64,000 nt of DNA, from the NCBI RefSeq assembly GCF_034314085.1, contig NZ_JAVIWI010000001.1:310001-374000 (forward strand). Reading direction: 5' to 3'. The stretch comes from Undibacterium sp. 5I1. Its GTDB lineage: Bacteria > Pseudomonadota > Gammaproteobacteria > Burkholderiales > Burkholderiaceae_D. The notes below the pieces were generated by a model, which was not told where the DNA came from, ran no database searches, and saw only the letters and a program-made list of their open reading frames with translations. Below are positions 1 through 64,000 of this stretch, piece by piece; the stretch's first letter is position 1; each line of letters opens with the position of its first letter. A program made the translations under genes and the position numbers.

Positions 1-61
1 CAAATGCCGGGACAGTCAATATACTAAGGGCTCGGTTTTTTGTAAGCTCGCTGGCGGACAT
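1..61 (-). CDS. gloB: Hydroxyacylglutathione hydrolase (glyoxalase II), N-terminal fragment
   Basis: The reverse strand reads MSASELTKNRALSILTVPAF from an ATG at 59-61 and runs off the left edge. The ALSILTVPAF string matches the usual first residues of glyoxalase II, just before the DNYIW segment that would lie outside the window. Glyoxalase II hydrolyses S-lactoylglutathione in the cytoplasm. The neighbourhood fits, because gloB divergent from a methyltransferase and rnhA is common in beta-proteobacteria. An in-frame ATG at 92-94 is an alternative start. Only about 20 residues are visible, so the call rests on the N-terminal motif and synteny. Confidence 0.55.
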   Translation of the reverse strand, partial: MSASELTKNRALSILTVPAF

Positions 62-104
62 AATTGCACCATTTGTACTAGTTGCACTAAGCATAAATTC
101 CACA

Positions 105-914
105 ATGAATACAGATAAAAATTCCATTATAGACCTAGGCACCTGGCTAGCACAGCCGTCCGGTGCTTACATCATGCAATGGGAGCAAGCTTTGCTGGAT
201 CGTTTAACGGTGGATATTTTTGGCTTCAATGCTTTGCAGATTGGTTTGCCACAAATCGATGCCTTAAGCGCCAGCCGGATGCCGAATAAATGGCGCACCA
301 ATAACGTCTTAGTTCCACTCCAAGAGAATACTATTGTCATCACAGGCAATACTCAAACGGAAGAGAAAAATAGCCGCTCGCCTATTGTTGTGACACATGA
401 TTTTTGCGAATTACCATTTCATTCGCAAAGCATCGATTTAGTGGTGTTACCTCATGTACTGGAATTTGTGGCCGAGCCTCATCAGGTATTGCGCGAAGTA
501 GAGCGGATTTTAATACCAGAAGGGCGCGTCATTATTTGTGGCTTTAATCGCGCAAGTTTATGGGGCGCAAGGCAGGCAGCCGGACGCATCGGTAAAAGTT
601 ATTTTTTACCGGAAGAAGGCGATTTTATTAGTGTGCCGCGTATGAAGGATTGGCTAAAATTATTAAATATGGAAGTCAATCATGCGGATTTCGGATGTTA
701 TGCGCCTCCATTTCGCACAGAAAAATGGCTCAACCGTGCCAGATTGATAGAGAATGCTGGCCAGCGCTGGTGGCCGTATTTCGGCGCGGTATACGCAATA
801 CAAGCAATTAAACGAATTAAAGGAATGCATTTGATTGGCCCTGCATGGAAGCACAAACGAGCAGCCTTAGGCAATGCCGTGCCGGTGGCCAATCGCAGCA
901 AAAAAAATGGATAA
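105..914 (+). CDS. Class I SAM-dependent methyltransferase
   Basis: This 269-residue protein has a methyltransferase type 11 core. The segment [20 protein letters not shown] (about residues 111-130) is the post-motif II/III region of this fold, followed by [17 protein letters not shown], the typical strand-5 motif. The usual GxGxG of motif I is not obvious, so cofactor binding may be atypical. Its position between gloB and rnhA is a conserved beta-proteobacterial arrangement; the substrate is unknown. The stop codon overlaps the rnhA start by 8 bp, so the two are probably translationally coupled. Confidence 0.8.
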
Positions 915-1341
915 GATAGAAATTTTTACAGATGGTGCCTGCAAAGGTAATCCTGGTCTTGGTGGTTGGGGGGCGTTACTAATCGCCGGCGAAAAAGAGA
1001 AGGAATTATTTGGCGGTGAGCGAGATACCACCAATAATCGGATGGAGCTGATGGCTGTGATCCAAGCTTTGGCTGTGCTGAAAAGACCATGCCAGATTGT
1101 GCTGCATTCAGATAGTCAGTACGTGTTAAAAGGCATTACGGAATGGATACAAGGCTGGAAGGCGAAAGGTTGGAAAACCGCTTCTAAGGCACCTGTAAAA
1201 AATGTCGATTTATGGCAGCAACTGGATGCCGCCCGCAGTGTTCATCAGATCGAATGGAAATGGGTCAAAGGACATGCCGGGCATCCGGGTAATGAGCGTG
1301 CGGATCAACTGGCGAACCGTGGTGTAGAAACTGTGAGATGA
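907..1341 (+). CDS. rnhA: Ribonuclease HI
   Basis: A 144-residue RNase HI that degrades the RNA strand of RNA-DNA hybrids such as R-loops and Okazaki primers. All catalytic elements are visible: the first Asp in [11 protein letters not shown], Glu in NRMELMAV, Asp in HSDSQYV, and the late His/Asp in [15 protein letters not shown]. The start is the ATG at 907 inside the methyltransferase 3' end; it gives the normal N-terminus [10 protein letters not shown], whereas the longer frame from 874 adds nothing conserved. dnaQ, which often follows rnhA in related genomes, is absent here. Confidence 0.96.
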
Positions 1342-1492
1342 AGGGCGCAATGCGCAATCAGCGAGAAGCTAGCGAGAGGCCAGCGAAAAATTTGTAAGAA
1401 ATCAGCGGCACGTTTTTTGCGTAAGTTAATTGCATTCTGCAAAATCACATTCGTTTGCGCCGACCCGGTGCATTTTTATTGAGGAGATCTAA

Positions 1493-2089
1493 GTGAGTAA
1501 GACACAAACTAGTTCAGTCCGAGGGATCGTTGTCGGCCTATTGTGCCTGATTAGCGTCTCTGCATTTGCGCATGATGGTGTGCATCATGACACCATGGGT
1601 TTTGTGGAAGGGTTTATGCATCCCTTTTCTGGTCTTGATCATTTGCTGGCAATGGTAGCGGTTGGCTTATGGGCTGCACAAAACCGGCAATCGGCGCTTT
1701 GGGTTTTACCATTGAGTTTTCCGTTAATGATGATCGCAGGTGCACTGCTCGGGCGATCCGGTGTCGCTTTACCGATGGTAGAAACGGGGATCGCGAGTTC
1801 ACTTGCCATACTAGGTTTGCTGATTGCATTTGCAGTCAAGATGCCGGTCTGGCTGGCTGCAACGATGGTGTCTGTGTTTGGCGCATTACACGGCTATGCA
1901 CATGGTGCTGAAATGTCGCCCAATGCTTCGATTGCGATGGCTGGTGCAGGTTTTGTACTAGCGACTTTGTTGCTGCATATTACTGGATTGAGTATCGGTT
2001 TATTTGCCAAGAGCGTACGGATGAAGTCACTGATCCAGCTTGGTGGCCGCGGTATTGCATTGACGGGAGCTTATCTGCTGGCGGTTTAA
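1493..2089 (+). CDS. hupE: HupE/UreJ family membrane protein (putative nickel/metal permease)
   Basis: A 198-residue membrane protein with an N-terminal hydrophobic signal ending SVSAFA, then a His-rich start (HDGVHH) and the family motif HPFSGLDHLLAM around residues 43-54. About six hydrophobic segments follow, with a second conserved His stretch LHGYAHGAE. HupE/UreJ proteins are linked to nickel uptake for hydrogenase or urease, but no such operon is in this window, so the metal and client enzyme are unknown. The GTG start at 1493 is chosen because GAGGAG lies 6 bases upstream. A strong hairpin terminator follows at 2126-2158. Confidence 0.88.
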   Translation: MSKTQTSSVRGIVVGLLCLISVSAFAHDGVHHDTMGFVEGFMHPFSGLDHLLAMVAVGLWAAQNRQSALWVLPLSFPLMMIAGALLGRSGVALPMVETGIASSLAILGLLIAFAVKMPVWLAATMVSVFGALHGYAHGAEMSPNASIAMAGAGFVLATLLLHITGLSIGLFAKSVRMKSLIQLGGRGIALTGAYLLAV

Positions 2090-2125
2090 TTCGCCGGGGA
2101 TGATTGACTGTCGGTTCATATCGGT

Positions 2126-2158
2126 AAAAAGGACTATGAAAATTCATAGTCCTTTTTC
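2126..2158 (+). terminator. Rho-independent terminator after hupE
   Basis: A near-perfect hairpin (AAAGGACTATGAA paired with TTCATAGTCCTTT) is followed by T residues, 36 bases after the hupE stop. Confidence 0.85.
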
Positions 2159-2179
2159 ATTTTGTCGTCACTGGTATTT

Positions 2180-2369
2180 AACCGAGATTTCCCATTAGGC
2201 GTACCAAAGGTGCTATTTGAGTGCTGACGGCGCATTTTCGGTCATTTTCGATGCTCTTCGTTACTGCTCATGGCTAGCCATGAGCGTCTTATTTACAATA
2301 AACTCAGATCAAAACTGCCTCGAAAAATACATCCGTCATCAACTCAAATCCTAATGGAAAATCTCGGTT
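2180..2369. mobile_element. Family C MITE-like element, 190-bp subtype (copy C1)
   Basis: The ends are inverted repeats: AACCGAGATTTcCCATTAGG on the left and CCTAATGGAAAATCTCGGTT on the right. The element is flanked on both sides by the 5-bp direct repeat TATTT (2175-2179 and 2370-2374), the signature of transposition. It carries no ORF. A closely similar copy is at 50847-51034. The outer bases are shared with the 232-bp elements at 36754 and 39477, whose interiors are unrelated. Confidence 0.85.
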
Positions 2370-2395
2370 TATTTCAAACTTAGCGCAAATTCGGT

Positions 2396-3031
2396 TTAAT
2401 ACTCAGTATTAAACAAATGCTCCAGCCCTTGTAAAAACTGATGCACATGATAGCCATCGACCAGGCCATGATGCACAAAAGTCGCAACAGGCATCATGAG
2501 TTTGCCATCTTGCTGAAAGCACTTTCCAACTGAAATTTTGGGGACGCTGTCCTTACCATCCAGATGTCGGGCATGTGTCAACCCTGTAAAACTGATCCAC
2601 GGCATGGCTGAAAAATGGATCACGTCGTTACGGTTGGTATCTTCATTCAAACACAAGCCACTCGTCTCTTTAATTTTTTGCATAGACTCTTTTGCCCTAA
2701 GCGTAAACTTGATGAAGTCGGTATCAAAATTGATCTGACAAAAACCAAAAGTGTGATCAGCACGATTAATCGTCGCATTGGCGTGGATGGCCGCATAATC
2801 AATCACCTTGCCCGACTCAATCCGGTAGCGCATTGCCTCGGTTTGGTTAACTGCTTGTAATATGCTGTGCAGGTAGAAAAGAAAAAAAGATTGCTGTTGC
2901 TCTTTGCAATGTTGATAGGCGAGAGAACAATCGATATTGGCTACCAACCCATGAAAAGGCTCATCTAGTTTTGAAAAAAACTTAAAGTGTTCTCGCCTGT
3001 TCCAGGTGGATAATTCTATGATTTTATTCAT
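2396..3031 (-). CDS. Chloramphenicol acetyltransferase (CatA-like)
   Basis: A 211-residue protein close to the usual CatA length of about 213-219. The catalytic motif is intact near the C-terminus: TFVHHGLVDGYHVHQF contains HHxxxDG, in which the second His is the general base. MNKIIELSTWNRREHFKFF is the family N-terminus. CatA uses acetyl-CoA to acetylate chloramphenicol; chromosomal homologues may act on other substrates. The gene stands alone on the reverse strand, downstream of the transaldolase terminator, and its own 3' end abuts the C1 repeat, so C1 lies just beyond its stop. Confidence 0.85.
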   Translation of the reverse strand: MNKIIELSTWNRREHFKFFSKLDEPFHGLVANIDCSLAYQHCKEQQQSFFLFYLHSILQAVNQTEAMRYRIESGKVIDYAAIHANATINRADHTFGFCQINFDTDFIKFTLRAKESMQKIKETSGLCLNEDTNRNDVIHFSAMPWISFTGLTHARHLDGKDSVPKISVGKCFQQDGKLMMPVATFVHHGLVDGYHVHQFLQGLEHLFNTEY

Positions 3032-3088
3032 GTATTCTTCCGTCCACTACATTTAATTTAGTCAAAAGATAGTTAAAAACTGAGACGA

Positions 3089-3117
3089 AAAAATGGGGCA
3101 GTGTTTGCCCCATTTAC
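3089..3117 (-). terminator. Rho-independent terminator after tal
   Basis: The stem ATGGGGCA / TGCCCCAT has a short loop. Read leftward it is followed by a run of T, about 35 bases after the transaldolase stop. Confidence 0.85.
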
Positions 3118-3148
3118 TTTAAACAGTCATATTTTTAAGCTATTGTTT

Positions 3149-4087
3149 TCAAGCCATTTCAGCAATGATCTGTTCCAGCTTCACTGTATCTGCACAAAAT
3201 GCACGTATCCCTTCGGATAATTTTTCGGTTGCCATCGCATCTTCATTTAACTGGAAGCGGAAAGTTTTTTCATTAAGACTAATTTTTTGCAGATCAGATG
3301 CTAGTGCCGCTTCTTTGTTTAATTTTGCGCTGATCGTATTGGTCGTATCGGCTAATTTTTGCAGCAAATCTGGACTGATCGTCAGTAAATCGCAACCGGC
3401 TAACTCCAGTATTTGTGATGTATTACGGAAACTCGCGCCCATGATTTCTGTGTCATAGCCAAACTTGCGATAGTAGGTATAAATCTTTTTTACCGACAGA
3501 ACGCCAGGATCATCGGCACCGAAAATTTCTTGTCCTGTTTGCTTTTTATACCAGTCGTAGATGCGGCCTACAAACGGGGAGATCAATTGCGCACCAGCTT
3601 CGGCACATGCAACTGCTTGCGGCAAGCAGAATAGTAAAGTCATGTTGCAGCGTATACCTTCTTTTTCCAGAATCTCTGCTGCGCGTATGCCTTCCCAGGT
3701 AGAGGCAATTTTGATCAGAATACGTTCGCGGGTAATGCCTGCTGCTTCGTATAAAGCAATGAGTTTGCGCCCTTTCGCAACCGTGGCTTCTGTATCAAAA
3801 GATAGACGTGCATCGGTTTCAGTGGAGACCCGGCCCGGGACGATGTTCAAAATTTCTAAACCGAAAGCGACGAGCAAATGATCGATGATGTCATCGCTTG
3901 CTTTGCCAGCATGCGCGCTGACAATTTTTTCTAACAAGGGACGATATTCTGCTTTCTGGACGGCTTTTAGTATCAACGACGGATTGGTCGTCGCGTCTTG
4001 CGGCGCATAGGCTTTCATGGACTGAAAATCGCCTGTGTCGGCAACTACAGTTGTGTACTTTTTAAGTTGTTCTAGCTGATTCATCAT
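3149..4087 (-). CDS. tal: Transaldolase
   Basis: A 312-residue classical transaldolase of the pentose phosphate pathway, which moves a dihydroxyacetone unit between sedoheptulose-7-phosphate and glyceraldehyde-3-phosphate. The N-terminal signature [12 protein letters not shown] is present, and the Schiff-base lysine is in [17 protein letters not shown]. Length and motifs fit the E. coli TalB type. Two adjacent ATG codons compete for the start (4085-4087 and 4082-4084) and neither has a clear ribosome binding site. The gene ends at a terminator and is separated from selD by repeat A1, so it is probably monocistronic. Confidence 0.95.
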
Positions 4088-4120
4088 GATTTATTTTAAA
4101 GCTCTGAAAAATTAAGATTT

Positions 4121-4221
4121 AGGACTTATGCAAAATTGTCCCAGCAAGGCGTAGCGACGAAGATAGTACTTTGGTGCAGCTAGGAGCTATAACGCAGCTG
4201 GGGCGGTTTTGCGTGAGTCCT
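4121..4221. repeat. Family A dispersed palindromic repeat (copy A1)
   Basis: The terminal inverted repeat is AGGACTTATGCAAAATTGTC / GGCGGTTTTGCGTGAGTCCT. Reverse-complemented, it aligns along its whole length with the copy at 49137-49232. It lies between selD and tal and has no coding capacity. Confidence 0.85.
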
Positions 4222-4248
4222 AAGATTAATAAAAAACCGAGATACTTC

Positions 4249-5331
4249 CTATAAGCCAACAAAGACATTTGCTGCATCACCAGATTTTGCAACGATATCA
4301 CCGATGACGGCAGCATCAAAAAAATTGTCTGCTTTAAATAAAGCCAATACATCCTCCACCGCATCGGCCGAGCAGGAAACTAATAAGCCTCCCGAGGTTT
4401 GCGGATCGCTGAGCAGCGCCTGTTGAACTGGGCTGATACCCTCCGCCAACACAACATCATGTCCGTAAGCATCCCAGTTGCGAGCGGAGGCACCCGTGAT
4501 AAATCCGGCCTCTGCCAATTGCTGCACATCCGGTAAAAGCGGTATGTGCGACATCGTCAATTGGGCGGACACATTCGCGCCACGACAGACTTCTAACAGG
4601 TGTCCAAGCAAACCAAAGCCTGTGACATCGGTGACTGCGTGTACTGCACTCATATTGGATAATGCCATGCCGGGCCGGTTGAGCTTGGTGGTATTGGCAA
4701 TCATGCTGGCATAACCTGCCTCGTCTAGTGCTTGCTTTTTGAGCGCTGCTGACAAAATGCCCACACCCAGCGGTTTGCCGAGGACGAGTTTGTCGCCGAC
4801 TTTGGCATCGGCATTACGTTTGACTTTGGATGGATGCACTAAACCGAGTACGACTAAACCATAAATTGGTTCGACTGAATCAATCGTGTGACCGCCCGCA
4901 ATCGGGATACCTGCTTCAGCACAAATGGATTCTCCACCCGCAATGATTTTACCGATGACCTCAATTGGCAATTGATTGATAGGCATGCCAACCAGTGCCA
5001 GCGCCATAATCGGAGTGCCGCCCATCGCATAGACGTCGGAGATAGCATTGGTGGCAGCGATTCGACCAAAGTCATATGGATCGTCCACGATCGGCATGAA
5101 AAAATCCGTAGTGGCGATCAGTGCTTGCTCGTCATTGAGTTTATACACGGCAGCGTCATCGGCGGTTTCTATGCCAACCATCAGGGCAGTCGGCACGGGG
5201 AAGCCAGTCGATTTTTTTAAAATCTCAGACAAGACGCCTGGCGCGATTTTGCAGCCGCAACCGCCACCGTGTGAAAAAGAGGTAAGCCGTATCGGGGATG
5301 CTGGTGCCTCGGATAATACTGTTGATGTCAT
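4249..5331 (-). CDS. selD: Selenide, water dikinase (selenophosphate synthase)
   Basis: A 360-residue SelD, which makes selenophosphate from selenide and ATP for selenocysteine or 2-selenouridine in tRNA. The N-terminal active-site loop HGGGCGCKIAPG has the catalytic Cys at residue 25 and the essential Lys at 28, encoded by a normal Cys codon rather than UGA. DDAAVYKL and the AIRS-type domain (DVTGFGLLGHLLE) follow. Partner genes (selA, selB, mnmH/selU) are not in the window. The gene is isolated, with repeats A1 and A2 in its flanks. Confidence 0.95.
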   Translation of the reverse strand: MTSTVLSEAPASPIRLTSFSHGGGCGCKIAPGVLSEILKKSTGFPVPTALMVGIETADDAAVYKLNDEQALIATTDFFMPIVDDPYDFGRIAATNAISDVYAMGGTPIMALALVGMPINQLPIEVIGKIIAGGESICAEAGIPIAGGHTIDSVEPIYGLVVLGLVHPSKVKRNADAKVGDKLVLGKPLGVGILSAALKKQALDEAGYASMIANTTKLNRPGMALSNMSAVHAVTDVTGFGLLGHLLEVCRGANVSAQLTMSHIPLLPDVQQLAEAGFITGASARNWDAYGHDVVLAEGISPVQQALLSDPQTSGGLLVSCSADAVEDVLALFKADNFFDAAVIGDIVAKSGDAANVFVGL

Positions 5332-5487
5332 ATAAATTGAGTAAAGAGAATCGCGTTGGTTTTATCAGTGATGACAAAGTTGAATTACAGGCACCATACT
5401 AAACGAGATGCACAGCCTCTGTCCAAAGCTGCACAGTGATACTCACTATAAGTGCTTGCAGAGCATAGTTGAAGCACCTGGCAAGGT

Positions 5488-5590
5488 AGGACTACGCAAA
5501 AACGCCCTAGCTGTGTTGCGGCACCTAGCTATACATTAAACTACTGCCTTCGTCGCTGCGCCTTTGCCGGGATAACTTTGCGTAAATCTT
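5488..5590. repeat. Family A dispersed palindromic repeat (copy A2)
   Basis: It has ends AGGACTACGCAAAAACGCCC and CTTTGCGTAAATCT and a core resembling CTTCGTCGCTGCGCCTTTGC, as in A1, A3 and A5. It is non-coding and lies about 100 bp from B1. Confidence 0.8.
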
Positions 5591-5690
5591 ATAGTGTATT
5601 GATGTTATCAAGCTTGTAGTAGGAGCAGTTTATGAGTTTTTTTTGATGAGGTGTGCGTCAGTCGATATGCCGCAATTATTTTTGGTATTA

Positions 5691-5777
5691 AATATACTAT
5701 GGGTATGTATATTTTAATCGTCCATATAATAATTGGACAGTAGGCAGTGTTTATGTATTTTGGTAGGGGAGTATATT
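5691..5777. repeat. Family B dispersed repeat (copy B1)
   Basis: The ends are AATATACTA and GAGTATATT. The centre is the inverted pair GTCCATATAATAATTGGAC, and GGGGAG precedes the right end. It shares most positions with the copy at 49415-49499. Confidence 0.8.
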
Positions 5778-5846
5778 AGTTTTGAGTCTTGGCGGATACT
5801 CTGAGACGGGCGAGATTACTTTTTTACGTTTACTTTTGATGTCCAT

Positions 5847-5875
5847 AAAAAAAGCGACCACAAGGGTCGCTTTTG
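5847..5875 (-). terminator. Rho-independent terminator after rhlE
   Basis: The stem AAAAGCGACC / GGTCGCTTTT has a 4-base loop. Read leftward it ends in a T run, about 40 bases after the helicase stop. Confidence 0.85.
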
Positions 5876-5914
5876 TTCGCTGCCGACAAATATTTGCCGA
5901 TGCATTTACCAGTA

Positions 5915-7423
5915 TTAACGATCGCCAAATGAGCGACGTGCATTGCCAGTATCGCCAGTACGATTACCTTTGTAACCACCTTCGCTACGTGGCGCGCCGC
6001 TCGTGCTGCCAGCTGGTTTGCTGAATGTGCGTTGTGCTGGTTTGTTCGCGCCATAACCACTACCTTCGCTACGATTGCCGTTCGCGCTGCTGCTGTTGCC
6101 AGAGCCAGCGTTATTGCCGCGATAGCCACCACCACTGCTGTTACCACGGCTGTCGCCTGGACGCCAGCCGCTTGGCTTGCGTGCAGCACTATGCGATGTA
6201 GATGCTGTTTTCTTCGGCTCAAAGCCTTCGATAATTTCGACAGGAATCAATTGCTTAGTGAAACGTTCGATACGCTTAACGTTGATACCTTCAGCATGAT
6301 TTACCAGAGAAATTGCAACGCCATTGCGACCAGCGCGGCCAGTACGGCCAATACGATGGACGTAATCTTCCGGGAACTTAGGCAAGTCGTAGTTGAATAC
6401 GTGTGTAATCGCTGGAACGTCAATACCGCGAGCAGCGACGTCAGTTGCCACCAATACGCGGACTTGTCCACGGCGCAGAGAATCTAATGTGCGGTTACGT
6501 GCACCTTGATGCATGTCGCCATGCAAAGCGGCAGCAGCAAAACCGGCGATGTTTAAACGATCAGCAATGGTATCTGCATCACGTTTAGTCGCAGTAAAGA
6601 TAACAGCCTGATCAACCGTTTCGTCACGTAACAAGTGGTCTAGCAAACGATTTTTGTGAGACATGTCATCGACAAAGTGAACTTTTTGCTTGATGTTTTC
6701 ATGCTTACTTGCAGAGCCAGCGATCTGAATGACCATAGGATCTTTAGTGATGCGACGTGCCATGTTACCGACTACGCCATCCAATGTTGCAGAGAACAAC
6801 ATGGTTTGACGTGTTGCTGGTGTTGCTGCAACGATTTTTTCGATGTCATCGATAAAGCCCATATCCAACATGCGATCAGCTTCGTCTAATACCAAAATTT
6901 CTAATTCGGAGAAATCAATTTTGCCGGATTCCATATGGTCGATCAAACGACCTGGAGTAGCGACCAGAATTTCTGGGTTGCGGGACAATAATTGCATCTG
7001 CTTTGGATAAGGCATACCACCCAAAATCGACACTGCTTTAACGCGCTTCATATAGGCGCAGTATTTATCAGTTGCTGTCGTTACTTGCAGAGCCAATTCA
7101 CGTGTCGGTGTCAGTACCAACATTTTTGGTTTCGCGGCAACAAAGCGTGGGCGATCACCGCGTGCACGTGCTGATTGTTGTGCTTGATTTGGCGTTTTGC
7201 CGGCTGTTTCTAAGTCGGTTTCTGCTGCACTTGCGAACTTGTGCAAGGCTGGCAACATGAAGGCGGCAGTTTTGCCTGAACCAGTTTGTGAAGATACCAA
7301 CAAATCACGACCACTAATCGCAGCAGGAACAGCTTGTTCCTGAACGCTTGTAGGTTTTGTATAACCAGCGTCAGTCAGGGCGCGGATAACGGACGTGTGT
7401 AGGCCTAATGCTTCAAAAGTCAT
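5915..7423 (-). CDS. rhlE: DEAD-box ATP-dependent RNA helicase (RhlE type)
   Basis: A 502-residue DEAD-box helicase. Visible motifs in order are the Q motif region (PTSVQEQAVPAAISGRDLL), Walker A SQTGSGKT, PTRELALQ, TPGRLID, DEAD in VLDEADRMLDMGF, SAT in LFSATLDG, ATDVAARGID, and HRIGRTGRAGRNG. The last 100 or so residues are low-complexity Gly, Ser, Asn and Arg, typical of RhlE tails that bind RNA. The role is RNA remodelling in ribosome assembly, RNA decay or cold adaptation. The gene has a leader of up to 356 bp with no ORF in the sense direction, compatible with post-transcriptional control as in other cold-induced helicases (inference). Confidence 0.93.
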   Translation of the reverse strand: MTFEALGLHTSVIRALTDAGYTKPTSVQEQAVPAAISGRDLLVSSQTGSGKTAAFMLPALHKFASAAETDLETAGKTPNQAQQSARARGDRPRFVAAKPKMLVLTPTRELALQVTTATDKYCAYMKRVKAVSILGGMPYPKQMQLLSRNPEILVATPGRLIDHMESGKIDFSELEILVLDEADRMLDMGFIDDIEKIVAATPATRQTMLFSATLDGVVGNMARRITKDPMVIQIAGSASKHENIKQKVHFVDDMSHKNRLLDHLLRDETVDQAVIFTATKRDADTIADRLNIAGFAAAALHGDMHQGARNRTLDSLRRGQVRVLVATDVAARGIDVPAITHVFNYDLPKFPEDYVHRIGRTGRAGRNGVAISLVNHAEGINVKRIERFTKQLIPVEIIEGFEPKKTASTSHSAARKPSGWRPGDSRGNSSGGGYRGNNAGSGNSSSANGNRSEGSGYGANKPAQRTFSKPAGSTSGAPRSEGGYKGNRTGDTGNARRSFGDR

Positions 7424-7779
7424 TCTAATCTTTCGTTAAAAATCAGCGCAGTGCAAATACAATGCGCATAAAAAAGCAACGCTAACCAAACGAAATGAAC
7501 AAAGAATACCAAGAAGGAAACGATGAAATTTCGGCACAAAAAGCTTTGCGCCGGGATGATGTCCAAAAGGTCGTACTGGACATGCAGGGCGGGAGGGCTT
7601 TTACATCGCATCATTTGTGATGTCACAAATGTGCAGGGTTTGCGGTGCTGCAAATTAATACTTAGTACACTGAAACTTGTGCTGCAGTGCAAGGACGCTA
7701 TAATACAGTATTTCTGTAGAAAAAGCACGGATTTGTGATTGAAGGCAATGAATAAATCCAATTTGTCAGATTAACAGTT
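7424..7779. promoter_or_regulatory. Promoter and leader region of the helicase gene, with a palindrome
   Basis: No gene is visible in the gap between the helicase start and the cellulase stop. At 7612-7631 there is an almost perfect palindrome, CATTTGTGATGTCACAAATG, that could be an operator or a stem in the leader RNA. The TGTGA/TCACA half sites are too close together (2-base spacer) for a normal CRP site. Confidence 0.4.
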
Positions 7780-8913
7780 TTATTTTCCGCAACTGGATTT
7801 CCATTGAGGCATTAAATTGCCATTTGCGTGAAATTGATAACGCTGTTCTTGCCAGCCAAGTGCATACATCGCAAGCACTTGATCGTAATAGGCGTCTGGT
7901 TTAATGAGCAAGGCAGAAATTCTCAGATTTTGTTCTTCCCATGCTTTTTTATAACCGGTAGTTTTTAAAAACGGTAGCATCGCAGCCGAGAATCCGGTGG
8001 AGCCGGGTTTGTTGATTTCTCCAGTGCTCACGTTAATAAATTCTGGCGGAAACGCTTTGTTCTCCACCAGACTTGCCATCGGTTTGAGCGCTGTAAGAAG
8101 CGCTTTTTTATACGGTTCCTTCTCTGGCAACATTCCTGCCCATAAATAGACACGGATCGCATTGTAGCCGCCGTTACCTTTTTCCTGACCTTGGCTATCG
8201 ATAACATATCCTTTCGCGCTGTCATAAAGAATCCAGTCCGGGCTATAACCTTTGGGTGACGCACCGATAATGATTTGCGCCGAGGAATGTAATAACTTTT
8301 CCCAACGCTCATCCTGACCATTGTTGGCAAACCAGCGCATGACTTGGATTGGTGTGTAGCTAGGATTGAGCTTCCAGCTAGTTGTTGTCGGCGTAAACCC
8401 CGATGGTGCTGGCAATAGACTCAGTCCTAGCTTTGGCAGGTCTGCGGTTTCTTCCCGCAGAATACGTTTACCGATCAATGTTGATAATGCCGTGTATCGT
8501 TTGTCGTTCCAGAGAGTGCCTGCTTGACCCAAGGTATAGGCGAGCCAGAGATCGGCATCTGATGCAGAATTCTGATCAATTACCCCCCAGCTACCATCGT
8601 CTTTTTTACCCCAATACCAGGCCGGTAAACGCGCGGTAAGATCGCCGCCGGCCAAGTTTGCTTCTGTCCATTTTAATAAGAAATCAAAGCTCTTCTTATC
8701 ATTAGCGACCAGGGAAAAAAATAGTCCATAAGCTTGCCCTTCGGAGGAACTATGAAATCGCGGTGTGCTGGCATCAACGACCCGTCCGCCTTCATTAATA
8801 AAATTCTTTTTGAACGCATCCCAAGCTGGCCAGTTTTTTTCACAATTACCGGCTGCGATCGCTGTCTGTGGCAAGAATGAAATGAATAAAACCAATAAAC
8901 TAAAACTCTTCAT
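7780..8913 (-). CDS. Glycoside hydrolase family 8 endoglucanase (BcsZ-like cellulase)
   Basis: A secreted GH8 enzyme predicted to cut beta-1,4-glucan in the periplasm. The acid Glu is in FHSSSEGQAYGLFF and the Asp in NSASDADLWLAYTL, both in the positions seen in BcsZ/CMCax. ARLPAWYWG and SYTPIQVMRWF are further family segments. I chose the ATG at 8911-8913 because it gives a clean signal peptide (MKSFSLLVLFISF to TAIAA). The frame stays open to 9042 but adds a basic N-terminus without conserved features. No upstream ATG has a good ribosome binding site. bcsA, bcsB and bcsC are not nearby, so it is an orphan relative to the usual cellulose operon. Confidence 0.85.
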   Translation of the reverse strand: MKSFSLLVLFISFLPQTAIAAGNCEKNWPAWDAFKKNFINEGGRVVDASTPRFHSSSEGQAYGLFFSLVANDKKSFDFLLKWTEANLAGGDLTARLPAWYWGKKDDGSWGVIDQNSASDADLWLAYTLGQAGTLWNDKRYTALSTLIGKRILREETADLPKLGLSLLPAPSGFTPTTTSWKLNPSYTPIQVMRWFANNGQDERWEKLLHSSAQIIIGASPKGYSPDWILYDSAKGYVIDSQGQEKGNGGYNAIRVYLWAGMLPEKEPYKKALLTALKPMASLVENKAFPPEFINVSTGEINKPGSTGFSAAMLPFLKTTGYKKAWEEQNLRISALLIKPDAYYDQVLAMYALGWQEQRYQFHANGNLMPQWKSSCGK

Positions 8914-9111
8914 AGCGAATAGTAATCGTCGTAAGCGAGCAAAAAATTTTCCATATGCGTAGTGCAGCACGAGCAATGCTTGTTTGAGCTTGGCGCTCTT
9001 CATGTTCTTCGTACCAAATCGAGGGGCTGGTGCAGCAGTCATTATCTTGTTTCAGGAAATTGCTTGGTCTGGTCGCATGCAAAGGCATTTGTTGGCATTT
9101 AGCGTCTAGTC

Positions 9112-9251
9112 GAACTTACGCAAAACGGCATACGCAAAGGGGTTTGCGGAAAAACGACTGAAGAAAAAGCATTCAACTGCGTTGCAGCGTTTAGTCGTAC
9201 TAAAGACCGTCTTCGCCGCTACACTTTGCCGGGATAAATTTTCGTAAGTTT
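9112..9251. repeat. Family A dispersed palindromic repeat (long copy A3)
   Basis: It has ends CGAACTTACGCAAAACGGC and ATTTTCGTAAGTTTG and the family core GCGTTGCAGCGTTTAGTCGT then CTTCGCCGCTACACTTTGCC. At about 140 bp it is longer than the other copies and has an extra insertion near its left arm. Confidence 0.75.
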
Positions 9252-9264
9252 GACCTAGTTTATA

Positions 9265-9657
9265 TTGAAAGAGTCTGAAAATAAAATCTTCCCTAGCTTT
9301 TTTAAGGTGATATTTTTTGCCCTCGCCAGCCCGGTGGCGCAGGTCGCTGCCGCTGATACGATTTCGGTCGCAGTTGCGGCTAATGTGCAATCTGCATTTG
9401 ATGATTTGAAATTTGATTTCGAAAGTTTAGCCCACCCAACGTATTTGGTCACTGGCTGGAAATCGCGCTAGGTGGACACTGATATTTAGTTTTGTTGGCT
9501 TGGTCGCTGGTCCGGTGATTTTTAGCTTGCCGTTGATGGTGCATCCTTTGCAGTCTGGCTTACAGAATTTACCGGTGTCAGTGATCGAGGCATCGTGTAC
9601 TTTAGGCAAGTCTGATCTGAACAGTCTGTTTCGTGTTTTATTGCCGTTTTTAGGTTG
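9265..9657 (+). pseudogene. Remnants of molybdate transporter genes modA and modB
   Basis: From a TTG at 9265 the frame reads a ModA-like signal peptide ending AQVAAADTISVAVAANVQSA, then FDDLKFDFES, and stops at 9471. These are the first residues of the mature molybdate-binding protein; the other 200 or so are missing. In another frame, 9482-9657 reads GPVIFSLPLMVHPLQSG and EASCTLGKSDLNSLFRVLLP, which fits the EAA loop of a ModB permease. So modA 5' and modB 3' pieces have been joined by an internal deletion and have decayed. Neither can be functional as read. modC is not present here. Confidence 0.7.
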
Positions 9658-9679
9658 AACGCAAACGTTAGGTCAAATA

Positions 9680-9722
9680 AAAAAGGGAGCGGGCGAATTT
9701 ACTTTGCCTTTGCTCCCTTGTT
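9680..9722 (-). terminator. Rho-independent terminator after fabI
   Basis: The stem AAGGGAGC / GCTCCCTT has a long AT-rich loop and, read leftward, a T run, 16 bases after the fabI stop. Confidence 0.7.
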
Positions 9723-9737
9723 TTTTAGCTGGACTGC

Positions 9738-10520
9738 TTATTCGGTGATGATACCCATTACATGCGAAAAGCCACCGTCAACATACGTAATTTCGCCAGT
9801 AATGCCAGCTGACAGATCGGATAGCAAGAAGGCTGCGGTATTGCCCACGTCGTCGATGGTCACATTGCGGCGCAGGGGTGAATGTTCCGCCACAAATCCT
9901 AATAATTTACTGAAATCTTTAATACCGCTGGCGGCTAAAGTTTTGATCGGACCGGCAGAGATACCATTCACGCGGACGCCGCGCTTGCCCATTGATTCCG
10001 CCAGATAACGTACCGATGCTTCCAGCGATGCTTTAGCTAAACCCATTGTGTTGTAGTTAGGAATCGCTTTGATCGCACCAAGGTAAGACAAGGTCAGCAG
10101 AGCAGCATCTTTACGCAGCATCGGTAATGCGGCTTTGGCCAGTGCAGGAAAACTGTAGGCGGAAATATCGTGGGCGATTTTGAATGACTCACGTGACAAG
10201 CCATCTAAAAAATCACCTGCAATTGCTTCGCGCGGGGCAAAGCCAATTGCGTGCACCAGACCATCCAGACCATCCCAGGATTTGCTTAAATCTGAAAATA
10301 CTGCATTGATTTGCTCGTCGCTACCAACGTCGCAATCAAATACCAGCGCGCTATCAAACTCTTTCGCAAATTCGGTAATCCTGTCTTTGAAACGCTCACC
10401 TTGATAAGTAAAAGCCAGCTCCGCGCCTTCACGATGACAGGCTTTGGCGATGCCATAAGCAATAGAGCGGTTTGAGAGCAAACCAGTGATCAGGATTTTT
10501 TTGCCTTGCAGAAATGCCAT
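9738..10520 (-). CDS. fabI: Enoyl-[acyl-carrier-protein] reductase (NADH)
   Basis: A 260-residue FabI that carries out the last reduction step of fatty acid elongation. The Rossmann start [19 protein letters not shown] is diagnostic of FabI. The catalytic Tyr and Lys are in [13 protein letters not shown] (YxxxxxxK), and [14 protein letters not shown] follows. The start at 10518-10520 is chosen because GGAG lies a few bases upstream and it gives the normal N-terminus [13 protein letters not shown]; the frame open to 10625 would add 35 unrelated residues. It is a single gene with its own terminator. Confidence 0.95.
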
Positions 10521-10882
10521 ATTAACTCCATGGGGTAGTCCATTGTTTCTGCGGCTTACAGGCCAAAATGGCTTGTGGAGGCGCATATTGATTGGACTAA
10601 GGTTATGGGAACTTCTAAAATCCATATCGAGTATCAGTTAGTAATCGATCTCGATCAATAGGTTTTAAAAAAACTCCTTGGGTATTCAGCGTTGAGATTG
10701 CCTTCGTTTTACTCGCATGCAACTGTGAACAAATTAGAGTAACTCCTCAACAGGACGGAATTGTAGATGGTAGTCGTCTAGTCGGCAAATTTTTTCACTC
10801 TTGTATCTGCCCAAAATTGGCGTTAGCTACTACAGCAGTGAATCTGAGGTGGTATTCATCAGCTTATATACAGGTAAATATT

Positions 10883-10963
10883 GATACTCCCTATTAGTAT
10901 ATTTAATTGTCCACAGAATTATTGGACAATAGGGCGTATTTTATAAAAAATAGGGGGAGTATC
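10883..10963. repeat. Family B dispersed repeat (copy B2)
   Basis: The ends are GATACTCCCTA and TAGGGGGAGTATC. The central stem is ATTGTCCACAGAATTATTGGACAAT, a longer inverted pair than in the other copies. It is separated from A4 by 15 bases. Confidence 0.8.
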
Positions 10964-10978
10964 CTTAATTTCTTCAAT

Positions 10979-11036
10979 AGAACTTGTGCAAAAAAATGAG
11001 GTGCTAAAGGAGATTGTCCGTTTTACGCAAGTTCCT
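10979..11036. repeat. Family A dispersed repeat (short copy A4)
   Basis: Only 58 bp. It has ends AGAACTTGTGCAAAA and TTTTACGCAAGTTCCT and lacks most of the family core, so it appears to be an internally deleted copy. Confidence 0.65.
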
Positions 11037-11105
11037 ACTTCCCCCTAAGTCCGATGCCAGCGGATTGCCGAAGTGCTCAGTTTAGTTTACACACAAGTCT
11101 GCAAA

Positions 11106-12806
11106 CTAAGCGTGTAAGCCGCGGGGGATCGCATTCAGCAAGGTCTTGGTATAAGCCTGCGTAGGATTGCGATAAAGCTCATCTGAATTTGCCAGCTCCA
11201 CGACTTTGCCCTTATTCATCACCATTACCTGATCTGCAATGTACTTCACGACGGCCAGATCGTGCGAGATAAAGATATACGACAGGCCAAATTCTTCCTG
11301 TAAATCTTGCAGCAGGTTCAGTACTTGTGCCTGCACTGAGACGTCTAAAGCGGATACCGATTCGTCGCAGATGAGTATTTCTGGCTTCATCGTCAGGCAG
11401 CGAGCGATGGCAATACGCTGGCGTTGTCCGCCAGAAAACTCGTGTGGATAGCGATGGAAGGCGATTGCTGGCAGACCGACTTTTTCCAGCAAGGTATAGG
11501 CCATTTTTGCGCGTTCACTATCATTGGCACCGATGCTATGGATTTGCATTGGCTCCATCAAAATTTGTCCAACCGTGAAGCGTGGATTGAGCGACGCATA
11601 AGGGTTTTGGAAAATGATCTGGATGCGGCGCTTGTACTGCATAAAATCTTTGTTGGACATGGACAAAATATCCTTGCCTTCAAAGATCGCCTGACCGGCC
11701 GTTGCCTGGTGCAAGCGCATCAGCGTGAGGCCCACGGTTGTCTTGCCAGAACCGGATTCGCCGACGACACCCAGAGTTTTTCCGCGCGCCAGTTTGAAGG
11801 AAACATCTTCTACTGCCCGAAATTCTTTTTTGCCGAAGAAGCCTTCACGGGTGTAAAAACTTTTACCCAAACCGCGCACATCGAGCACGATATCTTCGTC
11901 GCCGTTTAATCCACGCGGCCGCTCTTTATGTTCGATAACGATGCTGCCGGTTTTCTCGATATGGCTCATAAAATCTGCAATTACCGGTAAGCGCCATGGA
12001 CGCGAATATAAGGATGGACGGCAATGCAGCAGCGCCTGGGTATAGGTATCCTTTGGTGCCTGGAATATCTGTTTGACGTCGCCCGCTTCGCGGATTTCGC
12101 CGCTGCGCATGACGATCACTTTATCGGCAATCTCGCCAACCAAGGCCAGATCATGGGTAATAAACAGCACGGACATATTGTGCTTTACCCGTAATGCCTC
12201 GATCAGATCGATGATTTGTTTTTGTATCGTCACGTCGAGCGCGGTTGTCGGCTCGTCCGCGATCAGCAATTTAGGTTCGCAGGCAATTGCCATCGCAATC
12301 ATTACGCGCTGTTGCTGCCCGCCGGACATCTGGCTAGGGTAGGCGTCAATTTTATTAGCAGGGTCGGGGATGCCGACTTCTTCCAATAAGGCGATGGATC
12401 TTGCGCGTGCTTGCTTGGCGTTCATCCCCATATGTAGTTGCAAGACTTCGCCGATCTGGAAGCCGACCGTAAACACCGGATTCAACGAAGTCATGGGCTC
12501 CTGAAAAATCATGGAGATGTCTTTGCCACATAATTGGCGACGTTCTGCGAGGCTTAAATCAAGCAGGCTGCGACCTTCAAATGTGATCTTGCTGTCTTTC
12601 GCAATACTGGAGGTATCGGGTGGTAGCAGACCCATAATCGCCAGCGAGCTGACGGATTTGCCGCTACCAGACTCACCGACCAGAGCGACGGTAGAGTTAC
12701 GCGGAATATCGAAGGAAATCCCTTTGACAGTTTCTACGCTTTCTTTTTTATTGATACGGAAAGAGACGCGCAGATTTTCTACTTTTAATAATGATTCTTG
12801 GCTCAT
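11106..12806 (-). CDS. yejF: Peptide ABC importer, fused double ATPase (YejF/DppDF type)
   Basis: A 566-residue protein with two ABC ATPase domains. Domain 1 has Walker [10 protein letters not shown], signature MSGGQQQR and Walker [13 protein letters not shown]. Domain 2 (from about residue 305) has [17 protein letters not shown] and [12 protein letters not shown], with Ser in place of the usual Pro. OppD/OppF-type C-terminal segments ([32 protein letters not shown]) follow each. It energises the importer encoded by the two permease and two binding-protein genes upstream in the same leftward operon. The 9-base gap to the preceding permease supports co-transcription. The YejF name is by architecture. 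Confidence 0.9.
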
Positions 12807-12815
12807 GGTCTGTCC

Positions 12816-13952
12816 TTATTTCAGCTTAGGGTCGAGCGCATCGCGCAAGGCATCGGTGAACAGCGAGAAGGCTGTTACCAGCACCGCCATGGCTGCGGTC
12901 GCAGCCACTAGCTGCCACCATTTACCCAAGATTAGTTCGTTTTGTGCTTCATTGAGCATACTGCCCCATGACACCACACCGACTGGGACACCAAAACCGA
13001 GGAAACTCAAAATCACTTCAGACTTAATAAATCCGACTACCAGAATAGATACTTGCACCAGGGCCACATGACTGACATTAGGGAAGATATGAATAAACAT
13101 TTTACGGAAATGTGATGCACCAATCGCGTCGGCTGCCCAGACGTATTCACGATTTTTATGCTTCATGTATTCAGCCCGGATCAGACGGAAAGGTCCAGTC
13201 CAGCCGGTAAATGCCAGAATCAAAATGATGGTCGTCACACCTTTTTGTTGCAACACGGCGGCGACCGACAAGATCAATAGCAAGTAAGGGATAGAGGTAA
13301 AGATGCTATAGAACCAGTTAAACAGATCGTCCACACGACCACCAAAATAACCGGAGATAGCACCGAATAAGGTACCTAGCAAAGTCGCCAGAAAAGCCGC
13401 TACCAGACCGACCACAATCGAGGTTTCTGCTCCCTTAATCGTTTTCTTAATGATGTCATGACCCCATTTATCTGCACCAAAGGGGAGGGTTGGTACCCGT
13501 TCTGCGACGACCGCTTTGCCTTTTTTCGCCAGCTCGGTATAAATTTCTTTCATCTCTGTTGCCAGAGGATCGGGAACACCGTATTCATTGACGCTAGGTG
13601 GTTGTTGGTTGCCCGGCGTTTTACGCAGTTCGCGCAAAACATCCGCTAACGGATCAAGCGGATTTTCTGGTGGTGGTGCTTCGGCTTTTACTGCTTCAGT
13701 TTTCACGGCATCAGCACCGATAAAACCGGGCGGCGCATAGCTCACCGCAATTTCTTGCTCCCAGTCAGAGGCGATTAAGCCACTGGCGGATAGCACCAGC
13801 ACGACTAAAAAAGCTGCCACAACGGACAGGGCAATCATGGCGATTTTGTCTGCTCGTAAGCGACGCCATGCTAAGGCCCACAAACCTGGAGAAACTGTTT
13901 GATCAGTTGAATTTTTTGAATTCATTGAATTTGTTGATATTGACGTCGACAT
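12816..13952 (-). CDS. yejE: Peptide ABC importer permease (YejE/DppC type) with a long periplasmic loop
   Basis: A 378-residue inner-membrane permease. After TM1 (IALSVVAAFLVVLVLSASGL) comes an unusually long, Pro- and Glu-rich periplasmic segment of roughly 110 residues (about 70-180) including APPPENPLDPLADVL. The BPD_transp_1 domain then starts near PFGADKWGHDIIKKTI. The EAA loop is seen as YVWAADAIGASHFRKMFIHI. E. coli YejE is about 340 residues and the excess lies in this loop. The gene follows the first permease with 12 bases between. Confidence 0.9.
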   Translation of the reverse strand: MSTSISTNSMNSKNSTDQTVSPGLWALAWRRLRADKIAMIALSVVAAFLVVLVLSASGLIASDWEQEIAVSYAPPGFIGADAVKTEAVKAEAPPPENPLDPLADVLRELRKTPGNQQPPSVNEYGVPDPLATEMKEIYTELAKKGKAVVAERVPTLPFGADKWGHDIIKKTIKGAETSIVVGLVAAFLATLLGTLFGAISGYFGGRVDDLFNWFYSIFTSIPYLLLILSVAAVLQQKGVTTIILILAFTGWTGPFRLIRAEYMKHKNREYVWAADAIGASHFRKMFIHIFPNVSHVALVQVSILVVGFIKSEVILSFLGFGVPVGVVSWGSMLNEAQNELILGKWWQLVAATAAMAVLVTAFSLFTDALRDALDPKLK

Positions 13953-13964
13953 TCTTTTTTGGCC

Positions 13965-14903
13965 TTATTTCAACTGAACTCGTGGATCAACCGCTTGATA
14001 CAACAGATCGGCTAACAAATTAAATAACATCGCGGCTGCGGCGACGTACACCGTCACTGCTTTGATCAGCGGAAAATCGCTACTATCTACGGCAGCAATC
14101 ACCTCGCGGCCGATGCCTGGGATGGAGAAAAAGCGCTCAATCAAAAATGAGCCAACAAGTAGGGCAGGCAAATTTGACATCACATGAGTAATGATAGGAA
14201 TAGAGGCGTTGCGTAACACATGCACCCACTTAATCCGGCTCTCGGATACACCTTTGGCGCGTGCTGTGCGCACATAGTCCTGGTTAACTTCGTCCAGCAC
14301 AAAAGTGCGGAATAGACGCAAGCTCGGCGCGACGCTGACTGCCAGTCCGATCAAGATCGGAAGGGCGGAATACTTGAAAAGATTTTCTGCAAAGCTATTG
14401 CCCCAACCCTGCACAGGAAACAATCCTAGCTTGTAAGCAAAAAAGTATTGGCCAACAATGATATAGACCAGAATACTGATCGACATGCCAACCGTACATG
14501 CCACCATCACACTACGGTCTGTCAGACTGCCGCGTTTGAATGCAATGCCTAGCGCCAGCGCAATCGCAAATAGCGTTTCGAGAATAGTTAATGGTACTAA
14601 TACCGTCAGCGATGGTCCCAGGCGCGTAGTAATGATGGATGAGATGGCTTCACCGGTACTCCAACTGGTACCAAAATTAAAGGTCACAATTTGCTTAATG
14701 AAAATACCCAGTTGTACGTAGTAGGGCTGATCTATCCCAAGCTGAGTACGGATATTGGCGATCTGTGCGGCGTTCGACATTTTGCCTGCGAGGATGTAGG
14801 CGGGATCGCCGCCCACCCAATTGAATAAGAAGAACACCAGCAAAATTACCCCCAGCATAGTGGGAGCCATTTGCCATAAGCGACGCAGGATATAGGCTGT
14901 CAT
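13965..14903 (-). CDS. yejB: Peptide ABC importer permease (YejB/DppB type)
   Basis: A 312-residue permease with N-terminal TM MTAYILRRLWQMAPTMLGVI, the family motif DPAYILAG, and the EAA loop DYVRTARAKGVSESRIKWVH. About six TM segments are visible, ending in a final helix before VDPRVQLK. It forms the heteromeric channel with the neighbouring permease. The 32-base gap from the upstream binding-protein gene is consistent with one operon. Confidence 0.92.
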   Translation of the reverse strand: MTAYILRRLWQMAPTMLGVILLVFFLFNWVGGDPAYILAGKMSNAAQIANIRTQLGIDQPYYVQLGIFIKQIVTFNFGTSWSTGEAISSIITTRLGPSLTVLVPLTILETLFAIALALGIAFKRGSLTDRSVMVACTVGMSISILVYIIVGQYFFAYKLGLFPVQGWGNSFAENLFKYSALPILIGLAVSVAPSLRLFRTFVLDEVNQDYVRTARAKGVSESRIKWVHVLRNASIPIITHVMSNLPALLVGSFLIERFFSIPGIGREVIAAVDSSDFPLIKAVTVYVAAAAMLFNLLADLLYQAVDPRVQLK

Positions 14904-14935
14904 GGAATACTTTCTAACGATCTAAAGGAGCTTAT

Positions 14936-16777
14936 TTATTTACTTTTTTCGACATCGAAAAACATCCATTCACCATAAATGATGGGATGCTTCTTGTAGC
15001 CGATAACGCGTGCTTGTGCCAGCATATTTCTATAGCGTGCGAAACCCATCATTTGTGCGGTATTGACTTCCATGATGCGTGCCATCTTGTGATAAAGCGC
15101 ATCGCGTTCCTCTCCGGGAGGGAGTTTCTGAGATTCTTCATACAATTTATCGTATTCAGGCAGTTTGACGCAGCCATTATTAGTGCTACCAATATTCGGG
15201 CCGTAATACAGTTGCATGAAATTATCACCGTCGGGGTAGTCAGCAATCCATGGCGAGTTGCGAGTTTGAAGCTGACAGGTTTTTTCCGCTTTTAGCATCT
15301 CAGAGAACTGGACTAAGTCCTCTTTCATTTTGATGCCAATCGAGTCGTAGGTTTTTTTCCAGACCTCGGTTTGTAATTTGCCGACTGCTCCGGAGCGGGC
15401 TGTGTAGCGGATTTCTAGTGGCTTACCATCGGGCAGGGTACGAAATCCATCCGGGCCTTTTTTGTAGCCAAATTTATCTAGTAAAGCATTGGCTGCTGCG
15501 ACGTTATATTGAATGCTATTTTTATAGTTGGCATCATATCCAACAACGCCAGGTGGAATCGGGTAATCAAGCTTGACCGCATTGCCGTTATAAACGATGT
15601 CGATTTCTTCCTGAATATTATGTGCAAGTGCTACCGAGCGGCGTAAGGCAATTTTTTCTTTACTTAATCCGCCCCAAACCGGGTCTTGCATATTCCAGTA
15701 ATAAATACTGGTTTCCGGATCCGGGATGCGTGATAACTGGACTCCCTTTTTGACTAATGCAGGTTTTAATTTGCCGTTGTCTAGCGCCTGAGGTGCCAGC
15801 GGACCTTCGAGTTCAAAGATGTCGATTTCACCGCCTTGGAAAGCTAACCAGCGCGACTGATCTTCTATCATGACATTAATTTCTATGCGTCCAATCTGCG
15901 GCATGCGCTTGCCCTTCATCGCCGCCATGATTTTTTGATCCTCAGGACTAGCTCCGCCTTTGAAGTCCCAAACATCGCCCCGATAATCTGGATTGGCTAA
16001 CAAAATGATTTTGGAGCCACGTACCCATTCATCCAATGCCACCATATAGGGGCCGGTGCCAACGGGGTGGCCCATAACTTGACCTTGTAAGTCCTGATAT
16101 TTTTCTATTACTTCCCGCGCGACCGCCCCGGTCGGGTTGTGTGCCAAGATCAAACCAAGATTGAAGTCCGGGCGGGTGAGATGAATGCGTAGAGTGTATT
16201 TGTCTACCAGCTCCAGACCAGCGATTTTTGTATCGTAATTAAACTTGTTGGCCTTTTTGGCTTGCTCGGCCAATTCATCTAATCCAACAATTTTCCCCGA
16301 CAATAACCAGGAGTGAGGTGAAGATAATTTGGGGTCCATCAATCGCTTTAGCGTGTAGATGTAATCCGCCATGGTCAATTCACGTCTTTTGCCATTGAAG
16401 GCATCATCAGGCGTAAAGTAAATCCCTTTTTTTAATTTGATGGTGTAGGTTTTTGCGTCGGCAGAAACCTCTGGCATGCTCTCCGCTGCGCGGGGGATCA
16501 GTTTGACCGGGCTTGCCAGGTAGTCATAGGAGTACAGAGTTTCAAAGATGACATAGTTGACACCGTTTGAGTACAAGTCTTTTGCCGCGCCGGGGTCGAA
16601 GCCAGTTTCAGCGACATTGAATACCCATTTCAACACTTTGTCAGGATCTGCAGGATTAGTAGCGGCGACAGCTAGTTGTGATGAGCCGATGGAAATGAGG
16701 CTAGCAGAGAGCGCTATTTTGCTGAGATGGCGTTGATACTTTTTAAAGAAAGTGTGCATAACTGACTGGGATTTCAT
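14936..16777 (-). CDS. Peptide ABC transporter substrate-binding protein (second of a tandem pair)
   Basis: A 613-residue SBP_bac_5 family periplasmic protein with a signal peptide ending SSQLAVAA. After it, NPADPDKVLKWVFNVAETGF is nearly the same opening as in the protein upstream. Conserved stretches include HPVGTGPYMVALDEW, IMAAMKGKRMPQIGRIEI and the C-terminal IADYPDGDNFMQLYYG. It captures the ligand for the permeases just downstream. The closeness to 16943-18742 over the full length shows a tandem duplication; the two may differ in ligand. Confidence 0.9.
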   Translation of the reverse strand: MKSQSVMHTFFKKYQRHLSKIALSASLISIGSSQLAVAATNPADPDKVLKWVFNVAETGFDPGAAKDLYSNGVNYVIFETLYSYDYLASPVKLIPRAAESMPEVSADAKTYTIKLKKGIYFTPDDAFNGKRRELTMADYIYTLKRLMDPKLSSPHSWLLSGKIVGLDELAEQAKKANKFNYDTKIAGLELVDKYTLRIHLTRPDFNLGLILAHNPTGAVAREVIEKYQDLQGQVMGHPVGTGPYMVALDEWVRGSKIILLANPDYRGDVWDFKGGASPEDQKIMAAMKGKRMPQIGRIEINVMIEDQSRWLAFQGGEIDIFELEGPLAPQALDNGKLKPALVKKGVQLSRIPDPETSIYYWNMQDPVWGGLSKEKIALRRSVALAHNIQEEIDIVYNGNAVKLDYPIPPGVVGYDANYKNSIQYNVAAANALLDKFGYKKGPDGFRTLPDGKPLEIRYTARSGAVGKLQTEVWKKTYDSIGIKMKEDLVQFSEMLKAEKTCQLQTRNSPWIADYPDGDNFMQLYYGPNIGSTNNGCVKLPEYDKLYEESQKLPPGEERDALYHKMARIMEVNTAQMMGFARYRNMLAQARVIGYKKHPIIYGEWMFFDVEKSK

Positions 16778-16942
16778 TATTACTGGGTCTCCTGCTTAAG
16801 TGACCGATTAGGACATTTGATACAACAGTTTGCTGGCATAAATATAGGTGTCATATATAGGTTTCATATATGGGCGGCATACATATTTTCGCCTGCCAGC
16901 ATATTAACTATGATTGTGTTTAACTTGATTAACAATTCGTAC

Positions 16943-18742
16943 TTAATGTGGAGCAACGTCAAGGTACATCCAGTCTGAATGGACGATAGGATGTTTTTTA
17001 AATCCTTGTATCCAAGGTCTGATTAAATAGCTCCGCACCCTGATGGAATGCATAATCCACGGCGTATCAGCCTCCATTTGACGACTCATTTGTGAATACA
17101 ATTTGTTGCGTTCTTCACTTGGCGGTAATGAGATCGCTTTCGTATATAGGGCATCGTAGGCTGGTGACTCATAGCAAGCGTGATTGCCTTGACCAGATTT
17201 TGGTCCGTACAGTAATTGAAGGAAGTTTTCGCCATCAGGATAGTCAGCGAGCCACGCGCCGCTCCACATCACGAGTTTACAAGCACTAGCTGCTTTTAAA
17301 TTGTCTGCAAAATTGCTGACCGAAAAATCCATGTGAATGCCGAGTTGATCCATCCCACGTTTAAATATCTCGGCCTGTACTTTATAAATATTAGCTGGCT
17401 CCATCGTTTTTTTAATGACTAATGGTGAGCCATCGGGCATCGTGCGGAAGCCGTCAGCACCGCGTTTATAGCCGAAATAGTCTAATAGTTTATTTGCTAA
17501 GGGAATATCGTAAGCCAGGCTGCTGCGGTATTTGGGATCAAAGCCCACGACATCGGGTGGAATCAGGCTTTCAGCTTTGATCGCTTGTCCTAAACGCATT
17601 TGCGCAATCTCGTCTGTGTTGCTATATGCCATCGCAATCGCACGCCGAAGGGCAATTTTTTCTTTGGTATAACCACCAACGATGGGATCACGCATGTTGA
17701 AGAAACTGAATGTCGTGCCTGCATCTGCTACGCGCTCCATCTTCACGCCTTCTTCGATAAAAGACGCTTTTAATTTATCGCCATTCAGTACAACCGGTGC
17801 AGCGATTTGCGGCATTTTGTCGACATCGATTTGCTTATCCTGGAATGCTAGCCAGCGCGATTGTTCTTCTTCGATGATGCTGATTTCCACTTTGCCGACT
17901 TGCGGCATCTTCTTACCCTTCATGACTTTGACTATTTGATCGTCCCAGTCTGAACCAGAGGACTTGAAGTCCCAGACATAACCGCGGTATTCAGGGTTTG
18001 CGCTCAGAAATATTTTGCTACGCGGTAGATATTTTTCCAGCATATAAGGACCGGTACCGACTGGATGCATGCCAGTTTGATTACCATAACTTTCAATCAC
18101 CTCCCTTGCCACCGCACCAAAGCCTGAGTAGGCGACTACATATAAGAAGTTATAGTCAGTTTTTTTCAGTTCAATGCGCAACGTGTATTTATCAATTGCC
18201 CTTAGTCCGGCAACTGGCATGTCGTAGTCAAATTTGTTAGTTTTCTTCGCTTTCGCCTGAACTTCATCCATGCCCACAATTTTGCCATCAATGAAACTGG
18301 CGTGAGGCGACCGGTTAGCGGGATCAAGTATGCGTTTAAAGCTGTAGACATAGTCTTGCGCAGTCAACTCATGCTTTTTACCTTTGAACGCCTCATCCGG
18401 TGAGAAGTAAATACCAGGAATGATTTTGAAGATAAATACCTTACCCTCATCACTTACCTCCGGCATTGCCTCAACCGTCTTCGGTACTAACTTAGCTGGA
18501 CGTGCCAGATAGTCATAACCAAGTAGTGGTTCAAAAATCGCATCAACTACCCAACCAGAATAGTGATTTTGTGTTTTTGCCATATCAAAACCATCATCTG
18601 CACCCTCAAAAGCTTGCCGCACAATTTTATTGGGATCTGCTGGGTTGCTTGCTGATGCTGGTGTAATCCCGGTTGCGTAGCTCAAAGAAATTAATCCTAT
18701 GAGGCTAAGTACATGCAGTTTTGATTTGAATTGATACAGCAT
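16943..18742 (-). CDS. Peptide ABC transporter substrate-binding protein (first of a tandem pair)
   Basis: A 599-residue SBP_bac_5 protein with a signal peptide ending ATGITPASA and the mature start NPADPNKIVRQAFEGADDGF. It shares with the downstream paralogue ELTAQDYVYSFKRILDP, HPVGTGPYMLEKYLPRS and LADYPDGENFLQLLYG. It is the promoter-proximal gene of the importer operon, with about 1 kb of non-coding sequence upstream. A 165-base gap separates it from the second binding protein, wide enough for an extra promoter or RNA processing. The ligand cannot be read from the sequence. Confidence 0.9.
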   Translation of the reverse strand: MLYQFKSKLHVLSLIGLISLSYATGITPASASNPADPNKIVRQAFEGADDGFDMAKTQNHYSGWVVDAIFEPLLGYDYLARPAKLVPKTVEAMPEVSDEGKVFIFKIIPGIYFSPDEAFKGKKHELTAQDYVYSFKRILDPANRSPHASFIDGKIVGMDEVQAKAKKTNKFDYDMPVAGLRAIDKYTLRIELKKTDYNFLYVVAYSGFGAVAREVIESYGNQTGMHPVGTGPYMLEKYLPRSKIFLSANPEYRGYVWDFKSSGSDWDDQIVKVMKGKKMPQVGKVEISIIEEEQSRWLAFQDKQIDVDKMPQIAAPVVLNGDKLKASFIEEGVKMERVADAGTTFSFFNMRDPIVGGYTKEKIALRRAIAMAYSNTDEIAQMRLGQAIKAESLIPPDVVGFDPKYRSSLAYDIPLANKLLDYFGYKRGADGFRTMPDGSPLVIKKTMEPANIYKVQAEIFKRGMDQLGIHMDFSVSNFADNLKAASACKLVMWSGAWLADYPDGENFLQLLYGPKSGQGNHACYESPAYDALYTKAISLPPSEERNKLYSQMSRQMEADTPWIMHSIRVRSYLIRPWIQGFKKHPIVHSDWMYLDVAPH

Positions 18743-19750
18743 CTTGCAACACCTCTTGATTAATTGGTTGTGGCTCTTTTACTGCAACGGGCATTTATTA
18801 TGAACATGGCTCTAATATGCCGACTTTGATGCTGCGATCCTGATACTTCGTACGCTATTTTGAGGTGTTATGTAATAGACGTGATGGAGGAGCATCAATA
18901 CTTAGAACCTAAAAAATCCGTAACCATAGCGTAAGTCACGGCGATGTGACACATGCTGTAAAAATATTTATCTTATTTTTCCGCACTAAAAAAGCGCGAT
19001 TTAAACAGAAATATTAAAAACACATCACATTAGAGAGCCGTTGACTAAGTTTTGATGTTGTTCTGCACCAAAATGAATATTTGAGAGCGCGCAATATACA
19101 ACTGATTATCGAGTGTTTTAGGCGAGAAAAAAAATTTTATTCTGATTGTTTGTGCACAGCAAAATAAAAACGACTTCTCTTAAAATTCTGCTATCTACGC
19201 ACCAAATTTTTGCTGCACAGCACAAATTAAATGCGTCGCTAAAGTCGAGATTTAGCTATGAAAAGTGGCCTGTTGTTTTTTAGGGAAATCAAAAAAATCG
19301 AGTATTGACAGGCCAAGCTTAGAAGTGGTTCCATGCGCCATCAGAAATTTTTTGATTCTTTCATTTTCACTTTTTAGGCAAAAACACAGCTTTTTTTACA
19401 TATTGATAAGCCGTAAATGCTTTCTTATGAATCAATAGCTGATCAGATTTGATATGGCGCGTATTTTGCTAAGCATTTAAATCTAAATAAAGGAAAAAGC
19501 GTAACAATTTCCTGGAGGTTTGTTTTGTTCTATTTGCTTAAAATAAGATGAAAGAAAGGGTACGCAAACGGTTGCTTAATCATATAATGCATTTTTTTAG
19601 TAAAAATATGCTGCATAAAATTAAGTAATATTGTTCTGTCAGGACTGCGTAAATTGTATTTTTTTATGGTTCTTTTAGATTGATGTTTATTCATCTACTT
19701 GGGTCGATTAGCAACAAATAATATGTTGTGGTATTCGGAGGATGTTAGGT
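18743..19750. promoter_or_regulatory. Long AT-rich divergent intergenic region (importer operon / tonB)
   Basis: About 1 kb with no convincing ORF on either strand and no recognised RNA gene. It must hold the promoters of the leftward importer operon and the rightward tonB operon. I looked for a Fur box before tonB and did not see a convincing one. Two short motifs resemble each other in inverse orientation: TTTGTGCACAGCAAA near 19150 and TTTGCTGCACAGCACA near 19207. Confidence 0.4.
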
Positions 19751-20416
19751 ATGGATTTTTCAAATCACCAGCAAGAGCCGGGCAAGAAGGTGTTCGGGAT
19801 AGGGCTGGTAATCGCATTTCACATATTGCTCGTGTATGCCCTGATCAACGGACTCGGCGTCAAAGCAGTCGAATACATCATGAAGCCGATGGAAACCAAG
19901 CTGGTCGAAGAGATCAAGCCACCGCCACCGCCGCCAGATGTACCGCCACCGCCACCGCCCAAGCTGATGGCACCGCCGCCGCCGTTCATACCACCGCCAG
20001 AAGTCCAGGTGCAACAACAGGTCGTCACGCCCAACACCATCACCCAGGTATCCCAGGTCAAGCCGGACAGCAATGTCCTGCCTAAAACGGTCGCCCAACC
20101 TGTTGTCGAAAACAAACCCGCCGGTCCCTCCATGGTACCAGGGGTGATTGACTTCAACGCCGCCGGTTGCAAACCAGAATACCCAAGAGCCTCGTTACGC
20201 AACGAAGAAACCGGCACCGTCATGCTCTCCGTCGTCATCGGCGCTGACGGCAACGTCACCGACGTCAAGATCGACAAATCCAGCGGATTCAGAGGACTCG
20301 ACAACGCCGTACGTGCCCAATTACTCTCCGGCACCTGCAAAAACAAACCCGGTACCGTGGACGGCAAGCCCCAAACGACCACCACCAAAGTGCAATACGT
20401 CTGGAAGCTCGACTAA
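19751..20416 (+). CDS. tonB: TonB family energy transducer
   Basis: A 221-residue TonB. A single N-terminal TM (VFGIGLVIAFHILLVYALI) is followed by a periplasmic proline-rich spacer with PPPPPP blocks (about residues 57-85). The C-terminal TonB fold starts at YPRASLRNEETGTVMLSVVI and ends VQYVWKLD. It couples the ExbB/ExbD proton channel to outer-membrane receptors. The second ATG (19751) is chosen because GGAGG lies 9 bases before it; the ATG at 19742 is too close. It is followed by exbB after an odd 270-base gap. Codons end mostly in C, unlike the flanking genes. Confidence 0.92.
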   Translation: MDFSNHQQEPGKKVFGIGLVIAFHILLVYALINGLGVKAVEYIMKPMETKLVEEIKPPPPPPDVPPPPPPKLMAPPPPFIPPPEVQVQQQVVTPNTITQVSQVKPDSNVLPKTVAQPVVENKPAGPSMVPGVIDFNAAGCKPEYPRASLRNEETGTVMLSVVIGADGNVTDVKIDKSSGFRGLDNAVRAQLLSGTCKNKPGTVDGKPQTTTTKVQYVWKLD

Positions 20417-20688
20417 GACTGCCTAAGACATATTGGAAATAAACACGAGAAATACCAGCAGTACCAAGAAACACACCAAACCTGGGTCAGCCAAGCCACA
20501 CGCCAAGCCAGCCCGGGTCAGCACTACCGAACAAAGCAATACTAGTAACTCTTACAGTAAGTCTCGCAGTAACTCTAAGTAAGGCCAAGCAAACGCCAGC
20601 CAAGCCAGGCAAACGTAAGCCAACCCAAATAACAGCAACAGTAACAACAACAGCATTTGACATGCCAATTTACGAAGGAAGTACGCAC
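20417..20688 (+). other. tonB-exbB intergenic segment, C/A-rich and T-poor
   Basis: A non-coding 272-base stretch with repeated short words (GCCAAGCCA several times, AGTAACTCT twice, TGGGTCAGC / CGGGTCAGC) and very few T on the coding strand. No hairpin terminator is visible, so read-through into exbB is likely. It behaves like an unstructured mRNA spacer. Confidence 0.45.
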
Positions 20689-21561
20689 ATGAAATTCAGT
20701 CTGAAAGCCCTCCTGGCCGCCGCCGTGATTACCCTCACCACCAGCGTCGTCACTGCCCAAGCCCAAACACCAGAAGCCAGTGCTCCTGCCGCCTCCGCCA
20801 GCGCCGCCGCACCAGCTGCAGCCGCCCCGGCAGAAGCCCCAGCCGCCACTGACCTCACACCAGCCGCAGCCCCAATAGACAAAGACAAAGTCGTTGACAA
20901 CCCATACGGCCTCGACGCCCTCTGGAAAGGCGGCGACTTCGTCACCAAAGGCACACTCTTCCTCCTGTTCATCATGTCCATGGGCAGCTGGTACATCCTC
21001 ATCACCAAAATTATTGACCAATTCAAATTAGGTGGCCAAGCCAAAGAAGCGCAAACCAAGTTCTGGAAAGCCGCCTCCGTCAACGCTGGCGTCACCAGCC
21101 TCAAAGAAGGCAGCCCATTCCGCTTCATCGCCGAATCCGCCACCAAAGCCAGTGACCACCACGAAGGTGCTCTGTTAGAACAAATTGACCTCAACTCCTG
21201 GATCTCCATGTCCATCCAACGCGCCGTCGACAAAGTACAAAGCCGTCTGCAAGATGGTCTGGCTTTCCTCGCCACCGTTGGCTCCACCGCACCATTCGTC
21301 GGACTGTTCGGAACGGTATGGGGTATTTACCACGCGCTGACCGCCATTGGTGCAGCAGGACAAGCCTCCATTGACAAAGTCGCCGGCCCAGTTGGTGAAG
21401 CCTTGATCATGACCGCCATTGGTCTCGCTGTGGCGGTTCCAGCCGTACTCGGTTACAACTTCCTGGTACGTCGCAACAAAACTGCCATGGAAAACATCCG
21501 TGCCTTCAGCGCTGATCTGCACTCCGTCGTCTTGTCTGGCGTGATGTCCAAAAAAGCCTAA
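20689..21561 (+). CDS. exbB: Biopolymer transport protein ExbB (MotA/TolQ/ExbB family)
   Basis: A 290-residue ExbB of the extended type. It has a signal peptide (MKFSLKALLAAAVITLTTSV to TAQA), an Ala/Pro-rich periplasmic stretch, TM1 (LFLLFIMSMGSWYILITKII), a cytoplasmic domain, and the proton channel signature TVGSTAPFVGLFGTVWGIYH followed by GEALIMTAIGLAVAVPAVLG. It forms the pentameric motor with ExbD. The ATG at 20689 is chosen: AAGGAAG lies 7 bases upstream and it gives a clean signal peptide. Its codon use is strongly C-ending. Confidence 0.94.
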   Translation: MKFSLKALLAAAVITLTTSVVTAQAQTPEASAPAASASAAAPAAAAPAEAPAATDLTPAAAPIDKDKVVDNPYGLDALWKGGDFVTKGTLFLLFIMSMGSWYILITKIIDQFKLGGQAKEAQTKFWKAASVNAGVTSLKEGSPFRFIAESATKASDHHEGALLEQIDLNSWISMSIQRAVDKVQSRLQDGLAFLATVGSTAPFVGLFGTVWGIYHALTAIGAAGQASIDKVAGPVGEALIMTAIGLAVAVPAVLGYNFLVRRNKTAMENIRAFSADLHSVVLSGVMSKKA

Positions 21562-21647
21562 GTCCTTACTTGGCATAGGCAACAAGGCTGCAAAAGACCG
21601 CAGCCAAATTATTGCCAAAACGCGTACAACAGTAAGCAACACCAGAA

Positions 21648-21666
21648 GAGGTGGCAGTGCCACCTC
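21648..21666 (+). promoter_or_regulatory. Hairpin between exbB and exbD without a T tract
   Basis: GAGGTGGCAGTGCCACCTC forms an 8-bp GC-rich stem with a 3-base loop in the 163-base gap between exbB and exbD. No T run follows, so it is more likely to protect the exbB 3' end or mark mRNA processing than to terminate. Confidence 0.5.
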
Positions 21667-21724
21667 CTCCTGAACGAAACACAAAGTACAGTCTCAGTAT
21701 CTGTCATCTGAAAGAGAACACACT

Positions 21725-22153
21725 ATGGCAATGGCAATCGGCAACGATGGTGACGGCGAAGACGAAGTCAACAGCACCATCAACACCACCCCATTGGTCG
21801 ACGTCATGTTGGTCCTGCTGATCATCTTCCTGATCACCATCCCAGTCGTCACCCACACGGTTCCGGTCAAGCTCCCCGCGGAAATTAACCAACCGTACAA
21901 AACTAAACCAGAAAACATCACCATCGCCATTAACAAAGACGGTGACATGTTCTGGAACGAAGCCCCGGTCGCAGACACCAATGTTTTATTTGAAAAGCTC
22001 AAAGCGGTCACGAACCAGGTACCACAACCGGAACTCCATATCCGTGGTGATCAAAACACCCGCTACGAATTTGTCGGCAAAGTCATCCTCACCGCCCAGC
22101 GCGCCGGGATCGCCAAAGTCGCCTTTGTGACAGAACCACCGCCGAAGAACTAA
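21725..22153 (+). CDS. exbD: Biopolymer transport protein ExbD (first copy)
   Basis: A 142-residue ExbD with one TM. The key Asp of the proton path is in NTTPLVDVMLVLLIIFLIT, and the periplasmic domain ends in RAGIAKVAFVTEPPP. It assembles with ExbB to drive TonB. GAGA about 8 bases before the ATG is a plausible ribosome binding site. A second ExbD follows after 83 bases. The pair may form hetero-oligomers or serve different receptors. Confidence 0.94.
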   Translation: MAMAIGNDGDGEDEVNSTINTTPLVDVMLVLLIIFLITIPVVTHTVPVKLPAEINQPYKTKPENITIAINKDGDMFWNEAPVADTNVLFEKLKAVTNQVPQPELHIRGDQNTRYEFVGKVILTAQRAGIAKVAFVTEPPPKN

Positions 22154-22156
22154 GTA

Positions 22157-22189
22157 AGAGCGAAGCTAGAGCGACGCAAGAGCAACGCA
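22157..22189 (+). repeat. Three imperfect 11-bp tandem repeats between the two exbD genes
   Basis: The units AGAGCGAAGCT, AGAGCGACGCA and AGAGCAACGCA lie head to tail directly after the exbD stop. The function is unknown. Confidence 0.6.
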
Positions 22190-22236
22190 ACGACGGCAGT
22201 CACCAGCGGTAAGAGTGAAAGAACGAAAGGAATAGT

Positions 22237-22665
22237 ATGGGTATGCAATTAGGCTCAGGCAACTCGAGCGAACCGGAAGTCATGATCGAAATGAACATGA
22301 CCCCCCTGATCGACGTCATGTTGGTCTTGATTATCATGTTAATTATTACCATCCCAATTCAGAACCACGCGGTCAATCTGAATATGCCGGTGAATTCACA
22401 ATCCAAACAGACTGAGCCACCAGTGGTGATCTCAATTGACGTCGACTTTGATGGCACGGTGCTGTGGGACGGTGTAGCGATTCAGAACAATGCCGAGTTG
22501 GAATCCAAACTGACGGCAGTGGCGGCCACGCCGAATCAACCGGAAGTGCACTTACGTCCGAACAAGCTGGTACCGTACAAAGCGGTGGCACATGTGATGG
22601 CCGAGGCGCAACGATTGGGTGTCAATAAGATCGGTATGGTTGGTAATGAGCAGTTCTTGAAGTGA
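22237..22665 (+). CDS. exbD: Biopolymer transport protein ExbD (second copy)
   Basis: A 142-residue ExbD with the TM and Asp in NMTPLIDVMLVLIIMLIITI and a periplasmic C-terminal domain ending MVGNEQFLK. It is a paralogue of the gene just upstream but clearly diverged, and its codon use is closer to the genome norm in its second half. AAAGGAA lies 5 bases upstream of the ATG. A hairpin terminator at 22742-22768 follows, closing the tonB-exbB-exbD-exbD unit. Confidence 0.93.
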   Translation: MGMQLGSGNSSEPEVMIEMNMTPLIDVMLVLIIMLIITIPIQNHAVNLNMPVNSQSKQTEPPVVISIDVDFDGTVLWDGVAIQNNAELESKLTAVAATPNQPEVHLRPNKLVPYKAVAHVMAEAQRLGVNKIGMVGNEQFLK

Positions 22666-22741
22666 GTTAGATCAGTGAAATTCAGTATTTACTCCGCTTC
22701 TCACTGCGTGAACCAGAAAATCTAAGGTATTATTCAAAATT

Positions 22742-22768
22742 GGCAGGGTTACTCCTGCCTTTTTTCAT
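22742..22768 (+). terminator. Rho-independent terminator after the second exbD
   Basis: GGCAGG and CCTGCC pair across a short loop and are followed by TTTTTT. Confidence 0.8.
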
Positions 22769-22824
22769 TTTGGTAAAGCTGCAATTTTAAAATTCATTAA
22801 ATTTATTGATTGAGAGATCAAAAC

Positions 22825-24078
22825 ATGAAGCAACTTCGATTGTCACGCCTCGCTGTTTTACTTGCTGCGATTGGTTTTTGTGCTGTTCCAGAGCTGACTA
22901 ATATTGCCGGTAACGTAGCCTATGCTCAAGAGGCCATGCGCCCTGAAATCGGCAAAGCAGTACAAGCTGCTGGTGATTTGTTTAAGGCCAAGAAATACAA
23001 AGAAGCACTCGCTAAACTTCACGATACGGATAGCGTAAGCGGTAAAACGATGAATGAAAGTTTTACGATTGAGCGTATGCGTGCTGCGATTGCAAGTGCT
23101 GCCGGTGATAATGACACCGTGATTCGCTCTTACGAAACAATTATCGCTGCGAATAAATTACCTGCTGGCGAACAAATTAAATACATACAAGGTCTCGCAT
23201 CTGCTTATTACAAAGCAGGGAATTATGCTAAGACCGTGCAATGGGTTACTCGTTATTTTTCCGATGGTGGTAACGATCCGGCAATGCGTCCATTCCTGAT
23301 CCAGTCTCTATACATGAGCGGTGATTATGCCCGCACTATGAAAGAGGTTAAGGCTGATCTTGCATCCGAAGAAAAATCAGGTCGTACTCCAAGTGAAACT
23401 AGTCTGCAACTTTATGCTAATGCTGCTTTGAAGCAGAACGACAAAGCCACTTATGTTGCTGCGATTGAAAAGTTATTGGTTTTCTACCCGAAGAAAGATT
23501 ACTGGCTTGATTTGCTCGGCCGTATTCAAAGTAAGCCTGGTTATTCTGAGCGCTTATCCTTGGATTTAGATCGCTTGAAACTAGCTTTGGGACAAATTAC
23601 TCGTACCAGTGATTTTATGGAAATGTCTCAATTATCTTTGCAAGCAGGTTATCCGGCAGAAGCGATCAAGATTATTGATCAGGGCTACAAGGCAGGCGCG
23701 CTTGGCACAGGTACTGATGCCGCACGTCATCAACGTCTGCGTGATCTGGCCAACAAAAATCTAGCAGAAAGCAAAGCAAATGCCGCAGCGAATGAAGCTG
23801 AAGCCAATCAAAGTAAGGATGGTAATGCATCGGTTACGCTTGGTTATGCATACGTCACTGCAGGCCAGTTTGATAAAGGCTTAAGCTTGATCGATCAGGG
23901 TATGACTAAAGGTAGTTTGAAGCGTCCTGATGACGCCAAACTCTTGCAAGGTATATCTCTACTGCAAGCTGGTAAAAAAGCGAATGCGATCAAGGTTTTG
24001 AAGACAGTGCAAGGTACTGACGGCACTGCTGATCTGGCGCGTTACTGGATTATCTATGCCAATCAATCTGGTAAGTAA
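22825..24078 (+). CDS. Periplasmic tetratricopeptide-repeat protein
   Basis: A 417-residue protein with an N-terminal signal (MKQLRLSRLAVLLAAIGFCA to AYAQ) and helical TPR-like repeats, for example ALGQITRTSDFMEMSQLSLQ and TLGYAYVTAGQFDKGLSLID. The ATG at 22825 is chosen over the TTG at 22810 since it starts the signal peptide and has GAGA upstream. TPR proteins next to ExbB/ExbD genes assist TonB-dependent uptake in some bacteria, so a link with the upstream operon is plausible, but a terminator lies between. It has its own terminator at 24149. Confidence 0.8.
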   Translation: MKQLRLSRLAVLLAAIGFCAVPELTNIAGNVAYAQEAMRPEIGKAVQAAGDLFKAKKYKEALAKLHDTDSVSGKTMNESFTIERMRAAIASAAGDNDTVIRSYETIIAANKLPAGEQIKYIQGLASAYYKAGNYAKTVQWVTRYFSDGGNDPAMRPFLIQSLYMSGDYARTMKEVKADLASEEKSGRTPSETSLQLYANAALKQNDKATYVAAIEKLLVFYPKKDYWLDLLGRIQSKPGYSERLSLDLDRLKLALGQITRTSDFMEMSQLSLQAGYPAEAIKIIDQGYKAGALGTGTDAARHQRLRDLANKNLAESKANAAANEAEANQSKDGNASVTLGYAYVTAGQFDKGLSLIDQGMTKGSLKRPDDAKLLQGISLLQAGKKANAIKVLKTVQGTDGTADLARYWIIYANQSGK

Positions 24079-24148
24079 TTGATTGAACCGACCTGGTAAA
24101 ATATTAAGGAATTTTCATCTAGTGATTTAGATTCCTTGGTATAAAAAA

Positions 24149-24173
24149 AGCCCCGAGTTAAACCGGGGTTTTT
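24149..24173 (+). terminator. Rho-independent terminator after the TPR gene
   Basis: AGCCCCG and CGGGGTT pair and are followed by seven T. Confidence 0.8.
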
Positions 24174-24229
24174 TTATTTTGAACGATGTATTTTGACTGA
24201 GGTATTTTGAGCAATATCGCCAGTGAAAA

Positions 24230-25810
24230 TTAGCTATGCTTTTTACCTGACTTTGCATGCGCAAGTATCGTTTTGGCAGCGCGTGGAGCGACTGTCCTTG
24301 CGGTTCTGCTGTTGGTTTTAGTGTTGCGATTATTATGTGCTGATGCTACGTGGTTTGATTTTGTTCTCGCTTGCAGAACTGGCACTTGTATTTGTAGTGT
24401 CTGACCGGCACTGACGCTATCCCGCTTCAAATTGTTCCAGCTCTTGATGTCTGCCACACTAACTTTATAGCGCTTAGCAATTGAGTTCAGATTATCTGTT
24501 TTACCGACTTTAAAATGCATCTGCCTGGTCGACGGAGTCTTTTCAATGATCAACTGCGCCTTTTCAGCAATCTCCATAGAGATATCCTGATCCGGTGTTT
24601 TGCTTGATCTCGGAATGAGCAAAGTTGATCCTGCTTTGACTAACATTTTTGGTGGAATGAAATTAACTTCACGCAGTGTTTCAGCTTTCATCCCCAAACG
24701 ATTAGCCAAAGATTCTACTCGTTCAGTTTTTCCTACAGTATGAGTAGCCCAGGTAGATAGCGGACCATTCCACTTACTTAAATTTTCTCTGAACAACATC
24801 GCATTGTCAGTCGGGAGCAGAATTTTAGTTTTGCTATCGCCAGTAATGACAGGGCGATTGAATTGCGGATTTAACGCTGTAAAATCAACTACAGACATCT
24901 CTGCTAATTGCGCGGCTACCCGTACATCAATATCACGAGTTTTTTCTACTGTAACGAAGTAGGGTTGATTTTCTAACTTGGGTAGTTCTATGCCAAATTG
25001 TTCTGGATGCCCGATGATATTTTTAACTGCCTGCAATTTTGGCAGATAGTTTTTTGTCTCATTCGGCATCAACGCAGACAAACTTTCAAAGTCAATTGGC
25101 AAGCCCATTGCCTGCTGTTTTTTGATCGCCCGTTGAACCGAACCTTCGCCCCAGTTATACGCGGCCAAGGCTAATTGCCAGTCACCAAACATACCGTATA
25201 AGCGTTCCAGATACGTTAGGGCAGCGTCAGTAGAATCCAGTACGCCGCGTCGGTCATCCTTAAACATGCTCTGTTTTAGATTGAAATCACGGCCAGTTGC
25301 CGCCATAAATTGCCACATACCAGATGCTTTGGCAGTAGAAATTGCCTGAGGATTAAAGGCGGATTCAATAAATGGAAGTAATGCTAGTTCAGTTGGCATA
25401 CCGCGCTTTTCCAGCTCCTCTACAACGTGATACAAGTAGCGTGAACCGCGCTGCACGGTTCGCTGTATGTATTCAGTACGAGTGCTGTACCAATTAAGCT
25501 GATTACTAACTAATTGATTATCCAGATCCGGGATTGCATAACCATTGCGAATCCGATTCCATAAATTGGCTTCTGGCGCTGTCAGTTCAACAGGATTCTC
25601 TGCTGCAATTTTATCGGCACTATCTTCTATCGCAACATTAATTGTCGGTGCCACTTCATTGGTACGCAAGACGCCAATCGGCTGAGTGCTTGACTCAGGT
25701 ACGCTAGTTAATGCGAGTAAATCATTTTCTGTGGCGGAGCTTGGGGACGTAAAGCAAAGCAAGATTGCTGAAGCGAGAATAGGAGAGATGCTGTGTCGGA
25801 AACGTTTCAT
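24230..25810 (-). CDS. mltD: Membrane-bound lytic murein transglycosylase D
   Basis: A 526-residue protein with a signal peptide (ISPILASAILLCFTSPSSA), an SLT domain and two LysM domains. The catalytic Glu is in LLPFIESAFNPQAIS, followed by KASGMWQFMAATGRDFNL and the AAYNWGEGSVQRAI motif. LysM repeats are at THTVGKTERVESLANRLGM and HFKVGKTDNLNSIAKRYKV. The C-terminal tail is basic. It cleaves peptidoglycan strands to 1,6-anhydro products in the periplasm. The gene is single and faces the TPR gene convergently. Confidence 0.94.
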   Translation of the reverse strand: MKRFRHSISPILASAILLCFTSPSSATENDLLALTSVPESSTQPIGVLRTNEVAPTINVAIEDSADKIAAENPVELTAPEANLWNRIRNGYAIPDLDNQLVSNQLNWYSTRTEYIQRTVQRGSRYLYHVVEELEKRGMPTELALLPFIESAFNPQAISTAKASGMWQFMAATGRDFNLKQSMFKDDRRGVLDSTDAALTYLERLYGMFGDWQLALAAYNWGEGSVQRAIKKQQAMGLPIDFESLSALMPNETKNYLPKLQAVKNIIGHPEQFGIELPKLENQPYFVTVEKTRDIDVRVAAQLAEMSVVDFTALNPQFNRPVITGDSKTKILLPTDNAMLFRENLSKWNGPLSTWATHTVGKTERVESLANRLGMKAETLREVNFIPPKMLVKAGSTLLIPRSSKTPDQDISMEIAEKAQLIIEKTPSTRQMHFKVGKTDNLNSIAKRYKVSVADIKSWNNLKRDSVSAGQTLQIQVPVLQARTKSNHVASAHNNRNTKTNSRTARTVAPRAAKTILAHAKSGKKHS

Positions 25811-26056
25811 AGGCGGTGTATTGTCTAATCGATCATGATCGACGATGTTGATGGGATCGGGAGAGTGTACGCAAGTGCCAATTCCGACGTCAAGAAAAAT
25901 GTCACTCTTGTTACAAGATAATTCTGCGATAAAAGGCTTACTTTGTAGTCAGTTGCAGTTACTTAACGCAACTGATTTATGCAGTGACTAACGATAGCTT
26001 CTTGAGCCTTAACCAAGCTCATAAAAGCTATTTGAACTTAATAATAAAGCCAATAT

Positions 26057-27850
26057 TTAAGTCGATGTATTGAATTGTAAAGACGCCAGATTGGCGTAAA
26101 TGCCGCCTTGCGCTACCAAGCTATTATGGGTGCCAGTTTCAACAATATGTCCGTGCTCCATGACGATAATCCGATCAGCTCTTTGTACGGTTGCTAAGCG
26201 ATGCGCGATGATCAGGGTCGTGCGACCTTGCATCGCTGCTTCCAATGCACCTTGAACCAGGCGCTCTGATTCTGCATCAAGCGCGCTAGTGGCCTCATCC
26301 AACAAGAGCAACGGTGGATTTTTAAGTAGCGCCCGTGCAATCGCGATGCGTTGACGTTGACCACCAGACAGGCGCACACCACGCTCACCAAGGAAGGAGT
26401 TATAGCCTTCTGGCAGACGTTCAATAAACTCATGCGCCGCCGCCATTTTAGCCGCAGCGATCACTTCTGCATCGCTGGCATCCGCTTTGCCATAGCGTAT
26501 ATTTTCTAATGCATTGGCAGAAAAAATCACCGTATCTTGTGGCACGATACCGATTGCATTGCGTAAATCATGTAAATCTAACTGCCGTATATCCACGCCA
26601 TCTAATGTGATCTTGCCTTGTTGCGGGTCATAAAAACGCAGCAACAACTGAAATAAAGTAGTTTTGCCTGCGCCAGACGAGCCGACCACGGCGACTGTTT
26701 CACCCGGTTTGATATCTAAGGACATATGTCCTATCGACGCCATATTGGGCCGTGACGGATAATGAAACACGATGTCAGTCAACGATAAAGCAGCCCCATT
26801 GGCAGCGCGCGGAGGCAGCTTTAATGGATTCGGTGCAGATTGGATTGGTGATTGTGCTGCCATAAGCTCTAGCAAGCGTTCGGTAGCACCGGCGGCGCGT
26901 TGTGCTTCGCCCATTACTTCAGACAAAGCGCCGACTGCGCCAGCAACGATGGATGCATACAAGATAAATTGCCCTAGCATGCCACCACTCATTTCACCCC
27001 GCATTACGGAGTGCGCTCCCAGCCACAGGACAAATACGATGGCACCGAAGATCAATAAAATTGCGACCATCGTCAGTAACGAACGGGCACGTATTCGACG
27101 CATTGCTGTACTAAAAGCATCTTCTACCGAGCTGGAGAAACGCCGCGCCTCAATGGGTTCGTGTGTGAATGCTTGTACAGTCGGCATCGCATTTAAAATT
27201 TCACCCGCGACAGCAGAGGCATCCGCAATCCGATCTTGAGAATCGCGGGATAATTTGCGTACTCGCCGGCCAAACAGCACGATCGGGAGCACCGTCGCTG
27301 CCAGTGTGACGATGATAATGGATGACAGTTTTGGGCTAGTAATAAACAACATTACCAGACCACCCATAAACAATAATGCATTGCGCAATGCCATAGAAAT
27401 ACTGGTGCCAACAACTGCCTGAATCAATGTCGTGTCGGTCGTCAGGCGGGATAAAACTTCACCTGTCTGCGTTGTCTCAAAAAACTCGGGACTTTGCGTA
27501 ACTACATGCGAATACACCGCATTGCGGATGTCAGCGGTAACCCGCTCCCCCAACCAGGACACCATATAAAATCGTGCTGCGGTAGCTACACCCAAGACGC
27601 AGGCGACCCCAAACAGCGCCAGAAAAGTCGCGTCCACATGTTGGATGCCACGCGTGCCAGTACCGCCAAATCCCAGATCGATCATTTGCCGGAAGGCATA
27701 AGGTATCGCCAACGTTGCACAAGCGGCAATGATTAAAGCAATACCCGCCAAAAAAAATTGACGACGATAAGGAGTTAAAAATGGCACTAAGCCTTTGAGT
27801 GTCGCAAGACTACTTTTGGATGCGGCGTCGGTATTGGAGGGGATGGTCAT
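26057..27850 (-). CDS. ABC exporter with fused TM and ATPase domains (MsbA/LmrA-like)
   Basis: A 597-residue half-transporter. The N-terminal ABC_membrane domain has about six TMs, with the exporter motif SQSPEFFETTQTGEVLSRLTTD-like stretch near residues 93-115. The ATPase domain has Walker A GSSGAGKTT, the Q loop NAIGIVPQDTVIF, signature [19 protein letters not shown] and Walker B LLLLDEATSALD with the H loop IIAHRLATV. The substrate cannot be read and may be a lipid or drug. It probably acts as a homodimer in the inner membrane. No partner gene is adjacent. Confidence 0.92.
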   Translation of the reverse strand: MTIPSNTDAASKSSLATLKGLVPFLTPYRRQFFLAGIALIIAACATLAIPYAFRQMIDLGFGGTGTRGIQHVDATFLALFGVACVLGVATAARFYMVSWLGERVTADIRNAVYSHVVTQSPEFFETTQTGEVLSRLTTDTTLIQAVVGTSISMALRNALLFMGGLVMLFITSPKLSSIIIVTLAATVLPIVLFGRRVRKLSRDSQDRIADASAVAGEILNAMPTVQAFTHEPIEARRFSSSVEDAFSTAMRRIRARSLLTMVAILLIFGAIVFVLWLGAHSVMRGEMSGGMLGQFILYASIVAGAVGALSEVMGEAQRAAGATERLLELMAAQSPIQSAPNPLKLPPRAANGAALSLTDIVFHYPSRPNMASIGHMSLDIKPGETVAVVGSSGAGKTTLFQLLLRFYDPQQGKITLDGVDIRQLDLHDLRNAIGIVPQDTVIFSANALENIRYGKADASDAEVIAAAKMAAAHEFIERLPEGYNSFLGERGVRLSGGQRQRIAIARALLKNPPLLLLDEATSALDAESERLVQGALEAAMQGRTTLIIAHRLATVQRADRIIVMEHGHIVETGTHNSLVAQGGIYANLASLQFNTST

Positions 27851-27992
27851 AAGAGTTTTATAGTAGCGAAGTGGTGGATTTCGTTAGCTTTCAAGCTTTA
27901 CACGGGAATGCACCAAGATCAATACTTGTTATATGGAGCTGATAGACATAGATACAAGATTACTACGCTACACCAAATTATCATTAGACATG

Positions 27993-28021
27993 AAAAAAGG
28001 CAGCTTGAGCTGCCTTTTTTA
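27993..28021 (-). terminator. Rho-independent terminator after rpmE2
   Basis: The perfect hairpin AAAAAAGGCAGC / GCTGCCTTTTTT can work in both directions. It lies 24 bases after the rpmE2 stop. Confidence 0.85.
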
Positions 28022-28044
28022 TCGATACAACGGATGCAAAAAAA

Positions 28045-28311
28045 TTAGTTTGCAACCGAAGTTTTGGAGCCAACAGTACCGAATTTTTTACGGAATTTGT
28101 CAACTCGACCAGCTGTATCAACAATTTTGTGTTTGCCAGTGTAAAAAGGGTGGGATTCTGCAGAAACCTCGATCTTCACCAGTGGATATTCTTTGCCTTC
28201 GAATTCCATTTTGTCACGAGTCTGGATAGTAGAACGTGTGACGAATTTGAAATCGTTAGATACATCGTGAAACAAAACTTCACGATAATTTGGATGGATG
28301 CCGTCTTTCAT
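28045..28311 (-). CDS. rpmE2: 50S ribosomal protein L31, type B (zinc-free paralogue)
   Basis: An 88-residue L31 starting [18 protein letters not shown] and containing [20 protein letters not shown]. There is no Cys at all, so it is the C-minus (type B) form that replaces zinc-binding L31 when zinc is scarce. The start at 28309-28311 is chosen because GAGG lies 5 bases upstream; the frame open to 28386 adds 25 unconserved residues. A Zur site was not evident in the 187 bases upstream. It is a single gene with its own terminator. Confidence 0.95.
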
Positions 28312-28498
28312 GCTTGCCTCAAAAAGTTTTGGTAGCCAATCCCCACTTCGTCGGTCGCCTTGCTTCTTGACCCGATTGTTGATCACTTGCCTGATTTAAA
28401 AATACTGATGGCCTAATGCCAGCCCAAGATTATACAATAAAATCATATGTTTGCATCATTCTGTGCAGAGCTTGTATGCATAGATAACAGGAGATATT

Positions 28499-29131
28499 TT
28501 GGCAACATCCATCCATTTGGGCATGAGTACACTACTACATGCGGTAGAGGTCGCTGGCATTGTCGCTTTTGCCGCTTCTGGCTTTGTTGAAGCGAGAAAA
28601 AAGAAAATGGATCCGGTAGGAGTTTTCACGGTCGCGTTTATTACCGCTTTCGGCGGAGGAACCTTGCGTGATTTACTACTTGACCGACGTCCCTTGTTTT
28701 GGGTCGATCATCAGGAATACGTATTGTTGATTTTTGTGATGAGCTTGATCGCTTTGCCGTTCGGCAGGCATTTGCGACATGCCGTGACGGATAAAGTTAT
28801 TTTGTATGCCGATGCATTTGGGCTTGGCTTGTTCAGCTTAGGTGGTGCGTCATTGGCGCTAGAAGCAAACATGCCCTTATTTATTTGCACCATGATGGGT
28901 GTAATTACCGGCATTTTTGGCGGTGTTCTGAGGGACATCATTTGTAATGAAATACCGATGGTATTCCGGCGCGGACAATTGTATGCCACCTGCGCATTTG
29001 CTGGCTGCTGGGTTTATCTACTTCTGACCAATTGGCAGGTCATAGAGACAGTGGCGGTGCTGTCAGGCATTCTGGTCACCTCAATGCTGCGCCTGCTGGC
29101 AGTTCGCTACGACTGGAAGTTGCCGAGCTAA
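28499..29131 (+). CDS. Trimeric intracellular cation channel (TRIC/UPF0126) family membrane protein
   Basis: A 210-residue protein made of two homologous three-helix halves. Each half has the Gly-rich family motif: AFGGGTLRDLLLDRRPLFW in the first and GIFGGVLRDIICNEIPMVF in the second. This matches the bacterial YadS/YicG proteins, related to TRIC potassium channels. The TTG at 28499 is preferred over the ATG at 28523 since AGGAGA lies 5-6 bases before it. The physiological role is not known from the sequence. Confidence 0.9.
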   Translation: MATSIHLGMSTLLHAVEVAGIVAFAASGFVEARKKKMDPVGVFTVAFITAFGGGTLRDLLLDRRPLFWVDHQEYVLLIFVMSLIALPFGRHLRHAVTDKVILYADAFGLGLFSLGGASLALEANMPLFICTMMGVITGIFGGVLRDIICNEIPMVFRRGQLYATCAFAGCWVYLLLTNWQVIETVAVLSGILVTSMLRLLAVRYDWKLPS

Positions 29132-29176
29132 TTCAGTTTTTTGTGCAAACGGGCACTTAATAAATAATCGTTTAGC

Positions 29177-29806
29177 TCAGTTTTTTAGCGGTGGTTTAGC
29201 TAAGATGCCAGCCAGCATGACGTCAATCATATATTCTGCATGTTTTGCAAGATCATAGGCTTTGGTATCTACTAGCCATTCGTAAATTAATCCGATTGAA
29301 TAAGAGTGAATCATTTGTACTGCGATCCAGGTGTCGGTTTCTGCCGGTAATTTTTTTTGTGCAATGGCGACTTTAAAAATATCTTCCATTTTGGAAATAC
29401 ATTCGTTACGCGGTTCCTTCTCATGCGCGTAAGAACTCATTTCTGTTCCTTTCTCGCAGCGATGAAATATGATGTTGAACACATTGGTCTGCCTTGGTGA
29501 GCTGGCAACCTCTTTTAGCATGTGAACATATAGCTGGCGCAGTGCAGCAAAAGGGTCTTCCGGCGGGGTGCTCGTGATTTCGTTGAGTAATGTTTCTATT
29601 GGCAAAAATGCACGATCACACATTGCTTCAAATAAAGCATTTTTATCTTTAAAATGCCAATAAATCGCACCGCGTGTCATACCTGCTTCTTTGGCAACCT
29701 CATTGAGCGTCGTATTCGTAACACCTTTTACGCAAAAAACTTGCTCAGCTGCATCGAGCAAAGCATTGCAGGTTTCTTGTGCTTCTTCTTTGGTTTTCCT
29801 AGCCAT
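29177..29806 (-). CDS. acrR: TetR-family repressor of the efflux operon (AcrR/TtgR-like)
   Basis: A 209-residue TetR regulator. The HTH is LNEVAKEAGMTRGAIYWHFKDKN-like at residues 34-56. The N-terminus MARKTKEEAQETCNALLDAA and the C-terminal ligand-binding domain resemble AcrR/TtgR, which respond to drugs and biocides. It is divergent from acrA with a 149-base gap containing an AcrR-type operator at 29891-29918, so it most likely represses both itself and the pump. Confidence 0.92.
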   Translation of the reverse strand: MARKTKEEAQETCNALLDAAEQVFCVKGVTNTTLNEVAKEAGMTRGAIYWHFKDKNALFEAMCDRAFLPIETLLNEITSTPPEDPFAALRQLYVHMLKEVASSPRQTNVFNIIFHRCEKGTEMSSYAHEKEPRNECISKMEDIFKVAIAQKKLPAETDTWIAVQMIHSYSIGLIYEWLVDTKAYDLAKHAEYMIDVMLAGILAKPPLKN

Positions 29807-29890
29807 GATGCGTCTCCAGTAGTATTTCCAGGCCTTTAATTCAGCCTTTCCGATAATTTTTTATTACTCGCAGAAAATAATATTTAAAAA

Positions 29891-29918
29891 TATATACAAA
29901 CATTCGTGAATGTATATA
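29891..29918. promoter_or_regulatory. AcrR-type operator overlapping the acrA promoter
   Basis: TATATACAAACATTCGTGAATGTATATA is an inverted repeat whose core ACATTCGTGAATGT matches the known E. coli AcrR box (ACATTTGTGAATGT) at 13 of 14 bases. A TATAAT -10-like hexamer for acrA at 29915-29920 overlaps its right arm, consistent with repression by occlusion. Confidence 0.8.
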
Positions 29919-29955
29919 ATAGCACACCGCCTTTTCCGTTAATAGAGAAAAATTC

Positions 29956-31308
29956 ATGAGCCCTCCAAATTTACACCTCCCCAAATTCAGTAACGAATTA
30001 TTAGCAACGCCACCAGCCTGGTCTGGTCGTCTTACACCCTTGTTGCGCATTGCCGCAATTAGCGCACCTTTGTTGGTGTTGGCTGCTTGTGGCAAGACCG
30101 GTGGTGGTGGCGCCGGTGGTCCAGGTGGTTCCGGTGGTATGCCACCACCCGAGGTCAGTGTGGTTACAGTACAGCCGACAAATCTGCCGATGGATTTTGA
30201 ATATGTCGGACAAACAGCAGGCTCGCGCGAAACTGAAGTACGTGCACGAATTTCTGGCATTTTAGAAAACCGTTTATACGAAGAAGGCTCACGCGTCAAA
30301 GCGGGCACGGTTCTGTTTCAAATTGATCCGGGTACTTATAAAACGCAACTCGCTTCTGCAGAAGCAGCGGCAGGCGTCAATGAAGCTAAATTGAATCAAG
30401 CCAAACGTGAATTTGCGCGCTTAACACCCTTGGCTGCTGAAAAAGCGATTAGTCAAAAAGAATTTGATGATGCGAAATCTTCATTAGAGACTGCCGAAGC
30501 CAGCTACAAGCAATCCATGGCGCAGGTGAACGAAGCCAAACTCAATCTGGGCTATACCCGGGTTGTTGCGCCAATTGATGGTGCTACCGGTATCGCCAGC
30601 AAATCCAACGGTAGTTTAGTTACGGCCTCCGACAGTTTGCTGACCACGATTGTCCAGACCAATCCGGTCTACGTTAATTTCAGCATCACTGAGGCCGACT
30701 ACTTAAAACTGAGTCAGGAAGTCAGTGGCGGCAAAATTGCATTGCCTGGCAAACGCGCTACTAACGGTAGTCTGGCGTTTGACGTCAAGGTCAAATTGGC
30801 AGACGGATCGATTTTTCCGACGGTAGGCAAGATGAATTTCGCCAGCGAAAAAGTCAATCCAGCGACTGGTGGTTTTGATGCTCGTGCACAAATCCCTAAT
30901 CCTGACGGTACTTTGCGTCCAGGCCAGTTTGTTCGCGTGATTTTGAACGGCGCCACTCGTACTGCGGCACTCTCAGTACCACAACGTGCGGTGATCGATA
31001 GCCCTATGGGCAAAATCGTTTTCACAGTAACGCCAGACAATAAGTTAGCACCACGTCCGGTTGAGCTAGATGGTTGGTCCAACGGTCAGTGGATAGTGAC
31101 AAAAGGACTGAAGGGTGGCGATCGCGTGTTGGTCGATGGTTTTATCAAAGCCCATGAGCCTGGTATGACCGTTACACCGGTGCCGCTGGCTGCAAAACCC
31201 TCTGGAAGCGCAGGATCATCAGCGCCGACGTTAGCACCAACGTCAGCACCAGCCCAAGTTAATACCAAGCCCGCTGCAGAAACTGCCAGTGCTAAAGCTG
31301 CTCAATAA
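29956..31308 (+). CDS. acrA: RND efflux periplasmic adaptor lipoprotein (AcrA/MexA family)
   Basis: A 450-residue membrane fusion protein. The lipobox LVLAAC places the lipidated Cys at residue 45, followed by a Gly-rich linker (GGGGAGGPGGSGGMPP). The barrel-sandwich and helical hairpin regions (GSRVKAGTVLFQIDPGTYK; LTPLAAEKAISQKEFDDAKS) and the C-terminal membrane-proximal domain are recognisable. It bridges AcrB and the outer-membrane channel. The N-terminus before the lipobox is rather long, so a later start is possible. It is first in an acrA-acrB-oprM operon with 33 bases to acrB. Confidence 0.95.
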   Translation: MSPPNLHLPKFSNELLATPPAWSGRLTPLLRIAAISAPLLVLAACGKTGGGGAGGPGGSGGMPPPEVSVVTVQPTNLPMDFEYVGQTAGSRETEVRARISGILENRLYEEGSRVKAGTVLFQIDPGTYKTQLASAEAAAGVNEAKLNQAKREFARLTPLAAEKAISQKEFDDAKSSLETAEASYKQSMAQVNEAKLNLGYTRVVAPIDGATGIASKSNGSLVTASDSLLTTIVQTNPVYVNFSITEADYLKLSQEVSGGKIALPGKRATNGSLAFDVKVKLADGSIFPTVGKMNFASEKVNPATGGFDARAQIPNPDGTLRPGQFVRVILNGATRTAALSVPQRAVIDSPMGKIVFTVTPDNKLAPRPVELDGWSNGQWIVTKGLKGGDRVLVDGFIKAHEPGMTVTPVPLAAKPSGSAGSSAPTLAPTSAPAQVNTKPAAETASAKAAQ

Positions 31309-31341
31309 GTAGCACCACAAATTTAGGCGCAAGGATTACTC

Positions 31342-34300
31342 ATGTTTTCAAAATTTTTTATTAACCGGCCAATTTTCGCGACGGTATTGTCGTTGATTAT
31401 TGTGCTGGCTGGCCTGGCCGCGTTGCGGGTCTTGCCAATTTCTCGTTACCCGGAAATTTCTCCGCCGGTAGTCAACGTTACTGCCAATTATCCAGGTGCC
31501 TCTGCTGAAGTAGTAGAGCGCACCGTCGCTGCACCGATCGAAGAGCAAATCAACGGCGTAGAGCACATGTTGTACATGAGCTCTACCTCTTCCGCCGACG
31601 GTCGTGTTTCTATCGATGTGACTTTTGAAGTCGGTACGGATCTGGATATTGCCGCAGTTAACGTCAACAACCGGGTACGTCAAGCGGACGCTAAGTTGCC
31701 GCAAGAAGTACGTCGTCAAGGTGTCACCGTGTCTAAGAGCTCGTCTAACTTCTTAGTGGTTGCAGCTTTGTATTCACCAGACAACCGCTATGACTCTTTG
31801 TACTTGTCCAACTACGCAACACAAAACGTTTTAGATGCGTTGAAACGTGTTCCAGGTACCACTAATATTCAAATTTTTGGTGCCAAAGATTATGCGATGC
31901 GGATCTGGATGCGTCCTGATCGTATGGCGCAATTAGGCGTTACCGTCAGCGATATTTCTAATGCCGTTGGTGAGCAAAATGCCCAATATGCTGCGGGTAA
32001 AGTCGGCGCACCGCCAAACAATACTGAAGAACTGACCATGACAGTAACCGCTAAAGGGCGATTACTGGAGCCGGCTGAGTTTGCCAATATCATCGTTAAA
32101 ACCGATAAAAGTGGTGCCTCTGTCCGCATCAAAGACGTAGCACGGGTTGAATTAGGCTCCAAAGATTACAACTTAAATGGTCGTGTGAATGGTCATCCAT
32201 CAGCCAACATTGGTGTCTTTTTGCAGACTGGTGCAAACGCATTGGATACACGCAAAGCTATCGAAGCAACCCTGCAAGATTTGAAGTCTAAATTCCCAGA
32301 AGGTATGGAATATGCAACGCCGTATGACACCACACCGTTTGTGACCGAATCCATCGCTGAAGTGTTAAAAACTTTGGGCGAAGCCATGGTACTGGTCTTC
32401 ATCGTGGTGTATTTGTTCTTGCAAAGCTGGCGTGCAACGATCATTCCAACTCTGGCAGTACCAGTGTCATTAATCGGTACGATGGCAGGTTTGCACTTGC
32501 TGGGTTACAGCATCAATACCCTGACTTTGTTCGGTATGGTGCTGGCGATCGGTATCGTTGTCGACGATGCGATTGTGGTGCTGGAGAATGTCGAACGTTT
32601 AATGAACGAAGAAGGCATGACACCAAAAGATGCAGCGATTGAAGCGATGCATGAAGTCACTGGTCCAGTTATTGCGATTGTTCTGGTATTGGTTGCAGCG
32701 TTTGGTCCGATTGCTTTCCTCGGTGGTTTAGCAGGCGAGTTGTATCGTCAGTTCTCCGTCACGATTTCCATCGCTGTGGTGTTGTCCGGTATTGTTGCCT
32801 TGACCTTGACGCCAGCACTCTGCGCGATCTTGTTGAAGCCAGGTGCGGAACAACATAATCGCTTTTTCACCTGGTTTAACGGCGCGTTTTTACGTCTGAC
32901 TAAGCGCTATACCAACGGTGTTACTTTCTTCTTGCGTCGCTCGGTCTTAGGTGTGATGGTCTTCGGTGGCATGCTGGTTGTGACGGGCGTATTGTGGAAA
33001 ACCGTACCCGGCGGATTGGTACCGGATGAAGATCAAGGTTACTTTATCGGTGCTGCCATCATGCCTGAAGGTACGTCTTTAGCTCGTACGGATGCCATGG
33101 TCAAGCAAGTAGAAGAAATCATGAAAACCAATAAGAACATCGATACCACCTTCGCTTTGGTTGGTCTGGATTTCTTAGGTGGTGGCGGTTTGAAATCTTC
33201 TGCGGCAACCATGTTCTTCCCGTTAAAACCTTGGGATGAACGTACTCAGTCGGCACAGCAAATGGTCGGTGAAAGTTTTATGAAAACAGGCCGTATCAAA
33301 GAAGGTTTACCACTGTTCTTCAGCCCGCCAGCGATTCAAGGTCTGGGACAAACTGGTGGTTTTGAGTTCTATATGCAAAACAAAGGTGAGGGCGGTGTAG
33401 AGCGTCTGGCCAAGCTGTTACCAGCGTTGCTGGCAGAAGCCAATAAGCAGCCTGAACTGGCTGGCGTACAAACTCTGTGGCAAGCTAATTCACCGCAGCT
33501 ATATGTGGATGTGGATAACGATAAAGCACGCTCGATGGGAGTTGCTCTCTCAGATGTTTACAATACTTTAGCCGCGACCATGGGTAGTTACTATGTCAAT
33601 GACTTCAACAAAAATGGTCGTACCTACACCGTTCAGTTGCAGGCAGAAGGCCAGTTCCGCGCCAAGCCAGATGATATCGGCAGTATGTATGTGCGCTCTG
33701 CTACCGGACAAATGATTCCTGTCCGCGCTTTTACGACCATACGTTTTACGACAGGACCCGATTCGGTACAGCGCTTTAACGCTTTACCATCGATCAAAAT
33801 CTTGGGTGGTGCTAAGCCAGGCTATAGCTCAGGACAAGCGATTGCTGCGATGGAGCGTGCTGCTAAAACGGTGTTGCCAGTGGATGTTTCCTACGATTGG
33901 GGCGGCGCCTCCTTCCAAGAGAAGCGTACTAGCAATGCTGCTGGCATCGCGATTGGTGCCGGTGTCTTGATGATCTTCTTGATTCTGGCCGCGCAATACG
34001 AAAAATGGTCACTGCCTTTCTCCGTTTTATTGGCGATGCCGTTTGGTATCTTCGGTGCACTGTTAGCGGTTTATTTGCGTAATTTTAACAACGACGTGTA
34101 CTTCCAGATTGGTCTGGTGACCTTGCTTGGCTTATCTGCGAAAAATGCGATTTTGATTGTTGAATTTGCAGTGATGAAAGTGCATGAGGGCTATGCCCCG
34201 GTTGCTGCGGTATTGGAATCGGCACGCTTACGTTTCCGTCCTATTTTGATGACATCGTTAGCGTTTATCTTGGGCGTGGTACCACTGGCGTTTTCCCACG

Positions 34301-34497
34301 GTGCTGGTGCGGCGGCGCGTATGTCGCTCGGCACGGGTGTATTGGGCGGCATGCTGGCAGCGACTTTCCTGGCGATCTTCTTTGTACCTTTATTCTTTAA
34401 ACTGATTAACGATAAGCGGTTTAAAACGACAGAGGAAGATTTCGAGCATCCGGTTCATATTTTGCACAATGCGCCACCTGCTGAACTGAAGAATTAA
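31342..34497 (+). CDS. acrB: RND efflux pump inner-membrane transporter (AcrB/MexB family, HAE1)
   Basis: A 1051-residue RND transporter of normal length. The proton-relay Asp pair is in GIVVDDAIVVLENVERLM (TM4) and the essential Lys in LLGLSAKNAILIVEFA (TM10). The N-terminal FINRPIFATVLSLIIVLAG and GGLVPDEDQGYFI are family hallmarks. It exports drugs, dyes and detergents by proton antiport as a trimer with AcrA and the OprM-like channel. It is co-transcribed with both. Confidence 0.97.
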   Translation: MFSKFFINRPIFATVLSLIIVLAGLAALRVLPISRYPEISPPVVNVTANYPGASAEVVERTVAAPIEEQINGVEHMLYMSSTSSADGRVSIDVTFEVGTDLDIAAVNVNNRVRQADAKLPQEVRRQGVTVSKSSSNFLVVAALYSPDNRYDSLYLSNYATQNVLDALKRVPGTTNIQIFGAKDYAMRIWMRPDRMAQLGVTVSDISNAVGEQNAQYAAGKVGAPPNNTEELTMTVTAKGRLLEPAEFANIIVKTDKSGASVRIKDVARVELGSKDYNLNGRVNGHPSANIGVFLQTGANALDTRKAIEATLQDLKSKFPEGMEYATPYDTTPFVTESIAEVLKTLGEAMVLVFIVVYLFLQSWRATIIPTLAVPVSLIGTMAGLHLLGYSINTLTLFGMVLAIGIVVDDAIVVLENVERLMNEEGMTPKDAAIEAMHEVTGPVIAIVLVLVAAFGPIAFLGGLAGELYRQFSVTISIAVVLSGIVALTLTPALCAILLKPGAEQHNRFFTWFNGAFLRLTKRYTNGVTFFLRRSVLGVMVFGGMLVVTGVLWKTVPGGLVPDEDQGYFIGAAIMPEGTSLARTDAMVKQVEEIMKTNKNIDTTFALVGLDFLGGGGLKSSAATMFFPLKPWDERTQSAQQMVGESFMKTGRIKEGLPLFFSPPAIQGLGQTGGFEFYMQNKGEGGVERLAKLLPALLAEANKQPELAGVQTLWQANSPQLYVDVDNDKARSMGVALSDVYNTLAATMGSYYVNDFNKNGRTYTVQLQAEGQFRAKPDDIGSMYVRSATGQMIPVRAFTTIRFTTGPDSVQRFNALPSIKILGGAKPGYSSGQAIAAMERAAKTVLPVDVSYDWGGASFQEKRTSNAAGIAIGAGVLMIFLILAAQYEKWSLPFSVLLAMPFGIFGALLAVYLRNFNNDVYFQIGLVTLLGLSAKNAILIVEFAVMKVHEGYAPVAAVLESARLRFRPILMTSLAFILGVVPLAFSHGAGAAARMSLGTGVLGGMLAATFLAIFFVPLFFKLINDKRFKTTEEDFEHPVHILHNAPPAELKN

Positions 34498-34509
34498 GAG
34501 GAACATGTG

Positions 34510-36015
34510 ATGACATCAACTGTATTTAGATCCACACTCCGATCATCAAGATCAACACCAGCGCCTGCTTTATTGTCTAGCTTACGGCTTTCCGTGATTG
34601 CAGCGAGTCTGCTGCTAGCAGGCTGCAGCGCGATCGGACCTGATTATCAGCGGCCAGCATTTGATACGCCAGCAAAGCTCACGAGCGGTGTTACAAGCAC
34701 TGGAAAAACTAGTGCAACGACCGATTGGCTGAGCTGGTGGAAGTCTTTCCAAGACCCTGTTTTAAACAGTATGCTGGATGAGGCAACTGCCAATAACCAG
34801 GATATTTTGCTGGCAGCAGGGCGGGTGGAAGAAGCACGTGCGACCGCAGCCTCAGCCAACTCCAATCGTTATCCTACGGTGGACGCGAATTTATCCGGCA
34901 CAAAAAGTCGTACCAGTGTCAACTCCGGCAAATTGGTGCCCGGTGCCAATCCGATTGGTACCGATTATCAGATCGGTTTAAGCGCGTCTTATGAGGTGGA
35001 TTTCTGGGGTAAGCTCAGTCGCGCCGATGAGGCTGCACGTGCCCGTTTGTTATCGCAAGAAGCCAATCGCGGCATGGTGATTAACACCTTGTATTCCAAC
35101 CTGGCGCAAAATTACTTTGCCTTGCGGGCTTACGATGCACAAGTAGAACTGGCCGAATCGACACTCAAAACTCGTCAGGAAAATCTACGTTTGCAACAAA
35201 AACGTTTTTCTTCCGGCTCGATCGGTGAGCTAGATTTACATCAGGCAGAATCTGATACCGCCGCGACAGAGATTAGCTTGCTGCAAGCGAAGCAATCGCT
35301 GGCAGTCACAGAGTCTGCCATTGCCGTCTTGTTAGGACGTTCGCCCTCTGCAATTGCCAATCCGGTGATTGCACGAGGCAGTAGCATTGATAGCCTGTAT
35401 CAGCAAGCGACAGTGCCAGCCGACTTACCATCGGATCTGCTTAACCGCAGGCCAGACATCATCGCTGCTGAACAAACACTGGTTGCTGCCAACGCTGATA
35501 TCGGTCAAGCCAAGGCGCAGTATTTCCCAAGCCTGAAGCTGACCACTGGCTATGGCGACGAGTCGCGTGGCTTTAAGGATTTATTTAATCCAGCTTCTTT
35601 GCTGTGGAATATTGGAGCGAATATTGCACAACCAATCTTCCGCGCCGGCGCGATTGGCGCGCTGGTGTTCGGTGCCGAAGCGCGCAAAACGCAAGTCTTG
35701 GCGCAATATGTACAAAGTGTGCAAGGGGCGTTCCGCGATGTGCATGATGCGTTGGTCAACACGGCTGCCAATGAGCAAATTTACGCAGCTGGCAATCGTC
35801 GCGTCACCGCTTTAAAAGATTCATTGCGTCTGGCCGACTTGCGCTACAAAAACGGTTACAGCAGCTATCTTGATGTGCTCAGTGCTCAACGCGATTTGTT
35901 GCAAGCGCAATCGACTTTGATCGACACCCAGCGGGCTCATCTGGCTGCTGTTGTCAGTATCTATAAAGCTGTCGGTGGTGGTTGGGATAAGTCAGAGAAA
36001 ATCGCAGCTAAGTAA
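34510..36015 (+). CDS. oprM: Outer-membrane efflux channel lipoprotein (OprM/NodT family)
   Basis: A 501-residue outer-membrane factor. The lipobox SLLLAGC puts the lipid-carrying Cys at about residue 39, then SAIGPDYQRP, the usual NodT start. Two OEP repeats are visible, for example LRLQQKRFSSGSIGELDLHQ and LRLADLRYKNGYSSYLDVLS. The ATG at 34510 is used because AGAGGAA lies 6 bases upstream. It is the last gene of the pump operon. Its 3' third and downstream sequence occur again in decayed form at 38823-39473. Confidence 0.95.
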   Translation: MTSTVFRSTLRSSRSTPAPALLSSLRLSVIAASLLLAGCSAIGPDYQRPAFDTPAKLTSGVTSTGKTSATTDWLSWWKSFQDPVLNSMLDEATANNQDILLAAGRVEEARATAASANSNRYPTVDANLSGTKSRTSVNSGKLVPGANPIGTDYQIGLSASYEVDFWGKLSRADEAARARLLSQEANRGMVINTLYSNLAQNYFALRAYDAQVELAESTLKTRQENLRLQQKRFSSGSIGELDLHQAESDTAATEISLLQAKQSLAVTESAIAVLLGRSPSAIANPVIARGSSIDSLYQQATVPADLPSDLLNRRPDIIAAEQTLVAANADIGQAKAQYFPSLKLTTGYGDESRGFKDLFNPASLLWNIGANIAQPIFRAGAIGALVFGAEARKTQVLAQYVQSVQGAFRDVHDALVNTAANEQIYAAGNRRVTALKDSLRLADLRYKNGYSSYLDVLSAQRDLLQAQSTLIDTQRAHLAAVVSIYKAVGGGWDKSEKIAAK

Positions 36016-36291
36016 ATACGTAATTGGTAAAAAATGGGGGGTATATGGTAAAAATACCCTTCATGTCCATATATTTATTGGACATTAAAATATACAGTAG
36101 TGAGTATATTTTATGTTATCAAGCTTTCCCTTGGAGATGTGAGGTGTTGTTTGGAGCCCATTCAGACGACGCTCCATCTCTTTTTTTGTTTTTACGCTGG
36201 GATAGATTTTTCCGGTATTGCCAACTTGCTGAACGGAGACGGGGAGTTGTACAATTTCAGGCGAACTTGCATTTGCCTGGGTAACACGGTG
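36016..36291. other. Region between oprM and the IS6 transposase
   Basis: It contains repeat B3. A weak hairpin (TGGAGC / GCTCCA followed by a T-rich run, about 36150-36190) may end the pump transcript. The left boundary of the IS6 element lies somewhere near the end of this region, but I could not find a clear inverted repeat. Confidence 0.4.
36036..36113. repeat. Family B dispersed repeat (copy B3)
   Basis: In inverse orientation to B5, it reads GGGGGGTATAT on the left and GAGTATATT on the right, with central GTCCATATATTTATTGGAC. It lies 20 bases after oprM, just as B4 lies after the oprM remnant. Confidence 0.8.
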
Positions 36292-37239
36292 TCACGGATT
36301 AGTTTTTTTTGCTACGTTGGTGACCTCATTCCATACAGAAAATGCCTGCCTACGCATGTGTCGGTACTGCTCCGCTGTCATACGGTTTCGCTGACACCGG
36401 AAGACATTGTTGATCGGGCCATGAGCCGATAAAAAGCGCTGAGCATGGCCCGATGATGTGAAGCGCCGCATCTGTCGTTCTCGTTGCCGCGTAGGTTGGT
36501 GCGAGAGTTCTGCACGGTTATTGAGGCCTTTGTGCTGGCGATGCTCGACACCCGGCATGATGTGCGTCTTCGCCGCGACATAACTCTTGAGCTTGTCGGT
36601 GATTAGCACTCGTGGTGGGTAACGTAAGCCCTTGAGAAGCTTGCAGAAAAAACGTTTTGCCGCTTGTCGGTTGCGCCGACTCTGCAACAAAATATCGAGC
36701 ACATGTCCGGTCTGATCGACCGCACGCCACAGGTAATGGTGCTTGCCCTTAATCCCAGATTTTCCATTAGACCGCTACCACTTCGCAGAAACGCAGACGG
36801 CGTGCGGTCTTCAGAGGTATAGCACGACCGCGATTTGAGTGCGAGCGCTACAGCGACAATTACACCTTTGGCGAACTGCTTGGCGTTGTTGCTCCTCCTA
36901 GCAAGATGCAGCTTGCGTCGTCGTCGCGTCTAGCCAGTCAGTCCGACAAAGGCACACTTGTCTCTGTTCCAATGGAAAATCTGGGTTAATTGTTAGCACC
37001 ACCTCGTCGAGATGCCATTTGTCTCCACGTTGCGGTTGACGCCGGCGAAGCTCATTGGCATAGCATTGGCCGAACATCGTCCATTGGCGGATCGTCTCAT
37101 ACGTGACGATGATGCCACGGCTGGCCATTAGTTCTTCTATGTCGCGAAAACTCAGCGCGAACCGGAAGTAGAGCCACACGACATGGCTGATGATTTCTGC
37201 TGGGTAGCAGAAGCCGCAATAGAGCAAAGATTTTTTCAT
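36292..37239 (-). pseudogene. IS6-family transposase split by a 232-bp MITE
   Basis: The N-terminal part (MKKSLLYCGFCYPAEIISHV to WHLDEVVLTI) carries the first catalytic Asp. The C-terminal part (KGKHHYLWRAVDQTGHVLDI onward) carries the second Asp in VLITDKLKSYV and the Glu in NNRAELSHQPTRQRERQM. Between them lies the element at 36754-36985 flanked by TTAAT. Removing it with one TTAAT restores a continuous frame (...VLTI-KGKHHYL...) of about 237 residues, the normal IS6 length. The enzyme was therefore intact before the MITE insertion and is now inactive. Confidence 0.9.
36754..36985. mobile_element. Family C MITE, 232-bp subtype (copy C2), inserted in the IS6 transposase
   Basis: The terminal inverted repeats are CCCAGATTTTCCATTAG and CCAATGGAAAATCTGGG, and the 5-bp target duplication TTAAT lies at 36749-36753 and 36986-36990. 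It has no ORF of its own. It is homologous along its whole length, in inverse orientation, to 39477-39709. Confidence 0.92.
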
Positions 37240-37393
37240 CTCGCCACCTTACAATATCGCCCCGCCGCCCGTAAGTTGACAGTATCTACAAAATATATGA
37301 AGAATGAACGCTCGTAAAATAGACGAACCGCCTGCGAGATTGCAAGAAGTTTCGTTCTTGATTTGTCGTTCAAATGGTGCGTTGTAACGCACC

Positions 37394-38551
37394 CTACTCA
37401 AGCCCCACCACATTCTCCAGTACCGCCGCAATTCGCCCTGCCAGCGGCAACACACCGGGTTCATAATTTGACAGCACGACCACGGTATAACCAGCATCGA
37501 GATACATATCAAGATTACTGGAAATGCCGGGGAACTGCCCGCTGTGGCCCACGATTTTACCCAGCTTGCCCGAGCGTAATTCGAAGCCATATCCATAGCT
37601 GCCCTTGTCTGCACGGCCTGCGGTCTGGTCTTGCCAGAATAACTGGCGCGTTGCTGGCTTGAGCAACTTGCCAGTCTGAAGTGCATCCGCAAAGCGCAGC
37701 AGGTCTGGTGCGTTTGAGTAGCCTATGCCATAAGGGCCGCCGCGTACTGGTATCAGGACGGTGTTTTCTTTCCTGCTGGCTGTCGCACCTCGCGTGCTGA
37801 TGTAGCCGGTGGCGAGGTTTTCTGTTCCCTCATCCCTGATATAGTTATCGGTACTATTCATGCCTGTCGCCAGAAACACATGCTGGCGTACATAGTCAAA
37901 ATAATCTTGTCCCGAGACTTTTTCTATGATGACACCGAGGAAAAACATACCCATATTGCTGTACAAATAATTGCTGCCGGGCGCAAACTCCAGTGCCGCA
38001 TCGCGTATAAATGGCTTGTAGTCAGCCAAGTTTCGCATGGCGGCCATCTGCATATACGGACCGTTGGTAAACTTGTTGGTAAAAATATTTCCCAGCCCAG
38101 ATGTGTGCGACAGCAACTGGCCGATGGTGATTTTTTTCGCCACCTCAGGTGACAACCAGCTGGCATCCACATATTTGCTGACCGGGTCTGCATAGGACAA
38201 ACGCCCCGCATCCGCTAGCTGGCCTATGGCAACCGCCGTAAACATCTTGCCGACCGAGGCGACATTGAAGATGGTATCCATCGTATTCGCCACATGATAA
38301 CGCTTGCTGGCTTCACCACATGCTGCTTCGCTGATGACATGATTGCCCCTGGCGACGACATACACACCTGAAAATTCATCCTTGCTACAGACTGTGCTGA
38401 ATAAGGCTTGCAACTTGTCTTTCAGTGCAGCTTCCACAGCGGGCGACAGAGCCGTGTTTTTATCTGTAATTGCATACGCAGCGGTTTGTCCGGCAACCTG
38501 GGATGACAATATCAAACTCAGTATGGCTGGCAGTGCATGGTATGGACGCAT
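37394..38551 (-). CDS. Serine hydrolase of the beta-lactamase/penicillin-binding protein-like family
   Basis: A secreted protein of about 385 residues with a signal peptide (MRPYHALPAILSLILSS to TAAYA). The SxxK nucleophile motif is in NVASVGKMFTAVAIGQ, YxN is YSNMGMFFLG, and the third motif appears as HSGQFPG. This is the class C beta-lactamase fold (Pfam Beta-lactamase), which also covers esterases and D-aminopeptidases, so beta-lactam resistance cannot be assumed. The ATG at 38549-38551 is preferred for its signal peptide; 38572 is the alternative. It lies between the 5' ends of two inverted IS6 copies and may have moved with them. Confidence 0.85.
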   Translation of the reverse strand: MRPYHALPAILSLILSSQVAGQTAAYAITDKNTALSPAVEAALKDKLQALFSTVCSKDEFSGVYVVARGNHVISEAACGEASKRYHVANTMDTIFNVASVGKMFTAVAIGQLADAGRLSYADPVSKYVDASWLSPEVAKKITIGQLLSHTSGLGNIFTNKFTNGPYMQMAAMRNLADYKPFIRDAALEFAPGSNYLYSNMGMFFLGVIIEKVSGQDYFDYVRQHVFLATGMNSTDNYIRDEGTENLATGYISTRGATASRKENTVLIPVRGGPYGIGYSNAPDLLRFADALQTGKLLKPATRQLFWQDQTAGRADKGSYGYGFELRSGKLGKIVGHSGQFPGISSNLDMYLDAGYTVVVLSNYEPGVLPLAGRIAAVLENVVGLE

Positions 38552-38651
38552 TAGTTTTCTTTTCGGGTGCATGGATGAGAAGCGGTAAAAATTTTGTTGA
38601 CAGCTTTTGTTGACTGTAATTCATGACGTTGTCGATTTTATATGAGTATGC

Positions 38652-38826
38652 GGTATTGTCAACTTACGGGCGGTGGAGAAATTTTGTAAAGTAGCGTGAT
38701 GAAAAAATCTTTGCTCTATTGCGGCTTCCGCTATCCGGCAGAAATCATTAGTCATGTCGTGTGGCTCTGCTTTCGGTTTGCGCTGAGTTTTCGCGACATA
38801 GAAGATCTGCTGGCCAGCCGTGGCGT
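38652..38826 (+). mobile_element. Truncated IS6-family element (5' end only)
   Basis: It repeats the first 175 or so bases of the IS6 element at 37286-37112 on the opposite strand: the terminus GGTATTGTCAACTTACGGGCGG-like, then a start codon at 38699 and about 42 transposase residues (MKKSLLYCGFRYPAEIISHV to ASRGVI). It is cut at codon RGVI, where oprM-derived sequence takes over. Confidence 0.8.
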
Positions 38827-39381
38827 CATCGCCGCTGAACAAACGCTGGCCGCTGCCAATGCTGACATCGGTCAGGCCAAGGCGCAGTATTTTCCAAGCC
38901 TGAAGCTGACTACCGGTTATGGCGATGAGTCGCGTAGTTTTAAGGACTTGTTTGATCCGGCGTCTTTATTGTGGATGTGGGCGCTGGCATTACACAACCA
39001 ATCTTCCGCGCCCTCGCGATTGGCGCGCTGGTGTCCGGTGCCAAAGCGCGCAAAACGCAAGCCTTGGCACAATATGTACAAAGTGTGCAAGGCGCGTTCC
39101 GCGACGTGCATGATGCGCTGGTCAACACGGCTGCTAATGAGCAAATTTATGCGGCAGGTAGTCGTCGTGTCACAGCGTTAAAAAGACTCACTGCGTATAG
39201 CTGACTTGTGTTACAAAAACGGTACAGCAGCTATCTCTATGTACTCAGCGCGCAGCTTGATTTACAGCAAGCCCAATCGACTTTGACTGATACTCAGCGG
39301 GCACATCTGGCTGCTGTTGTCAGCATCTACAAAGCCGTCGGCGGTGGTTGGGATAAGTCAGAGAAACTCGCTGCTAAGTAA
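38827..39381 (+). pseudogene. Decayed duplicate of the oprM 3' part, fused to the IS6 transposase start
   Basis: From AAEQTLAAANADIGQAKAQY this matches residues from about 318 onward of the intact channel gene at 34510-36015. The frame is the same as the truncated transposase, so a chimeric ORF starts at 38696 or 38699. A shift occurs after DPASLLW (near 38970), since the match continues in another frame as ITQPIFRALAIGALVSGAKA. A second shift occurs near 39185. The end matches the last residues AVGGGWDKSEK. It cannot give a working channel because the lipoprotein signal and the first OEP repeat are missing. Confidence 0.88.
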
Positions 39382-39397
39382 CCGTTTAATTAAAATA

Positions 39398-39476
39398 AGG
39401 GGGGTATACGCCGAAAATACCCTTAATGTCCATAGGTTATTTGGACGTTAAAATATACTGTAGTGAGTATATTTAA
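39398..39476. repeat. Family B dispersed repeat (copy B4)
   Basis: It reads GGGGGGTATACG on the left, GTCCATAGGTTATTTGGAC in the centre and GAGTATATTTAA on the right. It lies 17 bases after the oprM remnant and matches B3 closely, so it was copied together with the oprM 3' end. It touches MITE C3. Confidence 0.8.
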
Positions 39477-39709
39477 CCCAGAATTTCCATTGGTACAGCG
39501 ACAAGTGTGCCTTTGGCGGATTGAATGGCTAGACGCGACGACGACGCAATCTGCCTCTTGCCAGGAGGAGCGACAACGTCAGGCAGTTCGCCAAAGGCAC
39601 AATTGTCTCTGTAGCGCTCCCACTCGAATCGCGGTGGTGCTATCCCTCCGAAGACCGCATGTCGTCTGCTTTTTTTGCGAAGTGATAGCGGTCTAATGGA
39701 AAATCTGGG
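39477..39709. mobile_element. Family C MITE, 232-bp subtype (copy C3)
   Basis: The inverted repeats are CCCAGAATTTCCATTGG and CTAATGGAAAATCTGGG. Flanks TTTAA / TTTAC are an imperfect 5-bp duplication. The interior is the reverse complement of C2 with scattered differences. It also holds an internal inverted pair TGTGCCTTTGGCGGA / TCGCCAAAGGCACA. Confidence 0.85.
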
Positions 39710-39772
39710 TTTACAGGTCGAATCAATCAGTTTCGCCTTTTAAAGGTGCGGTGCTAACCTGAATCACAAAAT

Positions 39773-39803
39773 GAAAAAGCCATCCTTTAAGATGGCTTTT
39801 TTT
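39773..39803 (-). terminator. Rho-independent terminator after rho
   Basis: AAAAAGCCATC / GATGGCTTTTTT has a 6-base loop and lies 28 bases after the rho stop. It is symmetrical and could work both ways. Confidence 0.85.
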
Positions 39804-39830
39804 AACTGAGATTCAAATTGAGACTAAGAC

Positions 39831-41093
39831 TTAATTCCCACGACGCATCATTTCAAAAAACTCTGCATTGTTCTTAGTTGCCTTCATTTTGTCGAGGATG
39901 AATTCCATCGCTTCGATTTCGTCCATGCTATATAGCAACTTGCGCAAAATCCAGATTTTTTGCAATTGATCAGGTTTGATGAGTAACTCTTCACGGCGCG
40001 TGCCGGACTTGTTCAAATTGATCGCAGGGTAAGTACGTTTCTCAGCCAGACGGCGTTCGAGATGCACTTCCATGTTGCCGGTACCTTTAAATTCTTCATA
40101 GATCACATCATCCATGCGGCTACCAGTTTCGATCAGTGCAGTAGCGATAATGGTCAGTGAGCCACCTTCCTCTACGTTACGTGCAGCGCCGAAGAAGCGC
40201 TTCGGACGTTGCAGCGCATTTGCATCAACACCACCTGTCAATACCTTACCAGAGGCCGGAATGACAGTATTGTAAGCACGTGCCAGACGGGTGATCGAGT
40301 CGAGCAGAATGACCACGTCCTTTTTCATTTCGACTAGGCGCTTGGCTTTTTCCAGCACCATCTCAGCGACTTGTACGTGACGGGTAGCTGGTTCATCAAA
40401 CGTCGATGCAACAACTTCACCGCGTACGGAGCGTTGCATCTCAGTCACTTCTTCCGGGCGTTCGTCAATCAGCAAGACGATCATCGTAACGTCTGGATGA
40501 TTGGTGGTAATGGCATGCGCAATATGTTGCAGCATGACGGATTTACCGGATTTAGGTGACGCTACTAATAAGCCGCGCTGGCCTTTGCCGATAGGGGCGA
40601 TCAGATCAATGATACGGCCAGTGGTGTTTTCTTCACCACGCATATCACGTTCTAATTGCAAGACTTTGTTTGGATGCAGCGGTGTTAAGTTTTCAAACAG
40701 AATACGGTGTTTGGAGGCTTCTGGCGCTTCGCCATTGACCTTGTCCACTTTGACCAGGGCGAAATAACGTTCGCCATCTTTTGGTGTGCGGACTTCACCC
40801 TCAATCGAATCGCCTGTGTGCAGGTTGAATCGTCGGATCTGTGAAGGAGAGATATAAATATCGTCGGTAGATGCCATGTAACTGGCATCGGGCGAGCGCA
40901 AGAAGCCAAAGCCGTCTGGCAATACTTCTAAGGCGCCATCGCCAAAAATTTGTTCGCCGGATTTGGCGCGTTTTTTCAGGATTGCGAACATAAGTTCTTG
41001 TTTGCGCATCCGTGCTGCGTTGTCAATGTCTAAACCGATGGCCATTTCTAGCAAGGCTGAGACGTGTAACGCCTTTAATTCTGATAAGTGCAT
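39831..41093 (-). CDS. rho: Transcription termination factor Rho
   Basis: A 420-residue Rho, the normal length. The N-terminal domain and RNA-binding fold ([20 protein letters not shown]) are followed by the ATPase: Walker [15 protein letters not shown], Walker [17 protein letters not shown] and the Q/R loops around [20 protein letters not shown]. It is a hexameric RNA helicase that ends untranslated transcripts. The gene order trxA then rho is conserved in many proteobacteria. The 280-base leader is AT-rich and could carry the usual rho autoregulation (inference). Confidence 0.97.
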
Positions 41094-41373
41094 GTTGAGT
41101 GTCCCGGGATGGGATAAGTAGGTGGGGGAGTGAACAGAGGTGAACTACAGGATGGTGTTTTTAGGATTTCTGCTATTTTTTGCCGCTTCTCATTATTTTT
41201 TTGAGAACGAACAAAAAATTGATTGTCGATTTGGTTTTTTAAATATCTTTTTAAAGCGCGTTTTTATAAAAACGTTTTTAAATCTAAATGAACGACGCCT
41301 TAACGCCGCTCATCTTTTTATAGCTGTGCATTTTACCTTACTTATCTAAGAATATTCTGTAACTTAAACTATC

Positions 41374-41700
41374 TTAAATATTGCTGTCGATAAATGCAGT
41401 CAATTGACCTTTTGCTAATGCGCCGACTTTTTGTGCTGCAGCAGCGCCATCTTTGAACAAAATCAAAGTAGGAATGCCACGAATACCAAATTTAGCTGGA
41501 ACAGCTTGATTTGCATCGACATCCATTTTTGCAATGATGATCTTACCATCGTATTCTTTTGCTACTTCTTCCAGAATCGGGGCGATCATTTTGCATGGAC
41601 CGCACCATTCAGCCCAAAAATCGACTAAAACTGGTTTGTCAGATTTCAACACGTCTGCTTCAAAAGAAGCATCGCTTACATATTTGATGTTTTCGCTCAT
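41374..41700 (-). CDS. trxA: Thioredoxin 1
   Basis: A 108-residue thioredoxin with the active site [15 protein letters not shown] and the cis-Pro loop [14 protein letters not shown]. It is the general cytoplasmic disulfide reductant, recycled by thioredoxin reductase. AGGA is visible a few bases before the ATG. It is upstream of rho on the same strand. Confidence 0.96.
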
Positions 41701-42027
41701 GGAATCCTCATTCGAGGGAAAAATTAAAGGGGGTACAGCGCCACAGAAATAATAACTGAAATCGACTGGTAGGATCTTTGATCTACATCATCGATGATGA
41801 CGCTTCCGGTAGAACAATTAATATCTGGAGGCGATCTGCACAAATTCAATGCTTTTGAACGGTGCAACACTGGATTCAGTGATGTCTAGTGGCAAACTAC
41901 GCGTCAAATAATAACCTATTTTTTATAAAAGTGGGATCAAGCTCTGAAATTGCGTAGTCTGTCGCATAAAATGCGCTTATCTAAAGCTTGTCATTTACTA
42001 AAAAATCACGAAAATTCTTGAAACTCC
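41701..42027. promoter_or_regulatory. Divergent intergenic region trxA / addB-like
   Basis: 327 bases without an ORF. They must contain both divergent promoters; I see no repeat element or clear operator in them. Confidence 0.4.
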
Positions 42028-44784
42028 ATGCGATCTTCCACTGAGCTTATTGCGGCATCCGGCAACTTCTGGCAACAAGCTGCGCATCGCTTTGTACTTG
42101 ATGTTGTGTCGCCAGCCTGGCCGCTGACATCGGCTAATGATTATTCTGCTGTGCGTGTTGTGGTGCCGACTTTTGAACATGCGCAATTATTTTTAAAAGC
42201 ACTGGCACACGAGCTGCAGATTAATTTTATTCCACCTCGCATACAAACTATGTTTGCCTGGGTGGAGATGTTGCCGCCACAAACCCATAAAAGAGTCAGC
42301 GCACCGAGCGAGCGTCTGATGAGTTTGTATGCCGAGTTGAGGCAGCATGCCTGGCTAAAAAAATTATTTACTGCCAGACGCAATACGGACTTGCTGCCCC
42401 TGGCGCAGACTTTATTAAACTTATCGGATGAGCTGACGCAGGCCTTGTTAGCTTCCGTACTAGATGACAGAGAGCAAACGGCACAGCGCTGGCATACTGC
42501 CTTGGCACAGTTGCCGCAGCCAACGCAGAAAATCTTATCGGAAGAAGCGCAACTGGTCTGGACTATTTGGCAAAGTCAGTTGGATGAACATGACGCCATC
42601 GGACAAACGCATCAGCAATGGCTGCGTATTGCGCAGCAAGCGCAGGAACCTTTAGTCTGGATCAGCCCAACTGCACCGAACGCACTGGAGCAAGCGTTTT
42701 TAGATGTGTATTCTAAAAAGAAAAAACTCTTAATGATCTTGCTGGATTGGCGCGTCACATCCATTACGCAGCCATACGCATCTGCCTGGCCGAATTTATT
42801 TGAAGATGTTAACAGCGGCCCGCAGCAATTTACCCTGGATCAGGCCGACGTATCGCATATTCGCTTATGTGAGGCGAGTTCGCTTGAAGACGAGGCGCAG
42901 CAAGGCGCGCAGACTATTATTGATTGGTTACAGGCGGGTCGTCAGAGCATTGCAGTGATCGCACAAGACCGTGTGGTGGCGCGTCGTATTCGGGCCTTAT
43001 TAGAAAGAGCACAGGTATTTGTTGCAGATGAAACTGGCTGGAAACTCTCGACGACCCGCGCTGCTGCCGCGATTGCCGCTTGGTTTGAGGTGGTTGCCAC
43101 ACGTGCCGATACGATGGCATTGCTGGATCTGTTGAAGTCGCCTTACTTACCTGGCGGCCTGTCTGGTGCATCTGCAAAAGACGCCGCTCGGACCGATGCG
43201 GTGATTGAAATGAATGCGAAGGCCGATGCGGTGATGCATATCGAACTGGCCTTGCGTCGCGCTAACGTTCTCGGTGGTTGGGAGGCGATTTTATCCACGC
43301 TGGATAGTAAGCCCGACGAGCGCAAATGGATCGCAGCGCTTGCGCGTCAGGCAGCAGGATTCAGCGGACGTAAAAGTATCTCTGATTGGAGTCGGGCAAG
43401 CATACAGATGCTTTACGAGTCAGGCATGCATCCGCAGTTGCAAGCCGACAGTGCAGGCTCACAAATTATTCAGTTATTGCAAGCGTTGACGGAGGATTGT
43501 CAGCAGATGGAGGCAACGTTCTCCTTTTCGGAGTGGCGTGCCTTTATTAATTTACAGCTGGAAAATGCACCTTATATCACCGCCAGAATAGATAAGCGCG
43601 TATTTATGTTGCCGTTGAATGGTGCTCGCTTGCGACGATTTGATGCGGTGTTGCTGGTTGGTGCAGATGCCGCACATTTGCCATCGCAAGCACAGGAAGT
43701 TTTGTTTTTTACCAATGCGGTCAGACGCGAATGTGGTTTGACGACCCGTGAGCAAAGGCAGCAACAACAGCTCAGAGACTTTACCGAGTTATTGCTATCC
43801 AATCCAGAAGTGGTTTTGTCATGGCAAGGTCAGCAGCAAGGGGAGCATAATCCTGTGAGTCCTTGGCTGGCGCAATTGAATCTGGCGCTGGAGCGCAATG
43901 GCAGCAAGGCGCTTCTCAAACATCATCCGATGTTGTCGACTGTGAATCTGCAATCAGAAACCCTACAACAACCACGCCCAGTCGCCGCTATATTAGCGCC
44001 AACTACCTTGTCCTCCAGCGGATATAGCAGCTTGCTCGCATGTCCTTATCAGTTTTTTGCCCGACGGATGTTGCGGCTGGATGCGCTGGATGAATTGTCA
44101 GACATGCCCGAAAAACGTGACTACGGCGATTGGTTGCACGCGATTCTTAAAACTTACCACGATCAATTATCGGGGCATCAGCCGGAAGACAGAATCCAAT
44201 TGCTGAGAGATATTTCTACCCAACGTTTTGACGATATTTTAAAGCGCAGTCCTGCAGCCTTGGGATATAGCGTGCGCTGGAATAAAGTGATACCTGAATA
44301 TGTCGCCTGGGCTAATCAGCGCGAGGCAGATGGCTGGCAATTTGAAATCGGTGAGGATTGGCGCGAGCGTACTTTGATCTGGTCCGACCAAGGTGAAAAC
44401 GCGAACATCGTTTTGCGGGGAAGGATAGATAGGATTGATAAAAACCAAGACGGTGAACATGCGGTCTTGGATTACAAAACTAAAACACAAACCGCATTAA
44501 TGAAACGTTTAAAAGAAGGCGAGGATCAGCAATTACCCTTTTATGGTTTGCTGGCAAATCAGACTGTTGCTGCTGCAAGCTATGTTGCTTTGGAATTAGA
44601 CAAAGGCAAAATTGGTGCCGCCACCGCCGATAATTTTAGCGACTGGACGAATGTATTGGAAGTGGATATCAAAAGTAATATGCAGGCAATCAGAGATAAC
44701 ACACCACTGCCAGCACAAGGTACAGAATCGGTCTGCCAGTATTGCGAAATGCGTGGACTATGCCGCAAGGGAGCATGGTCATGA
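42028..44784 (+). CDS. addB: PD-(D/E)XK nuclease / helicase-like protein (AddB-type recombination subunit)
   Basis: A 918-residue protein resembling AddB of AddAB double-strand break repair enzymes. The C-terminal RecB-type nuclease has GRIDRIDKNQDGEHAVLDYK and the TK that follows, giving the D-x-K catalytic set. Cysteines in LACPYQFFARRML and VCQYCEMRGLC match the four that hold the iron-sulfur staple of AddB. No Walker A motif is seen in its N-terminal half, as in AddB subunits that lack ATPase function. It overlaps the helicase gene downstream at ATGA, showing translational coupling. Confidence 0.85.
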   Translation: MRSSTELIAASGNFWQQAAHRFVLDVVSPAWPLTSANDYSAVRVVVPTFEHAQLFLKALAHELQINFIPPRIQTMFAWVEMLPPQTHKRVSAPSERLMSLYAELRQHAWLKKLFTARRNTDLLPLAQTLLNLSDELTQALLASVLDDREQTAQRWHTALAQLPQPTQKILSEEAQLVWTIWQSQLDEHDAIGQTHQQWLRIAQQAQEPLVWISPTAPNALEQAFLDVYSKKKKLLMILLDWRVTSITQPYASAWPNLFEDVNSGPQQFTLDQADVSHIRLCEASSLEDEAQQGAQTIIDWLQAGRQSIAVIAQDRVVARRIRALLERAQVFVADETGWKLSTTRAAAAIAAWFEVVATRADTMALLDLLKSPYLPGGLSGASAKDAARTDAVIEMNAKADAVMHIELALRRANVLGGWEAILSTLDSKPDERKWIAALARQAAGFSGRKSISDWSRASIQMLYESGMHPQLQADSAGSQIIQLLQALTEDCQQMEATFSFSEWRAFINLQLENAPYITARIDKRVFMLPLNGARLRRFDAVLLVGADAAHLPSQAQEVLFFTNAVRRECGLTTREQRQQQQLRDFTELLLSNPEVVLSWQGQQQGEHNPVSPWLAQLNLALERNGSKALLKHHPMLSTVNLQSETLQQPRPVAAILAPTTLSSSGYSSLLACPYQFFARRMLRLDALDELSDMPEKRDYGDWLHAILKTYHDQLSGHQPEDRIQLLRDISTQRFDDILKRSPAALGYSVRWNKVIPEYVAWANQREADGWQFEIGEDWRERTLIWSDQGENANIVLRGRIDRIDKNQDGEHAVLDYKTKTQTALMKRLKEGEDQQLPFYGLLANQTVAAASYVALELDKGKIGAATADNFSDWTNVLEVDIKSNMQAIRDNTPLPAQGTESVCQYCEMRGLCRKGAWS

Positions 44785-47700
44785 TGTTATCGCCGATCTT
44801 GTCCCCGTTGTTATCCCCACTATTATCACCTTCGTCGTCCCATTCTTCACCAAACGACGATGTTCAAGCCTATGAAATTAACGGACATGGCAGCGACACT
44901 GTAAGCTTCACTGCCACCGCATGTAATCCACAATTGTCAGTAGTAGTTGAGGCTTGTGCTGGTAGTGGCAAGACATGGTTACTCGTAGCGCGTATGTTGC
45001 GCCTGTTGCTGGCTGGCGCTGAGCCGGGTGAGTTATTGGCGATTACCTTTACCCGCAAAGCTGCGCAAGAAATGCGTGAGCGCCTGATGGCACTGTTACG
45101 CGAGTTAGCCTTAGTTGATGAGACTGCGGCTATTCAATTGTTGACAGAACGTGGGATACAGCAAAACGATATTCCCTCAATGTTGCCTAAAGCGCGACGT
45201 CTTTACGATAAGATTTTATCCAGCCCGCAAGTGTTAGCGATGGACACTTTTCATAGCTGGTTTGGACGCCTGATCCAGTTAGCACCGCTGGCCTCAGGCG
45301 TGCCCCATGGCTTTAGTTTGCTAGAGGCAACTGCTGACTTGCAAAGAGAAGCTTATGCGCAGCTGATGCAATCCCTGACTGATGCCGAGAATCAGGATGT
45401 GCGTCATGCCTTATTACTCTTGTACGAAGAGTTAGGTGATTTCAACACCAAAAAAATGCTGGATGCATTTTTAGATAAACGTGCGGAATGGTGGGCATCC
45501 AATCAACATGGGCTTGAAGGCGATCCCTTGGATTGGCTGCGCGAGATTTGTGGCGCTGATGCAGAGGTCGATCCACGATTGGCCTTGTGGGATGATCAAG
45601 AACTATGTCAGCGTATTAATGCAATCGCATTATGTTTAGGGCAGGGTACCGCGACCAATCAAAAGCGTGCAACTGCGATAGAAACTGCTATGAGCACAGG
45701 TACGAACTTAGACAGCTTTGATGCCTTATGCCATGAGTTTTTTGGTACTGATGGCAAAAATAGATCCAATACAAAAACAAAAAATTTACTCATCGCAATC
45801 GAAAAATGGCTAGGTGCAGATAGTGTTGCCAGCTTTGATGATGAGTGTACTGTCATTGCAGAAACGCTTAAATTATTGCGTCGGCGTAGCGGTGAAAAAA
45901 TGGTGCTCACCATTAATCAGGCCTTGTTTAAAGTCGGTGCAGCTTATCTGGAGTGCTATCAATCTTTGAAATCGGATCAGAGAGTATTTGACTTTGCCGA
46001 TTTGGAATGGCAAGCCTACAGGCTTCTAAGTAACGAGGAATACGCAGCATATTTACATAGCCGGCTAGATGCGCGTTACAAGCATATTTTGCTGGACGAA
46101 TTTCAGGATACCAATCCTTTACAGTGGGGCATCGTCCAAGCGTGGCTAGATGCCTATGGCAACGACGTGGCGCGGCCAACCGTCTTCATTGTTGGTGATC
46201 CTAAGCAGTCAATTTACCGTTTTCGCCGTGCAGAACCACGCGTGTTCTCTGCTGCAAGACAAATGTTGGCGCAGCATGGCGCACAACTGCTACGCACCAA
46301 TCAGACTCGCAGAAATGCGCCCGAGATTGTGTCTGTCTTGAATGACAGCATGCGTCAAAATAAAATCTATCTGCCACAAACCAGCGCCTCTACAGCGATG
46401 GGTGAAGTATGGCGTTTACCCTTAATCAGTGCATCGATTAGTACGATGAATCAAGGTAAAGAAGATTCTGATATTAGCGGCGAGACTCAATCTTCAAACC
46501 GTACTTTACGTAATCCCTTCACCACGCCAATGATTGAAGAAGAGGATAGTCGTCGCATGGAGGAGGGACGTCAGGTCGCACAAGCTCTGCTATTGGCGCG
46601 GCAGCAACTGGGGAACTTACCTTGGTCAGAAGTCATGTTATTGGTCAGGCGCCGTACTCATCTGGCTGCGTATGAAAATGCTCTGCGTGAACTTGGTATT
46701 CCGTTTGTATCCAGCAGGCGAGGTGGTTTGCTGGAAGCCTTGGAAGTTGCAGATCTGATCGCTTTATTAGGATTTTTGATGACGCCGGGCGATAACCGTG
46801 CGTTGGCACATGTGCTGAAGTCGCCGATTTTTTCTGCGACTGACGACAACCTGATCACGTTAGCGCAGCGATCAGAAGCGTCGTGGTGGAAGCGTTTGCA
46901 AGCTAGTGCATTATCAGCATCAGCATCGGTGGTAGCGCAGGAAGTTTTTGTCCGGGCAGCACGGTTATTGCAAGACTGGATGCAAGCGGCACATGATTTG
47001 CCCGTACATGATTTGCTTGACCGGATTTTGCATCAGGGCGAATTGCTGTCGCGCTACGCACAGCTTGCTAGTCCGGCGGAGCGACATCAAGTCATAGGGA
47101 ATATTCACGCCTTTTTAGAACTGGCGCTCAACATGGACGCGGGGCGCTATCCTAGCTTGCCTAAGTTTATTGCGGCCCTCAATGTGTTTAGAAATGGAGG
47201 GGAAGGCGATGCGCCTGATGAGTCGGCAGTAGATGATGCAGCCGACGCAGTAAGAATATTAACCATCCATAGTGCCAAAGGGCTAGAGGCATCAGTCGTT
47301 GTTGTACTCGATGCTAACCATAGCGAATCCGCCAAAGATCAGGTCGGCATCTTATGCCAATGGCCATTACAAGAAGGCGATGCCAGACATTTTTCTGTCT
47401 TCGGACGCAAGGATCAGCGTGGTGCAGCGCGGGATGCATTGTTCGCGCAAGAGGAGGCGCAAGCCGCACAAGAGAACTGGAACTTGCTTTACGTCGCCGC
47501 CACTCGCGCTAAAAATTTATTGATACTCAGTGGTATTGCTAGCGACAAAAAAACGAAGAGCGCCGTGATCGATGAAGGCGGGGATGTCATCATCGGCTTG
47601 ATTCAAGATAGTTGGTATGATCGGCTGCAACAAGTAGGCCAAGTGAATGTGCCGGTCAACGCTGCATTAGTGCAGCAATCGCAAGGCGAATTTAGTTTGC

Positions 47701-48215
47701 AAGTATTTAATCCGCCCAATCTGACTTTGCCCCAAGCCGAGAGTGAACCAGTCCCAAGTGACGCGCAGCTGGAGGGCATTGCACTACATGCCTTATTAGA
47801 GCGATTGACCAATCAGGTACAAGCATGGCCTGTCGTTGTTCCCGAGGCGGAGGCGATTGCTGCCTGGCTGCCTTGTGCTAGTAGTATCGCGGCCACCATA
47901 CGTCAGCAAGCTTTAGCAATATTGAGTCAGGCGACGCTGGAAAAATACTTTAATCCTGCCCATTTTGTGTATGCCCGCAATGAGATGGATGTTTTGTTCC
48001 AGCAACAACTTTTACGTCTGGACCGAATGGTCGTTTTTAAAGACGAAATATGGATTCTCGATTACAAGCGGGCTTTGTTAGAATCTGAGCGGCTAGACTA
48101 CCAGACCCAATTACAAACCTACGCTGATGCGCTGCGCGAGTTGCATAAGGATAAAAAAATTAAAGCGGCCTTGATATTAAGTGACGGTGCTCTGGTAGAA
48201 AATGCTATAAAGTGA
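44781..48215 (+). CDS. addA: UvrD/RecB-type helicase-nuclease (AddA-type recombination subunit)
   Basis: A protein of about 1144 residues. The SF1A helicase motifs are Walker A EACAGSGKTWLLV, ITFTRKAAQEMRERL, Walker B HILLDEFQDTNPLQW, VGDPKQSIYRFRRAEP, LTIHSAKGLEASVVVVLD and NLLYVAATRAKNLLIL. The C-terminal nuclease ends with WILDYKRALLESERLDYQ. I chose the ATG at 44781 because AAGGGAG lies 7 bases upstream and it overlaps the addB stop. With AddB it should resect broken DNA ends for RecA loading. The N-terminus before the Walker A motif is longer than usual and Ser/Pro-rich. Confidence 0.88.
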   Translation: MMLSPILSPLLSPLLSPSSSHSSPNDDVQAYEINGHGSDTVSFTATACNPQLSVVVEACAGSGKTWLLVARMLRLLLAGAEPGELLAITFTRKAAQEMRERLMALLRELALVDETAAIQLLTERGIQQNDIPSMLPKARRLYDKILSSPQVLAMDTFHSWFGRLIQLAPLASGVPHGFSLLEATADLQREAYAQLMQSLTDAENQDVRHALLLLYEELGDFNTKKMLDAFLDKRAEWWASNQHGLEGDPLDWLREICGADAEVDPRLALWDDQELCQRINAIALCLGQGTATNQKRATAIETAMSTGTNLDSFDALCHEFFGTDGKNRSNTKTKNLLIAIEKWLGADSVASFDDECTVIAETLKLLRRRSGEKMVLTINQALFKVGAAYLECYQSLKSDQRVFDFADLEWQAYRLLSNEEYAAYLHSRLDARYKHILLDEFQDTNPLQWGIVQAWLDAYGNDVARPTVFIVGDPKQSIYRFRRAEPRVFSAARQMLAQHGAQLLRTNQTRRNAPEIVSVLNDSMRQNKIYLPQTSASTAMGEVWRLPLISASISTMNQGKEDSDISGETQSSNRTLRNPFTTPMIEEEDSRRMEEGRQVAQALLLARQQLGNLPWSEVMLLVRRRTHLAAYENALRELGIPFVSSRRGGLLEALEVADLIALLGFLMTPGDNRALAHVLKSPIFSATDDNLITLAQRSEASWWKRLQASALSASASVVAQEVFVRAARLLQDWMQAAHDLPVHDLLDRILHQGELLSRYAQLASPAERHQVIGNIHAFLELALNMDAGRYPSLPKFIAALNVFRNGGEGDAPDESAVDDAADAVRILTIHSAKGLEASVVVVLDANHSESAKDQVGILCQWPLQEGDARHFSVFGRKDQRGAARDALFAQEEAQAAQENWNLLYVAATRAKNLLILSGIASDKKTKSAVIDEGGDVIIGLIQDSWYDRLQQVGQVNVPVNAALVQQSQGEFSLQVFNPPNLTLPQAESEPVPSDAQLEGIALHALLERLTNQVQAWPVVVPEAEAIAAWLPCASSIAATIRQQALAILSQATLEKYFNPAHFVYARNEMDVLFQQQLLRLDRMVVFKDEIWILDYKRALLESERLDYQTQLQTYADALRELHKDKKIKAALILSDGALVENAIK

Positions 48216-48299
48216 CGTTTCAATTTATAATTTAGTTGGTATTGTTTAGCCCGCGCTCTTTCCGCGTTTTTGCCATGTTTTTACCAACCTAGTGACGAG

Positions 48300-48518
48300 A
48301 TGAATTCTGAATTTGAATTACTTGCTGAAAAAGTCGCACGGCTCGCAGAGCTGACCGATTTTTTACGCCTTGAGAACGCTGAGCTACGGCGCGATATCGT
48401 TGCTCTGACCGAAGAAAATGGTGAGATGCATCAACGTATGGATGAAGCACACGAACGCGTAACAGCTTTGCTCGCGCAATTACCAGTTGAGAACGATTCA
48501 GATAAGGATGCCGCATGA
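48300..48518 (+). CDS. Small coiled-coil cell-division protein (ZapB-like, TIGR02449 type)
   Basis: A 72-residue, almost entirely coiled-coil protein (MNSEFELLAEKVARLAELTD, then LRLENAELRRDIVALTEENG). This small family sits directly before zapA in beta- and gamma-proteobacteria. It overlaps zapA by 4 bases (ATGA), so the two are translated together. It is probably an accessory factor of the Z-ring. The ATG at 48300 is used; the frame open to 48270 adds non-conserved residues. Confidence 0.82.
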   Translation: MNSEFELLAEKVARLAELTDFLRLENAELRRDIVALTEENGEMHQRMDEAHERVTALLAQLPVENDSDKDAA

Positions 48519-48838
48519 AAGACAATGTGATCCAGCTAGATGTCAGCATCATGGGACAAGCCTATAAGCTCAGCTGTAAAGAAGGTGAAGACAAAGCATT
48601 GCTAGCTGCAGTCGCTTACCTTAACGAAAAAATGTGCACCATCCGCGACGCCGCCAAGATTAAAGGTAACGACAGAATCGCAGTAATGGCAGCTTTGGGT
48701 GTTACGGCAGAATTGCTATCGACCAAATCGCCAGAGGGGCCTTTGTCTGGATTGTCGATTGCAGACGTCAAGCAAAAAATTAATCATATGCATGAGGTCT
48801 TGGACAAAGCACTAACACCCCAAGAAAATCTATTTTGA
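48515..48838 (+). CDS. zapA: Cell division protein ZapA
   Basis: A 107-residue ZapA: QLDVSIMGQAYKLSCKEGED is the family N-terminal domain, followed by AVAYLNEKMCTIRDAAKIKG and a C-terminal coiled coil (ADVKQKINHMHEVLDKAL). It cross-links FtsZ protofilaments at mid-cell. It is coupled to the small coiled-coil gene upstream and followed by 6S RNA, the classic zapA-ssrS arrangement. Confidence 0.95.
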   Translation: MKDNVIQLDVSIMGQAYKLSCKEGEDKALLAAVAYLNEKMCTIRDAAKIKGNDRIAVMAALGVTAELLSTKSPEGPLSGLSIADVKQKINHMHEVLDKALTPQENLF

Positions 48839-48913
48839 ACCGTGCTTGTATTGGTTTAATCAATCAAAAAGAGTTAAAAAAAGCTGTACGACATCGCGGA
48901 TAGGAGTAAACTT

Positions 48914-49095
48914 AGATTCCCTACCGTGTTCGCCAGTGCCATATATTCCTTGAACCATTTATGTGCACAGGCTGCGGGAATTGTTCGACAGGTGTGAGCG
49001 TCGCTAGTCCGATGAACCCGAAGTTGAACCGACTGTGGCCAACTTGAACCTCCTGGTTCAGGATGCCGGCATAGCGGCATTGGTGGGGACTTATT
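48914..49095 (+). ncRNA. ssrS: 6S RNA (ssrS)
   Basis: It lies about 75 bases after zapA, the usual place for ssrS. The sequence has the 6S 5' portion ATTCCCTACCGTGTTCGCCA and the 3' counterpart GATGCCGGCATAGCGGCATT. The internal segments CTGCGGGAATTGTTCGACAG and AACTTGAACCTCCTGGTTCA are familiar from beta-proteobacterial 6S RNAs, and the long imperfect duplex around a central bulge can be drawn. 6S RNA sequesters sigma-70 RNA polymerase in stationary phase. A strong terminator follows at 49099-49133. The exact ends are estimates. Confidence 0.85.
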
Positions 49096-49098
49096 CCA

Positions 49099-49133
49099 GA
49101 GCACTTACAGCGTTTGCTGTGAGTGCTTTTTTA
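49099..49133 (+). terminator. Rho-independent terminator of 6S RNA
   Basis: The 12-bp perfect stem AGCACTTACAGC / GCTGTGAGTGCT has a GTTT loop and is followed by TTTTTTA. Confidence 0.88.
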
Positions 49134-49136
49134 TTG

Positions 49137-49232
49137 GGACTTACGCAAAACCGCCCCAAAGCGTTGCAGCGACTAGCCGTACTAATGTACTGTCATCGCT
49201 GTGCCTTGCCGGGACAATTTTGCGTAAGTCCT
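49137..49232. repeat. Family A dispersed palindromic repeat (copy A5, most regular)
   Basis: The ends GGACTTACGCAAAACCGCCC and GGGACAATTTTGCGTAAGTCC share a perfect 14-base inverted repeat. The interior has partly complementary arms (GCAGCGACTAG / CATCGCTGTGC). It starts 4 bases after the 6S terminator. Confidence 0.88.
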
Positions 49233-49414
49233 ATTTGTTTGTAGGCTTGTTTTTTCGACGTTTGACTGAGCAAAGGTGATGCGAGCTTGTCTAACGGTGC
49301 AACGTCTTAGAAACTAATTTTCCTTTAGTATTGCTTGTCGTGTTGTGCCAATATCCACTTGGTCGGCTCTTAGATATCGTTAGGCCAAGATGCAACTAAG
49401 ATGCTTTGGTATTT

Positions 49415-49499
49415 AATATACTCATATATGTATATTTTAATCGTCCAAGTAATCATTGGACGATAAGGCATTTTTTTAAAAATTTACGGGGAGTATATT
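49415..49499. repeat. Family B dispersed repeat (copy B5, most regular)
   Basis: The ends AATATACTC and GAGTATATT are perfect 9-base inverted repeats, and the centre is CGTCCAAGTAATCATTGGACG. Its right end GGGGAGTATATT lies directly before the EVE gene and includes the only good ribosome binding site for it. Confidence 0.88.
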
Positions 49500-49502
49500 G
49501 TT

Positions 49503-49955
49503 ATGGCGTATTGGTTAATGAAGTCCGAGCCGGATGAAGTGAGCATTGATGACGCTTTATCTGCATCCTCGATAGCCTGGTTTGGCGTGCGAAATTACCA
49601 GGCACGTAACTTTATGCGTGATGCAATGAAGGTTGGTGATGGAGTACTGTTTTATCACTCCAGTTGCGCAGAGCCTGGTATTGCTGGGCTGGCTGAAGTT
49701 GCGAGCAGCGCGTATCCCGATCACACACAATTTGATCCGCAAAGTCATTATTTTGATCCCAAGGCGTCGCAAGAAAATCCGCGCTGGATGATGGTGGATA
49801 TCCGGGCATTGCGCAAGACGCGTTTATTAAGCCTGGCAGAGCTACGCACTCATGGGGCCTTGGCAGATATGCTGGTACTACAGAAGGGGAGTCGTTTGTC
49901 GATCACGCCAGTGACTGCCGCAGAATGGGCAGTCATCATGAAGTTATTGGACTGA
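49503..49955 (+). CDS. EVE-domain protein (thymocyte nuclear protein 1-like)
   Basis: A 150-residue protein made of one EVE domain: MAYWLMKSEPDEVSIDDAL at the start, IAWFGVRNYQARNFMRDAMK, then GDGVLFYHSSCAEPGIAGLA. EVE domains belong to the PUA-like superfamily and bind modified bases in DNA or RNA. Its exact ligand in this species is unknown. The Shine-Dalgarno-like GGGGAG, 9 bases before the ATG, is part of repeat B5, so translation of this gene seems to depend on the repeat. It is convergent with lgt. Confidence 0.92.
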   Translation: MAYWLMKSEPDEVSIDDALSASSIAWFGVRNYQARNFMRDAMKVGDGVLFYHSSCAEPGIAGLAEVASSAYPDHTQFDPQSHYFDPKASQENPRWMMVDIRALRKTRLLSLAELRTHGALADMLVLQKGSRLSITPVTAAEWAVIMKLLD

Positions 49956-50021
49956 GCTTTTTAACGGCACTATCGTTTTCGATCAGAGATTAATCCTACG
50001 ATAATGCCGTAATAATGTTAC

Positions 50022-50819
50022 CTAGGCTTTAGCTGATTTTCTATATACAAACACCAGTATCACCAGTCCACCAATAATCATTGGTAGCGAAAGTATTTGT
50101 CCGGCAGAAATGGTCATGCCTGCTAGGTTCACTTGCCAATCCGGCGTACGGAAATACTCGGTAAAAAATCGTGCGCAGCCGTACAGCATTACAAACATTG
50201 CGCCGACAGCCAGAGGTGGCCGCGCTTTACGGGCATATATCCATAAAATAACAAACAGCAACAATCCATCCACTAAGGCCTGATAAATTGGCGACGGATG
50301 TACCAGGTGATCCACACCAGGCCATTGCATTGCCCAAGGTAAATCGGCTGAAGCAATCCGACCTGGTAGTTCGTGGTTGATAAAGTTGCCGATGCGCCCC
50401 GCAGCGTAGCCTAGCGGCACCAGCGGCGCGATGAAATCAAATACATTCACCAATGGTCGACCCACTTTGCGCGCCCAGAAGAACATCGCAATCAAAACGC
50501 CGATAAAGCCGCCGTGAAATGACATGCCGCCATGCCAGACCATCAGTATTTCTAAGGGATTGCTGATCAATTCACTTGGCCGGTAAAACAGAAATTCACC
50601 AATGCGCCCGCCCAGGACAACACCAAGCACGCCATAAAACAGCATGTCATCAATGTCTTCGTTTTTCCATCCCTGAGCTGCAATATGCGGTGAGCGAATG
50701 CGTACCCGGCCTAGCAAGACAAATTGTATAAACGCGACCAGATACATCAGTCCATACCAGTGTACAGAAACAGGTCCTAAATGGAATGCTACTGGATCTG
50801 GGTTGGGGTGAATCAGCAT
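50022..50819 (-). CDS. lgt: Prolipoprotein diacylglyceryl transferase
   Basis: A 265-residue membrane enzyme that moves diacylglycerol from phosphatidylglycerol to the lipobox Cys of prolipoproteins. The Lgt signature GRIGNFINHELPGR is present, with the N-terminal HPNPDPVAFHLGPVSVHWYG and the catalytic-region His in MVWHGGMSFHGGFIG. About seven TMs are seen, matching the known topology. MITE C4 begins 28 bases before its start codon, so the promoter must lie in or beyond that element. Confidence 0.96.
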   Translation of the reverse strand: MLIHPNPDPVAFHLGPVSVHWYGLMYLVAFIQFVLLGRVRIRSPHIAAQGWKNEDIDDMLFYGVLGVVLGGRIGEFLFYRPSELISNPLEILMVWHGGMSFHGGFIGVLIAMFFWARKVGRPLVNVFDFIAPLVPLGYAAGRIGNFINHELPGRIASADLPWAMQWPGVDHLVHPSPIYQALVDGLLLFVILWIYARKARPPLAVGAMFVMLYGCARFFTEYFRTPDWQVNLAGMTISAGQILSLPMIIGGLVILVFVYRKSAKA

Positions 50820-50846
50820 AGCTACTCTTTCGTTTGTAATAAGGTG

Positions 50847-51034
50847 AACCGAGATTTTTCATTAGACGCACCATAGGTGCTATTTGAGTGCTGGCGGCGC
50901 ATTTACGGTCATTTTTTGATGCTCTTCGTTGCTCACGGCTAGCCATGAGCGCCTTAGTTACAACAAACTCACATCAAAACTGCCTCGAAAAGTGCATCTG
51001 CCATTAGCTCAAATCCTAACGGAAAATCTCGGTT
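50847..51034. mobile_element. Family C MITE-like element, 190-bp subtype (copy C4)
   Basis: The ends AACCGAGATTTTTCATTAG and CTAACGGAAAATCTCGGTT are imperfect inverted repeats. The interior is closely related to C1 at 2180-2369. No clear target duplication is seen, so it may be old. It spans the lgt upstream region and the last codons of the LysR gene. Confidence 0.82.
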
Positions 51035-51900
51035 AAAAAAGCCTGCAGCACGGGAGACGTATTATCTTTACGCCATGCCACGCCGATTTCTACCACATGG
51101 CTAGTTTGCGGCAGACTTAGGTAAGTCACACCGGGACGTTTTAAATTCGAGACAGATTGTGGCACAAGCGCGATGCCCATGCCAGCGGAGACTAAGCCGA
51201 CGATGGTTTGCATTTGTATCGCTTCCTGACTAATTGCCGGGGTCAACCCGAGTTCTCGGAAGCAGCCAAGTATTAAGTCATGTAAAGCTGGCGCAATTTT
51301 GCGTGGAAAAATAATTAGAGGCAGATGCTGGTAATCCAATAGTGAGACGTCGTGTGTTTTTGTCGCAAAGCTTTCCGGTACTGCTAGTATCAACGGCTCG
51401 GACAAGACTTTTTGGTAGGCTAACAGATTACGCAAACGATCTGGTATCGGCGGGATGATCAGGCCAGCATCGATTTCACCTTTCTCCAGAGCGATTAATT
51501 GAACATCACTGGTTGCCTCTCGCAGTTCAATCTGCACAGCCGCATGACTTTGCCGGAATGTTCGCAGATAGGGTGGCAAGATGCTGTAGTCGGCGATAGA
51601 CACAAATGCCAGCGACAAATGACCGCTAGCACCGGCGGCTGCGCGTTGTACTAGTGCGGGCAAGCCCTGTGCCTGCTGAAGTATGCGGCGTGCCTCTGGC
51701 AGCAGTGCTAGCCCGGCAGCGGTCAGCGCGATACTACGAGTGCTGCGGGTAAATAAAGCAGTGCCAAGAGTAGCTTCAAGCGCTTGTATAGTTTGTGACA
51801 GCGGTGGTTGCGTCATGTGTAATTTAGCCGCAGCTCGACCAAAATGCATTTCTTCTGCTACCGCGAGAAAATAACGTAGTTGTCGTAATTCCAGATTCAT
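51016..51900 (-). CDS. LysR-family transcriptional regulator
   Basis: A 294-residue LysR protein. The N-terminal HTH is QLRYFLAVAEEMHFGRAAAK followed by LHMTQPPLSQTIQALE, and the effector domain includes LSLAFVSIADYSILPPYLRT and GMGIALVPQSVSNL. The start at 51898-51900 gives the normal N-terminus MNLELRQLRYF; the frame open to 51924 is an alternative. The final residues TEIFR and the stop codon come from MITE C4, so the natural C-terminus has been replaced or trimmed. The divergent target gene cannot be named, since a 360-base gene-free gap lies upstream. Confidence 0.9.
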   Translation of the reverse strand: MNLELRQLRYFLAVAEEMHFGRAAAKLHMTQPPLSQTIQALEATLGTALFTRSTRSIALTAAGLALLPEARRILQQAQGLPALVQRAAAGASGHLSLAFVSIADYSILPPYLRTFRQSHAAVQIELREATSDVQLIALEKGEIDAGLIIPPIPDRLRNLLAYQKVLSEPLILAVPESFATKTHDVSLLDYQHLPLIIFPRKIAPALHDLILGCFRELGLTPAISQEAIQMQTIVGLVSAGMGIALVPQSVSNLKRPGVTYLSLPQTSHVVEIGVAWRKDNTSPVLQAFLTEIFR

Positions 51901-51924
51901 ATGGACCGCATCTGATCGATGCAT

Positions 51925-52259
51925 GAATCAGCTAATCTATAGATGGTTTCACGCAAATTGGTTAGGCTTGGTGGATAAAAATTAGTCAGGGATTTCAACA
52001 AGTTAAATGTTTTTTGCATTTGAGATTACGCTGAATCTGGTACAGACTGATGTACTGAAATTAACATACTCCCCCTTTTTTTAAGGAATAGTATCGATTG
52101 CCCAATAAATACCTTGACGATTAAAAGATATTACTAAAAGTATTTACGCAGTACAAGATTATTGGTGCGTCGACATCCCTGACCAATTCAAAAAAAACCT
52201 GGATAAAAGTTTATTTTATGCTTGAGAAAAGAAAGGTCTTAGTTAGGTGCGCAGACAGT
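51925..52259. other. Gene-free region upstream of the LysR gene
   Basis: It holds the degenerate repeat B6 and the likely LysR promoter; no ORF is supported. Confidence 0.4.
52063..52145. repeat. Family B dispersed repeat (degenerate copy B6)
   Basis: ACATACTCCCCC and CTAAAAGTATTT flank TGCCCAATAAATACCTTGACG, a mutated form of the GTCCAAT/TTGGAC stem. It is recognisable but weaker than the other copies. Confidence 0.55.
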
Positions 52260-52484
52260 TTATTTTTTCTTTTCAAACGTCCGCTTGACTCGTTCTTTTT
52301 TGATTTTTTCAAAATGCTGGTGATCTTTTCGCTTATCCAGTCCCAGGATACGTTCGAAATATTCAAACCATAAAAAAGCAAACACAGCTAGGCCGACTGG
52401 CCACCACCAAGAAATATTCGCTAAAAAGCCGACTTCTAAATATTTAAGTAAAAACAACAACGCAACTAGAATGATGAGAGGCAT
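52260..52484 (-). CDS. Small Trp-rich membrane protein (TIGR04438-like)
   Basis: A 74-residue protein: one hydrophobic segment at the start (LIILVALLFLLKYLEVGFLA), the WWWPVG motif and a second hydrophobic stretch (AVFAFLWFEYFERILG), then a strongly basic tail (EKIKKERVKRTFEKKK). This matches the small Trp-rich proteins widespread in beta-proteobacteria, of unknown function. It is divergent from cytochrome c. Confidence 0.85.
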   Translation of the reverse strand: MPLIILVALLFLLKYLEVGFLANISWWWPVGLAVFAFLWFEYFERILGLDKRKDHQHFEKIKKERVKRTFEKKK

Positions 52485-52630
52485 GATGGCTCCTTTTGCC
52501 AGATATTAGGAGTAATTTTACTTATGGTCAACCTTATGTTTAGCCGACACGTTCTATGCTGGACACAGCGTATCAAAATAAGCAAAACGCAGTAAAATGG
52601 AGCAACAAATTTTCTAACTTGGAGAAAGTA

Positions 52631-52942
52631 ATGAACAAGTCTTTATTAGCGGTAAGTGCACTTTTTACGATGATGGTTTCTGGTGCGGCATTGGCCAATA
52701 TGGAATTAGCAAAATCTAAAAACTGCATGGCTTGTCATGCTGTTGCTAATAAAGTTGTGGGTCCCGCTTACAAAGATGTCGCTAAAAAATATGCTGGCGA
52801 CAAAACAGCAGAAGACACCTTGGTAAAAAAAGTGATTGCTGGTGGTAGTGGCGTCTGGGGAGCAGTTCCCATGCCAGCTAATCCACAGGTGTCTGAAGCT
52901 GAGGCACATACTTTAGTTAAGTGGGTTTTGTCGACCAAGTAA
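52631..52942 (+). CDS. Class I c-type cytochrome (c551/c552-like)
   Basis: A 103-residue periplasmic cytochrome with a signal peptide MNKSLLAVSALFTMMVSGAA ending LA-N. The heme site is KSKNCMACHAV and the distal Met is in WGAVPMPANPQVSE. It is a small electron carrier, as in c551/c552. The ATG at 52631 is chosen because GGAGAAAG lies just before it; the frame open to 52556 is not part of the signal. A bidirectional terminator follows at 53057. Confidence 0.92.
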   Translation: MNKSLLAVSALFTMMVSGAALANMELAKSKNCMACHAVANKVVGPAYKDVAKKYAGDKTAEDTLVKKVIAGGSGVWGAVPMPANPQVSEAEAHTLVKWVLSTK

Positions 52943-53056
52943 TTTTGCCTGAGCCCTGAATATGACACAGGAGCGTTTTAAGATTAATATAATCCTAGTT
53001 TTACAAGTGGTTTAGATCATATTGCTTTATCAGTTTTTAATAATGTAACTGAGAAA

Positions 53057-53096
53057 TAAAAAACGCTGCAAGCCTTTGAGGTTTGCAGCGTTTTTA
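53057..53096. terminator. Bidirectional terminator between cytochrome c and the LivJ-like gene
   Basis: The stem AAAACGCTGCAAGC with GTTTGCAGCGTTTTT has a short loop. An A run on one side and a T run on the other serve both convergent genes. Confidence 0.85.
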
Positions 53097-53159
53097 TTTG
53101 GTCGCATTTTTATGAAATAGACTGACGAATCAGCCTGTGCAAATCACGATAGCCTCGAA

Positions 53160-54305
53160 TTATTTTACAACTTGCAGCAACTCACGCTTGCCGCCTTTGT
53201 ATGTGTACAAAGTCAATGTACCGTCTTTGATATCGCCTTTAGCATCAAATTCGATGTCGCCAGTAATACCTTTGTGCTTGATTTTAGCCAGGAAAGGCAG
53301 GTACTTTGCTGGTTCTGCTGATTTAGCTTGTTGCATCGCATCAACCATCGTCATCACAGCATCGTATACATACGGTGCGTAGATTTGAACGTCCAGACCA
53401 AATTTCTTCTTGTAAGCTGCTTTCCAGTCATCCAACACTTTTTTCTGTGCATCTAAAACACCGCCGGCTTCTGCGCAGACAACTTGACCTTCGCCAATGC
53501 CGTCACCAGCCAGTTTCACTAAGTCAGTAGTACAGATACCATCGCCGCCCATGAACTTAGCAGTAATGCCAAGTGCTTTCATCTGACGCAACATCGGACC
53601 TGCAACTGCATCCATACCGCCGAAGAAAATCACATCTGGATTCTTCGCTTTGATTGTGGTCAGGATCGCGCTGAAATCAGTCGATTTGTCAGTCGTATGT
53701 TCAGTAACAACAACTTCAGCACCTTTGGCTTTAGCACCCTTCATGAACTCGGCCGCAACACCTTCGCCGTAGGCCGTTTTGTCATCGATGACAGCTACTT
53801 TTTTAGCTTTGTTAATTTGCACAGCGTAACGACCCAAAGTGCCACCCAATTGACCGTCATTAGCAACAACGCGGAACGCGCCTTTGTAGCCTTGTTGTGT
53901 GTATTTTGGATTTGTTGCAGATGGGGAGATTTGCGGGATGCCTGCGTCGTTGTAGATTTTAGAAGCTGGGATTGTCGTACCAGAGTTCAAGTGACCGATC
54001 ACGCCATTTACTTTTGCATCGACCAATTTTTGTGCTACGGTTGTGCCTTGTTTTGGATCGGCAGCGTCATCTTCTGTCAGCAGTTCGAATTTAACTTTTT
54101 TGCCATCGATCATCGTGCCTTTAGCATTCAGTTCTTCGATCGCCATTTTGGCACCATTTTCATTGTCTTTACCCAAATGGGCAATCGCGCCGGAAATAGG
54201 GCCTACGTGACCGATTTTAATAACTTGTTCTTGAGCAGCCGCAGTACCAGCGAAGGCGAAAGCAATTGCGCCAGCCAGTGGAATCATTTTAATTTTGAAC
54301 GACAT
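53160..54305 (-). CDS. livJ: Branched-chain amino acid ABC transporter substrate-binding protein (LivJ-like)
   Basis: A 381-residue periplasmic binding protein with a signal peptide (MSFKIKMIPLAGAIAFAFAG to TAAAQ). The family N-terminus IKIGHVGPISGAIAHLGKDN and the cleft segments GVIGHLNSGTTIPASKIYND and FFGGMDAVAGPMLRQMKALG are typical. The ATG at 54303-54305 is chosen because TAGGAG lies 7 bases upstream; the first ATG is only 1 base from it. The permease and ATPase genes (livHMGF) are not in this window. It is divergent from an Lrp/AsnC regulator that may control it. Confidence 0.93.
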   Translation of the reverse strand: MSFKIKMIPLAGAIAFAFAGTAAAQEQVIKIGHVGPISGAIAHLGKDNENGAKMAIEELNAKGTMIDGKKVKFELLTEDDAADPKQGTTVAQKLVDAKVNGVIGHLNSGTTIPASKIYNDAGIPQISPSATNPKYTQQGYKGAFRVVANDGQLGGTLGRYAVQINKAKKVAVIDDKTAYGEGVAAEFMKGAKAKGAEVVVTEHTTDKSTDFSAILTTIKAKNPDVIFFGGMDAVAGPMLRQMKALGITAKFMGGDGICTTDLVKLAGDGIGEGQVVCAEAGGVLDAQKKVLDDWKAAYKKKFGLDVQIYAPYVYDAVMTMVDAMQQAKSAEPAKYLPFLAKIKHKGITGDIEFDAKGDIKDGTLTLYTYKGGKRELLQVVK

Positions 54306-54452
54306 GAACATACTCCTAAGGTTTAAAAAAAGTAGGACAACATTACTGCATCTCTGACTTATTCAGAAAACTGAATATGCAAAAGGTACAACAGAAAAAT
54401 TAATAAGCAAAGCTATTTTCTTTTGTTTTTTCATAAATAAGACGATTTTTAT

Positions 54453-54962
54453 ATGCCTCAATATCGCTCACTCGACAAGGTTGATCGCAAGCTCTTGAAC
54501 CTGTTACAGAAGGATAATCAGATACCTACCCGGGTTCTGGCAGACAAGCTCCATATCTCACAACCAACTTGCCTGCGGCGTATAAGAGAGTTGCGTGAGC
54601 TCGGCGTAATTAGTGCAGAAGTAGCTATGGTTGATCCATTTGCACTGGGATATGGCATGCTGGCTTTTTTAGAGGTATCGCTGATCAATCAGTCTGATGA
54701 GCATATGCAAGAATTTGAAGCGGGAATGAACAAAGAAGCTGAAGTGATGCAGTGTTATTTTGTGTCTGGCGAATACGATTACTTCCTGGTTATTCATGTT
54801 ATTGACATGGATGCCTATTATCAGTTTGTACGTCGTGTTATTTCTGGTTCTGGCAATGTACGTCACTTCCACTCACGTTTTCCGATGAAGCGTGCCAAGT
54901 TTGCAACACGTATTACATTTGATGAGAAGATGCCTGAGTTGCCAGTTAAAGTAAGCAAATAA
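54453..54962 (+). CDS. Lrp/AsnC-family transcriptional regulator
   Basis: A 169-residue regulator. The N-terminal HTH is VDRKLLNLLQKDNQIPTRVL followed by ADKLHISQPTCLRRIRELRE, and the RAM ligand domain contains QCYFVSGEYDYFLVIHVIDM. It probably senses an amino acid. Its divergence from livJ, with a 147-base gap, suggests it regulates that gene (inference). Its stop codon is directly followed by a truncated outer-membrane protein gene. Confidence 0.92.
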   Translation: MPQYRSLDKVDRKLLNLLQKDNQIPTRVLADKLHISQPTCLRRIRELRELGVISAEVAMVDPFALGYGMLAFLEVSLINQSDEHMQEFEAGMNKEAEVMQCYFVSGEYDYFLVIHVIDMDAYYQFVRRVISGSGNVRHFHSRFPMKRAKFATRITFDEKMPELPVKVSK

Positions 54963-54967
54963 TTCTT

Positions 54968-55696
54968 GTAACGAGTTGTTGCGTTTATGATTACGCCGAT
55001 GATGAAGAGGTTACGCCGTACCGCCCCTCGGTATCGAGTCCAGCGCAATTACCATTTCCAGGACAATTAGAACTGGAATTGGGTCTGCTTAGCACCAAGC
55101 AAGATGGAACCAGACGAGATAGTTTGCCTTACCAATTAAAGCTGGCGTTTAATCCGCAATGGGGTGTGCTAGTCGGTGGCGAGGCCTTAGTCTCGTCTTT
55201 GGACGATCAGGGCAACCGTGAGCGCGGCTGGGGTGATACCACGCTAGTATTAAAGCGTGCCTTTTTGATGAATGACGACACTGCATTTGGACTGGAGTTT
55301 GGCGTCAAAGTCCTCACTGCTAAAAATACGATCGGTAATGGCAAAACAGATTACAGCGTGAATGGGATTTACAGTAAAGGCATCGGCAAACTGCATATAG
55401 ACGCCAACCTAAATTTTACACGTTTGGGCTTGGTCGATCCCGGTACTGCCAGTACACAAACAGGTGTTTCAACATCGGCATCAATAGCCGTCACTGAAAA
55501 TTGGGGTGTCACGGCAGAACTCAGTGGCACACGCAGACGCGGCACTGACGATACTGCCCAAGCTTTGGCTGCGTTAACCTACAGCCCGAGTAATAAACTG
55601 ACGATTGATTTTGGTTTTGCTAAAGGTCTGAATAAGGCATCATCAGATTTATCTTTATTCACCGGATTGGTTATGCCGCTGGCAAAATTGTGGTGA
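54968..55696 (+). pseudogene. Outer-membrane beta-barrel protein gene lacking its 5' end
   Basis: The reading frame begins without any ATG or GTG right after the Lrp stop. It reads DDEEVTPYRPSVSSPAQLPF, which looks like the mature N-terminus of a barrel protein of the MetA/phenol-pathway outer-membrane type, then LELELGLLSTKQDGTRRDSL and a clear alternation of beta strands (FGLEFGVKVLTAKNTIGNGK) to the last strand VMPLAKLW. No signal peptide can be encoded between Lrp and this point. A TTG at 55079 would start in the middle of the first strand. So the 5' end seems deleted by the junction with lrp. Confidence 0.55.
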
Positions 55697-55900
55697 TATT
55701 TGAGTTGTTGAGACGTGTCAGTCAACGTGATGAAAATTGCGTCTAAATGAAGTCAATTCTTGTAGGGTGCTTGAGTGAGTTACGCGGACTAACCAATATC
55801 AGTTTAAGTTTTATCCATCGGTGCGCATGACGCACTTCACCGGAAATACAAACTAAAGCGGCAGCAGCGCGCTAAATTTAGTGATGCTGCCTCTCTAGTG

Positions 55901-56377
55901 TTAATGCTGATGCCCGTGATCGCCATGTACATGACCATGCATAATTTCTTCCGCGGTCGCTGCGCGTACTCCTAATACTTGCAAACCTACACTCAAGGAT
56001 TTGCCCGCTAGCGGGTGATTGGCGTCGAGCATTACCTGATCGCCTTTGATTTTAAGTACGGTGTAAATGGTTTCCTCACCCGTGTCAGTATGTCCTTGCA
56101 TAGACGCACCTACTTTGACACCAGGAGGGAAATCTTTCTTGGAAATTGTTCTCAGCAAACTTTCATCACGTAGACCAAAAGCATCTTCTGGCGCCAGATC
56201 CAGGGTGGCTTTAAAACCGACTTCCTGATCTTGCAAGGCAGCTTCTATTTTTGGCAGTAAATTGTCATAACCACCGTGCAAATAAGCGATCGGGGTTTTG
56301 CCGTTTTCAATGACTTTGCCGTTGATCTCGGCCACGGTAAAGCGCAGGGTGACGGCGGTGTCTTTATCAATTTTCAT
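55901..56377 (-). CDS. slyD: FKBP-type peptidyl-prolyl isomerase, SlyD-like
   Basis: A 158-residue FKBP with an inserted chaperone flap. MKIDKDTAVTLRFTVAEING, IAYLHGGYDNLLPKIEAALQ and LAPEDAFGLRDESLL are SlyD/SlpA-family segments. The C-terminus HGHVHGDHGHQH is His-rich and metal-binding, a SlyD hallmark though shorter than in E. coli. It acts as a prolyl isomerase and may handle nickel; a nickel link to hupE is only a possibility. It is a single gene. Confidence 0.9.
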   Translation of the reverse strand: MKIDKDTAVTLRFTVAEINGKVIENGKTPIAYLHGGYDNLLPKIEAALQDQEVGFKATLDLAPEDAFGLRDESLLRTISKKDFPPGVKVGASMQGHTDTGEETIYTVLKIKGDQVMLDANHPLAGKSLSVGLQVLGVRAATAEEIMHGHVHGDHGHQH

Positions 56378-56505
56378 AAGATTTTTAGCGTAAGAATAGA
56401 AAGTGCAAGCATATTAACCGAAGTGACTACTTTGATGAAATCAGATCATGTGCAAATGGGTTTTTCCTCGTTAGCGTGAGATTTTTGTTTATCACTGAGC
56501 TCATT

Positions 56506-57513
56506 TTATTGCGTCAGCGATGATTGTCGTTCAAAAAAAGCCCAGATCATTGCGGTGCCATCCGGTGCCATAGGTGACGGCCCTAATAATCGCGGACGAC
56601 GGAAGTAGGGTTGCGGCAGTCCATGCCCACCGCCTTGAATCGCAACCAGCTCTACTTCCACTTTAGTATCGTTACGCCATAAAAACTGTTCGACATTCAC
56701 ACCGTCTGCCGCTGTGCTCAGCTTCGTTACTGGTTTCCCGGTGAGGTGATTGAGGTCGGCAAAATATTGACCGGATTCTTGAGATGAGCGCACATTGCCA
56801 CCCTTGTAAAACAAGCCCAGGAGGCTGGATTCTCCGCCATTGAACGGGACCAGCGGGTCCTTGGTGCCATTCATGATCATGACTGATATACCTGAATTAC
56901 CGGACGCAAGTTGCTGGGCAGGCTGACATTTAAAATTCTCGGGTGACGGTACGTTTGCGGATACAGCTGCAATCGCGCGAAACCGGGACTGCGCCTCCAG
57001 CGCAAGGCGAATCGACATAAAACCACCAGACGAAACACCAGTTGCAAACACGCGATCTGGGTTGACATGAATCTCTGTGATCAGCTTGTCGGCCAGTGCG
57101 CTTAAAAAGCCAACGTCGTCTACCTCGCGCCCGTTTGCGCTGAAGTCACCAACTTTGCTACAGTCATTCCAGTCAAAACTGTAGGAGTTAGGGTAGACGA
57201 CTGCGAAGCCATATTGGTCGGCGAGACGTTCATATCCATACCCGGTATCAATCCGAATTTGCGCGCCGTCTTCACCTGATCCGTGCATCACCATCACCAG
57301 CGGCGCTCCTTTTGCCAGCCCTTGCGGTACGTAGGTCAAGTATGTACGCTTGAGTCCACTCACTTCGATGGACTCCTTAGCCAGTGTGCCAGACAGCTTT
57401 GGAAGTTCTGGTTCAGGTGAGTAAATGAAGTAGCCAAATAGCAGACCAGCTATCGCTATCAATGCAATCAAACCCAAAAGACAAAACCCAAGAAAACGTA
57501 AGACACTTTTCAT
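56506..57513 (-). CDS. Secreted alpha/beta-hydrolase esterase (LpqC / PHB depolymerase type)
   Basis: A 335-residue protein with an N-terminal signal anchor (FLGFCLLGLIALIAIAGLLF). The oxyanion region is LVMVMHGSGEDGAQ, the nucleophile FATGVSSGGFMSIRLA (GxSxG), the acid MNGTKDPLVPFNGG and the His IQGGGHGLPQP. These fit the LpqC/feruloyl esterase and polyhydroxybutyrate depolymerase-like group; the substrate is not known. The gene stands alone on the reverse strand. Confidence 0.88.
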   Translation of the reverse strand: MKSVLRFLGFCLLGLIALIAIAGLLFGYFIYSPEPELPKLSGTLAKESIEVSGLKRTYLTYVPQGLAKGAPLVMVMHGSGEDGAQIRIDTGYGYERLADQYGFAVVYPNSYSFDWNDCSKVGDFSANGREVDDVGFLSALADKLITEIHVNPDRVFATGVSSGGFMSIRLALEAQSRFRAIAAVSANVPSPENFKCQPAQQLASGNSGISVMIMNGTKDPLVPFNGGESSLLGLFYKGGNVRSSQESGQYFADLNHLTGKPVTKLSTAADGVNVEQFLWRNDTKVEVELVAIQGGGHGLPQPYFRRPRLLGPSPMAPDGTAMIWAFFERQSSLTQ

Positions 57514-57803
57514 TAAAAAACCTCGGTAATAGAACGATTGCTGGATGACGTGGTGCTGATGTGAGCACGAACATTAACATGATCAATTGAGCTTGGATGT
57601 TACGGAACGTCCCGAGTTGCTGCTTTGATAGTCTTGTGTTGTTATTAATTCCTATGCTCAGATATCTTGTCGGGAATCTACGCATTTAACCCATTGCAGC
57701 GCAAAAATGCTTATCAAATAAATCGATTGACACAATATCCAATAAATTGGAAAATAAATCCATTATGAAAGAAATTAACCAAGATAATTAATCTACCCAC
57801 ACT

Positions 57804-58394
57804 ATGCAAGACCAAAAAACTATTCAACCGCCGGACATTAATCAGCGCATTGCAAACCGACTGAGCAGCCTGCGGGCTGAGCGCGGTATGTCGCTCGATG
57901 CACTGGCGACCAAGTCGAACGTCAGTCGTTCTATGATCTCTTTGATTGAGCGCGGGGAGAGCAGTCCGACAGCGGTAGTCCTGGATAAATTGTCGTTTGG
58001 TCTGGGTGTCACGCTAGCCTCGTTTTTTGAAGAGCCGCAGCCTGATGCTAATCCACTAGTAAGGCGCGAGGAGCAATTACTGTGGATAGATCCACAGTCA
58101 GGTTATCGTCGCCGGAATATTTCACCGCCGCATTTCCGTTCGTCTATTCAGTTGGTTGAGGTGGAGTTTCCTGCCGGTGCGAGAGTGTCTTATGCAGCGG
58201 GTTTGCGTGAAGTCGGGATACATCAGCAGATCTGGGTACTGGATGGCTCGCTGGAAATTATTTGGGGTGATGTGCACCATCATCTGGAGAGCGGCGATTG
58301 TCTGGCGATGGATGAGAACAGTGCAATCGTTTATCAAAACACCAGTAACCGCCCGGTACGTTATGTCGTCGCGATTAATACCGCATCCATTTAA
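57804..58394 (+). CDS. XRE-family regulator with a C-terminal cupin domain
   Basis: A 196-residue regulator. The HTH at about residues 12-66 reads LRAERGMSLDALATKSNVSR and MISLIERGESSPTAVVLDKL. The cupin lies at about residues 110-190 (VEFPAGARVSYAAGLREVGI; LESGDCLAMDENSAIVYQN). Such proteins sense a small metabolite. It is followed by two acetyltransferase genes, with gaps of 95 and 21 bases, so it may regulate them. Confidence 0.92.
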   Translation: MQDQKTIQPPDINQRIANRLSSLRAERGMSLDALATKSNVSRSMISLIERGESSPTAVVLDKLSFGLGVTLASFFEEPQPDANPLVRREEQLLWIDPQSGYRRRNISPPHFRSSIQLVEVEFPAGARVSYAAGLREVGIHQQIWVLDGSLEIIWGDVHHHLESGDCLAMDENSAIVYQNTSNRPVRYVVAINTASI

Positions 58395-58489
58395 ACATCG
58401 CCGCTTTCGGATGGAAATCTAATATTGATCTATCAGAATGTGCCTAACCATTTGACCAAATCATTTTTTGTTTATTTCGGGAGTCCAGG

Positions 58490-59047
58490 ATGACCATAGA
58501 CTATTCGACCTCGCCTCAATCGTCCTCTGAATATTCAATTCAGTTATTGCAGGCGCTCGATGATCATGAGGATATAGAAGCATTGTGCGATGTCTTGATC
58601 GATTGTGTCGAAGGCGGTGCCTCAGTTAGTTTTATGCAGCCCTTATCGCGCGCTAAGGCAGATGCATTCTGGCGGAACGTTGGTGCGAGTGTGACGCGTC
58701 AAGAGCGACTTTTGCTCGTGGCCAGAGAAGGCGCAGGTGCCATTATTGGAACAGTACAGGCAATATTGAGTCAGCCAGAAAACCAACCGCATCGCGGCGA
58801 TATTTCTAAGTTACTGGTACATCGCCGGGCCCGTTCCCTTGGACTCGGTGCAGCTCTCATGAAGGCCGCAGAACAGGCAGCTCAGGCAGCAGGGAAAACG
58901 GTGTTGGTATTGGATACGGCAACAGGTGGTGGCGCAGAGTCTTTATATGAGCGGCTTGGCTGGCAGATGTGCGGGCGTATTCCAGACTATGCCTTATGGC
59001 CGCAAGGCGGGTTGTGCTCCACCACCATTTATTCCAAATCAATTTAA
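58490..59047 (+). CDS. GNAT-family N-acetyltransferase (first)
   Basis: A 185-residue GNAT enzyme. The acetyl-CoA binding motif A is KLLVHRRARSLGLGAALMKA, with RxxGxG/A in RSLGLGAA, and the C-terminal GGGAESLYERLGWQMCGRIP follows. The acceptor is unknown. GGGAG lies upstream of the ATG. It is in an apparent operon with the cupin regulator and a second GNAT gene. Confidence 0.9.
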   Translation: MTIDYSTSPQSSSEYSIQLLQALDDHEDIEALCDVLIDCVEGGASVSFMQPLSRAKADAFWRNVGASVTRQERLLLVAREGAGAIIGTVQAILSQPENQPHRGDISKLLVHRRARSLGLGAALMKAAEQAAQAAGKTVLVLDTATGGGAESLYERLGWQMCGRIPDYALWPQGGLCSTTIYSKSI

Positions 59048-59068
59048 GCGATATTTCTTTTGTTTACC

Positions 59069-59518
59069 ATGAACGTGGAGTCGCCTGATCAGGCTGACGT
59101 GCTCACTCTGATTGCTGAACTTGATGCATACCAGCACAGTCTTTATCCGGCAGAAAGCGTCTATTCGCTCGACTTGACTGCGGTCTCTGCGCTGCAACTT
59201 ATCTGCATTGTTGCCCGCGATTTGGACCAACGCGCGGTCGCCTGCGGTGCGCTTGTTTTGGCGCCAGAATATGGGGAGATCAAGCGTATGTATGTGCATC
59301 CCACTCAGCGGGGACAAGGTTTGGCTAAACGATTGCTACATTCGCTTGAGGCAGCTGCCTATAAAGCAGGGTGTCGGCAAGTGATGCTGGAAACCGGCCC
59401 ACGGCACACAGAAGCTTTGCGTCTTTATGCTCAGGCTGGGTTTGTAGTATGTGGTCGGTTTGGAAACTATCGCGACGACCCTCTAAGCGTGTTTATGTGC
59501 AAGGATCTCGTCGCCTGA
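59069..59518 (+). CDS. GNAT-family N-acetyltransferase (second)
   Basis: A 149-residue GNAT with motif A EIKRMYVHPTQRGQGLAKRL and the C-terminal EALRLYAQAGFVVCGRFGNY. It starts 21 bases after the first acetyltransferase gene. The ATG at 59069 gives MNVESPDQADVLTLI; the TTG at 59060 is an alternative. It is not closely similar to the first, so the pair is not a recent duplication. Confidence 0.9.
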   Translation: MNVESPDQADVLTLIAELDAYQHSLYPAESVYSLDLTAVSALQLICIVARDLDQRAVACGALVLAPEYGEIKRMYVHPTQRGQGLAKRLLHSLEAAAYKAGCRQVMLETGPRHTEALRLYAQAGFVVCGRFGNYRDDPLSVFMCKDLVA

Positions 59519-59635
59519 GAATTAGACCAACAATGCAAAAACATTACGATCAAAGATAAGATCACATTCAGCTAACCTTACCTCTGCTCTTAGATATTCG
59601 TTGTTGGCGACCCTGTCGATATCAGTAGTGGGCAC

Positions 59636-60769
59636 TCATTCTTGCGGTAACTCGTGAATAATCAGCCCGGTATGTTGTGCCGGCGGCTGTAGCCAGGATT
59701 TGTGACGCAGAGCTCTCTCTGCATCATGCAGTCCTGCCTGCCAGCGGTTTTGTATTGTCTCTGTACTGAAGTCGATATCTTTAAAATACTGATCGTGTTC
59801 TTGCGCCTTCATCACCAGATGTACGACATTGATTGTGTGATCGCAGCCCAGTTTCATCAAGGCTTGTATTTCCGGTTTTTTGCGTTCCGCTGCAGAGAGT
59901 TTTTCAGATAAACCGCGTATTGCTTTTTGCAGATTCTGCAGTTGGCGACGGGTTGCTAGTTGTTCTTTTGAGCGACTGGCGTATTGAATATTTTTGTACC
60001 GTGCCAATGCTTCTGCCATCGTCTTCGGCGCTGCTTCACTTGGGTCCCACAGGTCAACCATAAAGCAAAGCGCATCGCGTTGTAGTGCTCCATCCAGCAA
60101 AACCTCTAATGGTGTATTGGAGTAGATGCCGCCGTCCCAATACATTTTTCCGTCGATTTCTACCGGCGGAAAACCCGGTGGCAACGCGCCGCTCGCCATG
60201 ATGTGTTCTGGTCCTATTTTTTGTTTCTTGCTATCGAAGGTCGTCATCTGGCCGCCGGTAATTTCTACCGCGCAAATACTGATACGTATTGGGCTTTTAT
60301 TCAGATAGTGAAAATCGATATTTTTCTCTAGCGTCTTTTTGAGAGGCGACGTGTCATAAAAACTGTTTTGGCCTATGTCTACGGCGGCATTCATATCCCA
60401 ACCAGCACCAACCCGTGGCTTAAAAAATCCAGGAACACCATTGGTCAAAGTGTTCATCGTCTCATTAGAACTGGTCCAGCTGCTCCAGGTATTAGCGATA
60501 CCCCATTGTTGCAAGAAAGGGGTGAATACCGACCAGGGTTGGTTAGACGCCAATGGCGGTGCCAGGCTTTCCCAAAAGGCCCGTAATTGTTGAACCCGCT
60601 TCTCTGGAGGATTGCCGGCAATCAGCGCGCAATTGATCGCGCCGATAGAAGTGCCAATCAGCCAGTCGAGCTGAATATCGTTTTGATGAAGCTGCTCAAA
60701 AACACCCGCTTGGTAGGCACCCAAAGCACCTCCACCTTGGAGAATCAGAACGTTTTCTTGTGTAGTCAT
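59636..60769 (-). CDS. Patatin-like phospholipase (with DUF3734-type C-terminus)
   Basis: A protein of about 377 residues. The glycine-rich oxyanion loop is VLILQGGGALGAYQAGVFEQ, the nucleophile Ser is in IGTSIGAINCALIAG, and the Asp is in MYWDGGIYSNTPLE. The C-terminal VVHLVMKAQEHDQYFKDIDF matches the extra domain found in bacterial patatins. It hydrolyses acyl lipids. The ATG at 60767-60769 is chosen since the patatin motif starts shortly after; starts at 60818-60820 and 60878-60880 are possible. Confidence 0.88.
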   Translation of the reverse strand: MTTQENVLILQGGGALGAYQAGVFEQLHQNDIQLDWLIGTSIGAINCALIAGNPPEKRVQQLRAFWESLAPPLASNQPWSVFTPFLQQWGIANTWSSWTSSNETMNTLTNGVPGFFKPRVGAGWDMNAAVDIGQNSFYDTSPLKKTLEKNIDFHYLNKSPIRISICAVEITGGQMTTFDSKKQKIGPEHIMASGALPPGFPPVEIDGKMYWDGGIYSNTPLEVLLDGALQRDALCFMVDLWDPSEAAPKTMAEALARYKNIQYASRSKEQLATRRQLQNLQKAIRGLSEKLSAAERKKPEIQALMKLGCDHTINVVHLVMKAQEHDQYFKDIDFSTETIQNRWQAGLHDAERALRHKSWLQPPAQHTGLIIHELPQE

Positions 60770-60922
60770 GGCAATTGGGAGTTTTTGTTGCGATGCAGTG
60801 ATATTACCTGTAATGCTCATTTTTTGCGGCGCTTGTAGCGAGAAATTACAAATTAAAACGAGGGGTGCTTGGTCTTTCAAGCTTTACAGTTTCTTTACAT
60901 TTCACGCATGCTCAGCACAAAA

Positions 60923-60952
60923 CAACAAGCCCACCAAATTGGCGGGCTTGTT
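60923..60952 (-). terminator. Rho-independent terminator after htpG
   Basis: AACAAGCCCACC / GGCGGGCTTGTT is a stable stem in the gap between htpG and the patatin gene. Confidence 0.75.
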
Positions 60953-61041
60953 ATGGGCTACTTTTTTAGAAGTAGTTGACTGAAACTAATCAAATAGTCA
61001 TCTGACGTAAAAACTTGAAGTAAAAACCTGAGGTAAAAAAC

Positions 61042-62961
61042 CTAAGCTGCTACGTTCAACAGCATTTCATTGAGACGTTTTACAAAACTGCTTGGATCTG
61101 CCAGTGATCCACCTTCTGCCAGCATTGCCTGATCAAACAGGATATTGGCCCAGTCGTCAAACTTCTTCTCTTCGTACTTTAAACGTTGTACTAACGGATG
61201 ATCTGGATTGACTTCAAGAATCGGTTTTGATTCCGGTGCTGCCTGGCCTGCTGCTTTCAGCATGCGCATCAAGTTGCCGGATAACTCGTTGTCGTCCGCT
61301 ACCAGACAAGCAGGGGAGTCGGTCAGACGGAAAGTCACGCGTACATCTTTGGCTTTATCTGCCAGCGCGGTTTTCATCTTCTCAACCAGATCCTTGAACT
61401 GCGTTTCGGTCTCTTCGTGCTGTTTTTTCTCAGCTTCATCTTCGAGTGTGCCGAGGTTCAGGTCGCCTTTGGCAACGGAGACTAATTCTTTACCTTCAAA
61501 ATCACTTAAGAAGGACAGCATCCATTCATCAACGCGGTCAGTCAGCAATAGAACTTCCACACCTTTTTTGCGGAAAATTTCTAAATGAGGACTATTTTTC
61601 GCAGCGCCGTAATTGTCGGCAGTAACGTAGTAAATCTTTTCCTGACCTTCTTTAACCCGGCTCAGATAATCAGCTAAAGATACCGTCTGTGCATCGCTGT
61701 CGTTGTGGGTAGAAGCAAAACGTAGCAGTTTAGCGATACGTTCTTTGTTGCCCGCATCTTCGCCTATACCTTCTTTGAGTACCTGACCAAACTCGGTCCA
61801 GAAGCTAGCGTATTTATCTTTCTTCGCTTGTGAATCACCATCACCTTCTGCATTTGCCAAATCTTCCAGCATGCCTAATACACGCTTGGTCGATCCTTCA
61901 CGAATCGCTTTGATGTCACGGCTTTCCTGCAAAATTTCACGCGAGACATTCAGTGGCAAGTCATTGGAATCAATCACACCTTTAACAAAGCGCAGGTAGA
62001 CCGGCATCAACTGTTCGGCATCGTCCATGATGAAGACGCGTTTGACATATAGCTTGATACCGCCGCGTTTGTTACGATCCCACATGTCGAACGGTGCACG
62101 GGCAGGGATGTACAGCAATTGCGTGTATTCGCTGCGACCTTCCACACGGTTATGCGTGTGGGTCAGCGGGGCGCTGTAATCGTGTGAAATATGTTTATAG
62201 AACTCATCATATTGCTCAGGCTTGATGTCGCTCTTGCTGCGTGCCCACAAAGCGCTGGCCTGATTGATTGTTTCGAGTTCGTCTTTAGTAACTTGTTCTT
62301 TTTTCTCTTCGTCCCACTCTTCTTTTTGCATCAAGATCGGCAAAGAGATATGGTCGGAGTAAGTACGGATTACCGACTTGAGTTTCCATGAAGAGAGGAA
62401 ATCATCTTCACCTTCGCGCAGATGCAAAGTGATTGAAGTGCCACGATCGGCTTTCGTAATATCTTCTACACTAAAGTCGCCAGCGCCTTCAGATTCCCAG
62501 CGTACGCCAGCGTCGGCGGCAGTGCCAGCACGACGTGATTCAACGGTGATTTTGTCCGCAACGATAAAGCCAGAGTAGAAACCCACACCAAATTGGCCAA
62601 TCATAGCAGCATCTTTTTGCTGGTCGCCAGACAGTTTGCCAAAGAATTCTTTCGTGCCTGACTTGGCAATGGTACCTAGATGCGCAATGGCTTCTTCGCG
62701 TGTCATACCGATGCCGTTGTCGGCGATGGTGATGGTGCGTGCAGCTTTATCGAAGCTGACTTTGATCTTGAGCTCAGGATCACTTTCATACAAGGCGGCA
62801 TTGTTGATCGCCTCAAAACGCAGCTTGTCGGCAGCATCAGATGCGTTAGAGATCAATTCGCGCAAGAAAATTTCCTTGTTGGAATACAGCGAGTGGATCA
62901 TCAATTGCAGCAGTTGTTTGACTTCGGCTTGGAAGCCCATTGTTTGTTTTTGGTCGGACAT
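61042..62961 (-). CDS. htpG: Molecular chaperone HtpG (Hsp90)
   Basis: A 639-residue bacterial Hsp90. The ATP-binding GHKL motifs are [33 protein letters not shown] and [14 protein letters not shown]. The middle domain has [20 protein letters not shown] and the C-terminal dimerisation domain ends [11 protein letters not shown]. It folds and remodels client proteins in an ATP-driven cycle. Repeats A6 and B7 lie just upstream of its start, so its promoter region is compressed between the start codon and A6. Confidence 0.97.
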
Positions 62962-62990
62962 AATTCCCTCTTACTATTTTTTATGAGTTT

Positions 62991-63081
62991 AGGACTTTAC
63001 AAAATTACCCTGGCGACCTCATACAGCATCGCCTGACGATCTGCTCATACCGATTTTGTCAGGGCGATTTTGTGCAAGTCC
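62991..63081. repeat. Family A dispersed palindromic repeat (copy A6)
   Basis: The ends AGGACTTTACAAAATTACCC and GGGCGATTTTGTGCAAGTCC fit the family. The interior is more divergent than in A1 and A5. Confidence 0.75.
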
Positions 63082-63164
63082 CGACTTGATGAAATCCATA
63101 AAGATTTTGCTTGGCAGTTATGCGGCTAAGTTGGGATATTTCAAGATGTTGATTGCAGCTAATT

Positions 63165-63241
63165 TATATACTGGGTAGTAGTACAAGGTAAATTAGCCTT
63201 ATTGTCCAATTATTCTCTGGACAATTAAAAATACTCCCCAT
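63165..63241. repeat. Family B dispersed repeat (copy B7)
   Basis: TTATTGTCCAATTATTCTCTGGACAATTAA forms the central stem, and AATACTCCCC closes the right end. It lies about 83 bases from A6. Confidence 0.72.
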
Positions 63242-63333
63242 TTTTTTAATTATTGTTCTAATTAAGCGAATTAGAGAGTTTAGATGGAAAAGACAAAAAT
63301 AGATGCTGAACGTGGGATGTCGTGGCGATTTGT

Positions 63334-63822
63334 TTAAAACCGGAGTTCCAGTTTTTCATATGGTTTAATCTGCGACCATATCGCGTTTAGCTCCACTGCT
63401 TGCTGGAATAAGGTGTGTGCCAAACTCTCCGCCGGTACTGCTGGCGCCTCAATATTGCGTGCCTCAGCCGCAGTTTGCAGCCCATAAGCAAACGCGTCGT
63501 GATCAAAATTGCCGCTCCAGAGTTGTGTCTGCAATGCCTCAACAATCGCCTCGGCTTGCACTGCGCCCCGTTCAACATCCCGGCGCTGAGTGTCGTGGGT
63601 CAGCTCCATGACAAACTGTGCATCGGCACCTTGCGCTACCAGACTTAAAAAACCGTCACTGAGTTTCAGCCCGGTTTCCACCACAAAATGCACCAGATCA
63701 TGCGGCAGCACACCTTGGCGCGGCATCTCGATTTCACTAACAGAGCTATCTTGCCGGATGAACCTTAGCAAATCCGATTTTTCCGAGGGCGGGCGCTTGG
63801 TCGCAGTAAGAAGCATGGTCAT
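63334..63822 (-). CDS. Hypothetical protein, 162 residues
   Basis: I do not recognise this protein. It has a small basic N-terminus (MTMLLTATKRPPSEKSDLLR) and then a mostly helical, acidic sequence. LPHDLVHFVVETGLKLSDGF and VELNAIWSQIKPYEKLELRF are the most conserved-looking parts. There is no signal peptide or membrane segment. The reading frame is long and clean, and the ATG has no obvious ribosome binding site. It faces away from repeats A6/B7 and is not in an operon with htpG. Confidence 0.7.
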   Translation of the reverse strand: MTMLLTATKRPPSEKSDLLRFIRQDSSVSEIEMPRQGVLPHDLVHFVVETGLKLSDGFLSLVAQGADAQFVMELTHDTQRRDVERGAVQAEAIVEALQTQLWSGNFDHDAFAYGLQTAAEARNIEAPAVPAESLAHTLFQQAVELNAIWSQIKPYEKLELRF

Positions 63823-63922
63823 ATCTAAATTAATCCGTTCGTAGCGCTCTCACCAGAACGGTGATGGTGAAAACCCTAGCATCAGTCAATTGAATCAACT
63901 ACTTAATTATACTGACGAGCGG

Positions 63923-64000
63923 TCAACTGCCGTTTCTAGGTTTTATCTTCATCCCATCTGCTTTATCTTCCACCTCATACCCCAATGTATGCAAGGCTGC
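63923..64000 (-). CDS. C-terminal end of an unidentified protein
   Basis: The reverse strand is open from the right edge to a TGA at 63923-63925 and reads AALHTLGYEVEDKADGMKIK then PRNGS. It is only 25 residues, so I cannot name the protein. The amphipathic, charged C-terminus suggests a soluble enzyme. Confidence 0.45.
   Translation of the reverse strand, partial: AALHTLGYEVEDKADGMKIKPRNGS

Follow-up and report, generated by a model that had tools for sequence, protein, structure and literature searches.

A 232-bp MITE within an IS6 transposase gene of Undibacterium sp. 5I1: probable mobilisation by an IS1380-family transposase, and a hairpin conserved beneath two kinds of ends

We analysed a stretch of 64,000 nucleotides (the window) from Undibacterium sp. 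5I1 (NCBI RefSeq assembly GCF_034314085.1, contig NZ_JAVIWI010000001.1, positions 310,001 to 374,000), in which an IS6 transposase gene on the minus strand lies in two pieces, separated by a 232-bp element that runs from CCCAGATTTTCCATTAG to CCAATGGAAAATCTGGG and has a perfect TTAAT on each side (Table 1). Its 17-bp ends match at 16 of 17 bases, the left reading ...TTAG where the right reads ...TTGG. No open reading frame of 50 amino acids or more lies wholly inside the element, and those that touch it extend into the flank. The element is therefore of the kind known as a MITE, being short, bounded by terminal inverted repeats and without a transposase gene, and its family shows target-site duplication in many copies at unrelated sites. 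The ends and the TTAAT duplication that a sequence-only reading of this DNA had assigned to it are right to the base. The same reading had joined the two flanking pieces into one split IS6 transposase, and here too the data agree: searched apart against NF033587 (IS6 transposase, 202 positions) the pieces score 74.0 and 77.9 bits, each alone falling below the whole-protein cut-off of 125 bits, and the frame passes across the element minus one TTAAT with remainder 0, as calculated from lengths by arithmetic and not by joining letters. Between the two family A copies of the window, positions 37394-38572 of the minus strand encode a member of Pfam family PF00144 (Beta-lactamase).

Table 1. Features of the window, with its own numbering, followed by IS1380 elements of other genomes
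Feature	Position or length	Strand	Basis or remarks
Family B MITE, 186 bp	2182..2367	+	Ends CCGAGATTTCCCATTAGG / CCGAGATTTTCCATTAGG; flanks TTTAA/TTTAT
IS6 transposase gene, C-terminal piece	36292..36748	-	NF033587 positions 96-201; PF13610
Target duplication TTAAT, left copy, 5 bp	36749..36753	.	Sequence
Family A MITE, 232 bp	36754..36985	- (strand of the putative hairpin RNA)	Ends, copies, duplication; strand as suggested by mismatch and folding data
Left terminal inverted repeat CCCAGATTTTCCATTAG	36754..36770	+	Matches both ends of L130 and L163 (IS1380 elements) at all 17 bases
Long covarying stem (helix 2 of alignment A5), 3' arm read on minus strand	36850..36884	-	Coordinates mapped by hand from A5
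Long covarying stem, 5' arm	36933..36967	-	Coordinates mapped by hand from A5
Right terminal inverted repeat	36969..36985	-	16/17 bases like left repeat
Target duplication TTAAT, right copy, 5 bp	36986..36990	.	Sequence
IS6 transposase gene, N-terminal piece	36986..37239	-	NF033587 positions 4-80
Second family A copy, 233 bp, opposite orientation	39477..39709	+	Flanks TTTAA/TTTAC
Family B MITE, 184 bp	50849..51032	+	Flanks GTGAA/TTAAA
Truncated family C element (probably)	63783..63940	-	End CCTAGAAACGGCAGTTG at 63924-63940; 56 bits with model R1
L163, Nitrosomonas sp. NMNS01	1480 bp		IS1380 element; flanks TTCAA/TTCAA
L130	1496 bp		IS1380 element; flanks TTGAA/TTGAA
L176, Betaproteobacteria bacterium UKL13-2	1517 bp		IS1380 element; flanks TTCAA/TTCAA
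L171	1517 bp		IS1380 element; flanks TTTAA/TTGAA (4/5 match)
G028, same genus	1517 bp		IS1380 element with the same ends, only nearly intact; flanks ATAAA/ATAAA
G287, four stop-free copies			Ends CCGAGATTGTCCATTAG; perfect repeats ATAAA, TTGAA, TTTAA, TTAAA

It had also been claimed that the element moved after the IS6, and the second contig of the same genome (C2, 171 kb, presumably a plasmid) bears this out. In both C2 copies of the IS6 that cover the insertion site the segment is absent and the site is empty, the separately searched flanks meeting with a 5-base overlap; the empty site that was read in one of them is ATCAA in IS6 sense, one base off the ATTAA of the window. The insertion site falls outside both a third C2 copy (57819-58385; 82-85% alike) and a chromosomal fragment. 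Since two IS6 paralogues have the site empty, the 232-bp segment arrived after the IS6.

Other copies of the element, which we call family A, are numerous. The one at 39477, already named in the sequence-only reading, is real, with an imperfect target duplication, and the genome (4.88 Mb, 2 contigs) holds at least 35 full-length and at least 5 shortened copies; this is a lower bound from 40 scored candidates out of 81, with a few further shortened copies in another listing. For 30 copies that were fetched with their flanks, the 5-bp repeats are perfect in 23 and differ by one base in 7, so that all agree at 4 or more of 5 bases; the left flank is TTNAA in 26, and the flanks differ from copy to copy. 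With at least 40 copies and repeated flanking duplications, the ends of the element are not a product of chance. Neither of the two observations that the sequence-only reading had named as counter-evidence was made, since there are further copies and both IS6 paralogues that span the site lack the segment. The copies diverge from the family A consensus by 0.5-7.8% (31 copies), the one at 36754-36985 by 3.4%. Family A DNA, body or ends, matches 16 of the 43 genus genomes, and no match was found when a plasmid collection was searched with the MITE DNA.

Two further observations concern the copies and their surroundings. In 4 of the 7 imperfect repeats (30 family A copies, G000:C1, the first contig of the window's genome) it is the middle base that differs, which is what recombination between copies exchanging flanks would be expected to give, although mutation is also possible. 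Within the window a 650-bp stretch, taken from the outer-membrane efflux gene and the region downstream of it, is duplicated (38826-39474 and 35459-36111, 84.6%). At its left the duplicated copy adjoins a 178-bp IS6 piece (38654-38831), and its other border falls inside the left 5-bp flank of the 39477 MITE; these borders suggest that recombination of an IS or MITE made the duplication.

The sequence-only reading knew of no transposase with these ends and proposed a search for an autonomous element that shares them. Such elements were found. We scanned the GTDB species genomes for TTNAA followed by CC[CG]AGATTTTCCATTAG and obtained at least 115 stretches, of which 80 were taken as loci. End pairs with 4 or more of 5 matching flank bases were counted in these loci; 43 of the pairs are short (<600 bp) and 7 are long (>=600 bp). 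Four of the long pairs (L163, L130, L176 and L171) are insertion sequences with one transposase gene; L140 and L175 are two others, and the seventh, L119, was rejected as an insertion sequence, its ends enclosing an ordinary metabolic gene. Within the genus, a search of 43 genomes yielded the nearly intact element of G028 and a degraded IS1380 relative in G009. In the transposase gene of G028 the first 28 residues are in a different frame from the rest, an apparent frameshift near the gene start or an assembly error in a genome that is 73% complete. More widely, 18 of 392 family genomes gave any IS1380-transposase match, one genome (G287) having four stop-free copies. The transposases of L163, G028, L130, L176 and L171 score 249.9-268.7 bits with NF033539, the IS1380 model (cut-off 180), against at most 50.7 bits for the next-best family, and the two of them tested with Pfam both match DDE_Tnp_1_4 (PF13701).

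What links these transposases to the MITE is its ends and its target. The left end of the element at 36754-36985 is the same as the ends of L130 and L163 at 17 of 17 bases, and a 5-bp TTNAA-like duplication is common to the MITE and to eight IS1380 elements with perfect repeats (L130, L163, L176, G028 and the four of G287). From full-length elements that share its 17-bp ends and its 5-bp duplications, we consider it probable (roughly 0.8) that the 232-bp segment, a non-autonomous MITE, was mobilised in trans by a DDE transposase of the IS1380 family, and this family can take the place of the unknown enzyme of the earlier reading. Duplications of 5 bp are made by Tn3 elements and TIMEs as well (PMC4133298, in the portion available), so that some other system of this kind, such as a Tn3-derived TIME, might have moved the element and the likeness to IS1380 ends might be incidental. 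We regard this as very improbable: TIME ends are given there as 38-40 bp against 17 bp here, a comparison of sizes and not of sequences, and an incidental likeness would have to extend both to the 17 identical bases and to the shared TTNAA-like target.

An IS1380-family enzyme, then, is the one that we favour. Against it stand the failure to find an IS1380 gene in the genome (see below) and the fact that the ends are all the sequence that the MITE has in common with the IS1380 elements found. All five of the IS1380 elements examined have a second inverted CTAATGGAA copy just inside one end, which the MITE is without. The TTNAA rule probably marks a subgroup of IS1380, since some more distant IS1380 genes have other ends, CTAG or GACTA repeats, or no end pair. 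Specifically, 12 distant loci were scanned for end pairs and flanking repeats: two (L227 and L243) conform to the rule, two (L231 and L237) have CTAG, one (L235) has GACTA, and 7 yielded none; three plasmid elements show ATAAA (L293), CTAG (L295, ISPosp7) and nothing convincing (L294). The first of these, from an Aliarcobacter plasmid, still has its 5-bp ATAAA repeat with a transposase that is 39% identical. A search of the PDB by sequence with the L163 transposase returned no match up to E 1.

The genome of the window itself gave no IS1380 gene, with 0 matches to PF13701 and 0 by tblastn with two of the transposases; the PF13701 search found matches in 3 of 14 control genomes. Across the 43 genus genomes PF13701 scores above cut-off in 4, with a nearly full-length gene in one, and below cut-off in 7 more. 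We infer that family A is an orphaned MITE, which spread with an IS1380 enzyme that has since been lost or was supplied by a visitor. The sequence-only reading had described the element as caught in the act, and of this the insertion stands but the act is overstated: with the copy 3.4% off its consensus and no IS1380 gene found in the genome, the insertion at 36754 need not be recent.

Family A is accompanied by a second MITE family, B, of about 171-186 bp, whose ends (CCGAGATTTTCCATTAGG) are nearly the same and whose flanks are of the same type. It occupies about 13 places (16 matches) in the window's genome and matches over 80 bases or more at 22 of the 80 loci, including those of Undibacterium amnicola, U. 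seohonense and U. macrobrachii. At G000:C1:1377541-1377950 the two families are nested, a family A element (TTAAA/TTAAA) lying inside a family B element (TTGAA/TTGAA). In 22 aligned family B elements 19 pairs on one strand and 23 on the other show double-sided changes, and no clear strand preference is seen (-41.8 vs -54.2, with G-U exceeding A-C on both strands). Strong folding is predicted for either strand of the 50849 copy (z about -5).

A third group, family C, joins a body that aligns with that of family A to other ends, namely CCTAGAAACGGYAGTTG, CCTAGATTCCTCAGTTG, CCTAGAAACCTCAGTTG or CCTAGCCCCGGTAGTTG. Its elements are mostly 228-253 bp long, one of the searches for them having covered 222-260 bp only, and come from relatives in the genus and from the window's genome, which has at least 6 full copies. 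Compared with the family A consensus, 13 of 13 family C elements beat all 100 shuffles of each, with body identities of 58-73%. At end positions 7-15, however, only 2-3 of 9 bases agree with family A in 12 of the 13, whereas the two ends of each single element agree with each other at 14-16 of 16. Ends that differ from those of family A and yet match each other imply that both changed in step. The sequences that flank family C elements are often TTNAA or ATNAT; in some copies they repeat perfectly, in others with at least one mismatch.

A concerted change of this kind could mean that the transposase was exchanged, or that one IS1380-like transposase takes both kinds of ends and no switch occurred. 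The latter would fit the opening CC[CT]AGA that both end kinds have in common and the 5-bp TTNAA or ATNAT repeats that flank many copies; it is less easily squared with the few agreeing bases at positions 7-15, or with the fact that an exact 17-mer search of 392 family and 399 order genomes gave no autonomous element with family C ends among the matches listed. We hold a single transposase to be quite possible, though short of even odds.

Two candidates for a family C partner were rejected. The only IS-sized pair with C ends among the matches listed, of 1776 bp in G547 (L354), contains an IS4-like protein (72.7 bits, below the NF033592 cut-off of 115) that is framed by an inverted repeat of its own further in; positions 509-2284 of L354 thus hold an IS4-like element with inner ends GGTAACGGTGTCTGG, seemingly inserted in a family C MITE. 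In G435 (L391) a C-type end sits within the remains of an IS1380 gene and not at its ends. Viral contigs searched for both end kinds gave 2 stretches of C type and 4 of A/B type, and no element pair.

The body that families A and C share is predicted to fold into a long hairpin, and many of the changes in its paired positions are compensatory. We used an alignment of 36 elements (A4; 6 of type A and 30 of type C and variants) and a subset of 29 of these (A5). In the plus sense the 36 rows give 46 pairs, 27 of them changed on both sides; in the minus sense the 29 rows give 56 pairs, 37 changed on both sides, at -85.6 kcal/mol. The minus-sense pairing holds in 96.0% of cells of the 29 rows, against 35-43% with slid partners, and its covariation is 0.536 against at most 0.120 in controls. 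None of 500 shuffles reaches any of five hairpin measures, counts that are not independent since the copies are related.

The two strands are not equivalent in this respect. For the identical 36 rows the consensus energy is -42.0 in the plus sense and -84.4 in the minus sense, and among 76 single copies the minus sense folds more stably than the plus sense in 40 of 40 and 35 of 36. The copy at 36754-36985 reaches -99.4 on the minus and -84.2 on the plus strand, with z of -5.45 vs -3.06. Mismatches point the same way: the ends and main stem, 38 pairs in all, have 60 A-C against 8 G-U mismatches when read in the plus sense (28 vs 8 distinct pair/type cases), and A-C cells in the plus sense are G-U on the opposite strand. 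Structure prediction itself favours G-U on whichever strand is folded, and as the main-stem pairs counted were those predicted on the plus sense, the count leans against a minus-strand conclusion. Two small helices (8 pairs) that are predicted on the plus sense and not on the minus show the opposite pattern, 104 G-U vs 1 A-C, and we regard them as weak. An earlier view, that so few G-U pairs in the ends and the stem indicate DNA palindromes, was reversed by the A-C count together with folding of the other strand.

We take the mismatch pattern to point to selection on a single-stranded form, which by these folding models would probably be an RNA of the minus sense. The correction of palindromes by template switching is a process familiar from the general literature, and it could make imperfect palindromes perfect during replication and so produce covariation with no selected structure behind it. 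Plus-sense changes in the ends and main stem do lead almost exclusively from one Watson-Crick pair to another (239 cells with both sides changed, and only the 8 G-U cells among 38 pairs), and the ends follow the stem in this, as such a process would have it. Template switching would, however, be strand-symmetric and would erase mismatches, whereas those that are kept are strongly skewed towards A-C, and pairs 32-127 and 33-126 are conserved as U-G or G-U in most sequences; we find this explanation somewhat unlikely. The hairpin might also be needed as single-stranded DNA, in transposition or replication. DNA hairpins too tolerate G-T better than A-C, so strand asymmetry alone cannot separate DNA from RNA; the target duplications and the DDE transposase of the relatives nonetheless point to a substrate with double-stranded ends, and no single-strand transposase is linked to the element here. 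A role as single-stranded DNA therefore seems to us unlikely.

For a selected RNA of the minus sense, as we prefer to read the hairpin, the distribution of the structure can be outlined with a covariance model (R1). It gives 51 matches in the window's genome and something in 34 of the 43 genus genomes, many of them weak, with at most 51 candidates scored per genome and rough E-values. A search of positions 36500-40000 against Rfam (up to E 1) gave two weak matches, neither of them on the MITE. By rough ORF calls, a gene lies upstream in the sense of the RNA in 23 of 30 of the genome's own copies but in 11 of 30 others, and no consistent orientation bias relative to neighbouring genes was found; a crude 13:3 split of tandem neighbours was set aside because it took no account of how the elements are oriented. 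Elsewhere in the window, a model of the body hairpin without ends has a weak match at 4115-4227 of the minus strand (17.7 bits, E 1e-4), an old remnant or chance.

Taken with the concerted change of the ends, these observations lead us to a tentative hypothesis, to which we would give somewhat less than an even chance: that this Burkholderiales MITE lineage carries a strand-selected hairpin RNA and replaced the two ends by which a transposase recognises it, either in a single step or in concert, and so exchanged its enzyme (IS1380-type for family A, that of a still unknown element for family C) while the RNA body was kept. If so, what lasts in the element would be its RNA rather than the transposase.

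The mechanism that we propose begins with an IS1380 element, now lost from the genome or a passing visitor, whose transposase would bind both 17-bp ends, cut out or copy the element and join it to a 5-bp staggered cut at TTNAA. Once in place, the element may be read through in the minus sense from a neighbouring promoter, giving a transcript with the long stem. This stem could then be selected as RNA, for instance because it protects or processes the transcript into which the element has inserted or limits the harm of the insertion.

MITEs that have a parent IS are well documented; what may be new to the specialist is that both ends changed together on a hairpin that is itself conserved and pairs in a strand-specific way. 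The analysis supplies a likely enzyme for this high-copy MITE family, and CC[CG]AGATTTTCCATTAG ends following TTNAA provide a rule that retrieves at least 115 stretches from public genomes. Moreover, if the hairpin is a selected RNA, it would offer a clean case for what keeps MITEs alive after their transposase is lost, a question that the comparison of A-C with G-U mismatches between strands opens to direct testing. Four end sequences are absent from the open-licence papers searched, and no report of a MITE with IS1380 ends was found in the open-licence literature searched, including the portions available of PMC3542288, PMC4133298, PMC11578231, PMC10813416, PMC3281130 and PMC9330008.

Among known systems the IS1380 family resembles the MITE in its target duplications. 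ISPsp9 and ISPa33 make duplications of 5 and 4 bp (PMC4133298) and IS1247 one of 5 bp (PMC3281130), as reported in the parts of these sources available, so that this family's duplications of 4-5 bp compare with the 5 bp of the MITE. The MITE differs in that it has no transposase gene and an unrelated body, only the 17-bp ends and the target being common to both. The piggyBac elements insert at TTAA-type targets with a 4-bp TTAA duplication, have CCC-type ends and excise precisely. In such general features family A is like piggyBac in its TTAA-type target and CCC-type ends and unlike it in the length of the duplication; IS1380 has itself been used as an outgroup of eukaryotic piggyBac (PMC10813416, in the portion available).

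Among MITEs, MITEAba12 (parent ISAba12) and MITEPye1 (IS1182) are likewise short, with the TIRs of an IS and target duplications (PMC6382973; PMC11578231), and MITEAba12 has also disrupted a gene (PMC6382973). It lives alongside its parent IS, however, whereas for family A no parent was found in the genome. A folded transcript has been reported for MITEPye1 (PMC11578231), but neither source, in the part available, mentions a conserved covarying hairpin. For the stem the nearest models may instead be ERIC and the Correia elements (CREE), which are also MITEs with folded transcripts. The sequences and the hosts of both differ from those of family A. Correia transcripts fold and are processed by RNase III, and those of ERIC by RNase E (PMC10969869, as far as the text available goes), and the Correia elements are set apart from family A by TA as their commonest duplication (PMC9330008, likewise in part).
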